Below, piece by piece: positions 1 through 64,000 of a stretch of 64,000 nucleotides of DNA. Under the pieces are notes generated by a model that was not told the DNA's origin, did not search any database, and saw only the letters and a program-made list of their open reading frames with translations. The translations under genes and the position numbers were made by a program. The stretch lies in the NCBI GenBank assembly GCA_033439295.1, contig JAVTLE010000011.1:2480082-2544081 (forward strand). The letters run 5' to 3'. This stretch comes from Deuterostichococcus epilithicus. Its lineage: Eukaryota > Chlorophyta > Trebouxiophyceae > Prasiolales > Stichococcaceae. Positions within the stretch are counted from its first letter, which is position 1. The number at the start of each line of letters is the position of its first letter.

Positions 1-1094
1 CCAGCTGGAGCTGCACACCGCCTTCTCCCGTCAGCAGGTGCCTTTGATTCTCGGTCAAATTTCTCAGCTTCAACAGGCTTCAGCCAAAGAACGACGTGTT
101 TCCACCGGCGCCTGGCGTCCGGTGTGCGGCCACCAGCAGGTTGCCACATGGTGTCTGGCGATCAGAGTCTGGCATTCATCGTCTTGGCACCCTGTGCAGA
201 GCTAGGCTGCTCCAGCCTGTCGATCATTGTCGAGCGCCAGCCTTCAGGAGCTCCTGCACAACACGCAGCTGACGCCAGTCCTGGTGCGCGCCGCAGCAGT
301 CACACGCAGCGTGCGGCCCCCGACGCTGCAAACCTCTGTCTTCTGACGACAGTGCCGCTCTGATACCAGCAGAACAAGCAGCGGCACTGTCGCCAGCGTG
401 CAGGACGGACCTTTGTGTGCAATCATGGCGCGCGCAGGCGCAGAAGGTGTATGTCCAGGACCGGCTGCGGGAAGCAGGAAGCCGCGTGTGGGCGCTGCTG
501 GAGGCGGGCGCCCACTTTTACGTGTGCGGCGACGCGGGTGGCATGGCCCCTGCGGTGCAACACGCGCTGCTGGACATAATCGCGGAGCGCCAGGTGGGGG
601 CACAAAGCAACCAGAGCCATGCATTCAAATCTCACATGGGTACATTCACCGTGGTTAGGCCCTCTGTTCAGGCAGAAATGCTGGGGGAACCGGTGCGGCG
701 GCAGCCGGCTCGGTGAGCAGGGGCTGGAGTGTCTCGAGTTGCGGCTGCCCAGCAAGTGGGCGCTGCAGCCGTAACGAGCAGATTGACCGCTTGGCCCATA
801 CAGCATTGGCCGCCGCCGTGGCTGAGACGCCCATGGTGCTTTGATTCGGCCACTCAAGAAACACTGGATGGCAGTCTCTGGCGAATATCGATCGAGTTTG
901 AGGGTGGTCTTGGTGTCGCCTACCCAGCACCTTTGCAGCCGCCGTCTGGCGTTTGGCAGATATGTTGTGCCGCCGGCAATTGTCGACCTGTGTGTCCTGT
1001 GCTGCTGCAGGACGGCAGTCAGGCGGCTGCTGAGGCATATCTGGCGAAGCTCAGCAAGGAAGGGCGCTACCAGCGGGACGTCTGGCTGGTGTGA
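1..1094 (+). CDS. NADPH-cytochrome P450 reductase-type diflavin oxidoreductase, C-terminal part (5' truncated by window edge)
   Basis: Three exons can be read: about 2-37, 438-593 and 1011-1094 (stop TGA). They join in frame across GT-AG introns. Exon one gives LELHTAFSR, exon two gives KVYVQDRLREAG and then HFYVCGDAGGMAP, exon three ends KEGRYQRDVWLV. This is the NADP(H)/FAD-binding C-terminus of the ferredoxin-reductase-like half of diflavin reductases; FYVCGD..GMA and GRYxRDVW are typical of cytochrome P450 reductase. The family passes electrons from NADPH through FAD and FMN to P450s or similar acceptors, usually at the ER membrane. The FMN domain and N-terminal anchor lie outside the window, so the exact subfamily (P450 reductase, or sulfite-reductase-like) is not fixed. 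The tryptophan that normally ends P450 reductase is followed by two extra residues (Leu-Val). Confidence 0.85.
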
Positions 1095-2185
1095 GCGGCG
1101 CAGTCCTGCGCACTGGCTGTGCGCTTGTGAGCAGCATTGAAGTCCCGGGGGCTGACAGACCCAATCCCAGACAATCGACTTGATGGTGCAGCTGTCAGCA
1201 GCCATGGGTAAAAAATATTCCTTTAGCATTCCTTCCTGCTGGGCGCATGCGAAAGAGGGCGGCGAGCGTGAGCGACTTTATGTCGGCAGGGTGTCTCCTG
1301 CTGTTGCGTCGGAGGCTCCGAGACAGTTTGAATTGCCCCAGCCGGGTGAAACTTCAATGGAAGTTAATGCCCTGTTGCACCTGAACACCAGATCTGAGGT
1401 CAGGTTGGCGCGCTGCGGGGACCAGCAGAGTAATTGATTGCACCGGTAGTTTAATTCCTTCGTATGAGTTCCTGCAGATCATCAGACATACCGTATTCGT
1501 TCGTATTGAAGGTTGCACCGCTCTCCGATTGAAATCTGTTGAATGCGGCAGCATTAAACGGGTGCATCATCAGGTCGTCATATAAGGTGCGACTTCAGGC
1601 ACGCATGCCTCATCGTACTCTGTCCAAGCACGCACATTCAAGCCAGGAATGATCCTGGCCACATTCACGGCGCCCTCACGACTCGTCAACGGCCTCCGCC
1701 ATCGTCACACTGGACCCACTGAGCGTCACACCGCATCCACGTCATCGCCGCCATGGGAATGGCGACGATTGCTGCGACGTCGGCGGCAGCGGTGACGGCG
1801 GCGGCTCATCGATCTGCATTCATCGATGACACAACCTGCTGAGCACCATGTGCACCTGATGCCAGCACCTGGAGAAATGTCTCTCGGCTCTCTCTGCCGT
1901 GGCTGTGCAGCCCCAAACTCACTCGCTCCCAGGCACCCAACAGTGGTGCTCTGCTATGCCGGAATTCCTGACGCTACTCAAGTGGAGCCTCCGAGTGGGC
2001 GTGCATGTCCTCTGATGTTGCTGTCACACCCCCCCCCCACCACCATNTCTACAGTCGCTGCCGCCGGAAGCCGGGCTGCTGTGCTGACTTCGCCTCCGCC
2101 GTGTGCCCTCAGCCAATATTCTGCTGATGCTGCGGTGGGCACGCCGCCAGGGCTCACCGCCACTGCCCGGTGGCAGGGCGGCACC
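1095..2185. other. Intergenic region, no supported gene
   Basis: Between the 3' ends of the convergent reductase and FTSZ1 genes. I see no conserved protein motif on either strand. It presumably holds both 3' UTRs. A GGC/GAC-rich stretch lies near 1740-1805 and a run of C followed by an ambiguous base (n at 2047) near 2030-2047. Confidence 0.6.
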
Positions 2186-5100
2186 TCACTCGTCCCGCCG
2201 CTTGAAGGTGCCCGAGGGCCAGAACCACTCCCCAGTGGGCTTTGGGATCTTGAGCGGGATGGGGTTCTGCATGCCCGGCGACGCCGGCGACTGCTCCTGG
2301 CCCGGCGGTGCCTCTTCCTGCCTCGCAATAAGCGGCGCCGCTTCGGTCGCCGCGCCGGCGGACCTGCTGCCGTTTGCAGATGCGCTGCCGACGGGCTGGG
2401 TCGCCTCGGGGGACCGGGGCGGCTGCAGTGCTGCAGGCGCCGGCGCGACAGACTGCGGGCCGGCGGCCTGTGCCTGTGGCTCCTGACTTATGGCCGCATC
2501 ATTCGGGCGCTGGAGTGCCGGCTGCCACGCAGGGCTGGCGGCTGCAGCAGGTGCTGTGTCCCGACGGAAGTCCGGGTCCGAAGAGTCCATGGACCGCGCC
2601 TGCGTCGGCGGCAGCCGGGCAGGGCCGCTGGCAGCACCGGCGGGCGGAAACTGCTGCTGCTGCTGCTGCGGCCGGGGCGGCTGCGGCGCAGTCGGAGGGC
2701 GCTGCCGGGGCTGGGAGGGGGCCGCCGCGGCGCTTGCCGCAAGGGCCGGGTTGACCCAAGCGCGAGCAGCGCCGGCGCCGGCGCCAGCGGTGGATTGCCT
2801 GGCAGCTGCAACCGGTGGCGGCGCCACCGGGTCGCCCGGCTGCCGTTGGAAGCGACCGCGCTGCGTCCTGGGCAGCAGCGGCCCGGCCCGCCGCGGCGCC
2901 GGGCGGGGGCCGGCCACCGCGTGGGCGGCGCTCGCCTGCCGCTGCCGTGGGTCGACGGTCGGCACTGGGGCTGCCATCCCCGACCGCGGCTGCTGTTGCG
3001 TCAGCTGCAGACCGGCGGACACGCCGGCCTGCTGCGGCGGGTGAGTGTCGGCGACCAGACTCTGTGGCGCGTGTGGCTGCGGCTGCCGAGGCTGCTGCTG
3101 CTGCTGCTGCTGCGTCTGAGACCAGAGCTGCTGCTGGTCCGCTGCGGCTGCTGGCTGTGATGATGCCCAGGCAGGCTGCGTCAGGGTGTTCCAGTCATCT
3201 GCCGCCGCCGCCGCCGGCTGCAGTGCATCCGGCGCCGCCGGCGGCGGCGAAGGCGGAGGAGCAGCGGCAGACGCGCGCGGCNGCGGCTCAGGGATCTGTG
3301 CCCAGGAATGCCACGCTGTCAGTGCCGCTGCCCCTCCCATGACCAGGCGGCCGGCTGCTGCCGGCGCCGCCGCTGACGCAGCAGCTTGGCTGGACGGCGT
3401 CGTCGCCTGCCGGCGCTGCATTGCTGTCTACTGCCCAATACTCAGACCTCAATCCCACCTGGGATGTGGGTCAGCGTCGCTGGCAAGGTCACTGTCCCAG
3501 GCTCCCCAGACGCCCGCTGCCACCAAGTCACAAGGCCTGCTGTGGACAAAACCAAATGGCGCCTCCCACTGCTAAGAACCCCCAGCACAACCCGCCTCCT
3601 CGGCTGCCAATCTCGGCAGCTGATGCGGCCCATGTGCCAGGCCCGGGGGAGGGCAAGAACTTCGAATCGATTCAAAATCGTACCTTGCCAGCCAGGATGT
3701 TGTCCTCGAAGGATGGCGTGAAGCCCGTCGCGATGATGGTGACGTGCACCTCGCCGTCGTATGCGTCGTCAATGACGGCGCCAAAGATGACGTTGGCGCC
3801 GGGGTCTGCCAGCCCGGTGACCACTTCCGACACCCTGCAGTGGACAGCACAGAAGCCAGGGTTTAAAATTTAGGGTTTCGGCCCTGAAGATGACGTTGGC
3901 GCCCGGGTCCGCCAGCCTGGTGACCACCTCCGACACCCTGCAGTGGAAATGCACACGCGTGCTGCATGTTCGTCATGGGCCAGGGGCGTAACAACGACGG
4001 GACACCAGCGCTCGAGTTCACTGGCCCAGCGACGAACTCTGACAACACCCTGCGGTGAACACGTTGCGAGACTTGGTGCGTTATGTGTAAGCCGCACAAA
4101 CTCTACAAATGCGCATGAGGCTTGCGACCAGGACCGCAAAGCCCGCGACCGCCTCAGACACCCTGTGAGAGTGATGTGGGCGCTGCATCTGAAGAGGTCA
4201 GGTATCCAGGGACGAGAACAATTGCTGTGGCCTGGGTCTGACTCACTTCCGAATCACGGGCCCCATGCCTTGCGACGCTTTGTTGTGGTCCCTTGGGGGC
4301 AGCTGCTGTGGCAGGATGGCCACAGAAAGCACAAGGTACAGCAAGCGTCCGGGAAGGTCTGGAGGGTTGCCGCCGCTGGCCCCTGCCCTGTGCGCTTCAG
4401 CGCCGGGCGCACGTGCCACCCATGATGAAACTTGCAGCTTTCCCGCAGACTCTGACACTAACAGGCAGGCTCGAGCTGCCATACAAGGACTGGTGCAGAT
4501 GAGCGCGCACCGGTTGACCTCCTGCAGTGTGAGGTCGCTGCCGCCGGTGATGTTGTACACGATGCCCGTCGCGCGCTCGATGGAGCGCTCTATCAGCGGC
4601 GCGCTGGTCGCCGCCTGCGCGGCGCGTCAGGGGAAGCCGCCTCAGGTGTCGAGCAGTGGTGTGAGCAGTCCGACGCGGCCAGGTGCGAGGGAGGAGCAGC
4701 AGGGGTGGCAGCGGTGCGCGGCCAGCAGCCAGCAGCCAGCTGGGCTGAATGCACTAAGACAATGCTCGCATAGGCCCAGCACAGTGGCAATTCATGCTGT
4801 GTATATAGTTTTCTTTGTTGTTGCTAGCAAACCTTGTTCACTGTCAAATCGCACCAGGGCGGCCTCCTCTGCGCGGTTGCGGCCGGAGGAGACGCCGACG
4901 CCGAGCATCGCGGTGCCGCTGTTGCACATGATGGCCTTCACGTCTGCAAAGTCCACGTTGACCAGGCCCGGGATGGTGATGATGTCGCTGATGCCCTGCA
5001 CGCCCTGCAGGCCAGAGGGAGGGGACCCATGTTGCGACGAGGCCGACTCCCAGGGTATCAGGGCTTGCGATGAGCACACTGCAAAGGTTGCCTGACACTT

Positions 5101-7237
5101 ACATGCCAAGCTCAATCGCAAGGTTGCTCTCGACGCTATACAAGCATCCTGCGAAGTGACAAGTTGCCCTGCTGTGATGCGAGGGGATGCGGTTCCATGA
5201 AGCCACTGAGGAGACATGCCCTGAACTCTGCCCCTGAGCCCCGCACCTGGCGCAGCACGTCATCGGCCAGCAGGAATGCGTCCTGCAGCGGCGTGTTGTT
5301 GCCCACCACGTCGAGCAGCCTGCGCGCGACAGGTCGAGGCATTTCCGTTTCGCTGTGCGAGGGGAAAGATGTCGTTCATGGGCGTTGATCATCGCACCCT
5401 GTGTCAGGCTGCCCGTAGTCGGAGCATCGCCGTCTGGCCCCGTTCGTTCGTGCCTGCTGGGACCTGCCGCTGCTGCGCAGGCAGCTCTTCCCAGCGCCTC
5501 GAAGGAAGTCAGAACCGAGCTCCAGCGCGGCGGCGCGGCACCACTCGTCGTGCAGAGGCAGGGACTTCGGCACACCTGTCGTTGGGGATGACGATGAGCG
5601 TGTCCACGTTCTTGCGCAGCGTCTCGACGCCGTCGGATGCCTGGTTGCCGCGGCGCCGCCCCTCGAAGGTGAACGGGTAGGTGACCACGCCAACGGTCAG
5701 AACGCCGGCCTCGCGCGACAGCCGCGCCACGACCGGCGCCGCGCCGGTGCCGGTGCCGCCGCCCATGCCAGCCGTGATGAACGCCTGCGCCGCAGCGGCA
5801 GGGTTGTGAGGTTCTCTCTGAGGGAAGCGGTGCTCGTGTTTGCCGCAGCGCCGCGCCTGCACGCCGCGGCCACCGACGCCTGCCTACATCTGTGTGTGCG
5901 CCCATCCTTGCGCACAGGTCATCTGTGCACGAGGACCTTATGCTCAACGCTCGAACGAGCACCATGCATGCACATTCGCATGCCTGGGGTGCATGCATAG
6001 TGCTCGTTCGAGCACTGAGCATGACCGGTGACAATGCGGGACCTCGGGACCGCTCGCATCCGGGTTGCAACCCTGCAGATTTTTCAGTCGCCGCGCACAT
6101 CCTGCAGAGAGCGGGTCCGTCATGTCGGCGAGGCCAAGATCGCCTCCCCTACAACAGCTGCTGCGTGGTTCTCTGGGTATGTGGGCACACAGACTGCCAG
6201 GCAGCCAGATGTGCCCTTTTGGGTTTTGCTTACTCACCATATCGGCCCCAGCAACGACCTCGCCCAGGTCTGCGTATGACTCCTGAGCCGCCTGCTCCCC
6301 CAGCTCTGGGTTGCCGCCCGTGCCTGTCCGGGAACGACATGCCGAGGACAGCTGTCAGCAAACATGGACCTGCAATGTCTTGCTGCAGCGGTGCTGAGCA
6401 CCAACGCAGTGATTCAGCCTGTCGCACTTCGGATGCCATTTGCAGATCGCGTTTTGCTATTTCGGAGGAAGCAATCTTGCAGGCTCACCCAGGCCCCGGG
6501 TGAGCTCGCCGCCTAGCTGCAGCTTGTTGGGTGCCAGCGCATTCTCCAGCGCCTGCGCGTCCGTGTTGACCGCCCAGAACTCCACGCCCTGCATATATGG
6601 CGAAGGTCCAATCTCAGACTCGAGTCCTGGATGTGCATAGTTGTGGCGCCGCATGGAATTGTCAGTATAGCTTATATGCTGCTGTGTCAGACATCGCACG
6701 TGGTAGGTAAGTGTGGTGCCCGAGCGGCCTTTGATGTGCGTTTGGCTGATGCAACAGCGGTTCATTAGCAGAGCTGTCATGAGACCGGTGACACCTGCAA
6801 GCCGCTGCTGATCATCCGGTTGACGGCATTGCCGCCGCCGCCGCCAACGCCCACAACCTTGATGCGCGCATCACCGCCTGCAAGAGAGATCATGCAAGAC
6901 TGAGACTTCAGCAGTGCAAAATCTCGGCCCGAACTTCACCACTCACCACTCACAAGCCGAAGGGCACAGGTGCCCTGCTAGCTCCGTGCACACATGCATG
7001 TTGTGTGGGACGTCATGCATTGCATTCAATTTTATCACTTGATCACAAGCAGATGCTGTCTTAGACCGACGGCGGAAGTGAGGCATCACCGAGAGCGAGG
7101 CTGGCCGAGACTGCGATCGCGCGTCTGCTGCAGGGCCTGCTGCTGCATGCGGATCTCCTGAGAGGAGTGCCGCAGGCAGGCCGGGCGTGGCAGGGTGCGT
7201 GCAGCCCGCCGATGCGCAGAACGCCCGCGGCTGCCAT
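2186..7237 (-). CDS. FTSZ1: Plastid division protein FtsZ1, with a very long disordered C-terminal tail
   Basis: Ten exons in consistent phase: 7237-7090, 6877-6795, 6588-6489, 6323-6238, 5784-5576, 5319-5247, 5004-4855, 4614-4511, 3834-3684, 3415-2186; about 777 residues. Exon 1 starts [11 protein letters not shown] and is an Arg/Ser/Ala-rich plastid transit peptide. The GTPase core is complete: [27 protein letters not shown], tubulin signature [57 protein letters not shown]. The motifs [16 protein letters not shown] and [11 protein letters not shown] match plant FtsZ1 rather than FtsZ2. FtsZ1 polymerises with FtsZ2 into the stromal Z-ring. The last exon encodes about 409 residues rich in Gln, Pro and Ala, where plant FtsZ1 tails are short. 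It ends [13 protein letters not shown] and lacks the FtsZ2-type ARC6-binding peptide. One base in it is ambiguous (n at 3282). Confidence 0.92.
3780..4185 (-). repeat. Array of four acceptor-spanning exon-edge copies in FTSZ1 intron 8
   Basis: The real exon 9 starts at 3834 after CAG with GGTGTCGGAAGTGGTCACC. Further copies of this junction begin at 3937, 4049 and 4162, spaced 103, 112 and 113 bp. The 3937 copy is about 90% identical over some 60 bp, including the intron end TCCACTGCAG, and would encode [17 protein letters not shown]. The 4049 and 4162 copies are clearly diverged (roughly two-thirds identical by eye) but keep CAG followed by GGTGT. Only the 3834 copy leads into the rest of the exon (HVTIIATGF) in frame. 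The others look like decaying tandem duplicates left inside the intron. Confidence 0.85.
5941..6021. repeat. Large near-perfect inverted repeat (hairpin) in FTSZ1 intron 4
   Basis: Arms at 5941-5973 and 5989-6021 are 33 bp each and complementary except for three positions, with a 15-nt loop. The arms contain TCGAACGAGCAC and ATGCATGCAC. The hairpin lies between the exons ending at 6238 and starting at 5784. It could be a small MITE-like element, a transcript hairpin or a simple palindromic duplication. No flanking target-site duplication was recognised. Confidence 0.85.
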
Positions 7238-8273
7238 CAATGCAGATCACAGGTGTCCACTGGCGTGACTACCAGCGCATGCCGCAACGGCGCAGCAGGC
7301 CGTCAGCAGGGCTCGCAACTTGGTGATCGCAGTATCTGATGTGTGATGTCAAGCAATGAACAATGTCGTCAACTTGAGCTCTTCAAAATCAATCGCGCAG
7401 GGGGCTGAACAAAACCTGCCCCCGTGGAAGCTGCTCTGCGTGCTGTGATGGCTCCTGCAAAGTGCTGATTCTGCAAACCTGCAGCAAGCTTGCAAGTCGG
7501 TAGCGGAGTTGCGAGTCTGGAGGACTTCCATCAGTGTAGCCGCACAGCTGTCAGCAAACGGCAGGCAATTTTGACCGTGCAGTTTTCCCTCCCGAGACGT
7601 GTCGAGCAGCGAGGCCTATCACATGCGCGCACTGCCGCTGGTGTCGCTGTTAGGCCCGCTACTCGGTCGCAATACCGGCGAAATTATGACAATGGTGCAG
7701 CAGGTGCCAAACAGAACACTTGACCACTGACTGCTGGTGTGCAGGATGCCTGCGCAACCGAATGACGTCCTGCCTAGGAGCCAATGCTGGGTCATGGCGA
7801 TTTCCTCATCCAAACATGCCGTGCTGCGCAGAGCACCATGATCCGCTTGAGCCACCTGCCAAATCTGCGCAATTTCACCGTACCCGCCGCGCACATCCAC
7901 GCGCCCTGGGGACCAGCGACCCACAGCAGCACCAGCGACGGCCCGACTTGGGCCTGGCGGCCGCGCATGCGCAACAACGCCAGCGCCGTGTTGTCTCGAA
8001 GCGGCAGCGGCAGTGCAGGACCCAGCCTGCCACAGCCGCCCAGGCGACATCGCACCTTGCACAGCTCGAGCGCTGCAGAGAATGCGGCCACCGACACAGT
8101 GGCAGAACCAACGGAACCGCAGAAGCCCAGGTGATTCGCCTGAAGACGAGCTGGTGTTGGACAGCTGGCTGCCTACCCTGTGGCACACTACTGGCAAGCC
8201 GCAGAGACTGCCGCAGAGATTGGCCGTCTCTCCTCTAGAGCGCCAACGGTGGACCTCGAACGGCGCCCGTGTA
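7238..8273. other. Divergent intergenic region between FTSZ1 and the 5'-3' exonuclease gene
   Basis: It must contain the promoters and 5' leaders of both genes, which diverge from here. No conserved protein motif was found on either strand. An unrecognised upstream exon of the exonuclease gene is possible, because that gene's start is not certain. Confidence 0.5.
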
Positions 8274-11200
8274 ATGCCCTGCACTCTGATCGGCTGCCTT
8301 CACATGCGCCTGTGCTCCTGTGCCCCTCCTGTGCAGGCGCATGAGAATGTCAGCCGCCAAGATCGGAGCATTCCAAGGGTGCTGTTCGAGCTTCCCTGCT
8401 GCGCAAGCAGCCCCAACGCATGGAAAGCCCGCGGTCGGAGCGTTCTGCCTCAGGCCACAGCTCAGCAAGTCACCAGCGAGTCACTACCCCGCAGGCTGGT
8501 GCTGCTGGACGCCTTTGCCGTGCTGTACCGCGCGCACTTCAGCTTTGGGCCTGCGGCGCGGCTGACCACATCCAGCGGCGAGGACACGTCCGTACTGTAC
8601 GGCTTCCTGAGCGTGCTGCTGGCGCTGCTGGAGGCGACGCCGGTGCCGACGCACTTCGGTGTGGTGATGGACGCGGGGGGCTCCGCATGGGGCGCCAAGA
8701 CCTTCAGGTCGGGGCAGGATCTGGAGGATGCGACGACTGGTTCCCAGCTTTGGCTGGGTTCCAGGGCTTGACGGGGTGTGACCGCATTCGCATGGGCACT
8801 CGACCATCGAAGCTTGCTGCACCTTTCACCTAGGGCAGAGGCACCACTGGCGAGGGCGCGCTGGCGTCAGGGTGCCGCAGTTGATGCGCAGCGGCGCTGC
8901 GCTTGTCCGCCCTGCTGCACTGCTCTTGGTGCACGAGCGATGGCGGAACTGCATCTCCGAGGCGACGATCAGGGGCCATGGCTCACCCTGGAGCCCCTCA
9001 CCACTTTGCGCAGGCACGAGTTGTACCCGGGGTACAAGGGCCAGCGGCCGCCGATGCCGGACGAGATTGCTGCGGCACTGCCGAAACTCGTCGAACTGCT
9101 GGAGCTCATGCAGATTCCCGCCTTCCAGGTCAGCCGGCCAGATTGATTTGGGAATCGTTGCCGCATTTGGATCCTCAACATCTCCCATCTCCTTCCCTGG
9201 CCGTGTGTGGGCAGCGCCGCCCTCATCCCCCGCATTGCAGGCACTCCTCACTAGCTGCAGGAAGCACTGCTGCTGAGTGGCAGGCTGCAAACCAATGTCC
9301 TGCCCGTTATCAACGCCTCTGGGCTGGTGCGCTACAGAGCGCAGGCCTGGAAGCGGACGACATCATCGCGACGCTGGCGGTGCGGGCGCTGCAGGAGGGG
9401 CTGCATGTCACTATCGCCTCCCCCGACAAGGTCCACCCCCCCTCTCCCCCCTCCCTCGAAGGCTCTGGACACGTTGGAGAGGCAGCCCATCTGCCTCTCA
9501 CACCGGGGGTCCTGCTTCCTGAGCTCATTTCCAGCCGCCCATCGCCACGGGCGGAAATGGCGAGTGAGCGTGTCTGGAATCGTCCGGCGAGAGGCGGTCC
9601 TTGGGTGCAGCCTAGGTTGCCATTGCCAGCGCTCAGGGAGTCGGACACAAATCGTAGCGGCACAACAACCTCCCGCACAGACGCCCCTGCGCACTCCGAC
9701 CCGAGGTGCCCCTGCTGCTTGCACAGGACTTCTTCCAGCTGCTGCGGCCGGGCATCGACATCCTGCGACCCGGCAAGCCGGCGAAAGCGGGGCGCCCACC
9801 TGGCCTGGTGCACTACACCCACGAAACCTTCCGCGAGATGCACGATGGCCTGGAGCCCCACCAGGTGACGTCGGCTGCTTGTGGCCGGTTGTGCAAACTG
9901 CGTTACGTTTGGACCCTGCATTTGCGTCAGGCGCGCTGTTTGTATGAGTATGGTCAAGACACGCCGCACTGGCTGGGGACGCTGAATCTGCATTGGCCAT
10001 GCCGTGCTGGCGTATTCATCGATGACTGACTGGGGACTTGAGCTGACTGCTATGCTCAGACATTTGCGCTCATGCCCATGCCCATGCTCATGCTCATGCT
10101 CATGCCTGTGCCAGTGCTGATGCCTAGGCACATGCTCGTGCTCGTGCTCGTGCTCGTGCTCATGCTCTCTGCTGACACCATGCAGTTCATCGACTGGCTG
10201 GCGCTGTGCGGTGACGCATCGGACAATGTCCCTGGCGTGCACGGCGTCGGGCCCAAGACCGCGGTGCCGCTGCTGCTGCAGCACGGCGACTTGGAATCGG
10301 TGTTGGCCGCCGCCGCGCAGGTGCGCTTTCTGCGGACCGCCGCCGCCGCTACTGCTGCCTGCTGAAACGGCTAACCCGCGCAGCCTGCAGAGGCACCTCC
10401 AGGCGTCAGCCGCCAGTCGAACGAGGCCTGCTGGAAACACTGGGCTTTGGACCGGCATGTGAGCCTGATCAGAGGCCTGCTCTGATCCGGGACCATGCTT
10501 CCACTTTACACCACCTTGGCTGCCTTTCCCATGAATTTGAAACGCTGCACCCGGGCGCCGCCAAACGTATGGCGGTCTGCCAGGCGCCCGCAAGGACGGG
10601 TGTTCCGCAGACATTCCGGGTGTACCTGTGCCCGCTGCTGCCGGAAGCTGGCCCGCTAGCACGCGTCCGGGGGCCTTGTGGCAGCAGCAGGAAGGGCCTC
10701 TTGGGGACGTCGAGCAGCCATCGTGACCCGACTCGATGTCTCCCAGTGCTGCTGGCCCCAAGCGCCATCCGGCGCAAGGAGTTGTCGGAGGTGAAGAAAA
10801 CGCTGGGCTGCGAGGAGGGATCTAGAACGTCATGCTGCAAACTCCGAACAGGACTACGATACGATGTCACCTCAAACCCTGGTTCTTGAAACCTTGCCAG
10901 GACCCGGGCGCCATCAAGCGCAAGGCGGTCCGCGAGGCGCTCGGCAGCGAGGAGGGCGTGGCGGCCGCGCGGCTGAGCCGGCGCCTGGTGGCGCTGCAGA
11001 CCGACGTGGATGTGCCCGTCGTGAGGTGCGCAACTGCATGCAGGTCAGCCACGTGACTGATGCATGCATACTGATGCCTGCAGGCCAGCTCCTTCGGTTC
11101 GCTGCTGCGTCCCGCCGGTGCGAGTCTCATTGCGTCTTTTGGAGGGCGGCAGTGCAGCTGGCGGCGGAGCTCAGCACCATCTGACGAATTTTCGTGCCCC

Positions 11201-11352
11201 GCAGGGTGCCGCTGGAGGAGTTGCGCCTGCGGGCGCCGGGCGATGCCGGCCGCGCCGCGATGGCGGCGCTCGGCACCCTGGAGTTCCGGCAGCATGCGCG
11301 CCGGCTCCAGGGCATCTATACGGCGGGCGGCGGCGCGCCAGCCGCGGCGTAA
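8274..11352 (+). CDS. PolA-type 5'-3' exonuclease (FEN-like), probably organellar
   Basis: Seven exons fit by phase: to 8707, 9014-9128, 9338-9430, 9727-9864, 10186-10320, 10901-11025, 11205-11352 (TAA). The product is the stand-alone 5'-nuclease domain of bacterial DNA polymerase [17 protein letters not shown] (metal-binding Asp), [58 protein letters not shown] and the helix-hairpin-helix region [20 protein letters not shown]. The polymerase domain is absent; the protein ends soon after [11 protein letters not shown]. Plants have such stand-alone nucleases in plastids and mitochondria, acting on flaps or RNA primers in DNA replication and repair. The start at 8274 is the first in-frame Met of a Cys/Arg-rich leader and is uncertain. 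Intron 4 carries a hexamer microsatellite. Confidence 0.85.
10070..10167 (+). repeat. Hexanucleotide microsatellite (CATGCY / GTGCTC units)
   Basis: About 100 bp of imperfect tandem hexamers: CATGCC and CATGCT units first, then an interrupted stretch, then GTGCTC units. It lies in intron 4 of the exonuclease gene, ending just before the acceptor at 10185. Confidence 0.9.
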
Positions 11353-12655
11353 TCGGCGGAGCACGCTGGACGTCAATGACATCACCGAAGCCTCTGTTGG
11401 ATCCGGCACGCAAGGGGCATGTCAGCAGCCGCGGCGCTGGCGCGGGGCGGCCATTTTTTGTTGCGCCATGCCATGTGATCCTCGTGGCAGGAACGCACGA
11501 TACTCTCAGCGAGTCTGCGGCGACGGCGGGCGCACCCAGACGCTGGAGCACACCTGGAATGGAGCTGCACCATTCAATCCGGAGCTACACAGTCTGATGC
11601 CGCGGACAGCGGGCCGGCTACACAAGTACACAGCACTGTCTCCACAGCAGCGCCTCTGCAGTCGAGCCCCAGTTGTACCATCGATGGACTCGGGGAGTGC
11701 CAGGCAACCTAGTCCGACTGCCCGCCAGCAGGCAATAGCTCGCCTCTGCTTGCTGTGTAAATCCCCACGCTGTAAACAGTATGTGGCTCGGCTATCTGCA
11801 CCGGCAGCTGTGAGTATCACCTTGGGATGCAAGGAAATGCGGCCACTTGACTGCGCAATCCGTGGAGCTGCCTGAAATCTGGTGTAACATCCCGTCATGG
11901 TACCGAGAATCCCAAACCTGAATGCTGTTGCAGATACCTATTGAACGGCTGGCAGGAGAGCGGCGACCGCCCCAGCAAGGTGGACGAGCAGTACTTTAAC
12001 GATATGGTTTCACTGAAAGCAGCATTGATGCGACGGCCACCTGTCCGCTGCATGTCGCAGCGGACAAGGGGCATGTCCATGAGAGGAGGATGTTATATTG
12101 TTGCCTACTGTGCAGATGGCGGGGTCGTCCAACGAGCATGTGTTGCAGATGTCGCACACGAGTATTTACAGAAGGAGGTCTGAGCGTAATTTATACGACG
12201 GACTGAGTGTGCATCGGAATCTGCATGTTCTGCATGCACGAGCAATCGTAGCAGGTCCAATGAGCCTGCAGAGCAGGGTCCCAGTGGCAGGCGGCGCCGG
12301 CACAGCTCACATTCGTGGCCTCCTTCTGAAGCCCTGATGCATGCATTTAGGTACCAACTTATTTCTCATGTAGGCAGGGCCTGACGGCGCAGTATTCTGA
12401 AAAAACAGCAGTGCTGGCAATACGGCAATGTGAAGTTTTTCAGACGAGCGGCTGTTGCTGCCTCATGGCCTCATGTGGCAGCAGCCCCGGTGTGATGCCG
12501 ACTCTCAAAACCCGACGCCGCCAGCAAAGTGGCGGCATGCAGGTGGCTCGAGGGGCTCGCTGCCTAAGGGGTGTACCCGTCAACCCCTGCAGGAACGCAC
12601 TGTCAAGATTTACACTCGTGCGATAGTGGTGTGGATGCTAAAGCTGGCATCATGA
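11353..12655. other. Intergenic region between two convergent genes, no supported gene
   Basis: The exonuclease gene ends at 11352 on + and the KPT-repeat gene ends at 12656 on -. No conserved protein motif is seen. TGTAA, the usual green-algal polyadenylation signal, occurs near 11756 and 11771 and could serve the exonuclease transcript, but it is about 400 bases past the stop. Confidence 0.5.
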
Positions 12656-13837
12656 TCACAAGACAGCCAGCAAAGCGTTTATGAGTTTAATAAATGAGAA
12701 CGCTGACCTTGTCGGCCGCCTCTTGGTCGGCCTCTTCTTGGTGGGGCGCCTCTTCGCCGGCCTTTTCTTGGTCGGCCTTTTCTTGGTCGGGCGCTTCTTG
12801 GTCGGCTTCCTTGTTGGCTTTTTTGTCGGCTTCTTTGTGGGCTTCTTCGTGGGTGCAGCGGTGGGAGCAGCAGTGGGAGCTTCAGTCGCGTTGCCGCCGA
12901 CGGCATTGTAGGGCGCAGGGTTGGACACCTCGATGGATGTGTCGCCGAAGCCTGTAAGCAAGCAGCACGGACCAGCTGTTGCTGGCGTATGAATGCGCAT
13001 GACTGCCGCTGGCAGAAGCCTCGCGCACCGCAGCCTCAGCTGCAGCCGCACAAGACGAGAAATGCGAAAAGCAGGTGGCCAGGTCTGCGTGTGGATTGTC
13101 GCCGGTCTCACGCAGCAGCACTTCACGTCGGCAGGATGGGGAGTGAATCAAGTGCATATTGTTCAAGACTGGTGGGCTTGATGCAGTGCAGAGGGAAATC
13201 CACCGGCGCCGGGCATCACGGAGCAGACAACGAAGTTCTCGGTGCCCATGGCGGGCTTGGGCAGCGCGATGGTGAAGCTGTTGCGGGACATGCTGGGCCT
13301 CATCTGCACGAGACTCGCCGTGCCGATGTTGTCGCCGTCGTCGCACTGGATGATGCGGCTGTCGGCGGGGGCCGGGTCCACATTGGCATTGCCTGTGCAA
13401 TGCAACACACGTCTCTCCAGTCGGCTGGACTACTGGCATCTTGCATGTGGGGTATATGCAACTGCGACTGGGTGCCCACCTGCACCCAAGGGATGTCTTT
13501 AACTGCTGCCTAGATGCCTAGATGAGCCTACATACGCCTAAATGAGCCCGGCAGGCAGCACGCCTAAGTACCCATGCATAAGAGCGCAGCCACAGTGTGC
13601 CTATACACATGCAAAGCATGCACGGAAGTGAGTAGATGCAGTCGAGGCACAGAGGCGCAGTCCAGGCGCACCCAAGGTGTAGAACAGGCTGCCGGTGACC
13701 GTGATTACATTGCTTGGCGACACGCTGACGGTCAGATCATCGAAGGTCGAGATTGGTCCCTGCGCCGCTGCGCCATCTGCCAGCAGCAGCACCAGCGCTG
13801 CAGAAAAGACCAGTGCGTAGCTGATGGTGCGCACCAT
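12656..13837 (-). CDS. Secreted protein with Lys/Pro/Thr/Arg repeat tail, family not recognised
   Basis: Three exons in phase: 13837-13672, 13392-13204, 12951-12656; 216 residues. It starts MVRTISYALVFSAALVLLLA, a clear signal peptide with a likely cleavage after ADGAAAQ. A roughly 110-residue middle domain of beta character follows (FDDLTVSVSPSN, RIIQCDDGDNIGTASL, SFTIALPKP, ENFVVCSVMP) with two cysteines about 40 residues apart. The tail begins EAPTAAPTAAPTKKPTKKPT and continues as basic KKRPTKK-type repeats for about 55 residues, then ends in the hydrophobic stretch SFIKLINALLAVL. The Pro/Thr-rich basic tail suggests a cell-wall or extracellular-matrix role; this is inference. A weakly hydrophobic end could be a GPI signal, but that is unsure. 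I do not recognise the domain; pherophorin was considered and its cysteine pattern is absent. Confidence 0.75.
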
Positions 13838-15594
13838 GGCTGAGTAACCCTGCAAACAGACACCCAAAGAAGGTCGCGAGATGATGAGCCTTCAATGCAT
13901 TGGGGCCGCAGGCCCGTGTGCCCCGCCGATGCCAGGTTGACGCCTGGCAGCCGGCTACAAGGCTGCGACGAATGCGAATGAGGGATGCGGCAAAGCGACT
14001 AGATGAGGGATGAGTGAACAAAAGCAGTGATGGGCTGAGTAAGGTAGGGTGGACAAGGCGGCGGCGCCATGACGGCGGCAGCCTGCCGTGGTGCTGGCGA
14101 GAAAGAGGTCCTGCCCTGCTGGGACGTCATTCAATGATAGGTATCACCTGGTAATATGCATCGCTACAATGATTCATGCGCTGCGCGACAGGGTCTAGGC
14201 GGTGTGTGACGGATGCACAGATCATCCGATGTAAACTGCGAGCCGAATGTGGTTATGGGCTGCACAAATCGATGCTCAAACAGCATCGCTCCTGTGAGAT
14301 CTTGTATCAAACGCCCCAGTCCAGGCTGCAGAAGCTGAAGAGGTACAGCTAAGGCAGCCGTGCTGATGGCTGATACATGAAATCTGCAACTGCGGCGTCG
14401 ACGGCCACCTTCGGGCCACGGCACTCCCGATGATGCAAGTCCATCAACTCGATCGTGGCATGCGCAGCCGACAGCGGCCGTCGGCATCTGCCAGCGCGAC
14501 ATTTTATCGTGCCTGCGGCGGCGACTGGCTGGCATTATAGTAATTCCAGCCAGCGCCAGGGCCATAGGGCTTTCCGGCCACCACGGCCCGCTGAGGCAGC
14601 AAGCTGCAGCGTGGAAATAGATCCGTTGGGGGATCCGACTAGCTTGGCTACTTGCTGACCGGAACAGGCTGTAGCGTGAGTGCGATCGTACTCGTCACCC
14701 GGCGCGGCGCGGGTGCCAGTGCAAAGCGCGATCCAGTCCCCGCACGTCCGCAAGGTGAAAGATCGCCCGGAAGTGGCCTCCGCTACAGCGGTGCACATAC
14801 TTGAGGAGGAAGCACCGGCAGATGTTCCGTCACGATGCACGGCATCACGATGTCGTGCCCGCTACTGCAGCATGCATGAACGGTTGGATCCGGCGAACGT
14901 GAGCACACGTGGTAGAATCGAGACGCTACAACTCTGAGAGCTCCACATTCTGGTTCATCCCGGCCGGCAAGGAGCGCACCGGCAGCCAGACTGGCACAGG
15001 CCCACAACTGAAGTCGATGCTCCGCCGGCAGGTGCACGCGTTGAGCCGACCCAGGCGTGACGGCGCTTGCCGCTGGATGCACGTCAACCTTATTTGGGAC
15101 GCTACTGACGCAGATCCGCGTGTCTGCGACGCAACGCGACGCGTTGGAGGATTTTAAGATCGGGCAAATGGTAGACAGCCTGGATCGCGAGCAGATCTGG
15201 CGGGAGCCGGGAAAGTATGTAGCTGCTCACTGCTGAGTCTCACAACCAAATGGACCGCTTGGCCAGCGCACAGCGTCCAAAATTTGTCGGTCTGCCGACT
15301 CCAAATTAAGCGTCTCTTGCTGTCGCATAACACCTGGCCGGTGTTTTCAACGCCACACGACAACACGCGGCACGCAGTGGCGGGAGCGGCGCCGCGTCGC
15401 GATTGCTCGTGGGTGCGTGCTGGACATGCTGCTGGTGTGGGCCTCCGCAGTACCTAACTTGCGAAATTCTCACAGCTCTCGCGATAGCTAGGGTTTGAAT
15501 ATGGTCACGCACGGCTGCCGCGCATGTCTGCCGACTGCACTGCACCTGCCGCTGATCCCATTATTCCGTCATGGCTCGGATCAATTCCCCAGAC
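13838..15594. other. Intergenic region downstream of SS3 and upstream of the KPT-repeat gene
   Basis: About 1.75 kb between two genes on the minus strand. It should hold the SS3 3' UTR and the promoter of the secreted-protein gene. Several open frames of 80-130 codons exist on both strands but show no family motif and no consistent splice structure. Confidence 0.5.
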
Positions 15595-18500
15595 TCACTT
15601 CTTCAGTGCTCGGAAGTATAAGTCCACGTAGTCCAGCGCGGGGGCATCCCAGGACCTGCGAGCAGGCAGAGGCAGAGTTCGAGAGATCGTGCAGGAGCGC
15701 CTTCGCAATCTGCTCAACTACACGCGACGCCCTGCTCTGCCTCGCAGCCACTGCGCCAGCGGCACGTGGTTTCACAGGGCCAAGCCCGCCAAGGCTGCCG
15801 CCAGCAGGCACAGCGTCTGCTGCTGTGGGAGCAGCGACGCTGACGGTGACGCTTTTTCTGTGTTGGCCTGTGTAGAGAAGAAAACATCAACCATCCAACA
15901 TTTTGCCGAACATGATAGGGCGAAGGGTTGATAGGGGGAAGTGCGTACCAGTCCTGGCGCATGATGCGCTCGGCGAGGTCCCCCCACGCCTGCTTGTCGA
16001 CGTACCACATCGTCAGCGCCCTGCGCGCACGGTGGCGAGGCCAATGATTGGCAGTTTCAGGGATCGCCAACGCTGCTGTTCACCTTTCGCATGCATCCAG
16101 GGGTTGGAACACATGCTGAGCGCGTGATCCAGCGCGTTGATGTCGGTGCTCCTCTCGATGCTGCTCGGGGAAGATGGCACTTGAACGCACCTGTTCAGCG
16201 CGTAGTCCAGCGCATTGGTGTCGGTGCCCTCGAAGGAGAAGCCGTTGGGGATCTGGCCTGAAGCCGCAGCGCGCTCAGCGTCGTCGTCCAGGTCAAACAC
16301 CGTGTCTGCAAGGCCGCCGGTGCGCCGCACCACCGGTACCGTGCCGTACCTGCGAAGTGTCGACAGCTACATCAGGTGCAGGGCAGGGGGTGCCACCCAC
16401 AAACGCCATTCGCCAGGTCTCTCACTGGGTCCGCATGGTCGCCGGCGGGCCGCGGCACCGGCACCATGCCGTACCCAGTGCTGAGGGCCTGGCTTCGAGA
16501 GATATTGCGATGGTATGATGCCGGAGGAGTTGTACTTCCACCGTGAGCTCTTGGAGAAGCCAGAGGGCGCAGCCCGCACGCTTGGCAGCACGGTGCTTTT
16601 GTGGCACCGACGCCGCCGGAGCGTGTGGCAACCGTCATGTACCGGGCATCCCTGACGGACATTCCTGGCAGCACCAGGTTCAGGTTGGCACGGCACAGGA
16701 GGCAGGGGAGGGCGCACTGACGACAGTGATCCGCCTCAGGCCACGCGGCTCAAGCAGGGATCGTACTGGGCACGCATCGACATGGGGGCTCGTAACAGGC
16801 AAAAGCAGGAGACAAGCAGGCAGCATACCGCATGGCGATCATCTGCGTCAGGCCGCACGGCTCGAACATGGACGGAACCAGCAGCACGTCGGCGGCGGCA
16901 TAGATGAGGTGGCTCAGCGGCTCGTCGTAGTCGAAGTGGAAGTGCACTCTGTCGCCGTACTGCCGCCCGAGGTCGCCTGCCAGCGCGTTGAACTCGCCCT
17001 GGGGGCGAGTCGGGCACACCACGAGCTCAGCGGTCTGCCCAACGTGGTGTTGGCAAGCCAGCGAGGCTCTCATCAGTCCAAAGAGGCAGATTCTGCGGCA
17101 CAGCCTCAGGCGGGACTTCACACCGGAACTGCGCTCAGCACCCCAGGCCAGGATCGCAAGGATGCTGCAGCGCGGGGAAGGGAGAAGGCAGGGAGCTCGC
17201 CAGACGCGGTACCCTGAACCCTGAGCCCTACCTGCACGCGGGGGTCTGGCGCGGAGCCGAGCAACACGAACTGGCCGCCTCGCTCCAGGGCGCGCCACGC
17301 CGCATGCTTGATGAGGTGCGTCCCCTTCTGGTGCGTCAGCCGCGTGACGACCGCGGAGATGGGCACGTCCGCGTCCGACAGGCCGAACCGCCGCCGCAGC
17401 TCTGCCTTCGCTGCCGCCTTGCCCTCGTGGACGTCCTCCGGCCCGTAGTTCCTGCGGCGTCCAGGGTCGGCGCTGTTCAAGAGTGCTGGGTGGACAACGC
17501 GTCAGAGGCGGCAGGCACCGAGGCCTGGCAGCGCTCTGGCGCGGCGGTCCCCGGAAGTCTCCTCGCAGCGCCCCGCTCCCGCTTCAGCAGATTGCCGCGC
17601 TGGAGGCTGCATTTGCGCGCTTGAGAAGTCAAAAGACGTCAGAAAGGATCCAACAGTCCGGGAGCCTGAGCCCTTGGGGACGTGCCTGGGCAGAAAGCGG
17701 TCTTGGGCAGGGTCCCAGATGTCCTGATCGATGCCATTTCTGATGCCGTAGAACTTGCCAAAGTGCGGCGCCACCGACGGGTGGCCGCTCACCTGCGTGC
17801 GCCAGGTTGAACAGCAAAGTTGAAGCAAGATATGAAGTGAACCCATGCAGGCTGGTGCCTGTGCGGCGCTGATCCAGGTGAAGCTGCAGGGCCAGGGAGC
17901 TGTGGGGCCAGGGACAGGTTTGCAGCATGTGGTTCGAGCATGTCGGGGTGCTCATGCACACTACAACGGCGCAGAGTCCTCAAGGGATAAAGCCAGACCC
18001 CTCCGAGGCAATTCAAGAAGGGCATCAAAATGAGAAGGCAGGGGAGGTGGAGGAGGACCTCAGCGGCATATGTCGGCGACACAGTCGTGCCGACTGCTGA
18101 AGCTGCCATGGCGCGCCTGCATGTGCAGCAGCTTGAGCTTGCATGCTGCCAGACTCAGCTGGTTTCACAGCCTGAGTCGTGATCTCGGCAGGCAGCGGAG
18201 GTCCAATTACCCAACCATTGGAGTACAGGTCACACACTCCAAGCCCCAACAACCCTGGGGCTGCCCACCGCGAGCAGCTGCAATGTGATGTGCTGCGATG
18301 AACGAGACAACTTCCTGCAGGATCTGATCGCAGCTCCCACCCGATGAGGTCGGCGCCGTAGTTGAGGTTGTGGATGGTGAATATGGTCTTGGCCCCACCT
18401 ACGTCGCTCCACGTCACCGGCGCCGTCGGCCAGTCGTGGCAGTGCACGATGTCGGCTCTGCGTTGCCAGAACAGAGTGGGTGTGGGATTCAGCATGTTGT

Positions 18501-21500
18501 AGTCTTGGAGCTGTACAGGCCGCTCACACGGCAAGACCACCCTATGGCCGTGCGCAGCATGTGTCCAGCTGCACTGGACGATGCCAGCGCGGTGCACGTC
18601 TCCAGGAGGACAGGCTCAGCCACAGGAAGGGCGCACGAGCTGCGCTGCCATGGCTGCGCTGGCTGCCGGCGCCGCCTGCCCACAGCAGCATGCACTCCGC
18701 AGACAGGATCAGCGTCTGCAGTTCCTGGGGCAGCTTGACTCAGAGGTGGAAGCCTATGCGGCAGCGCACTTCTGGTCGCTGGTGCGGATGTACTCAGCGG
18801 CAGCGCCGCAGAACCAGGCGAAGCGTCCTGCGTCGTCATTGCGGCCGTACACGCAGCCCACCCAGAAGATGCCGTTTTGCGGCTCCAGGAACACCGTGTC
18901 CAGCTCTGCGAGAGTCGCAGGGGAGGCATCAGAGGAGGTACGCAACTCGGCCTAGTGCAGCAACTCACATGCCGCAGGCCCTGTGCAAGGGAGAACCCAC
19001 AGCAGAGGCCCAAGACTCGTGCAGCCATGACCGTGGCCCCTGTCATTCAAAAGCAGCAGGCCAAAAGCATCGGCCACATGTGTAGCCTTTGGTGCCTGGC
19101 CGACAAGCCTGGCCGATCTCAAGTGCGTTAGCTGCTGACATTTCACACAGACAGCCAGCGGCGGCCTGGTCCGCAGCAGCAGGGTCCGCCCGCAGGTTCC
19201 CGCCATTCTGCTGGCACGAGAAGCACTGGCAGAGAGAGTTCAGAAGCTTTAGGATTTGAAAGCTGGCGCTGTGGCCAGAAGGACGGCTCCCGCGCACGCA
19301 CCTTCAACGACGCCTCGCCAGACGCGGACCTGCACCCCATCGTGCCAGAACTCGCGCGTCTGCTTCAGCTGCGTGATGTCGTCGTAGCGCAGGATGTCGT
19401 ACTTGGGCAGGATCACCGTCACGTCGTGGTCTTCGTCCTGGACGGCGCGGCCCAGCGCCGTCACCACGTCCCCCATGCCGCCCACCTACGCACGGACAGG
19501 GTGTGAAGGTGAGGGCCAGGGTTGAGAGGTGGACGGGCAGCTGTTGTTTCAAAGTTGAGCAGTCTTGGCGGAGCGGGCTGGCGCAGTGACGCCGTCGCCC
19601 ATGCCGCCGACCTGCGGGCGAGCAGCAGACGAAGCCAGCTCCTATGTGGGCGCCGCCGGTGCGGTGAGACACATCTGGCGGATGGGAACAAGCCATGGCC
19701 AGCCGTCGCTGCTGAGCACGGGGCAGCTGCGAGGTTTCAGCAGCCTCAGCCATGCTTCGCAGATGCAGCACCCCATGACCAGCAGCAGTGGCGATCGCAA
19801 AGCAGGGCTGGGACATATGCGGCATAAGTAGCACGCCAGCTGAGGCAGCTGCTGGGGCATCCAGCTGACCGCATGTCTGCCGCAGATGCCTTCCGCCGGA
19901 GGGCAACCTCAGCGGCCGAGGCCGACAATGGTAGCAGGTGCGAGTTTGCGCCCAGCTCTGGGGGCTCCTATGCTGGGTAGCAGCAGGAGTCCTGGTGCCA
20001 CCGACTACAGCAGCTTGACGGCTGCGGCAGTGGCTGCTTACTGTGTCCCTGTGCTTCCTCGCCATGATAGCCTTTTCCCCCGGCTCTGCTGCCGAGCCAC
20101 CGCCAGGCTCCAGGACAAGCCTCTCCTCCAGGTGCGTGAGCTCCCCTTCACACTACTGCTCATCTGGGCAGCACGAGCTCGTACATGGTGAGGAAACATG
20201 TTTCCAGTTGTGAGCAAGCAGCGGCACGCGCCTTGGCGATAGGCGCCATCTCCACCGTGACGTGCACCACCCGCAGCCGCGCCGCCTCGCCCACGCCGCC
20301 GGACACCGGCACGTGGTAGTCCAGGCCACCGTTATTGTCGTAAAATCCGCCCGCCAAGTCGCCCGTGTCCGAGAACACCATGTCCATGAAGTGCGCGTCC
20401 CGCGGGACCTGCGCAGGGTTCAGGGTTTTCTCGGATTTGCGGGCTGTGGGGTCTCGTGTCGCGTGTGCTGGGGCCCAAAATATTGGGCATCTGGGCTGTG
20501 GTGCACACAGTCGCTGTGAACAGCTGTGCCTTCCGTGAGAGGGGAACCAGCTCACACGCCAGGGGAACCAGCTCACACGACAGTTGCAGTTGTTTGAGAG
20601 CCCGAGTCGCCTCCTGCGCTTTTGCACAACAGCAGGTCCAAGCCGCATGGTGGCTGCCTGGGACGCCTGCGGTTCCCACTCCACACGCCTGCGGCGACTG
20701 CTCGCAGGCAGAAACATCTGCCCAGTCACGTTCAGGCAGGCGAGAGGCGAGCCTCACGTCGACGGAGGCCTTGAGGAAGGCCAGGTTGCCGGACGGATCC
20801 GCTGGCTCCATGCGCCGAGGCAGGTAGCACTCGGGGTGCGTCCACCTGCGGTTGCAAAACCCTAAAGTCTTGCCCTATATCTTGACGGAGGCTGCCAGAG
20901 GTGTATGACCGGACGCGGCTCGGAGCACTTTTTTTCAGCTGGTCTGGTGCTGGATGTGTCAAGCAATTGACTTCGTTCTGGCAGCCGACTGACGCCGGTG
21001 CCTGGATCCCTGAACACTCAGCACGTGTCTCCTGCTCGTGCCGTCGGCGGTGCCTGGAAGCGACCGGCTGGCACTTGGTGGATCCTCAGACGCGCCACCT
21101 CAAACGCAGGGTCTCACATCTTCCCCTAGTCCCGACACACACTTGGGCACACATAGGAAGCCGCAGCAAGACCGAAATCTGAACATGTGCTGCTGATGCC
21201 GTGGATCGATTGCGGCGCACCGGTTCCAGGAGCCGCGCAGCCAGACCTGGGGCCGGCCCCGCAGCACGGTGGCGTCGGGGTTGTAAAACACCGTGGCGCG
21301 CTCCGTGGCGCGTGGTGTCACTGGGTCGGTGTACAGCACCGTGCGCTGCACCTCCCGCCGCCGGCGCTGCGCCCGAGCCTGCATCGGAGGAGGGGGGTCC
21401 TGACGTGACCTGACATAGGAACGCAACCCCAGCTGCAGGGAAGACAGCTGGCGCGGCCGTCATTGCCGCTGCCTGCCGCGCCTGACATGTTGTGGCAGGG

Positions 21501-24500
21501 AGGCACAGGAGGGATGCAAGGCGGCAGGAGCGACAGACAGCTGGCCGGCCCAGGTTTCAGGGGTGTCACCTTGGCCAGCACGCGCTCATGCGCGGCCTTG
21601 GCAGCGCGCTCCACTGCCTCGTCCTCGGCGCCGCTCGCGCCCTGCAGCAGGGGGTTCAGACCTTCTGTCAGCCCGCCAGGCACCAGGTCACGAGCCCGCC
21701 AGCGCTCCTGCGCCTTTCAGGGTCCTGGACCAGCCCAGCACCTGCGGCCAGCGAGCGGGTTCGAAAGCGCACAGGCAGCACGCGCCACGCACCCGCAGCA
21801 GCTTGGCCAGGTGGTTCTCCAGGGCGGCGCCGTGCAGCGCGCCGCCGACGGCGGAGTGGAAGTCCGCTCGCCTGTTGTTGTCCCACGCCCGCTCGGCGGC
21901 GTCCGACAGCACAAAGTCCAGCACCGCGGCGGTGGACGGCACCTCGATGCGGCAGCCCCACCAGTCGCCGTCGCCGGGCAGCGCCATCGCCTCCACCTGG
22001 CAGCGCAGTGAACTCACACCTTGCTCAGTGCTGGGTCCAGGCTTGCATTTCTGCTGTTGTTTTGTCTGGTGGAGCACCTCATTGCACGAGCCCGCCGGTC
22101 GCTGCTCCTGGGCAGCCCCATCACATGCAGGTCACGGCGTGAGGAGCTCAGAACCAGTCTCAGCTGAGAGAAATCGCGGAAGACAGGCCAGGCTGTCCAA
22201 TGTCCCGCTGGCCGCCTCGTCACTGGTGTGCTTCTCGCTGCGGGGGCAGCTGTGCCGGCGCCTCTGCCAGCCCGCCACTGAACACAGACGTGCGCCGCAC
22301 AGCAGGGGTTACTGACGAAGAAGCCACAGCGAACCAACAGCCGACGCCGCCCATGCGCCGGACTGCTCACTCCAGCAGTGTGGAGCGCTGCTGTCAGAGG
22401 GCTGTGCGGGAGGGTTTAGGGTTTAGGTTTTACACCTCGGAGCGCGGCAGCGGCGACAGCGGCGCGTGCGTCAGGTCTTCCTGCCACCAGCCGTCGTAGC
22501 CCCAGTGCAACACCACATCCTTCGCCCCCCTGCAGATGGGGACCCAGACGGCTCAAAGGAGTGCGCTCAGCACATGCTTAGCTCGATGTCTCATCCGCGA
22601 TGCCACCTTGATCCACTGCCCGGCGCCCCCACAGCCGCCCTGGTACCGCCCGATCTGTACATGGCGCCGCTGCGCCGCTGCTGCCACACTCGACCTCCGC
22701 CGCACTCCCACGAGCCAGCAATTGCACACTTTCTGTTCCCGACCGTTCACAGCAGCACGCCGTGCGCCTTGCCGGTCACCTTTGCGGCGCTGCCGGCCCC
22801 CGAGATGCGTCCGACATATGCTGCCAGGAGAACCACCGCACAAACTCACCGCAGCGCCCCGTGCGCCTTGTTGTAAGCGAGTGTGGCGCCTTTGCCGGCC
22901 GGCGGCGGCGCCGGGCCCCATGCAAAGACGCCCGGCAGGCCGTCCTGCAGGCGGAGCGCCGCCAGCGGCTCGCCCCGCCGCTCGCCCGCCACCTTGGCCG
23001 CCTCCTCCCGCACCTGCCGATCCCGTGCCTCCCGCGCCCTGTAAATTGATAGAAGTACGTACATGGTTGGAAGTTGAGGGATCCGGGGAAGCGTTGCCGC
23101 ACCAGCTGGCCCCTCCGCGTGCCCTCCGTGCCCCACGGCTTTCAGAAGGGTGGTAGTTCGACAGCGTTTGGACATGACAATCTGTTTCAAGGATGTGGCT
23201 AGGCGGCGTCCTCCCCGGTATCAGCTGAGTGTCAGCCTCCTGCGCCCTGTGAGCAAAGGACGAGGAATGAGCGAGCTGCTTCCCGCTGAGCTTTCCACTA
23301 TGTAGCTTCCCGAATCTGCAACTGGGCCTGCAGGGGTTGCATCTTGTGGGCAGAGTCGTCCTGTGGCGCCAGGGGCTGTCAGCGCCTCGCAAGCACACCG
23401 TGAATGCACCTCTGCAGGGCGTGCCGCCAACAGCTGCCCTGCCCATCTTGTCTGCCCGCTCTGGAGAGCTGCAGAGGAGCTCGCCTGCAGCTGAGCAGCG
23501 CCATGCGTAGCGTTGGGTGTGGAGCCGGCGCACAGGATGCTGCATCATAACAAAGGCAGCTGCCAGACCCTAGACTCACACTTGCACGTCAGCTGTGGGA
23601 CTCTACGAGTGCAGATGTCCGGGAGCACGCACCTGGTGCGGGCGGCGTCTGCCTCCCTCGCGGCCACCTGCAGCTGCTCGGTCCACAGCGCCGCCTCCTC
23701 CTCCTCCAGCTCCTGCGTGATCGCGGATGCAGGGCGTGAGTGAGGAAGCGAACACCGGCATCGCTGCTGGCGGAAGGGCGGGGCGCCTTTCTGTGCTCCT
23801 GTCGGAGCGCAGCTGCTCCGCCTCCCCCGCCTTCCAGCTGTCACAGGGTGCACAGCGGTGGCTGCTGCTCATGTGCAGTTGTTACCGAGGCATGAAAGCC
23901 GGCACTGACGCCGGTAGCTGCTGCTGTGGACGTTTTTTCAAGATTGTCTCTTCCTCTCGACTTCCTCGATGCTGAAACCACCCTTGAAACCACCGCACGC
24001 TCACCTGCAGGCGCTTGGCCTCGGCGGCGATGAAAGCTGCCGCCCGCTCCTCTGCGATCGCCTCCTCTGTGGTCGCGCCTTCCAGCTCCAACGTGAAATT
24101 GCGCTGCCTGCGCATGAATTATGCACGACTGTGTTGGCATGGTCGGCATGACATCTTGGATGCCGAATCCACTCGTGCCGTCACCTAAGCTAGCGCTTTT
24201 CGTTGGGGCGCCCACAAGTGGCAGCAGCGCTCACAATACGTGTCGCCAGGGCCGGCGCTGCGACAGTTTGGTGTGATGAAGCCATTTTCCTGCCTCCCGG
24301 GCTGACAGGTAGGGTCTTCGTGGGATCGGCCATGTGGCACAGCCCACCTAGAGGCGCAGCCATGACACCCGTCCATGATAATTCAGCAGAACCCAGGGCC
24401 GGCAGGACTCACTGATTGTTGTCGACGGCGCCGGAATCGGGGTCGGCAAACACGAACTCCAGGGCGAAGAGCTGGCGCGGCGCCGGCAGCTTGGCGGACC

Positions 24501-26951
24501 ACCAGTCGCTGTTGGGCAGCCCGTCAAGCGCTTTCGCCTTCCTGCAGGCGGCGTCATCAGCAGCTTCTCGGATTTCATACAAAGCAAGCAGCCGTCCATG
24601 GTGACGTCAGAAACGGGTGTCATGTCGGCACAGTATGCTGCCCACTCTAGAGGTGTTGTGATCGCTCTGCCGTTTCAAGCGGTGAGCTGTTCCTTCCATT
24701 CGGGGCATGCCAAAGACCTTCGGCCTTTGCTGGGTGTTGCTGTCTTGGAGTAAGAAGCTGGTGAGGAGGTGGGGAGGTCGGGCGCTCACGTCATGGGCTG
24801 CTCCACGATGTGAGACCATCCGTTGAAGCCGGCCTTGAGTGCCAGGCGGCCGCCCCCACGTGCCGGGCCCCACAGCCGGTTGTAGAACAGCTGGTTCGCC
24901 TGCCCCGCCGCCACCACGTCTGCAGTGTGAAGCATGGGCGCCTTTCGTTCAGGAAGCCTCTGTTGACAAGCAAATGCACCGTCGCACTCCATGCTTCAGG
25001 TGCTCCCCTCCGGTTCAGCGGGTCGGCACTGCCTGTCAGCGGCGGCGGCTGCATGGGCAAGGCTGCTTGGCACGAGGTGGGCAGGGCGCCCTGCATATGC
25101 CAAGGGCCAGCTTGTCGGCAGCTCCGCCTCGCGAGGCTTAGCGGGCGGCAGGCGGCACATGCACAGGCGGTCGCACTCACTCTTCGGGTGCGCAAAGACC
25201 GACTCGCCGCGCTGCGCCGCTGCCTCTGCCGCCTCACGAAACGCCGCAGCCGCCGCTTCCGCATCGTCCACTGGCGGCGCGCCATTGCTGCTGCCGGACT
25301 CCTCCCGCTCCTGCTCCGCCGCTAGACCCTCCAGCACATCCGCGATGTCCTCGGGCTGCGACGGCGGCGGCGCAGACTCTGCGCTTGCCTCCCCGCTGAC
25401 GCCAGCGCTGCTGCCACGGCTGCCGCTACTGCTGCTGCTGCTGTCTGCCTCTTCGACAGGCAGCATCTCGGATACCTGCATTGCATCCAAGTGTGAGGCT
25501 ACAAACCCTGCTAGGAGCTTCCATCAGCTGACTGCAGATGCAAGGCACAGGTCGCTTTGGCCGGAGCTCAAGCATCAGCCTGCCTCCCTGCACCGGATGT
25601 TCAGGCATGTCGCAGACATCTGCGGCTGCAAGCTACTTTGCCCACGCCGCATTTGTCGGATCGATGCCAGAGCCTTGCTGACGTCCTGCGCTGGCCACGC
25701 ACCCGCTTCGACAGGTTCTGATACTTTGTCTTCAGGCCGGAAAGGCGCTTTGCGCCCGCCGCGCTGCCCTCTGTCTGCTGCCTCACGAGCTCCTTCAGCG
25801 CCTCGTTCTCCACCTGCCACGGGAGAGGAGACCTGGCCTCAACGCTCCGCTACAGCCGACGCCAAGGTGCCACCATCCCTGAGCTCCAAACATCACAAGG
25901 GGCAGGCGGTGTATATGCAAGCCGCAGCAGCCGAGGTGCGACTGCCGGATGCAGCCTTGCGCGCCTGCGCTCGTTTCAGCTCCGTACGGCTGAGTCGCCG
26001 CTTGCCACGGCCACCTGCCCGCTGCCTCGAGGCAGCATCCGCCGCCGCCGCCGCCTCCAGGACCTCCTCCGTCGCGTGCGCCACCTCATCCTCTAGCCTG
26101 CAGATTGCGTATTGCACGTTCCACGACGATGTACGTCTCACTTGCTTGCACCTGTTGCAGGTAGTCTGGAACCGGATGCGACAGAAGTGAAAGCAGACAT
26201 GCCCTACTAGGTGCAGTGTAGTCGCGCGGCGGCGGACCTAGGACGCCAGGACGCCAGCCTGCAGGCCAACATCGAAGGCATGCAGACAGCACGGCAGCTT
26301 GGGGCTCGGTGCCAGGCTCACTTGTCGATGTCGACGCTGCTGGTGGCCCGCGCGTTGGCGGCAGCAGCCGCCTTCTCCTGCGCTAGGCGCTGCGCCAGCG
26401 CCCGCGCCGCCGAGATGCGTGCCGACACATCCGCCCTGCGGCGGTTGCATGCTGAGACTTGGGTCGAATGTCAATGATGCGGGATGCTGTGCACGCCTAA
26501 AAATGAGATTGACTCGAGCAGTGGTTGACGCAAGCACCAGAGAGGTTTCCATAGCATACCTTGCAGCCTCACGCTGCTCCACCGAGCTCAGCGACTGGCT
26601 GGCGGCATTGCCGCCGCCCCGGCGACGACTGGCCTTTGAGTCGCCACTGCCACGCCCGCCGCTGCGCCCGGCCGCTGCCGCCTGTGTTCGCCTGCGCGGA
26701 TCGGTTAGGCAGGCGGATGAGCCACGGCCATCCAGATAGGCGCATGTCATGAGGCTGATCAGCTTGCCGTCGGCATGAGCGTGCAGGCCCAGAGACCACA
26801 GTACAGCACGCTGCTGGTCATGCATTCACCTGCTGGCGGGGTTCAGCCGCGGCAGCGATGGCTGGTGTCGCGTCAGTCGGCGCTCTGCACCACGCTGCAT
26901 GCCCGTGGTCCCGATCGAGGCCACGGTCGACGCCAGCGGCGCTGCTGCCAT
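15595..26951 (-). CDS. SS3: Starch synthase III, plastid, with three CBM53 starch-binding domains
   Basis: About 27 exons, roughly 1,233 residues. Exon 1 (26951-26830) starts [12 protein letters not shown] and is a transit peptide. Exons 26691-25181 encode a low-complexity and coiled-coil region ([31 protein letters not shown]). CBM53 modules follow: one at 24919-24005 ([22 protein letters not shown]), one at 23038-21793 ([23 protein letters not shown]), one at 21378-20232 ([21 protein letters not shown]). The GT5 domain starts [11 protein letters not shown] (20408-20232) and continues [17 protein letters not shown] (19485-19302), [40 protein letters not shown] and [10 protein letters not shown]; the last exon is 15655-15595. 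It extends glucan chains from ADP-glucose in the plastid. Introns after 20232 and 17686 need GC donors. The joins between 26097 and 25703 are the least certain. Confidence 0.92.
16112..16156 (-). repeat. Donor-side copy of an SS3 exon end
   Basis: The real exon 16349-16191 ends with coding for [13 protein letters not shown] followed by a GT donor. About 78 bp further into the intron, a second copy reads [12 protein letters not shown] and is followed by GTGT at 16112. The copy is in the same frame relative to the first but is separated by non-coding sequence. Confidence 0.8.
16437..16474 (-). repeat. Acceptor-side copy of an SS3 exon start
   Basis: The real exon starts at 16349 (GTACGGCACGGTACCGGTG). 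A copy starting at 16474, 125 bp upstream in the intron, reads GTACGGCATGGTGCCGGTG and continues with about 80% identity for some 38 bp ([12 protein letters not shown] against [12 protein letters not shown]). The base pair before the copy is GG, so its acceptor AG is lost. Confidence 0.78.
19573..19616 (-). repeat. Acceptor-side copy of the SS3 VGGMGDV exon start
   Basis: The real catalytic exon begins at 19485 with [13 protein letters not shown]. At 19611, 126 bp upstream in the intron and after CGCAG, a copy would encode [13 protein letters not shown]. Identity is about 77% over 39 bases. It keeps a plausible acceptor and so could act as a decoy splice site. Confidence 0.78.
22411..22427 (+). 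repeat. Interstitial telomere-like repeat (TTTAGGG)n in SS3 intron
   Basis: AGGGTTTAGGGTTTAGG, about two and a half units of the plant/Chlorella telomere heptamer, immediately next to the donor of the exon ending at 22436. Shorter matches lie near 3858-3881, 20856-20867, 33239-33250, 48772-48785 and 57087-57098. Confidence 0.9.
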
Positions 26952-28160
26952 GCTGCCTGCACAGAGCTGACCCGATGAGCCCGTCAAGACAAGAATCTTG
27001 AAGCAAGCCTGGCAGCACGAAGCCTGATGAACGCCTGCAAGATGCCCCCATCGCCAAATTTGCATGCGGCGCACACGGCACCAGACAAACGAACGGAGGT
27101 CAGCCGTTGGCTGACCGCCAGCGCCTCGGAGATCGAGCAGCTTTGAAGAACTCGCATAACACTTATTTGCTTGCCAAGCGTTCACGGAAGGGGCCGATCA
27201 CCGTATGACACCCACGGTCGCCGGGACTCGCTGATCCTGGTTAGCGATGCTCACCTGGCCAGATTTCACGATAGATGATGTGGATCACATTCGGGGCTGC
27301 ATGTTTGTATTGCAGGCGCAATCACGAACGAGACTGGTGCAGCGCTGCAGCTAGCGCGACTCCGTAAGTTGGAAGCGATCCTGAGCTACTGCAGCTGCAG
27401 TGATCGCGGGAGTGGTTTCAGCACAAGGTCGCTACTCGCACAGCAGCACCGTTTGACAATATTCCGCCAAAAACATGCGAGCAGACTGGATGTGGGTATG
27501 TGGCCGGGCCTCAAGCCCCTTTGCCGCCGAAACGAATCGGCGGCAATTGCTGAGTGGGGCCAAGCGGGTGAGCCACCAGCGCAATTTCCAGGTGCAGCTC
27601 CAGAATGTGCCATCGCAAGTGAACTCCCTCCCGTCCAGGACTCTATTCCTACTTTGCGCACACTCGGCGCTGATCAGAAACGCTCGGTAAATCGTCCCGC
27701 ATTGAGGTGTCGAACCGGCCGATGAGCAGTCGTCAAACACATCCTGCTGAACGAGGTCGTCAGCGCAATGTGTGACTCATAACGTGCAACTAGATCGCCT
27801 GGGGTCGATTTGCAGCAGCGACTCCGCGTCTGCCAGGCTCGCTGCGACGAGTACCGAGGCGCTGACAAGGTAGCCTCGGCGCCAGGTTATTTGCAGCTCG
27901 ACAGCAGGGGCCCTCGTCGCGGAGGCACATGCTTGGTCAGAGTCGTTGCATGCAGAGCAGCCATGCCTTGCCGGGCTGCAGGGCGTCCGGTAGCCAGATG
28001 CCGGGCTACGTGTGCATGGCACAGTTCCGTTTGTCGCCCGCGAGGAGCTTGGCAACGTGCTCGCACAGGTGGCTCCCGTCACTCGATATGCTGTCTGCAA
28101 TGCTCATGCGTGATGCATGTGATGTTGCTGACCAGCAGAAAGCATGCGGTTGCCGCTGAC
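26952..28160. other. Divergent intergenic region between SS3 and the SRPBCC gene
   Basis: About 1.2 kb that must hold both promoters. No protein motif or repeat stands out on either strand. Confidence 0.5.
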
Positions 28161-30174
28161 ATGGCGCTTGCCTCGTGCCACAGGCTCCACTGGCTGGCGC
28201 CACTGATGTGCAGTCAGCTGCGCTTACAACCGGCCACCCTAAGCCGCGCTGGTACAGCTGGCAGGCTTGCGGCTGTGGCGCGGCCTTATGTCAGCATGCT
28301 CGGCAGCTCCCGCCGCAGCGTCCGCGCCAGGCGCCTGCGCAGCCATCCAGTCCCTCAAGCAGCCATTGAAGCGTAAGTGCAGGTTGCTGAGAGCATCTCG
28401 ATTCTCAGATCGTTTGACTGCGTTGGCAAAGCCTTGGCATGCCAGCGAAAGCTCGAAATGGCAGGAGCATATGCTCCCAGTGCGCCTGCGGCTGTCTCCT
28501 GATGATCTGTTGCGATGTGGTCAGGGAGGAGCGGACTACAGACAGCGGCGACCTGGCACGCCTCGATGGCCTGGAGCTGGAGCATGCGGCCTCTGTGCGC
28601 CTCGTCAGTGTCAAGGTGAGGTTTGGATGGCAATCTTGGCAGAGGCTGCAGCTCAGTTGGTCGCAGTGCACATGAGCCGGCTCGAGCGCCGCCGCAGGCA
28701 GGCTTGTTCATGAACGGGGCGGTTCCGGGTGTGCTTTATGGTATGATGCATGACACAGCACATCCAGTTTGCTGACGTGTGGCGGACCGTCTGGAAAGCT
28801 CGTGTGCTGATGCGCCGATTGCAGCGCACTCGCGCTGGATGGGAATGCCCCGCTGCGGTCGCAAACTCGAGACACATCAAGCCGCGGTGCCTCTTCTCTG
28901 GAACGTCAACTAACCTGCCTGGGGTAATGTGCCCGCAGAGGGGCGAGTACACAGTGGAGGGCAGGATGGACAGCGCAGCACCGGCGGACGCCGTTTACGA
29001 ACTGCTAGCAGACTATGAGCGAGTTGCGGACGTGTTCAGCAACGTGCTGCAGTCGTCGACATACCGCAATGCCGGCGCCAGCACACGCCTGCAGCAGGTG
29101 GCGCTCAGTCCGCACGCACACAATTGAGACTGCGTGTCCAGGCAGGGCCGCACTGCGTCGCCGCGTCACAGTCACACGACCCTGCATATTCGGCTGTGGC
29201 GGGCATTTTTTCTCAGGATGTAGGCTGCTGGCACGGTGCAGGATCTGCACAGCACATTGCAATGCCGGCACACATAGTACAAGATACGCACGCCACCTTG
29301 CCCTGTGCGTTTGGGAGTGCCAGACCTACATTGTGCCAGCGCCTGTTCAGGTGTGCCGGTGGGAGTTCCTGGTGTTTTCCGGGAAATTTCCGCTGGAGCT
29401 GACAGTGGCAGAGCGCGCAGAGCAGCGGGTCCTAACCTTCAGCCTGGCCTCCTCCCCCTTCATGCGCAGCTTCCAAGGCACCTGGCAGGTGGGTCGGGGT
29501 CAGGCGTATTGGCAGACCTGCAGCACAGCAGACCTGCAGCCTCCGTGCTGCGGGGGCCACTCTCGTGAGCTGGGCCCTTCTGTTTGGCAGCTGCGCAGCT
29601 GTTCGATCGAGCTGCAGAGACTTGCCTGGGCAGCGCAGGACCCGACATGCAATTGCGCACAGCTCTCGGGGCATATCTACGACGGCTCATTGGCACTGCA
29701 GCAGCCCAATCTGGGAGATCAGCAAATATAGCGAGGACATGTCGGGCATTGGTGTGACAGGCGCTGGCACCGCTGCGGATGCTGCTTGATGGCCACCGAA
29801 ACCTCTGAGACTCCGCGCGAACAGGTGGACGAGCGGCCGGAGGGCGGCTGCACAGTGCACCACTCGATGGCCGTCACGCCGACACTGGCGCCGCCGCGAG
29901 CGCTGACATTTTACACTCGTCGTGTCTTCGAACGCCAGGTACTTCGTGCTTGACGATTCGTGATGCAAGTGCGTGTGCTATACTGTCTAGCCTAGCCCGC
30001 ATGGCTGCAGAGCAACGCACATCTTAGGGCGGGCACTTAATGTCAGGCCAGGTTCTTAGCCTAGCTTACTGTTGGGCGATTGCTCAGAACTCGCAGAATG
30101 TCAGCTCATGTGATGGCGCACAGGTGGCGACCATTATGGAGGACCTGGCACGGGCAGTTGCGACCGAGGTGTAA
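28161..30174 (+). CDS. Plastid-targeted SRPBCC / polyketide cyclase-like lipid-transport family protein
   Basis: Six exons in phase: 28161-28372, 28525-28615, 28939-29097, 29351-29488, 29825-29938, 30124-30174 (TAA); 254 residues. The Met at 28161 opens MALASCHRLHWLAPL, an Arg-rich, acid-poor leader of about 70 residues typical of a plastid transit peptide. The Met at 28296 is an alternative start. The core reads SAAPADAVYELLADYERVAD, VFSNVLQSST, WEFLVFSGKFPLELTVAE, FMRSFQGTWQ, GGCTVHHSMAVTPTLAPP and ends with the helix VATIMEDLARAVATEV. This is the helix-grip layout of COQ10/polyketide-cyclase-type START proteins, which bind hydrophobic ligands in a cavity. Plants have related chloroplast proteins of unknown ligand. 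The family call is firm at fold level; substrate and process are unknown. Confidence 0.82.
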
Positions 30175-30827
30175 TAGCAGCATGTCTGATATGTGACGAT
30201 TTAGCTTGCGGCCAAGCTGGGCATTAGCGAGGCGTCCTAGCCAACCTGCCAAATGCTCCTGTGCAGCAGAGCACGGGGAATAGCAGGGTAGTCAGTCACG
30301 GTTCTAGACTCCAAGCAGCAGAAAGCGAGGCGTTGTTACAGGTCGCCGTTTAGTTTGCACATGGGATCCATGTTTGCGTCTACTCACTGCCATCCCTGAA
30401 GCGATCTGTGTGCCCTGACCGATGGCACGAATATTTTTGGCTCCCAACTGTCACACTCGTAGTATTTTGTTCTCACAAAATTCATGCAATGCTTGGGTAT
30501 AATAACGTGATGTGTGTTAAGCCAGACAAGAGTTGTTCGCAAGTCAACGAAGTGCACCATTTTACCCTCAACTCCTGAGGGTGAATGTGCCAGAAGCCAG
30601 ATGGTCTGGCACGTTCAGCAGCCGTAGCATGAGGACTTGGCACAGCAGTAGTGCAGCATCATGCTCAACTTTCACACCGCAGCATTTCGATTTGCATACC
30701 TTCTCGACAAAGCTCACAAAGCCTATGCGGCTTTGTTCGAGCGACTTCCGTATACAAGAATTCTTGTTCGAATCTTGTTCGAATTCGAATCACCAAGCGA
30801 CAGGCTCAGATCCTCCCTTCGAGCCTA
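30175..30827. other. Intergenic region between convergent genes
   Basis: The SRPBCC gene (+) and the TUDOR-like gene (-) both end here, so it holds two 3' UTRs. It is more AT-rich than its surroundings. No coding motif is seen. Confidence 0.5.
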
Positions 30828-31709
30828 CTACTTGCCCGTCTCCACCTTCTCATTCTTCGGCACTTCTTCACCGTCCCTGAACACATGCAGCTCCGAGGCC
30901 TTCTTGATGACGGGATTGCCGCCGTCTGGCCTGCCCACCTGCAAAAAGCAGCAGCAACATCGCGTTGCAAAGTTTGAATCCAGTATGTGTTGTTCGGCAA
31001 CAGAAGGGTATGGCGTGTCGCGCCATCCAGTCGGGCAGCCAATGTTGGAGGAGTGTCAGGCCTGGGAGGCATGTAATTAACATCCTGTGCGGGTTTCATT
31101 ATGAGCGGTCATACCTTCACTGCAGGGTTGTCCTCATCTCCTTTGCGAGTGATGGTCTTGCCTTTGCTCTGAATCTGAGCATCATCCGGCACAACCTGCA
31201 TGCCAACAGGGAGGCTTGTGTATGGCCACTACGTGCGGCGCAAAGGTGGCTATTGTATGTGGTTGGTGGGTGGTTACATGCTTGGACTTCCGAGTGGACC
31301 AGAGGATGCAGCTGCCAGCAGTAGGTTCGGACCTCTTCAACCTCGCCCTCTGCATGGCTCTTGCCCTGCATTCAAACCGTGCAGCAGAAGTGAGCATGTC
31401 ATTCGTTTCTGACGCTGGCACCCAGTAGCAAAACCAGCACTGTAAGTCATGTTATGCATTGCGCCTGTGCAAGATGTTGAATGATCACGGGGCAGAGCAA
31501 ACACACAGCTGGAACAACGCATCACCCAGTTCCATCTGCATGAGTACACGACTAGAGTTAACAGCAGACTAGACGCGAAAAGGTGACACATGAGACAGTC
31601 CAAGGGATCGTGTGGTGTACAGCACCGATGTGCAAGGCAGGTCGACGAGTCTGCACCCGACTTTGTCGCCCTCCTCAGGAATGACCTCAGGCGCCTTCTT
31701 GGGTGCCAT
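30828..31709 (-). CDS. Small TUDOR-like protein (DUF2945 / hypervirulence-associated TUDOR type)
   Basis: Five exons in exact phase: 31709-31657, 31535-31526, 31365-31333, 31195-31115, 30938-30828; 95 residues. It starts MAPKKAPEVIPEEGDKVGWN, then GKSHAEGEVEE, KGKTITRKGDEDNPAVKV, GNPVIKKASELHVF, and ends NEKVETGK. The order GDKV-W-W-G..GxV, GKTI....D.PAV and the closing K.S.L match the small SH3-like DUF2945 domain found in fungi, bacteria and plants. The second exon is only 10 nt (ATGGAACTGG). It supplies the WNW that the fold needs and restores the frame between phase 2 and phase 0. The protein is charged and has no signal peptide or membrane span. Function is unknown. Confidence 0.78.
31526..31535 (-). 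other. 10-nt microexon of the TUDOR-like gene
   Basis: On the minus strand the site reads CATGCAG, then ATGGAACTGG, then GTGATG. Skipping it would shift the frame between the exons ending 31657 and starting 31365. Including it gives VGWNWGKSHAEG, which fits the family pattern. Confidence 0.75.
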
Positions 31710-32453
31710 TTTGCTGATGTGTCTGCTAAACCTCGTCCGCAAGCTGCACTTGCCAACAGGCTGCACGTGCCTACTCCGAAAGAAAACCGCTCCGAACTGC
31801 GACAGCTTGCAAGTCGTTGGGCAAGTCAGTCCGAGAAAGATACTTTGATCTGCTGCGGCAGCTGGGAATCGCAGTGGTCTCAGACTCAGAACTGTCGATG
31901 AGGATCCGTGACGTGTGAAGTCTCGGAAGGGCCACGCCCCCCGCCGCTGGAAGCCCAGCCGAAGTTGCATTATTATTTGCCCTCTTCTGATGGGGTCTAC
32001 TCCATTGTGTCAGGCGTGTGTTCTTGGAAACTTATTGCTAAGGATATACAAACACATCATGCAAAGTCCTCGATCAGCATGAGACGAAAGGACACATGAG
32101 GGTAATCAGCAGCACTCGTAGAGTCGCAGCTGCGGACGCAGACGCTGCATAGAGACGATCCGTCGTTGGGCCATCGCGCGGAGGGATGTCGTGAGTGCGG
32201 CCAGTGGTGCAATCGTTGTCAAAATGGCTGCCTCTCGAGCAGCTTCAATCAAAGAATCTGAAGCCGCTGCTCGCTGCTGTGCCTCGTACTTGCATCGCGG
32301 CTGCGCGGGACCTGGTGCCGGGCGTGCACGCGGAGCATTGCTGCCGCCGCGGCGCCTTCCCAGCACTCAGAGCAGGCAGTATCCCAGGGATTCCTTTCTG
32401 CAGTATCCCAGGGATTCCTTTCTGCCAGGCCCAGCCCACACCCAGCCACCGAG
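31710..32453. other. Short intergenic region downstream of OGDH, upstream of the TUDOR-like gene
   Basis: Both flanking genes are on the minus strand. A minus-strand open frame at 32366-32106 (SLIEAAREAAILTTIAPLAA) looks somewhat protein-like, but has no homologous motif and no clear splice partner, so it is not called. A perfect 24-bp tandem duplication sits at 32377-32424. Confidence 0.45.
32377..32424. repeat. Perfect 24-bp tandem duplication
   Basis: The unit CAGTATCCCAGGGATTCCTT followed by TCTG occurs twice back to back with no mismatch, about 30 bp beyond the OGDH stop codon. The lack of divergence suggests a recent event. Confidence 0.95.
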
Positions 32454-35400
32454 TCACTGGTCGTCCTTGCCGCCCTGCTGCGTCTCCAGCTCCATGTTCA
32501 GGTCCGACTGCTCCGGCGGCTCTGCCGAGAGCCCCTGCCGGTCCTCCCGCAGCCTGTCGCCCGTGAACTCCTGTCATTGCATGGAACACAACACCGTGAC
32601 ACCATGGATCGGGCGTCTGTTTTGTTGAACGCGAAAACACCTGTCGCCCGCAAGGTCCTGCGCAGAAAGCCAGTTCGCGCGAGGTCAGGGTTTGAGGAAA
32701 TGCGGGGCCGCAGCAGCAAGCCAGGTGGCCCACAGCAAGCATATACAAGAACAAGGGGAGCGGCAGTCTGCATATTGCCTCGATCCACACAGTGACAGGA
32801 CATTCAGGGAGGCGAACACATCACGCAGCGGTCAATCCCAACTGCCTTGTGCTATTCTGCATGGAAAGAAGGGCTTGCACCACTCCAATCAGAATGTACA
32901 AGGCGACGACCGGTCCATGTCCAAAGGGTGGAAAGCGTGCCAGGTTGAGGGCGTCGTCAACGAGTGCTTTCTGCTCCTCGGCGTGCACCGAGGCGAAGCC
33001 GGCGGCGGGCGACGCCGAGGGCCCCCGCCCAGCGTACGGCAGGTGCGGCGGGATCTTCCAGCCCTTCAGCAGCAGCACGGGCACAGTCGGGACACAGCAA
33101 TGCAGCAGGCCAGCAGCTGCAGCCGCCATCGTTCGGAGCGCCAGCATCGCTCAGAAGCAGGCAACCCTGGAGCCGCGAACACTTCATGACGCACGCCTAT
33201 GCGGGAGGACGACCGCGACAGCGATGGACCCTACCATCCACCCTAAACCCAGTATAGCGCACTGGGATGCGCTGCAGTGGAGAGCATCAGCCGCAACACA
33301 GGTCAGGATCCCAGACATGATTGCAAGGTTGAACTGCGCCGCACCTCGTGGCGCATGCAGGTCTCGATGCGCGGCGACACATGGTTGAAGGCGCCCATGT
33401 TGAGCGGCTCCTCTTGCACCCACATCAGCTGTGCGTTGGGGTACCGCCGCAGCTCCCGCATCATCAGGTCGAAGGGGAAGGGCGCCAGCTGCGGCACAGG
33501 ACGCTGCGTGTCAGTGCACATGCGGCGGGTGCGCTGGTCTCTGCTCCTCACAGGGGGTGCCAGAGCACCAGACGCAACAGGGTTGGGGGGGGTTTGGTGC
33601 AGCGAGCGCCACCACACCCTCATCCCGCAGGTCCGTCGCAGGGGCATGCGGCCAGCAAGAATAGTGCTTGAGAGGTGCAGCAGAGCATTGCTGATGCGTG
33701 TGCAGGCTTGGGGCGCGCACACAGGGCTGTGGCACAGATGGCTCACCTGCTCGAAGCGGATGATGGCGATGTCTGACTGCAGCCCCTTCTCGGCGCGTGC
33801 CTTGTTGAGATCATAGTACACTTTGCCGCTGCACATAAGTAGGCGCTTCACGCCCGGCTCCTGCGGCGGGTTGGGGCTCCTGCAACAAGGTAGAGATGTT
33901 GAAGAGGCGCCAGGGATATCCGGGTGGGTTAAGAGCACGGCACCTTGCCACTGCATGTGAGCCCACAACATGCCCGGCTCCTGTGGACAGCCCTACGACC
34001 CTCCGATTGGGGCTCACATGGCTCCTGCACTGGATGAGGCTGAGCACATGCAGCACTGAGGCACCAGCGGCGCTCTTGCTTACACGAAGGTCAGGCACAT
34101 GGTTCTGGCTCCGACTCCTGTCAGCACCAAGTAGTGGAGCACCTGGGCAACACGCCAGGGGCGCCTCGGGCGTACACGGTGCCCTCACTGGCATGAGGCT
34201 GGGGTCACACCACCTGAATGACCGGCCCTGAGCATGTTCCCCACCTGTCGCAGACGGCTTCGTCCATGATGAGGCGCTTGAAGCGGACGCCGATGATGCC
34301 CTTGTCGTCGGGCACCTCATCGAACTCGGCGAGCGGCGACTTGCACTCCGGGTGGCGCAGCAGGTTCTTGGGCGACATCACGATGAGCGGCTTGCGGAAT
34401 TGCCGGTGGATCTGCCCGGGGACAGGGCGGGCAGCGGCTTCAGAGGGGCACATCGCAGCACAAGGTGCCGCGGCATCGAGGGGCTTGCTGCCAGGTGCAG
34501 AATGCGACCCGGGTGACATCGCGCAGGCTGACTCCGCATAAGCATGCCGCCTGGCTGCAGAGCCTCGCAGCATCTGTGCGCAGGAGCCCACGCCATGCAA
34601 GTGAAGCAGCAGACACACGAGACCTCACCTGGCGGCGCAGGACATGGAAGTAGTTGGCGGGCGTCGTGCAGTTGACGACCGCCCAATTGGTGGTCTGCAT
34701 CTGGGAGCCGAGGTGGCCGCCGGACAGCCACTTGGACTCATCGATGTCCGGCAGCTGGTAGGGGTCCTCGTCGACGGCTTGCAGGAAGCGCTCCAGGCGG
34801 CCGCTGCTGTGCTCCGGACCCTGCAGCAGGGGTGGCGGTCAGACATATGAGTCAAGTTGCAAGCAAGAGGGGGGGCTGTCAGTGGCAGCGGTCCTCGCCG
34901 CAGTCCTGCAGGAGACGCATCAAACAGGAGCTGGATGGTGCAGTAAACCCTGCGGCGGCGGGGTTCATGTACAGGAAAAGACCTCAAATATGCGGCATGC
35001 AGAGTTGGCTGGGTCGCCATTCAAGCACTCTGGCTTGAAGGTCGCTGAACCGAAAGTGCGACAGCAAGTTCCACTCGCATAGTTCAGCAGGCCGACAACA
35101 ACGGTCAGGCTGCAGCCCTGCCGTGGGCTTGCAACTTGTGCTCTACCAATGGCAGACACCAGGATCAGTGGCCGGATGCGGGCATGTTGCGGCAGGCTGC
35201 ATGCAGCCTGCTTCCTATCGGTGTCGATATCTGACGGGCAGGGCTCACTGCCGCCAAGTCGCATCACTCCCGTCCAAGGATTGGAGGGTCCATGAACCAA
35301 GCGGAGATTCACGCGCAGGAGCCTTGTGTTTCGCACAAACTTATCGACACAGTTTTGCCGGCTGGCGCTGTTCTGCTGCTCTAGCTTGGCCGACACTCAA

Positions 35401-38400
35401 AAGGCAGCACGACATCTGGAGCCTCGTGCGCGCTGGATGCGACTGGCAAGACTTGTGTATCTTGAAAATCGCACCTGGCCGTCGTAGCCGTGGGGCAGCA
35501 GGCACACCAGGCCGCACTGCCTCATCCACTTGCCCTCGCCGCTGGACAGGAACTGGTCGAAGATGACCTGCGGGGCGCATAAGGTGTTGCGTGCCGGGCG
35601 CATGCAGGTTTGGATGGTATACAACCAGGCGCCTGCCCTGTTGCTGCCGGCACACGACTCTCGACTTGCCTGAGGCATTCAAGCACTTGCGGTATGCTGT
35701 GCGAACAGCATCACTGAATCCTGGCACGGTTTCACCCAACCCATCGCTGCAGAACTTTCGTGGGCATGCACCCACAGACTGAACAAAGTGGACAGCGACT
35801 TCCTCACTTGTGCGGGGACTACCCCCGGCACCATAACAAATCCTTCAAAAACAGCCCAGCAGCAGCACCGCTCACCTGCGCGCCGTTTGCAAAGTCGCCG
35901 AACTGCGCCTCCCACAGCACCAGGCTGTTGGGGTTCTCCAGCGCGTAGCCCAGCTCGTAGCCCAGGACGCCAAACTCCGACAGAGGGGAGTTGGACACCG
36001 TGAACTGGCCGCGCGGCTGGTCTGGGTACACGTGCTGCAGCGTGCAGTACGGCTCCCCCGTCTTCTGGTCGAACACCTGTGTGTGGATGGAACGCCAAGG
36101 TGTCAGGCCCTGAGCTGCCGGGTGCGGGGCCTTCGAGCTGACTCAAAGGTTGTTATGGAGGGCGGGCGAAGGCAGCCGCGGCAGACTCCATATCAGTCTG
36201 GCAGGCGAGTTGAGTTCCAACACCATTCTTGACGAGCCTGTGCTGTCAAGCATGCCGTTAGCATTTAGTGTGACTGCAGCCACGGAATGGTCGGCATGCT
36301 GATATGAGCGTTCAACTGGGCGTCCCTGCACGTCAAAACGAGCAGGGCAGCCCTTGGCCTGGCTTGCGGCACGGCCTGAGAGCTGCAAGACGGGCGGAAG
36401 AGCTCCACAGCGCGAGGAGAAAAACGACAGGCACAGCCAGCGCCATCAAGCAGCAGGCGCAACATGGAGGAGCCTAGCCGGTGCCACTGTTTTTGAGCGC
36501 ATGTCCTCTCCAACCGAGCCCCAGAGCAAGCGACAGCCAGACGCACCTGGGCATGGCGGTGGCTGAAGGTGCCGCGCTCAACGTCCTGCCCGCTGAGCCG
36601 CACATGGTTGCCTGCAGCAATGAGAGGAAGTGAGCCTCACTGTGACAATGGCCGGCAGGAACCCGAGATGGATCTCCTGCTGCTGACCAGACGCGCCACC
36701 GTTTCCTAAGTCATCCGGTATAAGGAAGTAAAATCGTCGTTCCGAAAGTTTTCTCTTCGTGCTGCCCAACCGTGGCTGCAGCTGGCCCGCGGCTCAGAGG
36801 TGGGCAGTGGGCACGTTTTGGGGGGAGGCTGCACTTTGCACTTGACAGCCCGGGTGCGGCGCACCCTCGGAGATGAGGGTGCCAAAGGCCATGGCCTCCG
36901 CCATGCCCCAGTCCACCAGCGGCTTTCGGGCGTCGGAGGTGATCATCTCCCGCCGCGTCGCATACAGCTTCTTGATGAGGCGGTGCGCGGAAAAGTCCTT
37001 TGGCAGCTCCGTGATGGCCTTGCCCACCTCCTGCAGCACGTCGTTGGGCACGCCTGCGGCAGCACGGCGGCGGCACTTCTGCTACAGCAATTTTGAGTTT
37101 GCACAAAGCGGGCATTTCGTGATCCCTGCGGGCGCCCTGCCGCAGCTGGGACCCGGAAAACCGTTCAGCAAGCAGGGAAGCACGCACCCGTGTTGCGGAT
37201 GCGCGCCTTCTGGTGCGGGCTCATGAAGCCGGACCAGTAGGAGGACAGCCAGTCTTTGGCGGACGGCACGTACTCCTTGGAGGCCTCGAATTCGTGCTGA
37301 AGGATGCTCGTCACATTGTCCTTGATGGACTTGGCCTGCAGGAGCAGACCCGCCTGTAGGATCCGCCTTGAAAGTCGGGCTCGTGAGCATGTTCCGTGTC
37401 CCTCTCCACGCCAGGCTCTGAGCTCGCATGGCCTGGTGCCTGGTGTGGAGTGTGTGGGCAGTCCGAAGCTGGGAGAGGATCAGCAAGGGGCGCGTGCGGC
37501 TGACATGGCAGCGGAACCAGGGCGGCAGTGACGTCGAACGGCGCCTGGTGAGACCACGACTAGCAGCCGCACCTGCTCCGCTGAGATGCTGCCCTCGGAC
37601 ACCAGCTTCTGCTCGTACAGCTGGTGCGCGTTGGGGTGGTCCTTGATTTTCTGCGTGCAGGGAGGCAGCCTCGTGTCAGGGCGTGCTGGGCGATCGCCCT
37701 CACAGCACGCTGTACAGCGGCAACCGCCGGCAGCAACTGGCGCGTCGTCACTTTGAACAGCAGGCCCTGCAGACGTTTGTGTTTCGGCATGCACGACTTG
37801 GTCGAGTTTGGAGGCACTCCTGATGCTGCCGAGTGCAGCAGCCAGCACCCACGCATGCAGCGCAGGACAGAAGGCTTGATTTGCGCAACACACAATACTG
37901 CACCTTGTACATCTTGGGCTGTGTAAACATGGGCTCATCGATTTCGTTGTGTCCAAAGCGTCGGTAGCACACGATGTCGACGACCACGTCTGTGTGCCAT
38001 TTCTGGCGCCACTCTGCCGCAAGCTCGCACGCCCTGCGGCGCATTTCGATCGCGGTGTGCGGGTTGCATTTGGGGGTGGCGCAGGCAGTGTTTTGATCAA
38101 GTGACCCAACTGACCAGCCTGGCACCGCCCCCAGTGCATTGCGCTGTGACGGCTTTACACATGTTGCAGCTGCTCCTGGAACGCACATACGTCGGGCAGC
38201 TGAGCAGCCTGCCTGCGTGTGCCTCGCGACCATGTTCGGAAGAGCCACCTCGACAGCGAAAACGAGAGTCGGACTTCTGCATCTAAATTTCGTGGTCTCC
38301 GCATCAGGGACAGAGAACGCACCTCACGACAGCCTCGACGTCGTCGCCGTTGACGTGCAGGATGGGACACGCCAGCGACTTGGCGACGTCAGTGCAGTAG

Positions 38401-41400
38401 GGGCTGGAGCGACTCTTCCGCGGGTCGGTCGTGAAGGCCACCTGCCATGTGTGAGGCAGCAGCACATGGGGTGACGCTTGGCAGCACCGGAAGACACCTC
38501 GGCTGACATTCTGGCTGGGTTCCCAACTGAGTGGACCCAGTGCCAGGGCAGCACATATTTGAAACAACCCACGCCCTTCCTGGGCAGAAGCCCAGCAACA
38601 GAGTAGGCAGTCCAGTGCGCCGCAGTGCAGACAGGCACAGCTTATGGTGGATGCCGGGCGGACGGTGCCAAAAAGATGGTGCAGACCTGTGAGCTAGGTG
38701 CCCTTGAGCCACTGGAAAAAGCTGGGTAAGGAAAAACCCTCTTCTGATGCATCGTCACCTTCAGCCTGGATTCTGGTGCGACCATTTGGCAGTGTCGCTC
38801 GAGAGAAGATGGCAGCGGAATCCTGTCAAACGGACCGCCAAGCCGCACCTGGTTGTTGACGACAATGTGGATGGTGCCGCCGACGGTGTAGTCCGGCAGG
38901 TCGCTCATGGCCAGCGTCTCGTACACCACGCCCTGCATTTGGGGCCAAGTCTTCAAGCACAGCAGATGAGACAGTTCCAAGCAGACCCGGCCTCATCAGC
39001 ACTGGCAAGCTTGATACCAGCGTGCATGCCGTCCCGCCCACCGGCGGCACAGCACACAGGGCTGGAACCTGGCAGGTAGGGTCTCAGCAAACGATGCAAA
39101 GGAGACCACACAAACCGGTTGGCACCCCGGAAGCGAAAGTTTATGAGGGAGCACGCGCCTGACCGGAGAAGGCGCCGTCGCCGTGCAGCAGCACGCCCAG
39201 GTTCTTGGCGCGGTCGGCGTCGCGGCTGAAGTGCTGCTTCGCGCGCACCTTGCCCAGCACGATGGGGTCTACCGCCTCCAGGTGGCTGGGGTTGGCCAGC
39301 AGGCTCATGTGCACGCGCTTGCCTGCGGCGCGGGGGGCGGGATGCGCCGTTCAGGGTGGATCAGCCTTGCTAGGGTGCCGCCGCAGCATGCGATGATGGC
39401 TCGACCGGGATTGAACGGCAGCAAGCCTCGCAGGTGTGCGCGCAAGGCGCGTGCATGCCGCTGCCGGAAGCTGGAAGCAGCCATCCTGCCTGCAGCGCCG
39501 CACGCGGCGCGGCGGAGCAACCGCACGCACTGTTGGCGGTGGTCCGACGGTAGGAGGTGCCCAGATGGCACTCATCGATGTCACGGGATGCATGGGAAGC
39601 AACGGAAGCAGCACAAGGAGCGCATACAACAGCACCATTGGCGGTGGGCCAGTCAGAGGAGGTTCCCCACTTGGTCCTGAACGTCATGTCAGCTGTCAGG
39701 ATGCACGGGAAGCGGTGCAAGCAGCGCAGTCAAAACGCACCGTTGGCGGTGGGCCGATCGTAGGAAGTTCCCAGGTGGTACTTGACGTCGCCGGTGCCGT
39801 ATGCAGCCTTCGTACCCGTGTAGATGGGCTTGCCTGTGAACTCCTTGAAGATCTGCGACAGCGGCTTGCGCACCACATTGCCCAGCACATTCAGGCGCCC
39901 TGCGCGGGCGGCGACAGCAGATGGTGTCAGGGTTCAGGGTGATGCCGGGACTCGATGTTGTTCTCACTTTTGGTGTAGGTGGATTGGGCAACAGACACAT
40001 GTTCCAAGGCTGCAGACACAAACTCCCGTGATGCACCAACACTTCGAATCCCCATGTACCATCAGCGTGCTGTCCAAGGAAGCGAGGTTGCAGTGCCAGT
40101 GCATGTAGCAGCCGATGTCATCACATTGTCGTGATCACCCCCCAGTCAGGGGCGAGTAGGAGCGGCACCTCTGTGGGGCATGCCCACGCACACAGTCTCC
40201 ACGCCCAGGTCGGCGGCGTGGTCGATGAGCGCCTTCATGCCGGGGACAAGCGTCTCGCAGCCCTCCAGGCCGAAGCGCTTTGCCGCCGCGTACTTGTTGG
40301 CCAGGAACGACTCGAACCTGCAGTCAGCGACTCGGGTCTCAGGCGGGCCGCAGGCGTTCTTGGTCAGGCAAATGTCAACTGCAGCGCATCCATTGCAAAT
40401 GGACGCTGATGGGCAAAGCCAGTCGCTGTTTTGCCCCGGTTAGCTGAGCTATAGCAGGCGAGTGCGCAGCAAACATTCTCGTGAGCCGGCTTCTTGCGCA
40501 TGCCTGCAGGGTCAGGCAGAGCCAGGCACACCAGCCGCATCACAAAATCTCGGCGTTCCGGCCACTGGGCAGACCAGCAAAGCCGCCAGAGCACGCCCAG
40601 GCCGTGAGCCTGCGACAGCACTGAGGGGCCTCACATCTCAGACCAGGCGAGGCGGTCCAGGATGTGGGTCTTGCGCTCGACCGAGTAGGCGATCGGGTCC
40701 TTCGTCTCGATGCGCTCCCGCAGCCAGTTGCACTGGTCGCGCGACGGGATGTGCATGTACTGCGCCAAGACAGAGCGCACAGGTTGCGCCAGGCATCGAA
40801 AAGCACAGGTGGTATGAGGACGCAAGCCTGCGTCTGTGTACACCACTCAGGCCGGCGGCCGGCGGCCGGCGCAGTCACAGGGTGAGAGGGTGCTGCAGGG
40901 TGGCGACAGCAGAGCACCAGGCAGGATGCAGCACCTGTGCTGGCACTGTGGACTGTTGGTCAGCGATTGAACGTGCACACACCTCGTAGCCGATGGATCC
41001 GCAGTAGGTCTCTTTCAGGCGGTCCAGCACCTGCCGCAGCGTCTGCACCGGCCGCTCCTCGTTCAGGAAGCCCTTCATTTTCCAAGTGCCCAGGAAGAAC
41101 CTGCGATGGGCGTTGCAGGATCGGTCATGACACACACGAGCGCCCCGCCCTGCCATGGTAGGAGGCGGTACAATGAGAACCAAGGGCAAGAAGTAGGGGC
41201 GCTGTGCTCCTGGGTGGAAGCGTCAAGCAAGACGCGAGGAAAGACGGCACATCTGGCACGTCCAGCTACTCGTTGCAGCTCCGCAAGGCACAAGAGCGCT
41301 GCAGAGGTGGGAGCCCAAGCGCGAGAGGCTGCACGCACTCGCGGTCCAGGTCGCCGTCCGAGAAGCCGTACAGCGCGGGGTCCAGCTCCACTGGCGTCGG

Positions 41401-42761
41401 CCGCTGGTCCAGCCCCAGCGGGTCCAGCTTTGCCATGAAGTGCCCGTTTACCTACGATGCAGTCTGACGCGAGTTTCGCCACGTGGGCTGGTATCATTGT
41501 GGCTGCAGTTGCCAGTCCCCACCCCAGCGGGTCCCGCTTGGCCATGAGGTGCCTGCTGACCGGCGTGCAGGCGCGACCATCTGGCATTGATCTTCCCAGC
41601 GGTGGATATCCTGCCGTGCATCAGCCGCACTGTCCTCTCATAGAGCATCTGGTCTGCCAAGCCACGCAATGCAGCGACGTGCTCCATGCTCGTACTACAC
41701 TACCACTGCCAGATGGTTTGCCTAGATGGACCCCTGCACGCATGCCGCAGCCCTCTGCAGCTGTATCGGGTCGAACGATTTTGGAATCGAATCCCTGTCC
41801 CACCTGGTACGCGCGCACGAGGAGCAGCAGCCGCATCGATTCCTGTATGGTCTGGTTGGAGATGGCGGCCGCCGTGAGTGGCGCCACCCCACTACCCTGC
41901 TCGAACGCATGGTATGCCTCAGCTACCGCCTCCGGATTGACGCCCCGTTCTGCGGGTGCAGGCGCACACTTGTCAGCGGTCAGCCGTGCCCAAAGGCTGG
42001 TGTGTGACGCACGCACGAGGGGCAGTTGCAGCCGGCGGGACCAGCTGCTGGCAGCTCTGACTCTGTGCTTGAGCCCGGAACCCTGTGCTAGAACATCCTA
42101 ATGCCTGCTCAGTGAACGGCCAAAGGAAAGTGGCAGCTGTTCCACTCTCCCAGTGAAAGCCAATCGCTGATTAGTTCCGTCAAAGAATGGTGATGCATGC
42201 CAGTGGCACGCACCCAGGTTGTTGAAGAATGATGCCCAGGTCTTGTCGACCGATGAGGGGTCATCCCGGAACCTTTCCTCCAGCTCCTCGAGGTACGTCG
42301 AGGAGGTTCCATCCAGGAAGCCGTCCTTCAGCTTGGACAGGGGCACCGGCTGCACGCCGGGCCGCGCTTAGTCAGACAGGCGCGCACAGGCTGGCGGATG
42401 CCATCGCCGCGAGAGTGATCGGTGCAGGTGCGCGCTGATGTTCGAGTTGGCATGTGCGGGCGCAGCGAAGCACGGCTGTGACGCGTCCAGACACGTTGAT
42501 CGGGAGCAGGACGAACTTGCTAATGTGCATATTCAGGGTTGAGCAATTCCACACGTCATGCCGCTAAGCTGCTGTGAGCAGTAAATAGATGGATGCCAAG
42601 CATACCTGCGGCGTCGGCGGTGCTTTGGGCCCATCGCTGGACTGCAGGAAGCGCAGCTGAGAACATCCGATGGCCCCAGCGGCGACAGGGTTGTGGAGGA
42701 CCTGCTGGCCGGCGGTGCGAGCACCCAGCGCTGTTCGAAGGATACCGCCCGCCCGCCTCAT
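32454..42761 (-). CDS. OGDH: 2-oxoglutarate dehydrogenase E1 component, mitochondrial
   Basis: About 24 exons fit by phase, from 42761-42606 (presequence [18 protein letters not shown]) to 33063-32911, plus a probable last exon 32570-32454. Length is about 1,090 residues (usual about 1,000-1,030). Motifs in order: [235 protein letters not shown]. It is the thiamine-diphosphate subunit that decarboxylates 2-oxoglutarate in the TCA cycle. Intron 9 (after 39159) needs a GC donor. The acidic tail ([10 protein letters not shown] to GGKDDQ) is the least sure part; reading through could instead stop at 32821. Confidence 0.93.
39500..39745 (-). repeat. Array of donor-spanning exon-end copies in OGDH intron 8
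   Basis: The real exon 39899-39741 ends [15 protein letters not shown] before a GTGCGT donor. Two further copies of this exon end with donor lie downstream in the intron, ending at 39636 ([21 protein letters not shown]) and 39531 ([20 protein letters not shown]). Both steps are 105 bp. The intron sequence beyond each donor is also alike, so the unit spans the junction. Confidence 0.85.
41510..41562 (-). repeat. Acceptor-side copy of an OGDH exon start
   Basis: The real exon 4 starts at 41451 and reads [15 protein letters not shown] copy starting at 41560, 109 bp upstream in intron 3, reads [14 protein letters not shown]. It lacks a clean AG before it (CCG). Confidence 0.78.
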
Positions 42762-44297
42762 GGCAGTAAGCTGACTCAACCGTCACAACGTGGTGTCGGA
42801 GGATTATAGAGTGCTCGATTTTCTGGCTGACATCAGCAGCTGTCCGATGCCAGGCAGCGCCACAGCACTCGGGCAACCCGCTCCGCCCCGACTGTGCCTG
42901 CTATCTGCAGGACCCTTGTGTAGCGCGCAGATGCAGTTGTCCCATATGTCATGACGACAATTACGAAGATCTGGGATCTCAGTCTTCCCGCGAGATCCGC
43001 AAATTTTGAGCTCGTGTTTTTAAAACTCGTCCCCCTGCCTGCTGCTGCCTCACACCTTCCCCTGCATCCTGCTGCATTGCCCCCAACCTGCCGAAAATGG
43101 GGTGCAGCGTCTGTGTGCAGTAGTAGCCAGCCTGTGACTCCGCAGGGACGCTCCAGTGGTGCCTTCGGACCGTTCTACGCCGGCGTCCCCGGCTCGCCTG
43201 TGCCACCTCCCCTCATCTTGGGTAAGGCAACAGTTGTGATTCCTTGGGATGGGGCTGGCTCCGTGTTCTCGGGAGGAGGAAACGAGCGTGCGCCTGCTCA
43301 AGTGCCACGAGAGCACCTCTTGTGGTGCTATCATGCGTCGGCAAGTGGCCGCCGTTGGGCCGTTAGGCCGTTGGCCGGGTCGGCTCACACTTCAAAAGTG
43401 GGGCAAGCCGTTGAGAGTCCCCCGCGCGCTGCAACAGCCCCGCTGCGCGGCCCGGCCTGGTCACAGGCGCCGCAGCGGTCCTGAAGTAGTTTCTATCCAG
43501 TTGTTTTCGATGTCCGCTGCATCGCGCACGAAGCGCGCGCGACGATCAGGCTGTTATCGCTTGTTCGACGCTGCTCGACTCTAGTTTGGAGGGGTCCTGC
43601 CCGCACGTATCGCTCGCATGGCCGGTGATCTTCGCAAAGCCTCCTGAACTGTGTCAATTGCTTGTATCGCCTGCTGCATGCCGATTGCAGCGTGACGGAT
43701 CGAATTCATGCCCGGCTCGGACATTCTTCGACAGGCACCCGCCGGAGTGCATCGCAATGTGATGCAGGCTGCACCCAAGCCAGTCGCCGCTGCATACTTT
43801 GGCTTCACTCGATCCGATCTGTCGGCTTCCTGCAGCACGACTGTGCGGCGATCGTGGGCAATCCTGCTCTGTTTCTGGGCGGCACCACTGCCAATGACGG
43901 CCAAGTGTATGTTTCTTTATTGCAGGTGACGCATCGCGTGCAGCTCTCGAGGCCGCCCCAGAGCGTTTCAGGAGCGTCCTGCTGGAACAGAGATTGCAAT
44001 GCATCTCTGAAGCCACCTGCAGCCGTCACTTGGCGGCTGACCCCACACCATGCCCGTAGCCATCAATGGCTCACCGGCAGCCGCCGTCAATGGCGGTGTC
44101 GTGCCAGGTGCATTGCCCTTTGCAACTGGTCTGCATTGTGCACTGCATGCGGCATGGAGCCCTTCGACGTACTGCTCCACTTGCTACCCTCTGTTGTATT
44201 GTCTGCCGGGTGTTGCACCACACCATGAACCAAGGGGTGCAGCACCGAGCAGCCTGTTCCTGCAATGAACCAGGGTCCACATTGGAGCGGCAGCTCA
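42762..44297. other. Divergent region between OGDH and EAF1, probably with unresolved 5' EAF1 exons
   Basis: It holds the OGDH promoter (-) and the EAF1 5' region (+). Two possible EAF1 exons were noted. One ends at 43221 before a GTAAGG donor (GAFGPFYAGVPGSPVPPP). The other starts at 43927 after TTGCAG (AALEAAPERFRSVLLEQRL). Neither could be joined with confidence. Confidence 0.45.
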
Positions 44298-47200
44298 TGT
44301 CCATCGAAGCAGCAAAACGGGCAAAGGCGTCTGGCGAATCAGTATTGCCACACTTGGCATCTGGTAAGGCGCCCGTCCGCTCTGCGCACACAGCCCCGAC
44401 CGTGCAGCGGTCAAAGTCGGCATCGGCCAGCCCGTCCGCGCCTGCGCTCGCCCAGCCGCCTCCTGTTGCGGCAGCTGCGGCGGTCCCAGCTGCGGGTGCG
44501 CTTCTGAATATTCCTGGAACTTCTGATGTCTGCACAGGTGAACTAACTATGGTGAGAAGCACCTGCGATCATCTGCATTGAGAGGTTCCAGACCTGTGCC
44601 CCCCACCCTCCCTGCACTGCCCCTATGGCTGACATCCTGCACCTGCAGAACCTGCAGATGCAGCCAGTCCGGCGGCTGCAGCGGCGCTGGACGCACGAGA
44701 CGGGGCTGCAGCAGCGGCGGATGCGCCGCCGAGCGCTGAAGCAGTGGCCAGCCGGGCAGCGGAGGACGAGTTACTGGCGCGTGGCGCGGCAATCAAGGTG
44801 CAAGTGTAACAGTTTCATGGCTTCACCACGGTTGAGACTGCCAAAGCTCCTGTTAGACTCCAATACAACCATGTAGACTTGCTGAAAGGATGCGCCTGTG
44901 ATGGCCAGCCTCCTGCAAGTGCCCCGAACGAGTGCATTGGGTGATGCGCTGCTGTTCCCCTGAACAGCGATTCCTGCCGTATGGCTTCATGCTTCAATCA
45001 GACATGCTGAGCAACTATGGCCTGCCAATTGTTCTTGCGGACCCAGACTCTGCCCAGCCTGGGCTGGCGATCACGCCTCACATCCTATAACCTGCAATGC
45101 ACAGGTCAAGCGAGCACAGCTGGCGCTAGCATATGCCCGGCCGTGGGAGCCGCCTCCGGCGCCGCCCGACCACAGGGCGTACCTCCTGCAGGAGGCCACC
45201 TGGCTGGCCATCGACTTCAGCCAGGTCCGCTGGTGGCTAATATATGTCAGAGCTGTAGGTCCTTTCCCTGGCAAACAGAACCCATCTACCGGGGTCTACA
45301 CAGGTCGAGAACTGGCAGCACTGCAAAGTTGGTACTGCACCTCGGTTTGGTTTATGCATGGCCATAGCCATGGCTGCATGTGAGCGTTGCCTCGCTGCAG
45401 CAGCCAGGGCCCGACCAGAGTGCAGCGGCCGGGGCCTGATGTGCCTTGCGACTTGCACAGGAGCGTCTGTGGAAGCGGTATGCGGCGAAGTCAATTGCCT
45501 TTGCCGCCGCCGCAGCACGGCATGCCAAATCTTTGAAATCGGTACCGACACCAACGCCGAAGTGCGGCGACGAGCTCGGCAAGGTGGGCTTTTCTGGCAC
45601 CGCCTCAATACTGCAGCACAAGCTTTGTGGTGGCCGATGCACTGAACCCAAGGCAGATCCAGTGTAGACGCCTGAGGACCGTCCATAGTGCTGCGGCGGA
45701 GCGGCTGTGTACGAAACCACATCTTGCCGTGGTTACAGGTCAGCAGGCCCCGAATATGCAACGAGTCGACGGTGTGTCCCTGCTGCAGCTTGACGCTGCG
45801 CCCGGACTGACGAGTGGTGTGCCGCCCTTGCAGGTCGTAGGGGAGGCCCTGGAGCGGGCTGAGTCCGGCGGGCGGCGTGGCGCCCCTGGTCGCGCCGCCA
45901 GCCGCGGCATCCGTGGGGCCAAGGGTGCCCGCGGCGCGGCGGCGGCTGCTGCCTCGGTTGCTGAGGGCGACGGCGCGGACGCGGCCGGCGCTGAATCTGA
46001 TGAGGGTGCGGAGGGGATGCTCTGCGACCTGTCGCATCATTGGAAAGGGTGCCGCCGCGACCGGCTGCTGCTTTGGAGGCAAGGCCGTGGACACGGCCGC
46101 ACAGCATCCCTCGAACCACACCTGCACGCGCACCTGCCGTGCATGTCATGCTGCGCTGACCAACACCATGTGCCGCCTGCAGACTTGGGCCCTGTGACGC
46201 CGCCAGGCACCGGCGAGGTCGGGCTGCTGTTCTACGGCGCCGCTGCAGGAGCGGTTGTGCCGGGCGTGGTGGCGCAGCTGCAGGCGCAGCTGGAGACACG
46301 CATTGTGAACAGCCGCCTGGTGCGCTTTTACAAGCATGTTCCCTGGAGTGAGGCTGGGGACACAAAGATGAGTGGTGCCGGTCACGCGACTGCTGTAGTG
46401 CTGGTGGCGAAAACAACAGGACAGTCCTCCGCCTGTCTGAGAATGCATGGCCCAAGGCCTGTCAGCAGCATATAGGCAACTTGCTGCCGACTGCTCAGGT
46501 CAACAGTCAAATTGATCGATGCTGCACTTGCCACAATTCTGTGGAACCTACTCATCCTGCCTGGAGTGACGGCATGGCGCCAACCTGACTGCCCCCGCAT
46601 CAACGCTGCAGGCCATCCGCGCATGGGAGGACGAATACGCCGCAGCAAAGGAGGAGCGGGCAGAGGCAATGCACGCTGCTACAGCTGACGAGGACTTTCG
46701 CGCGACGAGCGGCCTGGAGCAGCTGCCGGGCGAGCTGCTTGGCGCCGGCGACCTTGCTGCCGGCTCAGGTGATTGGAAGGGTTCAACATGTAGCGCCGCT
46801 GTTGCGCCCGGCTGGGTGCTGGTGCTGGCTTCCAACTACGGCCACAGCGCGGCAGCAGCTGCACTTTGGCGTGCTGCTCTGGTTGCCACCGTGGCCGGTG
46901 GCAATGCCAGTCCGTGCAGCCTGTGTCGATGGGCCGCCTGCAGCTGCGCTGTGGGAGGATGCAGGCAAACTTGAACCCTAGCTGCACCTCGATGTTGCCG
47001 GCCGGCCTGAACTGCGGTTCAATCTGGACTGGGAGTCGGACTAGGAGCTGACGCCTGACATGAGGCTGTGCAGGCGGCGGCGGCTCCCGAAAGGGCGGTT
47101 CGCGGCGGGACCGCAACAAGCGCAACCGGCCGACTTACGTGCCCATGGAGGAGGACATCGAATGGGACACAGAGGACGCGCCGCCGCTACGGCAACGGCT

Positions 47201-50200
47201 GCCGCCAGCAGCGCGCCGGCCGCCGCCGCTGCGTGACGACCCCCTGCCGGGGTGCGCCGCTGCCGCTGCCTGGTGCTGCATTGCCGCGGCCTCAGCAGCT
47301 GCTCAGCTGCTCTGCGATGTCATGCAGTGCAGAACACGTCCTGGTTTCGGCTCTCAGGTTGTCACGCGTGACGCCAGGACCGGCCGCGCCGATGCCTTTT
47401 CGTGTGCTGCTCCTGCTGGCCTGTCATGCCCGGCGCATCCGTGCGCTTCCTGACCGTCTGGCCCGCCGCGCTGGCCCCCTCTGCAGCACGCGCGTCAGCG
47501 AGCGGCAGGCGGGCCGCAAGCGCCGCGCGGAGGCCGCCGACCTGGACGACTTCGAGCCGGGGGGCGGGCGGCCGCACCGGCGGCCGGCGCCGCCGCAGCG
47601 TGCCGGCGGCGGCCGCGACCGGCGCGCCATGCCCGGCCGCCGCAGCGACGCGGTGCGTGTTTCCAGGGCGCGGCCCTCCTTTCTTGCTGCGGCGTCTCGA
47701 CCTGCATGGCGTCGCAGCCTGTCGGCGCGCCAGCCGTCCTCGGGCCGGGCACTGGGGGGCCAGCAGACGTCGCCTCCGCATCGCCAGAGCTCAACGCCGC
47801 GGCGCGTGCACTGGCTGCAGGCCCTGCTTGCATCTGCCTGGCGTTGGTAGTGCTGCTCCTCACGCGTCCCTCGAGAGCACACGGCCCACCATTTGACTAC
47901 GGCAGGCTGAGCTCTCCATGCACTGCAGGGGGGTCGCGGTGTGGGGTGGTCCGGCCACGAGGACGAGATGCTGGCGGCGGTGGTGCACGAGTTCGGCGAC
48001 AACTGGCTGCTGGTGGCGGACGTGCTGAGCGGCGCCTCCCCCGTGACCGGCACCTACCGCTCCCACAAGGCCTGCCGCGAGCGCTTCAAGGAGCTGCACG
48101 TGCGCCCGTTCGCCCTAAGGCGTGATTCAGGGATTCAGGGTGACCCTGAATCCCACAAACCGGACTGGAGATACATCTGTCCCCATAGGATCCTTGCTCG
48201 TTGCAGCCGAACCGAACGTGCACCTGCGCTGCGTCTGCCGCCCCGGGTCGTCCCAACCCCCTTGGCCGTGTGCCTCCGGCCAGCCTGCAGCAGGGTGCAG
48301 CTGCCGACTTGCGCACGGTGCAGCTGATGGACACGCAGTTGCGCGTCGCCTCCCTCACGAGCAGGCCTGTATGCCGACCGCGCAGGCGCAGGGGCAGGCG
48401 GAGGGGCAGGCCAGCGAGGGCGCCGCTGCGGTGCTGGGCATGAACAAGGCCACGGCACGGGGGCTGCTGCAGACGCAGCTGCCGCTGCCGGACCGCGTCC
48501 TGCGCCGCTCCATGGACCTGCTGCGCGACATCGGCAACCGTGCGCTTGGTCTCCCTCCGGCTGCCCCCAGGGGCTGAGCCTGGCAGACTGGCATTCTCAG
48601 GCCCCTGCGGCGAACCCCACGGCAGGGTGTCACCCACAGCAGCACATCTGCAGGCGGCTGCTGCCCGGCGCTGCGCATCCAGCTCTCTGTTCAGGCTGCC
48701 CACATGACGCAGTGCTGCCACACGAAGGCCCCGGGGCCATCCCTTGCAACCCCATACGAGCCCCAATCCCACACCCTAAACCCTGGACCCACCGCAGGCG
48801 CGCGCGACCGGCGAGCGGCGCAGCAGGAGCAGGCGCGGCAGGCGCAGCGCACGCGGGCCGAGCCGCACCCGAGCCAGAGCGTCGCCGTCGCGCGCCTCCT
48901 GGCGCAGGCGGGCGGCCACCAGCTGGACCCCCTGCGCATCGCGGGCATCATGGGCGGCGGCCCGATGCAGCCTGGCATGGTCTTCCCCGCGGTGCGAGCC
49001 ATCGTCAAGTCCGGGGCAGGCCCCTCCTGCCCGTCAGCTGCACTTGCGGTTGTGCCGGTAGTTGGCGCTCGACGTCCTGGCTCCAGTGGGCCGGGCGGTC
49101 ACTGGGTCAGCTGGCGCACACGGCTGCACTCTTTGGGCTCAGAGCTCGTGCCCGAGTGCTGGCTGCTGCTCGACGCCGGCGTGGACCTGCAAGAACCCCA
49201 GCCGGCGCGGCTGGGCTGATTGGCTGAAATGCGTGGCTGCTGCGCAGGCTGTGGGCGGGATGCAGCCCAGGGCGGGTTTCCCGCCGATGGGCCCGCCTGC
49301 GGCACCCGGCATGTCCGCTCCGGCAGCCCCGCGCATGCAGGTGTGGCTGCGCCCGCAGGCCTGACCGAGTCCTGCGGTCAGTGGATGCCCCTGGAAGTGG
49401 GGGCGGGGGCCGGGGGGGGGTGGGGTGGGGTGGGGCTGGGCGGAGCGCACTGCCCGCCTGACCCTCGGGCTTGTCAGATTGCTCCGCTCGTGCGGGCGGG
49501 CTGGTGAGAGCCACTAGGTGCCGCTGAGCGCTACTGACAGCCACTGAGATCCGCTGAGAGTTTCCCCTCGGTTCCACAAGGGGCGGCCGTCACGTGTGGG
49601 TCCCTGATCGGCCTGGGTGCTCGCTGTGCAGGCTGCGTCTGCAGGCGCGAGTGCGGCGCCAGTGCCGCCTGCTGCCGGCATGGCGCCCGGCGGTATGGCG
49701 GCGAGGCCCCCAGGTGCGTGATGATCATGCAATCCTGTGCATGGCTGACCACTTTGCAGTCGTCTGACACGCATGTCGTGTGGAGCCGTCAACCCCCGAG
49801 AGTGGCTGTCACATGCACAACATGGGCTCGGCCTTGCGTTCCTGATCCCTGCCTGGCCGCTGTGGGGTTGTCTCAGCTTGCGAATCCTGTCCCCAGGTGT
49901 GCCAGGGGCGCCAGGCGCGGGCGGCGGTGCGCCGCGGCCGCGCGGCGTCTCGACAGCAGACCTCCAGCGCTTCCTGCAGACGGGGTTGGCGCCCAACGGC
50001 TCGCCGCTCACGGAAGTGCAGCGCACACAGATCATGCAGCAGCTGCGCCTGCGGCAGCAGCAGAGCTTCGTAAGTCCCTCCGCTTCGGCTCTGTCTGTGT
50101 GACAGCGCGCCCAGCCGCTGAGCTGTCTATGAAATGAGGGCTCGGACAGAACCCTTCTGACGTGCATCAGAAAGGCTTAGACGGCTGCACCGATACTCAA

Positions 50201-50435
50201 AGGTGACAGCCTTTGCCCTGGCAGCAGCCTTGAGCTTACCGGACCCCGTTCTGGCTGTGCAGGCGCGGCTACAGCACATGGCACAGAACGGCACGCCGCA
50301 GGAGCAGGAGACCGCAAAGCGGGCCCTGGCGGCGCACCAGCAGGCGGCGCAGCAGCGGGTAGCCGCTGCGGCAGCTGCGCAGCACCAGCGGCCGCAGACG
50401 CCCAACGGTATGCCCAACGGCATTGCGGCGGCGCC

Positions 50436-50477
<42 letters not shown>

Positions 50478-50926
50478 CGCCAGCGGAGCGTCGGGCCCTA
50501 TCCCTGCTGGCGGGGGGCAGCAGCCCATGGCTCAGCAGCAGCAGCTCCAGCGGCAGCCGGGCCAGCAGCAGCAGCAGCCAGGCCAGCAGCAGCAGCAGGT
50601 GGTGCAGCAGCAGCCGGGGCAGCAGGTGCAGTTTGCGCCCCAGGCGCAGGGCATGCCGGGCATTCCGATGCCAGGCGCCGGCACAATGGGAACCATCCAG
50701 CCCATGTCCCAGGTGTGCAGCTGAGACGGCGGGACCTGTCTGCACCTTCAGGCTGGCATGCCCTTTGAGCGCACTGCTATGTGATGCACAAGGCCGTGGT
50801 GGCCACTGCCGTGAACGGCGTACACCAACGCTGTGCTTGCACGGTCCAGGATATGAGCCCAGCTGCAGCCTGTAACGCAATTTGCCTGCTTCCTGCATCC
50901 CATGCAGGCGCAACAGATGGCGCTGG

Positions 50927-51020
<94 letters not shown>

Positions 51021-51630
51021 GCCGCCGGCACTCCAGCAGCAGCAGCAGCAGCAGCTGCCGTCCGGAGCAGCGGGGCCGCCCACCGGCGCCGCCGCAGCGC
51101 AGACAGCTCAGCACCTGGCGGCCAATCAGGCGGCGCTCATCGCGCAGCAGCGCGCGCGGGCGGCGGCAGCGTCGGGGTCCATGCCGGCAGGGATGCCCGC
51201 AGGCGCACGGCCCGGCACGCAGGCGATGCCTCGGACAGGCACGGCAGCGATGCCAGCGGGCGACGGCCAGGGCCCGCGACCCAGTATGCCCGTGCCTCGG
51301 CAGCAGCTAGCGGGCGGGCAGCCGCAGCAGCTGGTGGGGGGCCAGCCGCGGCCCGCGGCCGGGGCGCTGCCAGGCCAGCCACAGATGGCCCAGCAGCAGA
51401 TGCGGCCTGCGGCCGCAGGGGGAGCTCTGCCGCAGCCCGGCATGCCGCAGCCCGGCATGCATCCGCTGCCGATGGCGGGCAGCCCTGCGCCCATGCGCCC
51501 AATAGCGCCAGGGCAGCAGCAACTGGCTCCGCAGCAGCAGCAGCAGCTGGCGCGGCCACAGCAGCAGCTGCAGCAGCCGCAGGAGGCGCGGCAGCAGTCG
51601 GTGCAGCCGCCGCCGCCGCCCGCGATGTGA
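44298..51630 (+). CDS. EAF1: EAF1-like NuA4 histone acetyltransferase scaffold (HSA and SANT domains), N-terminus uncertain
   Basis: At least 15 exons. The first secure one begins near 44298 (MSIEAAKRAKASGESVLPHL); upstream exons are likely. The HSA domain is split between 45105-45224 (YLLQEATWLAIDFSQ) and 45461-45541 (ERLWKRYAAKSIAFAAAAAR). A linker (near 47110-47245) reads RPTYVPMEEDIEWDTEDAPP. The Myb/SANT exon 47929-48099 reads GWSGHEDEMLAAVVHEFGDN and SHKACRERFKEL, the layout of plant EAF1 and yeast Vid21. Later exons are Pro/Ala/Gln-rich, and the last two hold CAG tracts of 13 and 30 units; the stop is at 51628-51630. EAF1 holds the NuA4 complex together in the nucleus: HSA binds actin-related proteins, and the SANT domain is thought to contact chromatin. 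Exon joins between about 45830 and 47250, and 48300-48600, are approximate. Confidence 0.82.
48131..48153. repeat. Short perfect inverted repeat in EAF1 intron
   Basis: GGATTCAGGGT and ACCCTGAATCC are exact reverse complements separated by one base, just after the SANT exon. The motif resembles the degenerate telomere-like CCCTGAA heptamer seen elsewhere in the window. Confidence 0.85.
49398..49440 (+). repeat. G-rich tract with G-quadruplex potential in EAF1 intron
   Basis: Runs of four to ten G separated by single T, C or CC residues, including TGGGG repeats. At least four G4 runs lie within 43 bp on the coding strand, so the nascent RNA could also fold. Confidence 0.8.
50437..50475 (+). 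repeat. CAG trinucleotide tract, 13 units, coding polyglutamine
   Basis: Pure CAG run in frame within the penultimate EAF1 exon, after IAAAP and before PASGASGP. Confidence 0.95.
50929..51018 (+). repeat. CAG trinucleotide tract, 30 uninterrupted units, coding polyglutamine
   Basis: Ninety bases of pure CAG in the last EAF1 exon, between MALG and RPPAL. A further shorter CAG cluster follows within 20 bases. With no synonymous CAA interruptions, the tract is expected to be length-unstable. Confidence 0.97.
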
Positions 51631-53006
51631 GACAGTCTGGGTTTTCAGCGGTTGACATGTCTTGCCACGCAGCCTGCAAGGGGCAGCGGCCACGCAGTCT
51701 GGCGTGTACTTGCCTTGGGCGTCTCGCACCAACTGGGCCTCCAGGAGGCAGCGGGACGCCGCAAGCTGTGCACTGCAACTTGCGTGCTTGCACTGCTGAT
51801 CGCTATGCAACGAAGAAAATTCAGCAGGCTCTACCTAGGACACCGTTCTTCGCGGCATTCGCAAGCGTTGTTGGCGTTCGGATCTTGCGCATGGAACTGC
51901 CCCGTGTGTGTCGAATTGTGTCGCCACCATCGTGTCGTCCCGGCGTGAGTGCAGATCCCGATTACACACTCGGCCCCGTGTTTGTCGGACAGTGTCGGCA
52001 GACGTCAGCCCTCTCTCATTATCTATCGTCCCATCCGGTTGTTCAAGTGCTCAGTTGCAAGCCCTATTGCGCATCCTTCCGCCAGCGCAGCCGTCTCTGC
52101 AGCACAGGCGCTCTGCACCTGGCACAAGTGCACAGCCTGTAGCGATTACACTGACAGCCCCCACAACCCCGCCCAGCGCCACCACGCCCGCCGCGGCACT
52201 GCAATTCGATTATGGAAGCGCCGGCGCCGGCCTTGAACGGGTGGGTCTTGCCGTCGATGGCCCGAACACTTCGTAACGAAAGGGCCTGTGAGCAACTGCA
52301 AGATATTTGCGGGCAGCAGCTATGTGCCCCTGCCTCGAGCTGTCAGTATGGCCTTCTCGGGGGATCCGTCTAGCGCGCACCCGTTCCGGCACACTTTGCC
52401 GGCCTGCGCCAGAAACAACCTTTTGCACAGCTGGCAAGGCACACAATTGAGGCGGTGCAACCCGAGCCGCTCGCAGCCCCAGAAGTTACAGTCAGGCGCC
52501 TGGGTGCGCCACTGTTGCAAGTAGATTGCAACTGCCGCTGCGGTCGAACACCTCTCCAAGAGACTAGCATACGACAGTCGGCGTCGCTGTGGTCAAGTAC
52601 AAGCGAACGTCAGGTGTTGCGACGACACCTTCACCCCTGTAGGCCTTCGTCCAGAAACGCGTGGCGTGTGGCCGCGGTGTGCTATTCCGCCTGATGCAGG
52701 CAAACACCAATGCTCACTGTTCATTTGCTGGCCAGTAGCAGGCAAGCAGCGTGACTCAGCCAAAGTTCATACCCACTCACAAAGCGCTCTTAGCCAGCCT
52801 CTCCAGCCTATCCAGCCAAGAGCACGGTCCGACAGCCTAGCGACAGCGCTGATGCGAAGGAGCCAGCGGCTGGTGGCAACTACAGATTGCCAACTCGGGT
52901 GCATGTCAGGTGCCTCTAGCCTCGCTGGCAGGCGCCTGTCGTCGTGCAGTACACAGTGCGGCAGGCTAACGCCTGTCCGCTCACAACAAGCAGGGCCAAC
53001 AGCAAG
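51631..53006. other. EAF1 3' flank and 5' flank of Hint gene A (start of segmental duplication)
   Basis: From about 51944 the sequence is duplicated at 57122 onwards. A Pro/Gln-rich frame at about 52030-52170 (SSAQLQALL, PPAQPSLQHRRSAPGTSAQP) is nearly identical in both copies, but has no family motif or clear splice link to the downstream gene. Promoter of gene A is presumed here. Confidence 0.5.
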
Positions 53007-56000
53007 ATGAACAACAGCCTGAAGGTCGACGTGCCGGCCGGCGGTGGTAAAGACCTCTCACGCCTGCCCACACGGCGGCGGCGCGTGCAGGAGCGCCTCG
53101 CGCAACTGGACATGGACGGCGATGGGATGGTGTCTAAGGAAGAACTGGTGGGAACTCATGCCTTTCTACATCCTGTGCGCAGGCATTGAATTGGTCTGCA
53201 CTATATGTCGATGGCGCGAGTGCTCACTGCTTCTGACTGGTTCTCACCTGCCGTGCGCCATCACCTAACAGAACCTGCTCTCTTCACAATGCAGATCGGC
53301 TTTATCGAGGACACAATTGCAACGGAGACCCAGGTGAGACTGGCGTTGCGCACAGCGTGCGCCGACATGCATGTGCAGAATGGCACTTGTTACAATGCGA
53401 TGCACTGTTGCCACCGCCTCCTGTTGAGCAGGGTAGCGCGACGCACACATGCAGGTGAAATATCTCAAGTGGGCCGGCGTCTTCGTGCTGGTAAGTCCTG
53501 TTTGTGTTGTCTTTCGTTGAACAAACAACATCATTGAACCGCTGTCGGTGCTGTCAGCCCTGGTGGGCTGCACTCCACAAGTTTGCGCCTCATTGACCTC
53601 CACAATGATCATGCAGGTGTTCACCATCATCCTGTTGGGCTGCATTGCGGGACTCATCGTCGGCATCACCAAGGCCCTGCGTGAGACGAAGTCGGAGGTG
53701 CGATTTTGATGCTTTGATCTGTGCTGCAGTCAATGGCGACCGTCCAGCATCAATGACAGGGCTCGATTCGTCGGAGGCAACTGCACAGTGGTGTGACACG
53801 CGCAGCCAGCGACTCGACGGTTGCAGCACGGCGCTGACACTGCATCGTCCCCTGCACACAGTCGGGCGCGCTTGCCGACAACTCTTCCGGCGCGACGCTC
53901 CGCACCGCGTCCGCCAGCTACATGCAGCCCATGGTGACGGCGGCGAGCTCAACGGCTGGCCGCCGCCGGCTGCTGCAGACCGGCGCGGATCTGGTCGGCA
54001 CCATCCCCACCTCCACCGTCGCGACCTACTGCAAGTACCTCCACGAAGGTGAGCTGAGGGTGATTTTGGCTTCTCTGATATACCACGGCGTTGACTGGAT
54101 GGCTGTCTCCGGCATCCAACCAATATGCTGCCTCCTGGCTGGCGTCACCCAGCTCTGATGACCGAACGTGGTCGCCACGCAGGCTACATCACCGTGCCAA
54201 CATCTGCCACCTTCATGAACGGCAGTGCTGAGATCGTCGACGGCGTCTCCCCCGTCCAGGTGCGGCAGCCAGGATATGCATAGCGTACTCACGACTCAAG
54301 TAGCCCTGGGCTGAGCAAAGCTCTGTCAGGATGCAGTCCTCACAGCTATGAATTTGATTCTTGCATTGCATCACCGTCTGACAGCTGGGCAGTACTGCAC
54401 TGTGGGATAGCGAAGCATTTGATCATACTGCCCTTGCACTTCCAGATCACAGGGGAGACAAGGTGCGTGGCCTGGGTGGCCGGCCTCAGCCCTGCCGACA
54501 TCCAGCACGGGCCCGCGGTACCGACGGGTGGCGTCAGCGGAACTTTCATCTATGACAGCGACCAATACTCGGTGGAATGCGAGGCCGCGGCAACAAACTG
54601 CACCCTCTTCGTCACGAGCACCTCGTCCAACAGCACTGCTACGTCCACCTCGGGCCGCCGCCTGCGTGAGCTAAAATATAATGTTGCACAGAGCAACAGC
54701 GGGCTTTGCCTCACAACTGTGCTTGCGGCTTGGCGCGGCGCAATATCCTTGCACGATAGTTTGAGTCATTGGGAGGTGGCGGTCGACGGATGTTCTGTCT
54801 TGCGTCCGCAGTTCAAGACTACTACCAGAAATGCTGCAATGACCCTGATCGTTCCCATGCTAACATCCCAAGATGCTGCGGCGGCGGCGGCGACTGTGAT
54901 GCAAATTGTAGAGACAGAAACCCAACACCCCAACCATCTGGCGGCTGCTTCCCGGCTTCTGCGGAGGCCGTGACATCATTGGATGGTGGCGTGACAACCG
55001 TCGTGCGTCGCATGGGCCAGCTTCGCATCGGCGACAAGGTGTGTTGCAGTCCCAGATGCATGTCGGACATTGATAGTGCATCCACTGCATTGACATGTGA
55101 GACTGCCCAACGCTGAAGCGTAGGCTCAGCGCATCAGCCATGTGTAGGTGCGCCCTGCCACAACTGTTGCGCGCAGCGTTTGCTCACGGTGCATCATACT
55201 GCATCACACTACAGGTGCTGACTCGCGATACCGCTGGCAACATGGCCTTCGAGGATGTCTACGTGTTTGGCCACCAGGACGCATCTGCCACTGCTCCCTT
55301 CGTCCGCATCCACACTGAGGTGCGCCCCGCTGGCATGACCATCCATGTGCCATATCTCAAAACTGTGCTAGGTCTCCCAAGCCTGGCACAGAAGACCTGG
55401 AATGTCCCTCACCAGCTGTACTCAACCTCTGCCTGCCTCACAGACACACTGCTTCTGCCCACAGGGGAGCTCCAAGGCCCTGGAACTGACTGGCGGCCAT
55501 TTCGTGCCAACTCTCGACGCCGCTGGCAAGCGTCGTATGCTGCGGGCCCGTGAAGTGCGCGCGGGCCAGACCGTCTTGGTTGCCGGCGCCAGCGGCTTCC
55601 ACCCCCGCACAGTCACGAAGGCACGTTCAAGTGGCCAAGTTAAAGAGGGTGCTAATGCAACCTGCTTGCACCGGTGTTTGCTTGAACGGTGCGTGGCTGA
55701 AGTGCAATTGCCATGCGCATCAATAAGCACAGCTGCAGCAGGCTGGATTTTGACGCTCCAGGGCGCCTGTGAAACATACAGGTCACTAGCGCCACGCTGC
55801 GCGGCCTGTACAACCCGTTCACCTTGGGCGGCAACATCGTCGTTAACGGCGTCCTGGCGTCGGCGCACAGCGAGTGGTTCCTGGACGGCGTGGTGCCGGG
55901 CGCCTGGGCGCACCGCCTGCCGGCCACCTACCAGGTGCGCCCAACTATGTGATCTTGCCATCTTGGCTATGCTTCAAAGACGACTTCACGGATGAGTGTC

Positions 56001-56316
56001 GCATGTGCACACCTCGTGTGCACACTCTGGACGCCTTGCACCCTTAACACTCGTCGTGGTAATCCTCTCCTGCTGTACCGGTACCTTGCCACATTCATGC
56101 GGTGCTTTACATTACTGTCTGACCTCGCAGGCTGTGCTGACGCCGGCGCGCATGATGTACCACGCCTTTGGTGTCGAGGCAGCGCGCCGCATCGATGCCG
56201 CTGTGGACTTTGCCAGCATTGCCGGCGGCGCCAAAGGTGGCTTTGGCAACTTTGCCATTGCCGTGGGCCTGGCCCTGCGCACTGGGGTTGCCGGCATGAT
56301 CACCGGCAGCAAGTGA
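53007..56316 (+). CDS. EF-hand / transmembrane / Hint (Hedgehog-like autoprocessing) domain protein, copy A
   Basis: Twelve exons in exact phase: 53007-53147, 53295-53333, 53455-53490, 53617-53697, 53862-54048, 54183-54259, 54446-54665, 54812-55038, 55215-55319, 55465-55620, 55782-55934, 56131-56316; 535 residues. The N-terminus has an EF-hand loop DMDGDGMVSKEE. One membrane span, about residues 70-95 (VFTIILLGCIAGLIVGITKA), follows with no signal peptide, suggesting type II topology. The outer region is Ser/Thr/Asn-rich. A Cys-rich linker leads to GGCFPASAEAVTSLDGGVTT and GQLRIGDKV, the start of a Hint domain with its nucleophilic Cys. ELTGGHFVP holds the TxxH motif, and GLYNPFTLGGNIVVNGVLAS matches the Hog C-terminal fold. 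The end is Gly/Ala-rich and could be membrane-associated. Hint domains cleave the peptide before Cys. Intron 10 uses a GC donor. Biological role unknown. Confidence 0.88.
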
Positions 56317-56631
56317 GCCAGAAAAGACATGACCTGACATGATAACGCTGCATGCGCCCAATGTCACGCAAGAGCAAGTAAGGTCGGAATTGCTGCGACT
56401 GATTTTTCTTGCAAATCGTCGTGAGCTCGATAGTACCTCGTGGGCCTCGCCAAAGGACAGTTCGGTGTTGTTTTGTCACAGTAAATGGAGAGAACATTTG
56501 CTAGGTCGCTGCTTGTTACCTGTTCTGGTACTCTACCTTCTTGTTCGCTGTGTTGCTTTCTGCAGTTGCCAAGAGAAACACTCGGCACTGCTGACCAAAA
56601 ACGACCCCCAACCCCATTGCGGTGCGGCACT

Positions 56632-56700
56632 GCAACATCACTGAAGCTCCACCTCGAGGCATCTTTCAGCGCATCCCGTCCTTGGCCTTATAGACACAGA
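56632..56700 (-). pseudogene. Relic of the 3' end of the PheRS gene
   Basis: Read on the minus strand, 56700-56632 aligns with the intron end, last exon and stop region of the intact PheRS gene (about 61760-61690): GGGATGCGCTGAAAGATG and GGTGGAGCTTC are shared. The splice acceptor is lost (TTGCAG has become TATAAG) and small indels break the frame. The following bases, near CGACCCCCAACCCC, match the downstream 3' UTR as well. Confidence 0.85.
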
Positions 56701-56725
56701 AGGAGGCTTGACAACGAGACAACAG

Positions 56726-56760
56726 TGCTTCATGCTTCATGCTTCATGCTTCATGCTTCC
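56726..56760 (+). repeat. Heptamer tandem repeat (TGCTTCA)n
   Basis: Four perfect TGCTTCA units and a fifth partial unit. Copy 2 of the duplication has only one related unit near 61785, so this array grew after the duplication or was lost there. Confidence 0.92.
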
Positions 56761-57121
56761 CGACTGCAGTGCATGCTTGCGGCTCTGAGAAGCCGCGCAG
56801 TCAAAACAATAAATCAATACTACTTTTGCCGAGCGCGCAGCTCATCCAAGGTCGCGGCAGCACCGTGGGTAGTTACGCATCGCAGTGGTGTGACACATGA
56901 AGCTTGCCGTGCGTCTGGAAACGCGCTGGTGCCGCACCCGAGTACCGGTAGCACAAGTAGCGCTATGCACATAACGCGCCTGATCCCATCACTCTACAGG
57001 TCCGCTGCCTTCCCCGCCCGAGGCGCCCTCAGACCAGGGCCAGGCCCTTGAGTGCGCTGAGGTGGGGCAACGTCTGGGTATTGTCCTAGGGTTTAGGGCA
57101 TTTGGAGGGCCATTTGTACGT

Positions 57122-60100
57122 CGTGAGTGCAGATCTCGATTATACGCATTGGCTCCTCCGGTGGTTGTCGGACAGTGTCGGAAGACGTCCAGCCTCCCTC
57201 AACATCGATCGCCCCATCCGTCTGTTCAAGTGCTCAGTTGCAAGCCCTATTGCGCACACTTCCGCCAGCGCAGCCGTCTCTGCAGCACAGGCGCTCTGCA
57301 CCTGGCACAAGTGCACAGCCTGTCGCGATTACATTGACAGCCCCGCCCAGAGCCCCCAACCCCGTCGCGGCATTGTAAGCGACTATGGACGCGTCGGCGC
57401 CGGCCTTGAACGGGTGAGCTGGGCTGTCGATGGTCCGAACATCTCGTTATGAAAGGGCCTGTGAGCAATCGCAAGATATCTGCGGGCAGCAGCGATGTGC
57501 CGGCGTGCATCTGATGCTGCCTCGAGCTGTTAGCACGGTCTTCTAGGGGACTTCGTCCCCTCCAGCGCCCACCCGATCTAGCACACTTTGCCGGCTGCTG
57601 CGCCAAACCAACTTTGTGCACAGCTGGCGAGCACCAACTTGAGGTGGTGAAACCGAGCCGCTCGCAGCCCCATAGATCACAGCCAGGCACCCTGGCTGCG
57701 ACACTACTACAAGCAGAGTGCGTTTGCTGCTGCGGTCGAACACCTCTCTCAGATATTGACTGATATGACTAATTTCATACGGCGGGATCGCCTTGTCGAG
57801 TAAGAGCAGGGGCCCGGTGTGTCCAATTTTCCGACGACACCTTCACCTCCAGCTCTGCAAGCCTTTTTAGAAACCACGGGGATTGTGGCCGCGGTCTGCT
57901 GTCCCGCCCGATGCAGCTGGCGTCATCGACAGGCTGGCGAGTCTGGCCAGCGCCTGGCAGGCTGGCAGCAGGTGCATGCCAGATGCCTGTAGCCACGCTG
58001 GCAGGCGCCCGCAATTTTGCTGTACGCATTGCGGCAGGCTAACGATTGTCCGCTCACAACAAGCAGGGCCAACAACAAGATGAACAACAGCCTGAAGGTC
58101 GACGTGCCGGCCGGCAGTGGTAAAGACCTCTCACGCCTGCCCACACGGCGGCGGCGCGTGCAGGAGCGCCTCGCGCAACTGGACATGGACGGCGATGGGA
58201 TGGTGTCCAAGGAAGAACTGGTGGGAACACACGCCTTTCCACATTTTCCGCCTCCGGCATTGCATTTTTCTGCACTAGTACGTGGCAATGATAATGGTGA
58301 AGTCGCTGCTTCTAGCAGCGATTTTCCCCCCTGCCATGCGGTGCGCCATCAGCCTCTGGTGTCGGCTGACAGATCCTGCTCTCTTCACGACGCAGATCGG
58401 CTTCATCGAGGACACTATTGCAACCGAGACCCAGGTAATGAAGCCTGGCAGGCATTGCGCTCAACTGTGCGATGGCGTGATGGATATGCAGAACCGCACC
58501 TGCTGCAGTGCAAGTATAGTCTTGTTGTCTCCGCCTCCTCATGACTCACAATATACATTTACAGGTCAAATATCTCAAGTGGGCTGGCGTCTTCGTGCTG
58601 GTAAGAATTCTCTGTATGGTCTGTCACTTGTTGAACTGTTGCTGGTGGTGTCAGCGCTAGTGGGCTGATGCACTCAATAAGTATGCGCCTCTCTTGACCA
58701 TCACAAGATGACCATCTGATAATGCAGGTGTTCACCATCATCCTGTTGGCCTGCATTGCGGGACTCATTGTCGGCATCACCAAGGCTTTGCGCGAGACGA
58801 AGTCTTCGGTGCGATTTTGATGCTCTGACCTATGCTGCAGCCCATGATGACCGTCCAGCAACACGGCTTGAGTCATCAGAGCAGCTGCATGGCGTTGTGA
58901 CGCGCGCAACCAGCGACTCGACGATGGCAGCACGGCGCTGACACTGCGTCATCCCCTGCACACAGGACGGCGCGCTTGTTTCCAACTCGTCCGGCGCGAC
59001 GCTCCGCACCGCGTCCGCCAGCTACATGCAGCCCATGGTGACGGCGGCGAGCACGATGGCTTCTGGCCGCCGGCTGCAGCAGACCGGCGCGGATCTGGTC
59101 GGCACCATCCCCACCTCCACCGTCGCGACCTACTGCAAGTACCTCCACGAAGGTGAGCTGAGGACCCCTGGCTTTGCGTGGGATCTCGCTTGCTACTCCC
59201 AATGCTCGCCATGTCATTCAATGGATGGCTGTCTGCGGCATCTAACCAATGCATTGCCTGCTGGCTTAGTTGTGTCATTCAGCTCAACCGAATGTGGCTG
59301 CCATGCAGGCTACATCACCGTGCCAACATCTGCCACCTTCATGAACGGCAGTGCTGAGATCGTCGACGGCGTCTCCTCCGTCCAGGTGCGGCAGCCATGA
59401 TATGCGAAGCGTGCTTACTGCTCAAGGAGGCCTGGGCTGAAAGCAGCTCTGTCAGGATGCAGCCCTTGGAACGTTGCAGTCGACCCTTGCGTCCATCACC
59501 GCTTGACAGCTGGGGGGTACTGATCACGCTGTGGGATAGCGAAGCATGTGACCATCCTGCCCTTGCACTCCAGATCACGGGGGAGACAAAGTGCGTGGAC
59601 TGGGTGGCTGGCCTCAGCCCTTCCGACATCCAGCAGGGGCCCGCGGTACCGGCAGGTGGCGTCAAGGGCACTTTCATCTACGACAGTAGCCAATACTCGG
59701 TGGAATGCCTGACCGGGAAAAAAAATTGCACCGTCCTCTTCACGGGCACCTCATCCAACAGCACCGCTACGTCAACCTCGGGCCGCCGCCTGCGTGAGTG
59801 TCCATATCATGTTCGTGCAGATTCGTAGCCGGCCTGGCCTCTCTGCTGTGCTTACGGCTTGGCGCACTATCTTTGCAGAATCACATTCCGGACGGCGGCT
59901 GACACAGATTCGTTTTGCGTCCGCAGACCAATATACCCCTGGTCCATGCGACTATTATAATCAGCGAGGACTGAAGTGTCCCCAGCCAAGCTGCTTCCCA
60001 GCTTCTGCGGAGACTTTGACGTCCTCGGATGGTGGTGTGACAACCGCTGTGAGTCGCATGGACCAGCTGCGTATCGGCGACAAGGTGCGCTGCAGTGCCA

Positions 60101-61800
60101 GGAGATGCATGTTAGACATCGATGGTACATTGCCATTGCAAACTCCAGACGCTGCAGGGCAGGCTCCGCGCATGAGCCTTGTGTAGGCATGCTTTGCCGG
60201 AGCTGTTGCAGCCAGCGTTCTGCTCACGGTGCATCATACTGCATCACACTGCAGGTGTTGACCCGCGACGCTGCTGGCAACATGGCCTTCGAGGATATCT
60301 ACGTGTTTGGCCACCAGGATGCATCTGCCACTGCTCCCTTCGTTCGCATCCACACTGAGGTGCGCCCGCGGGCACGATCATCCATGTGCCACACTGGGCC
60401 TCAGCAGCCTGGTGGGTACAGAGGACATGGATTGTACCTCACCAGCTACGATGCTCAACCTCGACCCGTCTAACAGACACATTGCTCCTGCCCACAGGGG
60501 AGCTCCAAGGCCCTGGAACTGAGTGGCGGCCACTTTGTGCCGACGCTCGACGCCGCTGGCAAGCGCCGCATGCTGCGGGCCCAGGCTGTGCGCGCGGGCC
60601 AGATCGTCCTGGTTGCCGTCGCCAGCGAATTCCAGCCCCGCACAGTCACGAAGGCGCGTATTTGAGTCTCAGATGCTGCATTGCTCTGATGTCGCATGGG
60701 TGCAGTGGTGAGCGGCTGCCGTGCCCGTCAAGCACAGCTTCAGCAGGCCGGATGTTGACGGTTGAGGGCGCCTGTCAAACTCGCAGGTCACCAGCGCCAC
60801 GATGCGCGGCCTGTACAACCCGTTCACCTTGGGCGGCGACATCGTCGTCAATGGCGTCCTGGCGTCAGCGCACAGCGAGTGGTTCCTGGACGGCGTGGTG
60901 CCGGACGCCTGGGCGCACCGCCTGCCGGCTACCTACCAGGTGTGCCCAACTGCGTACTCAATCTCGGCTACTGGTCCCAGTGACACCTTCACGGATCAGT
61001 GGCGCGTGTGCACGCCCAGCGTGCACACTCTGGGCGCCGTCCAGGTGACCCGTAGTAACGACGTCTGCTGAGGAGTGCCTGCCTGTGCCTCACTACGCCA
61101 TTGCATCCCAAGTGGTGCTTTACATTAGTGTCTGACCTCGCAGGCTGTGCTGACTCCGGCGCGCATGATGTACCACGCCTTCGGCGCCGAGGCGGCGCGC
61201 TGCATTGATGCCGCTGTGGACTTTGCCAGCATTGCCGGCGGCGCCAAAGGTGGCTTTGGCAACTTTGCCATTGCCGTGGGCCTGGCCCTGCGCACTGGGG
61301 TTGCCGGCATGATCACCGGCAGCAAGTGAGCCAGAAAAGGCATGACAAGACCTGACATGACAAGGCTCTGCATGTCATCGAAGACGTCAAGGCAAGAGGA
61401 AGTAGGGGTCTGGAATTGCGACAGATCGGCTTGCAAATTATTGCGAGTTCGACAGCTCATTGGCCTCGTCACAGGAAAGATCGTTGTTTCTTTGTCACTG
61501 TGTTGGAGCGGACTTATCGCTACGTTGCAGCACGTTTCTTTTCTGTTGTTAGGTATATGATTGCTGTGTTGCTTCTCTAGCTGCGGTTGCAGTGACTCGA
61601 TCCTAGGCTGAAATAGGTAAGCAACAGCTGGCATGCTGGTCCAGCCGACCCCCAGCCCCATTTGCGGCTTGTGGCAAAATGTGCTGCCACATCATCGAAG
61701 CTCCACCTTCAGATCATCCTTCAGCGCATCCCGCACTTGGCCCTGCAAACACGGATGGAGGGTTCAGAACGAGACTCTATGTGACTTCATGCTCGTCAAC
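57122..61800 (+). repeat. Segmental duplication, copy 2 (Hint gene B and the intact PheRS 3' end)
   Basis: Begins GTGAGTGCAGATCTCGATTA, matching 51945, and runs through gene B into the last PheRS exon. The intact PheRS end here makes this the likely ancestral location on the right side. Confidence 0.88.
58080..61329 (+). CDS. EF-hand / transmembrane / Hint domain protein, copy B
   Basis: Same 12-exon structure as copy A, about 512 residues. First exon 58080-58220 (same EF-hand loop DMDGDGMVSKEE); last exon ends at 61329. The membrane span reads VFTIILLACIAGLIVGITKA. The linker exon 59927-60084 is 69 nt shorter than in A: it has YTPGPCDYYNQRGLKCPQPS in place of A's Cys/Gly-rich stretch. The Hint start PSCFPASAETLTS keeps the catalytic Cys. 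The TxxH motif has become SGGH (ELSGGHFVP). GLYNPFTLGGDIVVNGVLAS and the Gly/Ala-rich end are conserved. Intron 10 again needs a GC donor (AAG then GCGCGT). Frame and key Cys and His are intact, so it is likely functional; the Thr to Ser change may slow processing. Expression and role are unknown. Confidence 0.87.
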
Positions 61801-64000
61801 GCAGCGGCTGGAGGGCAGTGCACGCTTAAAGCTTTCAGGCGCCGCATGAACCACGATAATCACCTGGAGACTGTTGATCTCCTCGTCCGTCAAAGACCTG
61901 CAGGCAGGGAACGCGTCACGGTGTGTCTGTCTGCGCAAGTGGTGCACTGTGAATACGCCGGCTTTGCCCGCCCTGCTCTGCCGCTGAAGGGAGGTGCTTC
62001 CTGTGACGCCGCTTGTGCAGCGGCTGCAACGCTGTGCACCACACGTCAGGCGGGCGCACCGCTCGTTGGAGCGGTAGGCGATGCGGAAGCAGTTGGAGGT
62101 GCGGCCGGTCTTGGGGTTTGTGAAGTCGTCGATGAGCTTCACCTCCTCCACCAGGTCGCCTGCACTCAGGAAGGGAAGCATGTCTGGGCATCTCCATGTG
62201 CTGTTCCAGCATATGGTTCTGCACCACGGTGTGTGCAGCACCTGCCAGGCACCCTGTCTGGGATTGTGCTGAGCGCCTGATGCAGCCACACATGCCAACG
62301 AGCTGAGCGTCACCTGCGATGCCGCGCACCGCCTCGCACAGGTTGTTCTCTGTGAAGTCGTCGTTGGTCCAGAAGCTGACGTCCTGCAGCAGAGGCAAAT
62401 CAGCTGACGCGTTATTTGCTGCTGGATGTTGTGTCGTAATTCGCGCTGCCGGCTGCATGTACGGTCTGTCCATGTTGCGCATCACGTGTCGCAAAGCTCA
62501 ACAGCATCAGGCGCTCATGCGCCTCAACCAGTTGCAACTCTGCGCACCTTGAAGCAGGGCGGAAACTTGGAGAAGGGCTTGAAACGCGCATTCAGGTTAC
62601 CGGCCTTAAACTGCTTCAGAAAGCGCTGGTCCTCCGACCAAAACAGCCTGCGGGTGTTTGACAAGAGCATGATCGGGCTGAGGGACACAGCAAACAGACT
62701 GGGACCTGAAGTATGGAGGAAGCTGCGTTGAAGTCTGTACCTGCCCAGAGATCAGCGGGGCGGAACCAGATATGCGCAGGGGCTGCATTGCTCTGACAGC
62801 CCCACGTGGACTGGGTGTTTAGTACACAGGCGCTGAGAGGCGCGGCAGGCACTTGAGTGAGTGCCTGCAGACAAGGTGCCAGCTGACCAGCTGACGCACG
62901 CACCGGATGTCGGGGATGTCGAACAGCACCATCGCAAGGCGCTCCAGCCCCAGGCCGAAGGCCCAGCCTTTGTTGCCCGGTTGCCCATTGTCCTCAAGAA
63001 TGGACTGCTGCATGACGCCGCAGCCCAGCACCTCCAGCCACTCGCCGCAGAAGAAGATCTCCAGCTCGAAGGAGGGGTCGGTGAACGGGAAGTAGGCGTC
63101 CACTGCACGGGGCAGAGGGGAGGGATGCATGTTTGGGACCTGAGCATCTGTGCTGGCCATGAATAAGGGCAGAGCAACAGATGCACTGCCGACACATGCT
63201 TTGCATGGTCTCGAGAATTGCCACGCACCTGTCCCTCTCCCAACCCGCGGTCGGCAGTTTGAAGAACGCTGTCTCGAGCAAAGGGGGGGAGGGGTGGGGG
63301 GGGGGGGTGAGGCAGGCAGGTGATGCTCTGCACGCGGACACAAGCCCGCCAGCGGTCGGTTGACGAGGCGGCAGCAGCAGCAGTGGCTGCAGGTGGCACG
63401 CACCCCAGCGGGTCTCAATCTCCTGGCCGAACAGGTGGCGCGCGAGTCCCTCCAGGGTCTCCTTGAGTTCCGCCTCCACGAACTCCACGGCACCCTTGCC
63501 TGCATGGGAGTTCGCACAGATGATCATGAATGCGGAGTGGAACGGTGCACCTTGGACCCAGGAACGACAGGGCTACAAGGCGCCCTTACGCTTCTCTGCC
63601 ACTGCCTCCGGCGCAGGTATGGGCAATGAATTTGGGCATAGTAAGCAGGCTAGCATGGCTCTGCCATCTCCCTCTCTCTCAAAATGCCAGCAATGGGAGG
63701 CGGGGCAGCCGACGCAGCCTCTCTGAAATTGAGGAGAGACTCAATGTCGGTCGAGGCTGCTCGAAGGTCCGCAGCGTCATGTGTTCAAAATTCTGTCCAC
63801 GCACAATCCAACATCTGCGGTCTCCCCCGACAGGAAGAGGAGAAGGCTTCCTCAGATGATGGGACACCTCCATGGCATAACAGGTGGAAGCCGCTCAGAA
63901 TATCCAAGGGCAGGAGCCGGCCTGGCAATTCAGCTCTCATCACCTGCAGCCTCCCAGGAGGTGGGTTCGTGGATGCGGACAGCCTCCATCTGATGAAACA
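61692..64000 (-). CDS. Phenylalanyl-tRNA synthetase, organellar monomeric type, 3' part (5' end beyond window)
   Basis: Exons on the minus strand: to 63944 ([20 protein letters not shown]), 63499-63404 ([20 protein letters not shown]), 63102-62904 ([32 protein letters not shown], motif 3 [17 protein letters not shown]), then [15 protein letters not shown]...[63 protein letters not shown] and the last exon ending DDLKVELR at 61692. The C-terminus is the FDX-ACB anticodon-binding domain of the one-chain mitochondrial/plastid enzyme. It charges tRNA-Phe in the organelles. The N-terminal part and targeting peptide lie outside the window. A G-rich run at 63283-63308 is intronic. Confidence 0.93.

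Follow-up and report, generated by a model that had tools for sequence, protein, structure and literature searches.

Two homologous genes lie in tandem in the analysed window, a 64,000-nt stretch of the Deuterostichococcus epilithicus genome (GCA_033439295.1, contig JAVTLE010000011.1, positions 2,480,082-2,544,081, forward strand). The initial annotation had placed tandem EF-hand/single-TM/Hint genes at 53007..61329, and this was confirmed by in-frame 12-exon models of both copies, with the copy 1 start codon (ATG) at 53007 and the copy 2 stop codon ending at 61329. Each copy has 11 introns of 121-204 bases, ten of them GT-AG and one GC-AG, the latter being intron 10 in both. The whole layout is present in two homologous proteins, which places the EF-hand/TM and Hint parts in one gene and not in separate genes.

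53007..56316, + strand: copy 1 gene, 12 exons, 535 aa (in-frame splicing; Pfam Hint)
53007-53147, 53295-53333, 53455-53490, 53617-53697, 53862-54048, 54183-54259, + strand: copy 1 exons 1-6
54446-54665, 54812-55038, 55215-55319, 55465-55620, 55782-55934, 56131-56316, + strand: copy 1 exons 7-12
58080..61329, + strand: copy 2 gene, 12 exons, 512 aa (in-frame splicing; spliced alignment with the copy 1 protein)
58080-58220, 58396-58434, 58565-58600, 58728-58808, 58966-59152, 59309-59385, + strand: copy 2 exons 1-6
59574-59793, 59927-60084, 60255-60359, 60498-60653, 60787-60939, 61144-61329, + strand: copy 2 exons 7-12

An alternative start of exon 8 in copy 2 is possible at 59879.

The C-terminal half of both proteins is a Hog region with the following features:

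54946..56316, + strand: copy 1 Hog region (Pfam and motif positions)
54946-54948, + strand: copy 1 Cys1 (Hint start)
55266-55280, + strand: copy 1 FGHQD, His at the Asp303 position
55486-55500, + strand: copy 1 LTGGH
55836-55868, + strand: copy 1 IVVNGVLASAH
55905-56151, + strand: copy 1 SRR-like WAHR...PAR
59992..61329, + strand: copy 2 Hog region (Pfam and motif positions)
59992-59994, + strand: copy 2 Cys1 (Hint start)
60306-60320, + strand: copy 2 FGHQD, His at the Asp303 position
60519-60533, + strand: copy 2 LSGGH
60841-60873, + strand: copy 2 IVVNGVLASAH
60910-61164, + strand: copy 2 WAHR...PAR

The proposed Hint fold was borne out by profile and structure comparison. PF01079 matched above its cut-off (E 6.4e-29 for copy 1 and 3.8e-27 for copy 2), Hedgehog was closest to the window copies by profile and by PDB sequence, and Hedgehog-C ranked first in a fold search with the predicted model of the homologue P0001. 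The Cys at the expected cleavage point and the Hog-like end VVNGVLAS are present in both copies, as had been claimed; the TxxH motif is likewise in place, but as TGGH in copy 1 and SGGH in copy 2. Immediately before Cys1, copy 1 has Gly as Hedgehog does, but copy 2 has Ser, and the paralogues C18a-d have Gln, Glu or Asp. The Hint domain is followed by WAHR...PAR and predicted helices (pLDDT 75-86 across P0001 residues 441-480), with a spacing unlike that of Hedgehog, the WAHR-to-PAR distance being greater, and the C-terminal region of both copies shows some resemblance to the Hedgehog sterol-recognition helix. The pair shares with the animal Hedgehog C-terminal domain (1AT0, 6TYY) the fold, Cys1, TxxH, the Hog-like end and P-x-R in the putative sterol-region helix. 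On the other hand, it has His for Asp303, Ala in motif J (VVNGVLAS) in place of the second Cys (Cys400), and no Hedge N-domain, for which no Pfam match was listed for the copies at E up to 1. Inteins are defined by a C-terminal splice junction and a C-extein. An intein or bacterial-intein-like domain instead of a Hog domain is hardly credible here, since Hedgehog is clearly closest in all three comparisons, the domain ends as in Hog proteins before the predicted helices, and, by reading, an 83-residue tail follows VVNGVLASAH with no C-extein.

The Hedgehog base Asp303 (D46) is replaced by His in 26 of 26 rows besides fly and human Hedgehog, both copies included. The reviews PMC9163320 and PMC8529194 report that the same swap, engineered into fly Hedgehog (D46H), kept activity and broadened sterol use. 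By extension, Hog domains that carry His naturally may ligate a broad range of sterols, a question that the presence of His in all rows but fly and human Hedgehog makes testable.

Copy 1 and copy 2 belong to a small multi-gene family in the alga. In one member, C11, the exons for residues ~171-335 have been lost, Cys1 included, and Arg replaces the TxxH His, while the model of C18d contains an in-frame stop. Together with the Thr to Ser change in the copy 2 TxxH, these points favour a membrane protein family in which a non-cleaving or decaying Hint is kept as a structural remnant. We regard this as unlikely, because purifying selection is seen in the Hint part of both window genes, Cys1 is retained by every copy that retains its exon, and Ser in place of the TxxH Thr is found in 10 of 18 homologues as well. 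Self-cleavage by the Hog domain of copy 1 and copy 2 is quite likely.

The N-terminal half of each protein carries one EF-hand loop and, by hydropathy, one hydrophobic span:

53109..53144, + strand: copy 1 EF-hand loop DMDGDGMVSKEE (Pfam, loop pattern)
58182..58217, + strand: copy 2 EF-hand loop DMDGDGMVSKEE (Pfam, loop pattern)
53461..53667, + strand: copy 1 membrane span, aa 63-89, exons 3-4 with the intron between (hydropathy; hydrophobic residues 61-94)
58571..58778, + strand: copy 2 membrane span, aa 63-89, exons 3-4 with the intron between (hydropathy; hydrophobic residues 61-95)

Calcium ligands of EF-hand loops stand at positions 1, 3, 5, 9 and 12, and the 12-residue loop found here is canonical. 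When the window was translated in all six frames with introns kept in (127,996 residues), the strict loop pattern occurred at these two places only. The EF-hand of the initial annotation stood as a canonical loop but fell short by profile, PF13202 scoring 21.1/21.2 bits in the two copies (E ~2e-4) against a Pfam cut-off of 25.9; PF13202 is among the domains listed for the homologue P0001. Calcium binding by a single loop would probably need pairing, and calcium control of the proteins, based on one such loop, seems very unlikely. The charges around the span give no clear indication of topology, the C-flank being as positive as the N-flank or more so. In the P0001 model, pLDDT is below 50 across residues 92-276. 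When residues 1-265 of P0001 were compared with the protein collection (8000 candidates scored), the matches were P0001 and P0002 only, and a profile of the N-terminal half gave nothing convincing when run against the 16 remaining homologues, P0018 scoring best at E 0.013.

We hypothesize, with moderate confidence, that both genes encode precursors in which a Hog domain is joined to a novel N-terminal half, and that the Hog half is shed after cleavage. The EF-hand-bearing N terminus would remain in the cytosol, while the single span would act as a signal anchor and the remainder would enter the secretory pathway. The Hint domain would form a thioester at Cys1 that is then broken by water or sterol, with the His that substitutes for Asp303 acting as base. 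The Hog half would be shed upon cleavage, and the outer region, its last residue being the one before Cys1, would stay anchored, perhaps with a second, lipid anchor in addition; lipid attachment is a tentative suggestion. Cleavage had been expected to release or lipid-modify the outer domain; release does not follow, since with the N terminus inside the outer region keeps its membrane anchor and the Hog half is the part freed. Release of the outer region would thus need a second cut. Several features count against the scheme as a whole: the residue before Cys1 differs from the Hedgehog Gly in copy 2 and C18a-d, copy 2 has SGGH, Ala replaces Cys400, the charges beside the span are ambiguous, and WAHR and PAR lie further apart than in Hedgehog.

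Two dibasic sites lie upstream of Cys1, and the second is followed by a hypervariable segment:

53958..53972, + strand: copy 1 first dibasic site GRRRL (RRL in 8/8 aligned family members)
59062..59076, + strand: copy 2 first dibasic site SGRRL (RRL in 8/8)
54650..54664, + strand: copy 1 second dibasic site SGRRL (RRL in 7/8 aligned family members, missing in P0001)
59778..59792, + strand: copy 2 second dibasic site SGRRL (RRL in 7/8, missing in P0001)
54665..54945, + strand: copy 1 hypervariable segment, 45 aa, 6 Cys, intron 7 inside
59793..59991, + strand: copy 2 hypervariable segment, 22 aa, 2 Cys, intron 7 inside

The 'Cys-rich linker' first described is not conserved, the Cys content differing between the copies; a Cys pattern is maintained inside the C18 group. 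The segment from the dibasic RR(R)L to the catalytic Cys is the least conserved part: for all 7 paralogue pairs compared within groups, the 40-column window of lowest similarity falls inside it. Among the six C18 pairs, its dN was 0.27-0.41 vs 0.02-0.07 elsewhere and its dS 0.50-0.77 vs 0.03-0.45. In the BLAST comparison of copy 1 with copy 2, DNA similarity returns 2 bases ahead of the Cys1 codon (54944 / 59990), and two of three pairs show a jump in identity at this codon. That the hypervariability ends at the predicted cut points to the product as the diversifying part, and not to the Hog domain.

Such divergence, together with the RRL of the second site and the C18 Cys pattern, could be read as the release of a short diversified Cys-containing peptide by the Hog cut and RR(R)L cuts, the conserved remainder being a carrier. 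Nematode Hog-released peptides of just 15-34 residues are predicted (PMC2362128). We consider this release decidedly unlikely. The dN/dS within the segment is below one (0.43-0.75; p < 0.05 for C18a/b only) and the intron directly 5' of it also diverges more than other introns (5/5 pairs), so positive selection is unproven. In C18c/d, the segment dS of 0.50 is barely over the 0.45 of the outer region, with only a weak step at Cys1. A profile search gave no furin/kexin P-domain match in the genome, although a split domain could escape it, and 12 subtilase domain matches were listed. The RRLLQ codons were rejected as a special genome-wide motif, occurring at 341 places vs 328 with scrambled order (read-backwards controls 201 and 129), and P0001 is without the second site. 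The wider proposal of a peptide-diversifying precursor family, with a conserved EF-hand/TM carrier, a hypervariable Cys-bearing segment of ~20-50 residues between a dibasic site and the autocatalytic Cys1, Hog as processing enzyme, two cuts and a His base, is to our mind improbable. If true, the released peptide may bear sterol or another alcohol at its C-terminus, and a unicellular alga would be using Hedgehog chemistry to make a signal for recognition, mating or defence.

Hog domains have already been described outside animals, in red algae, mosses, dinoflagellates and other protists (Bürglin 2008, PMC2362128), so the plant-lineage setting without Hedgehog, initially presented as a surprise, is not one. 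Those proteins also have a C-terminal Hint with an SRR/ARR-like region and a lineage-specific N-terminal half, and their motif-J Cys is often replaced, as in both copies; unlike the pair, they begin with a signal peptide where the start is certain (PMC2362128). The main text of that paper does not mention EF-hands, its lone 'transmembrane' concerns a different, Hog-less protein, and it does not name green algae. Among named proteins, the nearest Hog domains in the searches were those of Coccomyxa P0018 (46% identity to P0001) and Scenedesmus P0017 (45%). Both share the SxHSDWFLD end, but the EF-hand/TM half was detected in neither; the P0018 start reads as a signal peptide, and P0017, at 268 aa, may be incomplete. 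Searches of open-licence literature found neither the EF-hand/TM/Hint layout nor a Hint domain together with Chlorella. Hint domains have been mined across eukaryotes (PMC5784728), and algal Hints may be among them. The architecture of EF-hand loop, membrane anchor and Hog appears to be new, on a known self-cleaving domain, and the small membrane-anchored Hog family of this green alga allows a direct test of Hog function without Hedgehog. The Patched family gave three matches above the cut-off at two places, which are perhaps general sterol or RND transporters.

The window corresponds to bases 2,480,082-2,544,081 of contig C10 (assembly of 46.8 Mb in 21 contigs; GC content 62%; short spliceosomal introns), and two tandem genes were assembled in it by hand from their exons. 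Each encodes an N-terminal EF-hand loop, one membrane span, an outer region and a Hint/Hog part that starts at the predicted cleavage cysteine (Cys1):

53007..56316, + strand, copy 1, 535 aa
58080..61329, + strand, copy 2, 512 aa

Both copies have 12 exons with every join in frame, and 10 GT-AG introns plus one GC-AG intron, the position of which is identical between them. With the copy 1 protein as sole input, a home-made spliced aligner recovered the exons of copy 2 except the start of exon 8, for which there are two possible acceptors. The initial annotation had assigned the EF-hand/TM and Hint parts to one gene, and this was supported by two homologous proteins, P0001 and P0002 (46 and 45% identity to copy 1), which span 96 and 98% of copy 1. 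Their contigs of 1937 and 1911 bases leave no room for introns on the scale seen in the window; their source (code lgn) is presumably assemblies of public reads. Furthermore, the N-terminal exon was found at no fewer than seven loci of the same genome (two on C10, one on C11, and four on C18), and Hint exons were also present at 7/7 of them. The C11 paralogue looks degenerate because the exons for about residues 171-335 are lost and the TxxH His is replaced by Arg, and the gene model of C18d contains an in-frame stop. The copies and their paralogues are a real gene family. A further Hint gene, C18e (contig C18 near 740 kb; L041 about 4395-7532, - strand), apparently has a different N-terminal half, not EF-hand/TM, and the open frame upstream of it includes MACRRRHLLLCALCILTCQAAA, which reads as a putative signal peptide.

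The Hint domain proposed earlier was matched by Pfam in both copies (E 6.4e-29 and 3.8e-27). For the EF-hand, a Pfam match is present but sub-threshold; the loop pattern occurs only at the loops of the two copies in the six-frame translation of the window. The single span also held, as one hydrophobic stretch (residues 61-94 and 61-95). There is no Cys before the span and 11 (copy 1) or 8 (copy 2) after it, and 4/5 N-glycosylation sequons follow it, a placement that favours a predicted N-inside, C-outside topology. Positive charge on the C-side of the span equals or exceeds that on the N-side, and the flanking charges do not favour this orientation.

In a 28-row alignment (both copies, six own-genome paralogues, 18 homologues, and fly and human Hedgehog; nematode Hog proteins left out), the position of Asp303 is Asp in the two Hedgehogs and His in 26/26 remaining rows; H332 is likewise invariant in an 18-row alignment. 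The TxxH His is retained in 25/26 (Arg in C11), and Cys400 in 1/25 (P0014), C11 being gapped there. According to a review, Asp303 is the general base for sterol in Hedgehog, and engineered D303H retains structure and activity with wider sterol acceptance (PMC9163320). Judging from the aligned residues, the other Hogs compared here bear this His by nature, which was not found stated in the text consulted. The human Hedgehog helix residues are given as W372, H374, P379, and R381 (PMC7906309, in part), and mutations of H374 and R381 are described as drastically reducing product in cells (PMC7242414, in part). HMMER aligned the sterol-helix part of human Hedgehog to P0001 in a weak second stretch. 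The window copies have WAHRLPATYQAVLTPAR, with the same residues in the same order as in human Hedgehog, but with a longer gap.

Bürglin (PMC2362128) reports that Hog domains occur in red algae, mosses, dinoflagellates, haptophytes, and other groups. The N-terminal halves of these proteins are described as evolving fast and, wherever the protein start is certain, as secreted, and a secreted Hog protein is proposed as the ancestor. The Hog part places the EF-hand/TM family among these proteins. In the open-licence literature searched, we found no description of an EF-hand and membrane anchor replacing the signal peptide of a Hog protein. The initial annotation envisaged a calcium-linked, self-cleaving surface protein; Hog cleavage of the window copies is likely, lipid attachment is possible, and calcium control is speculative.

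The nearest named Hog relatives are from Coccomyxa and Scenedesmus, which, like the short introns and the GC content, would be consistent with a green-algal genome. In the Hint tree (27 rows, C11 omitted), the paralogues C18a-d cluster with C18e (support 100/99), and the window copies form a group of eight rows with P0001, P0002, Scenedesmus P0017, Coccomyxa P0018, and P0003/P0004 (96/90; inner steps 83/86 to 91/77). Two Hog lineages that are not mutually closest both carry the EF-hand/TM half, a distribution that implies loss or domain swapping. Homologues P0004, P0013, P0014, and P0015 have Hog domains fused to other N-terminal domains, including FAD-binding/berberine domains in P0014 and trypsin-type Pfam domains in P0015. 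Patched-family (PF02460) exons were above cut-off in the same genome at C19:1990182-1990726 and C14:309911-310030.

The most interesting lead is a hypervariable segment that runs from the second dibasic RR(R)L site to Cys1 and so ends at the cut site. By comparing copy 1 with copy 2, dN/dS was 0.08 in the EF part (Fisher p 0.013), 0.20 in the span (p 0.004), 0.75 in the outer region (p 0.38), 0.21 in Hint (p 9e-7), and 0.17 in the tail (p 0.011). The least similar 40-column stretch lies inside the segment in 7/7 within-group pairs. For the six C18 pairs, the segment has dS 0.50-0.77, dN 0.27-0.41, and dN/dS 0.43-0.75, whereas the other parts have dS 0.03-0.45 and dN 0.02-0.07. For copies 1 and 2, no more than 22 codons of the segment can be aligned, 9 of them with identical residues; BLAST similarity ends in intron 7 (54736) and restarts two bases ahead of the Cys1 codon, at 54944. 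Identity steps at this codon from 10/30 to 25/30 in copies 1/2 and from 17/33 to 30/30 in C18a/b, and merely from 22/30 to 25/30 in C18c/d. The segment is 68% identical in C18a/b vs 89% for the other introns; it is near intron level in C18c/d (79 vs 82%) and in copies 1/2 (71 vs 74%, plus 69 gap columns). Since synonymous sites in the segment and the intron upstream of it are old as well, a segment that escapes gene conversion, or one exchanged as a cassette, fits the pattern better than simple positive selection does. The segment may hold diversity maintained by selection, or it may be a free spacer. In some nematodes, predicted Hog-released peptides are just 15-34 residues long (PMC2362128, in part).

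The duplication extends upstream of both genes (51941-52556 vs 57119-57748; 81% identity over 646 columns). An open frame with a long glutamine run lies upstream of copy 1 (50857-51630, + strand) and matched no Pfam family at E up to 0.01. Exons of an apparent phenylalanyl-tRNA synthetase lie immediately downstream of copy 2 (61777-63523, - strand; PF01409 E 1.2e-19; FDX-ACB E 2.4e-4, under cut-off).
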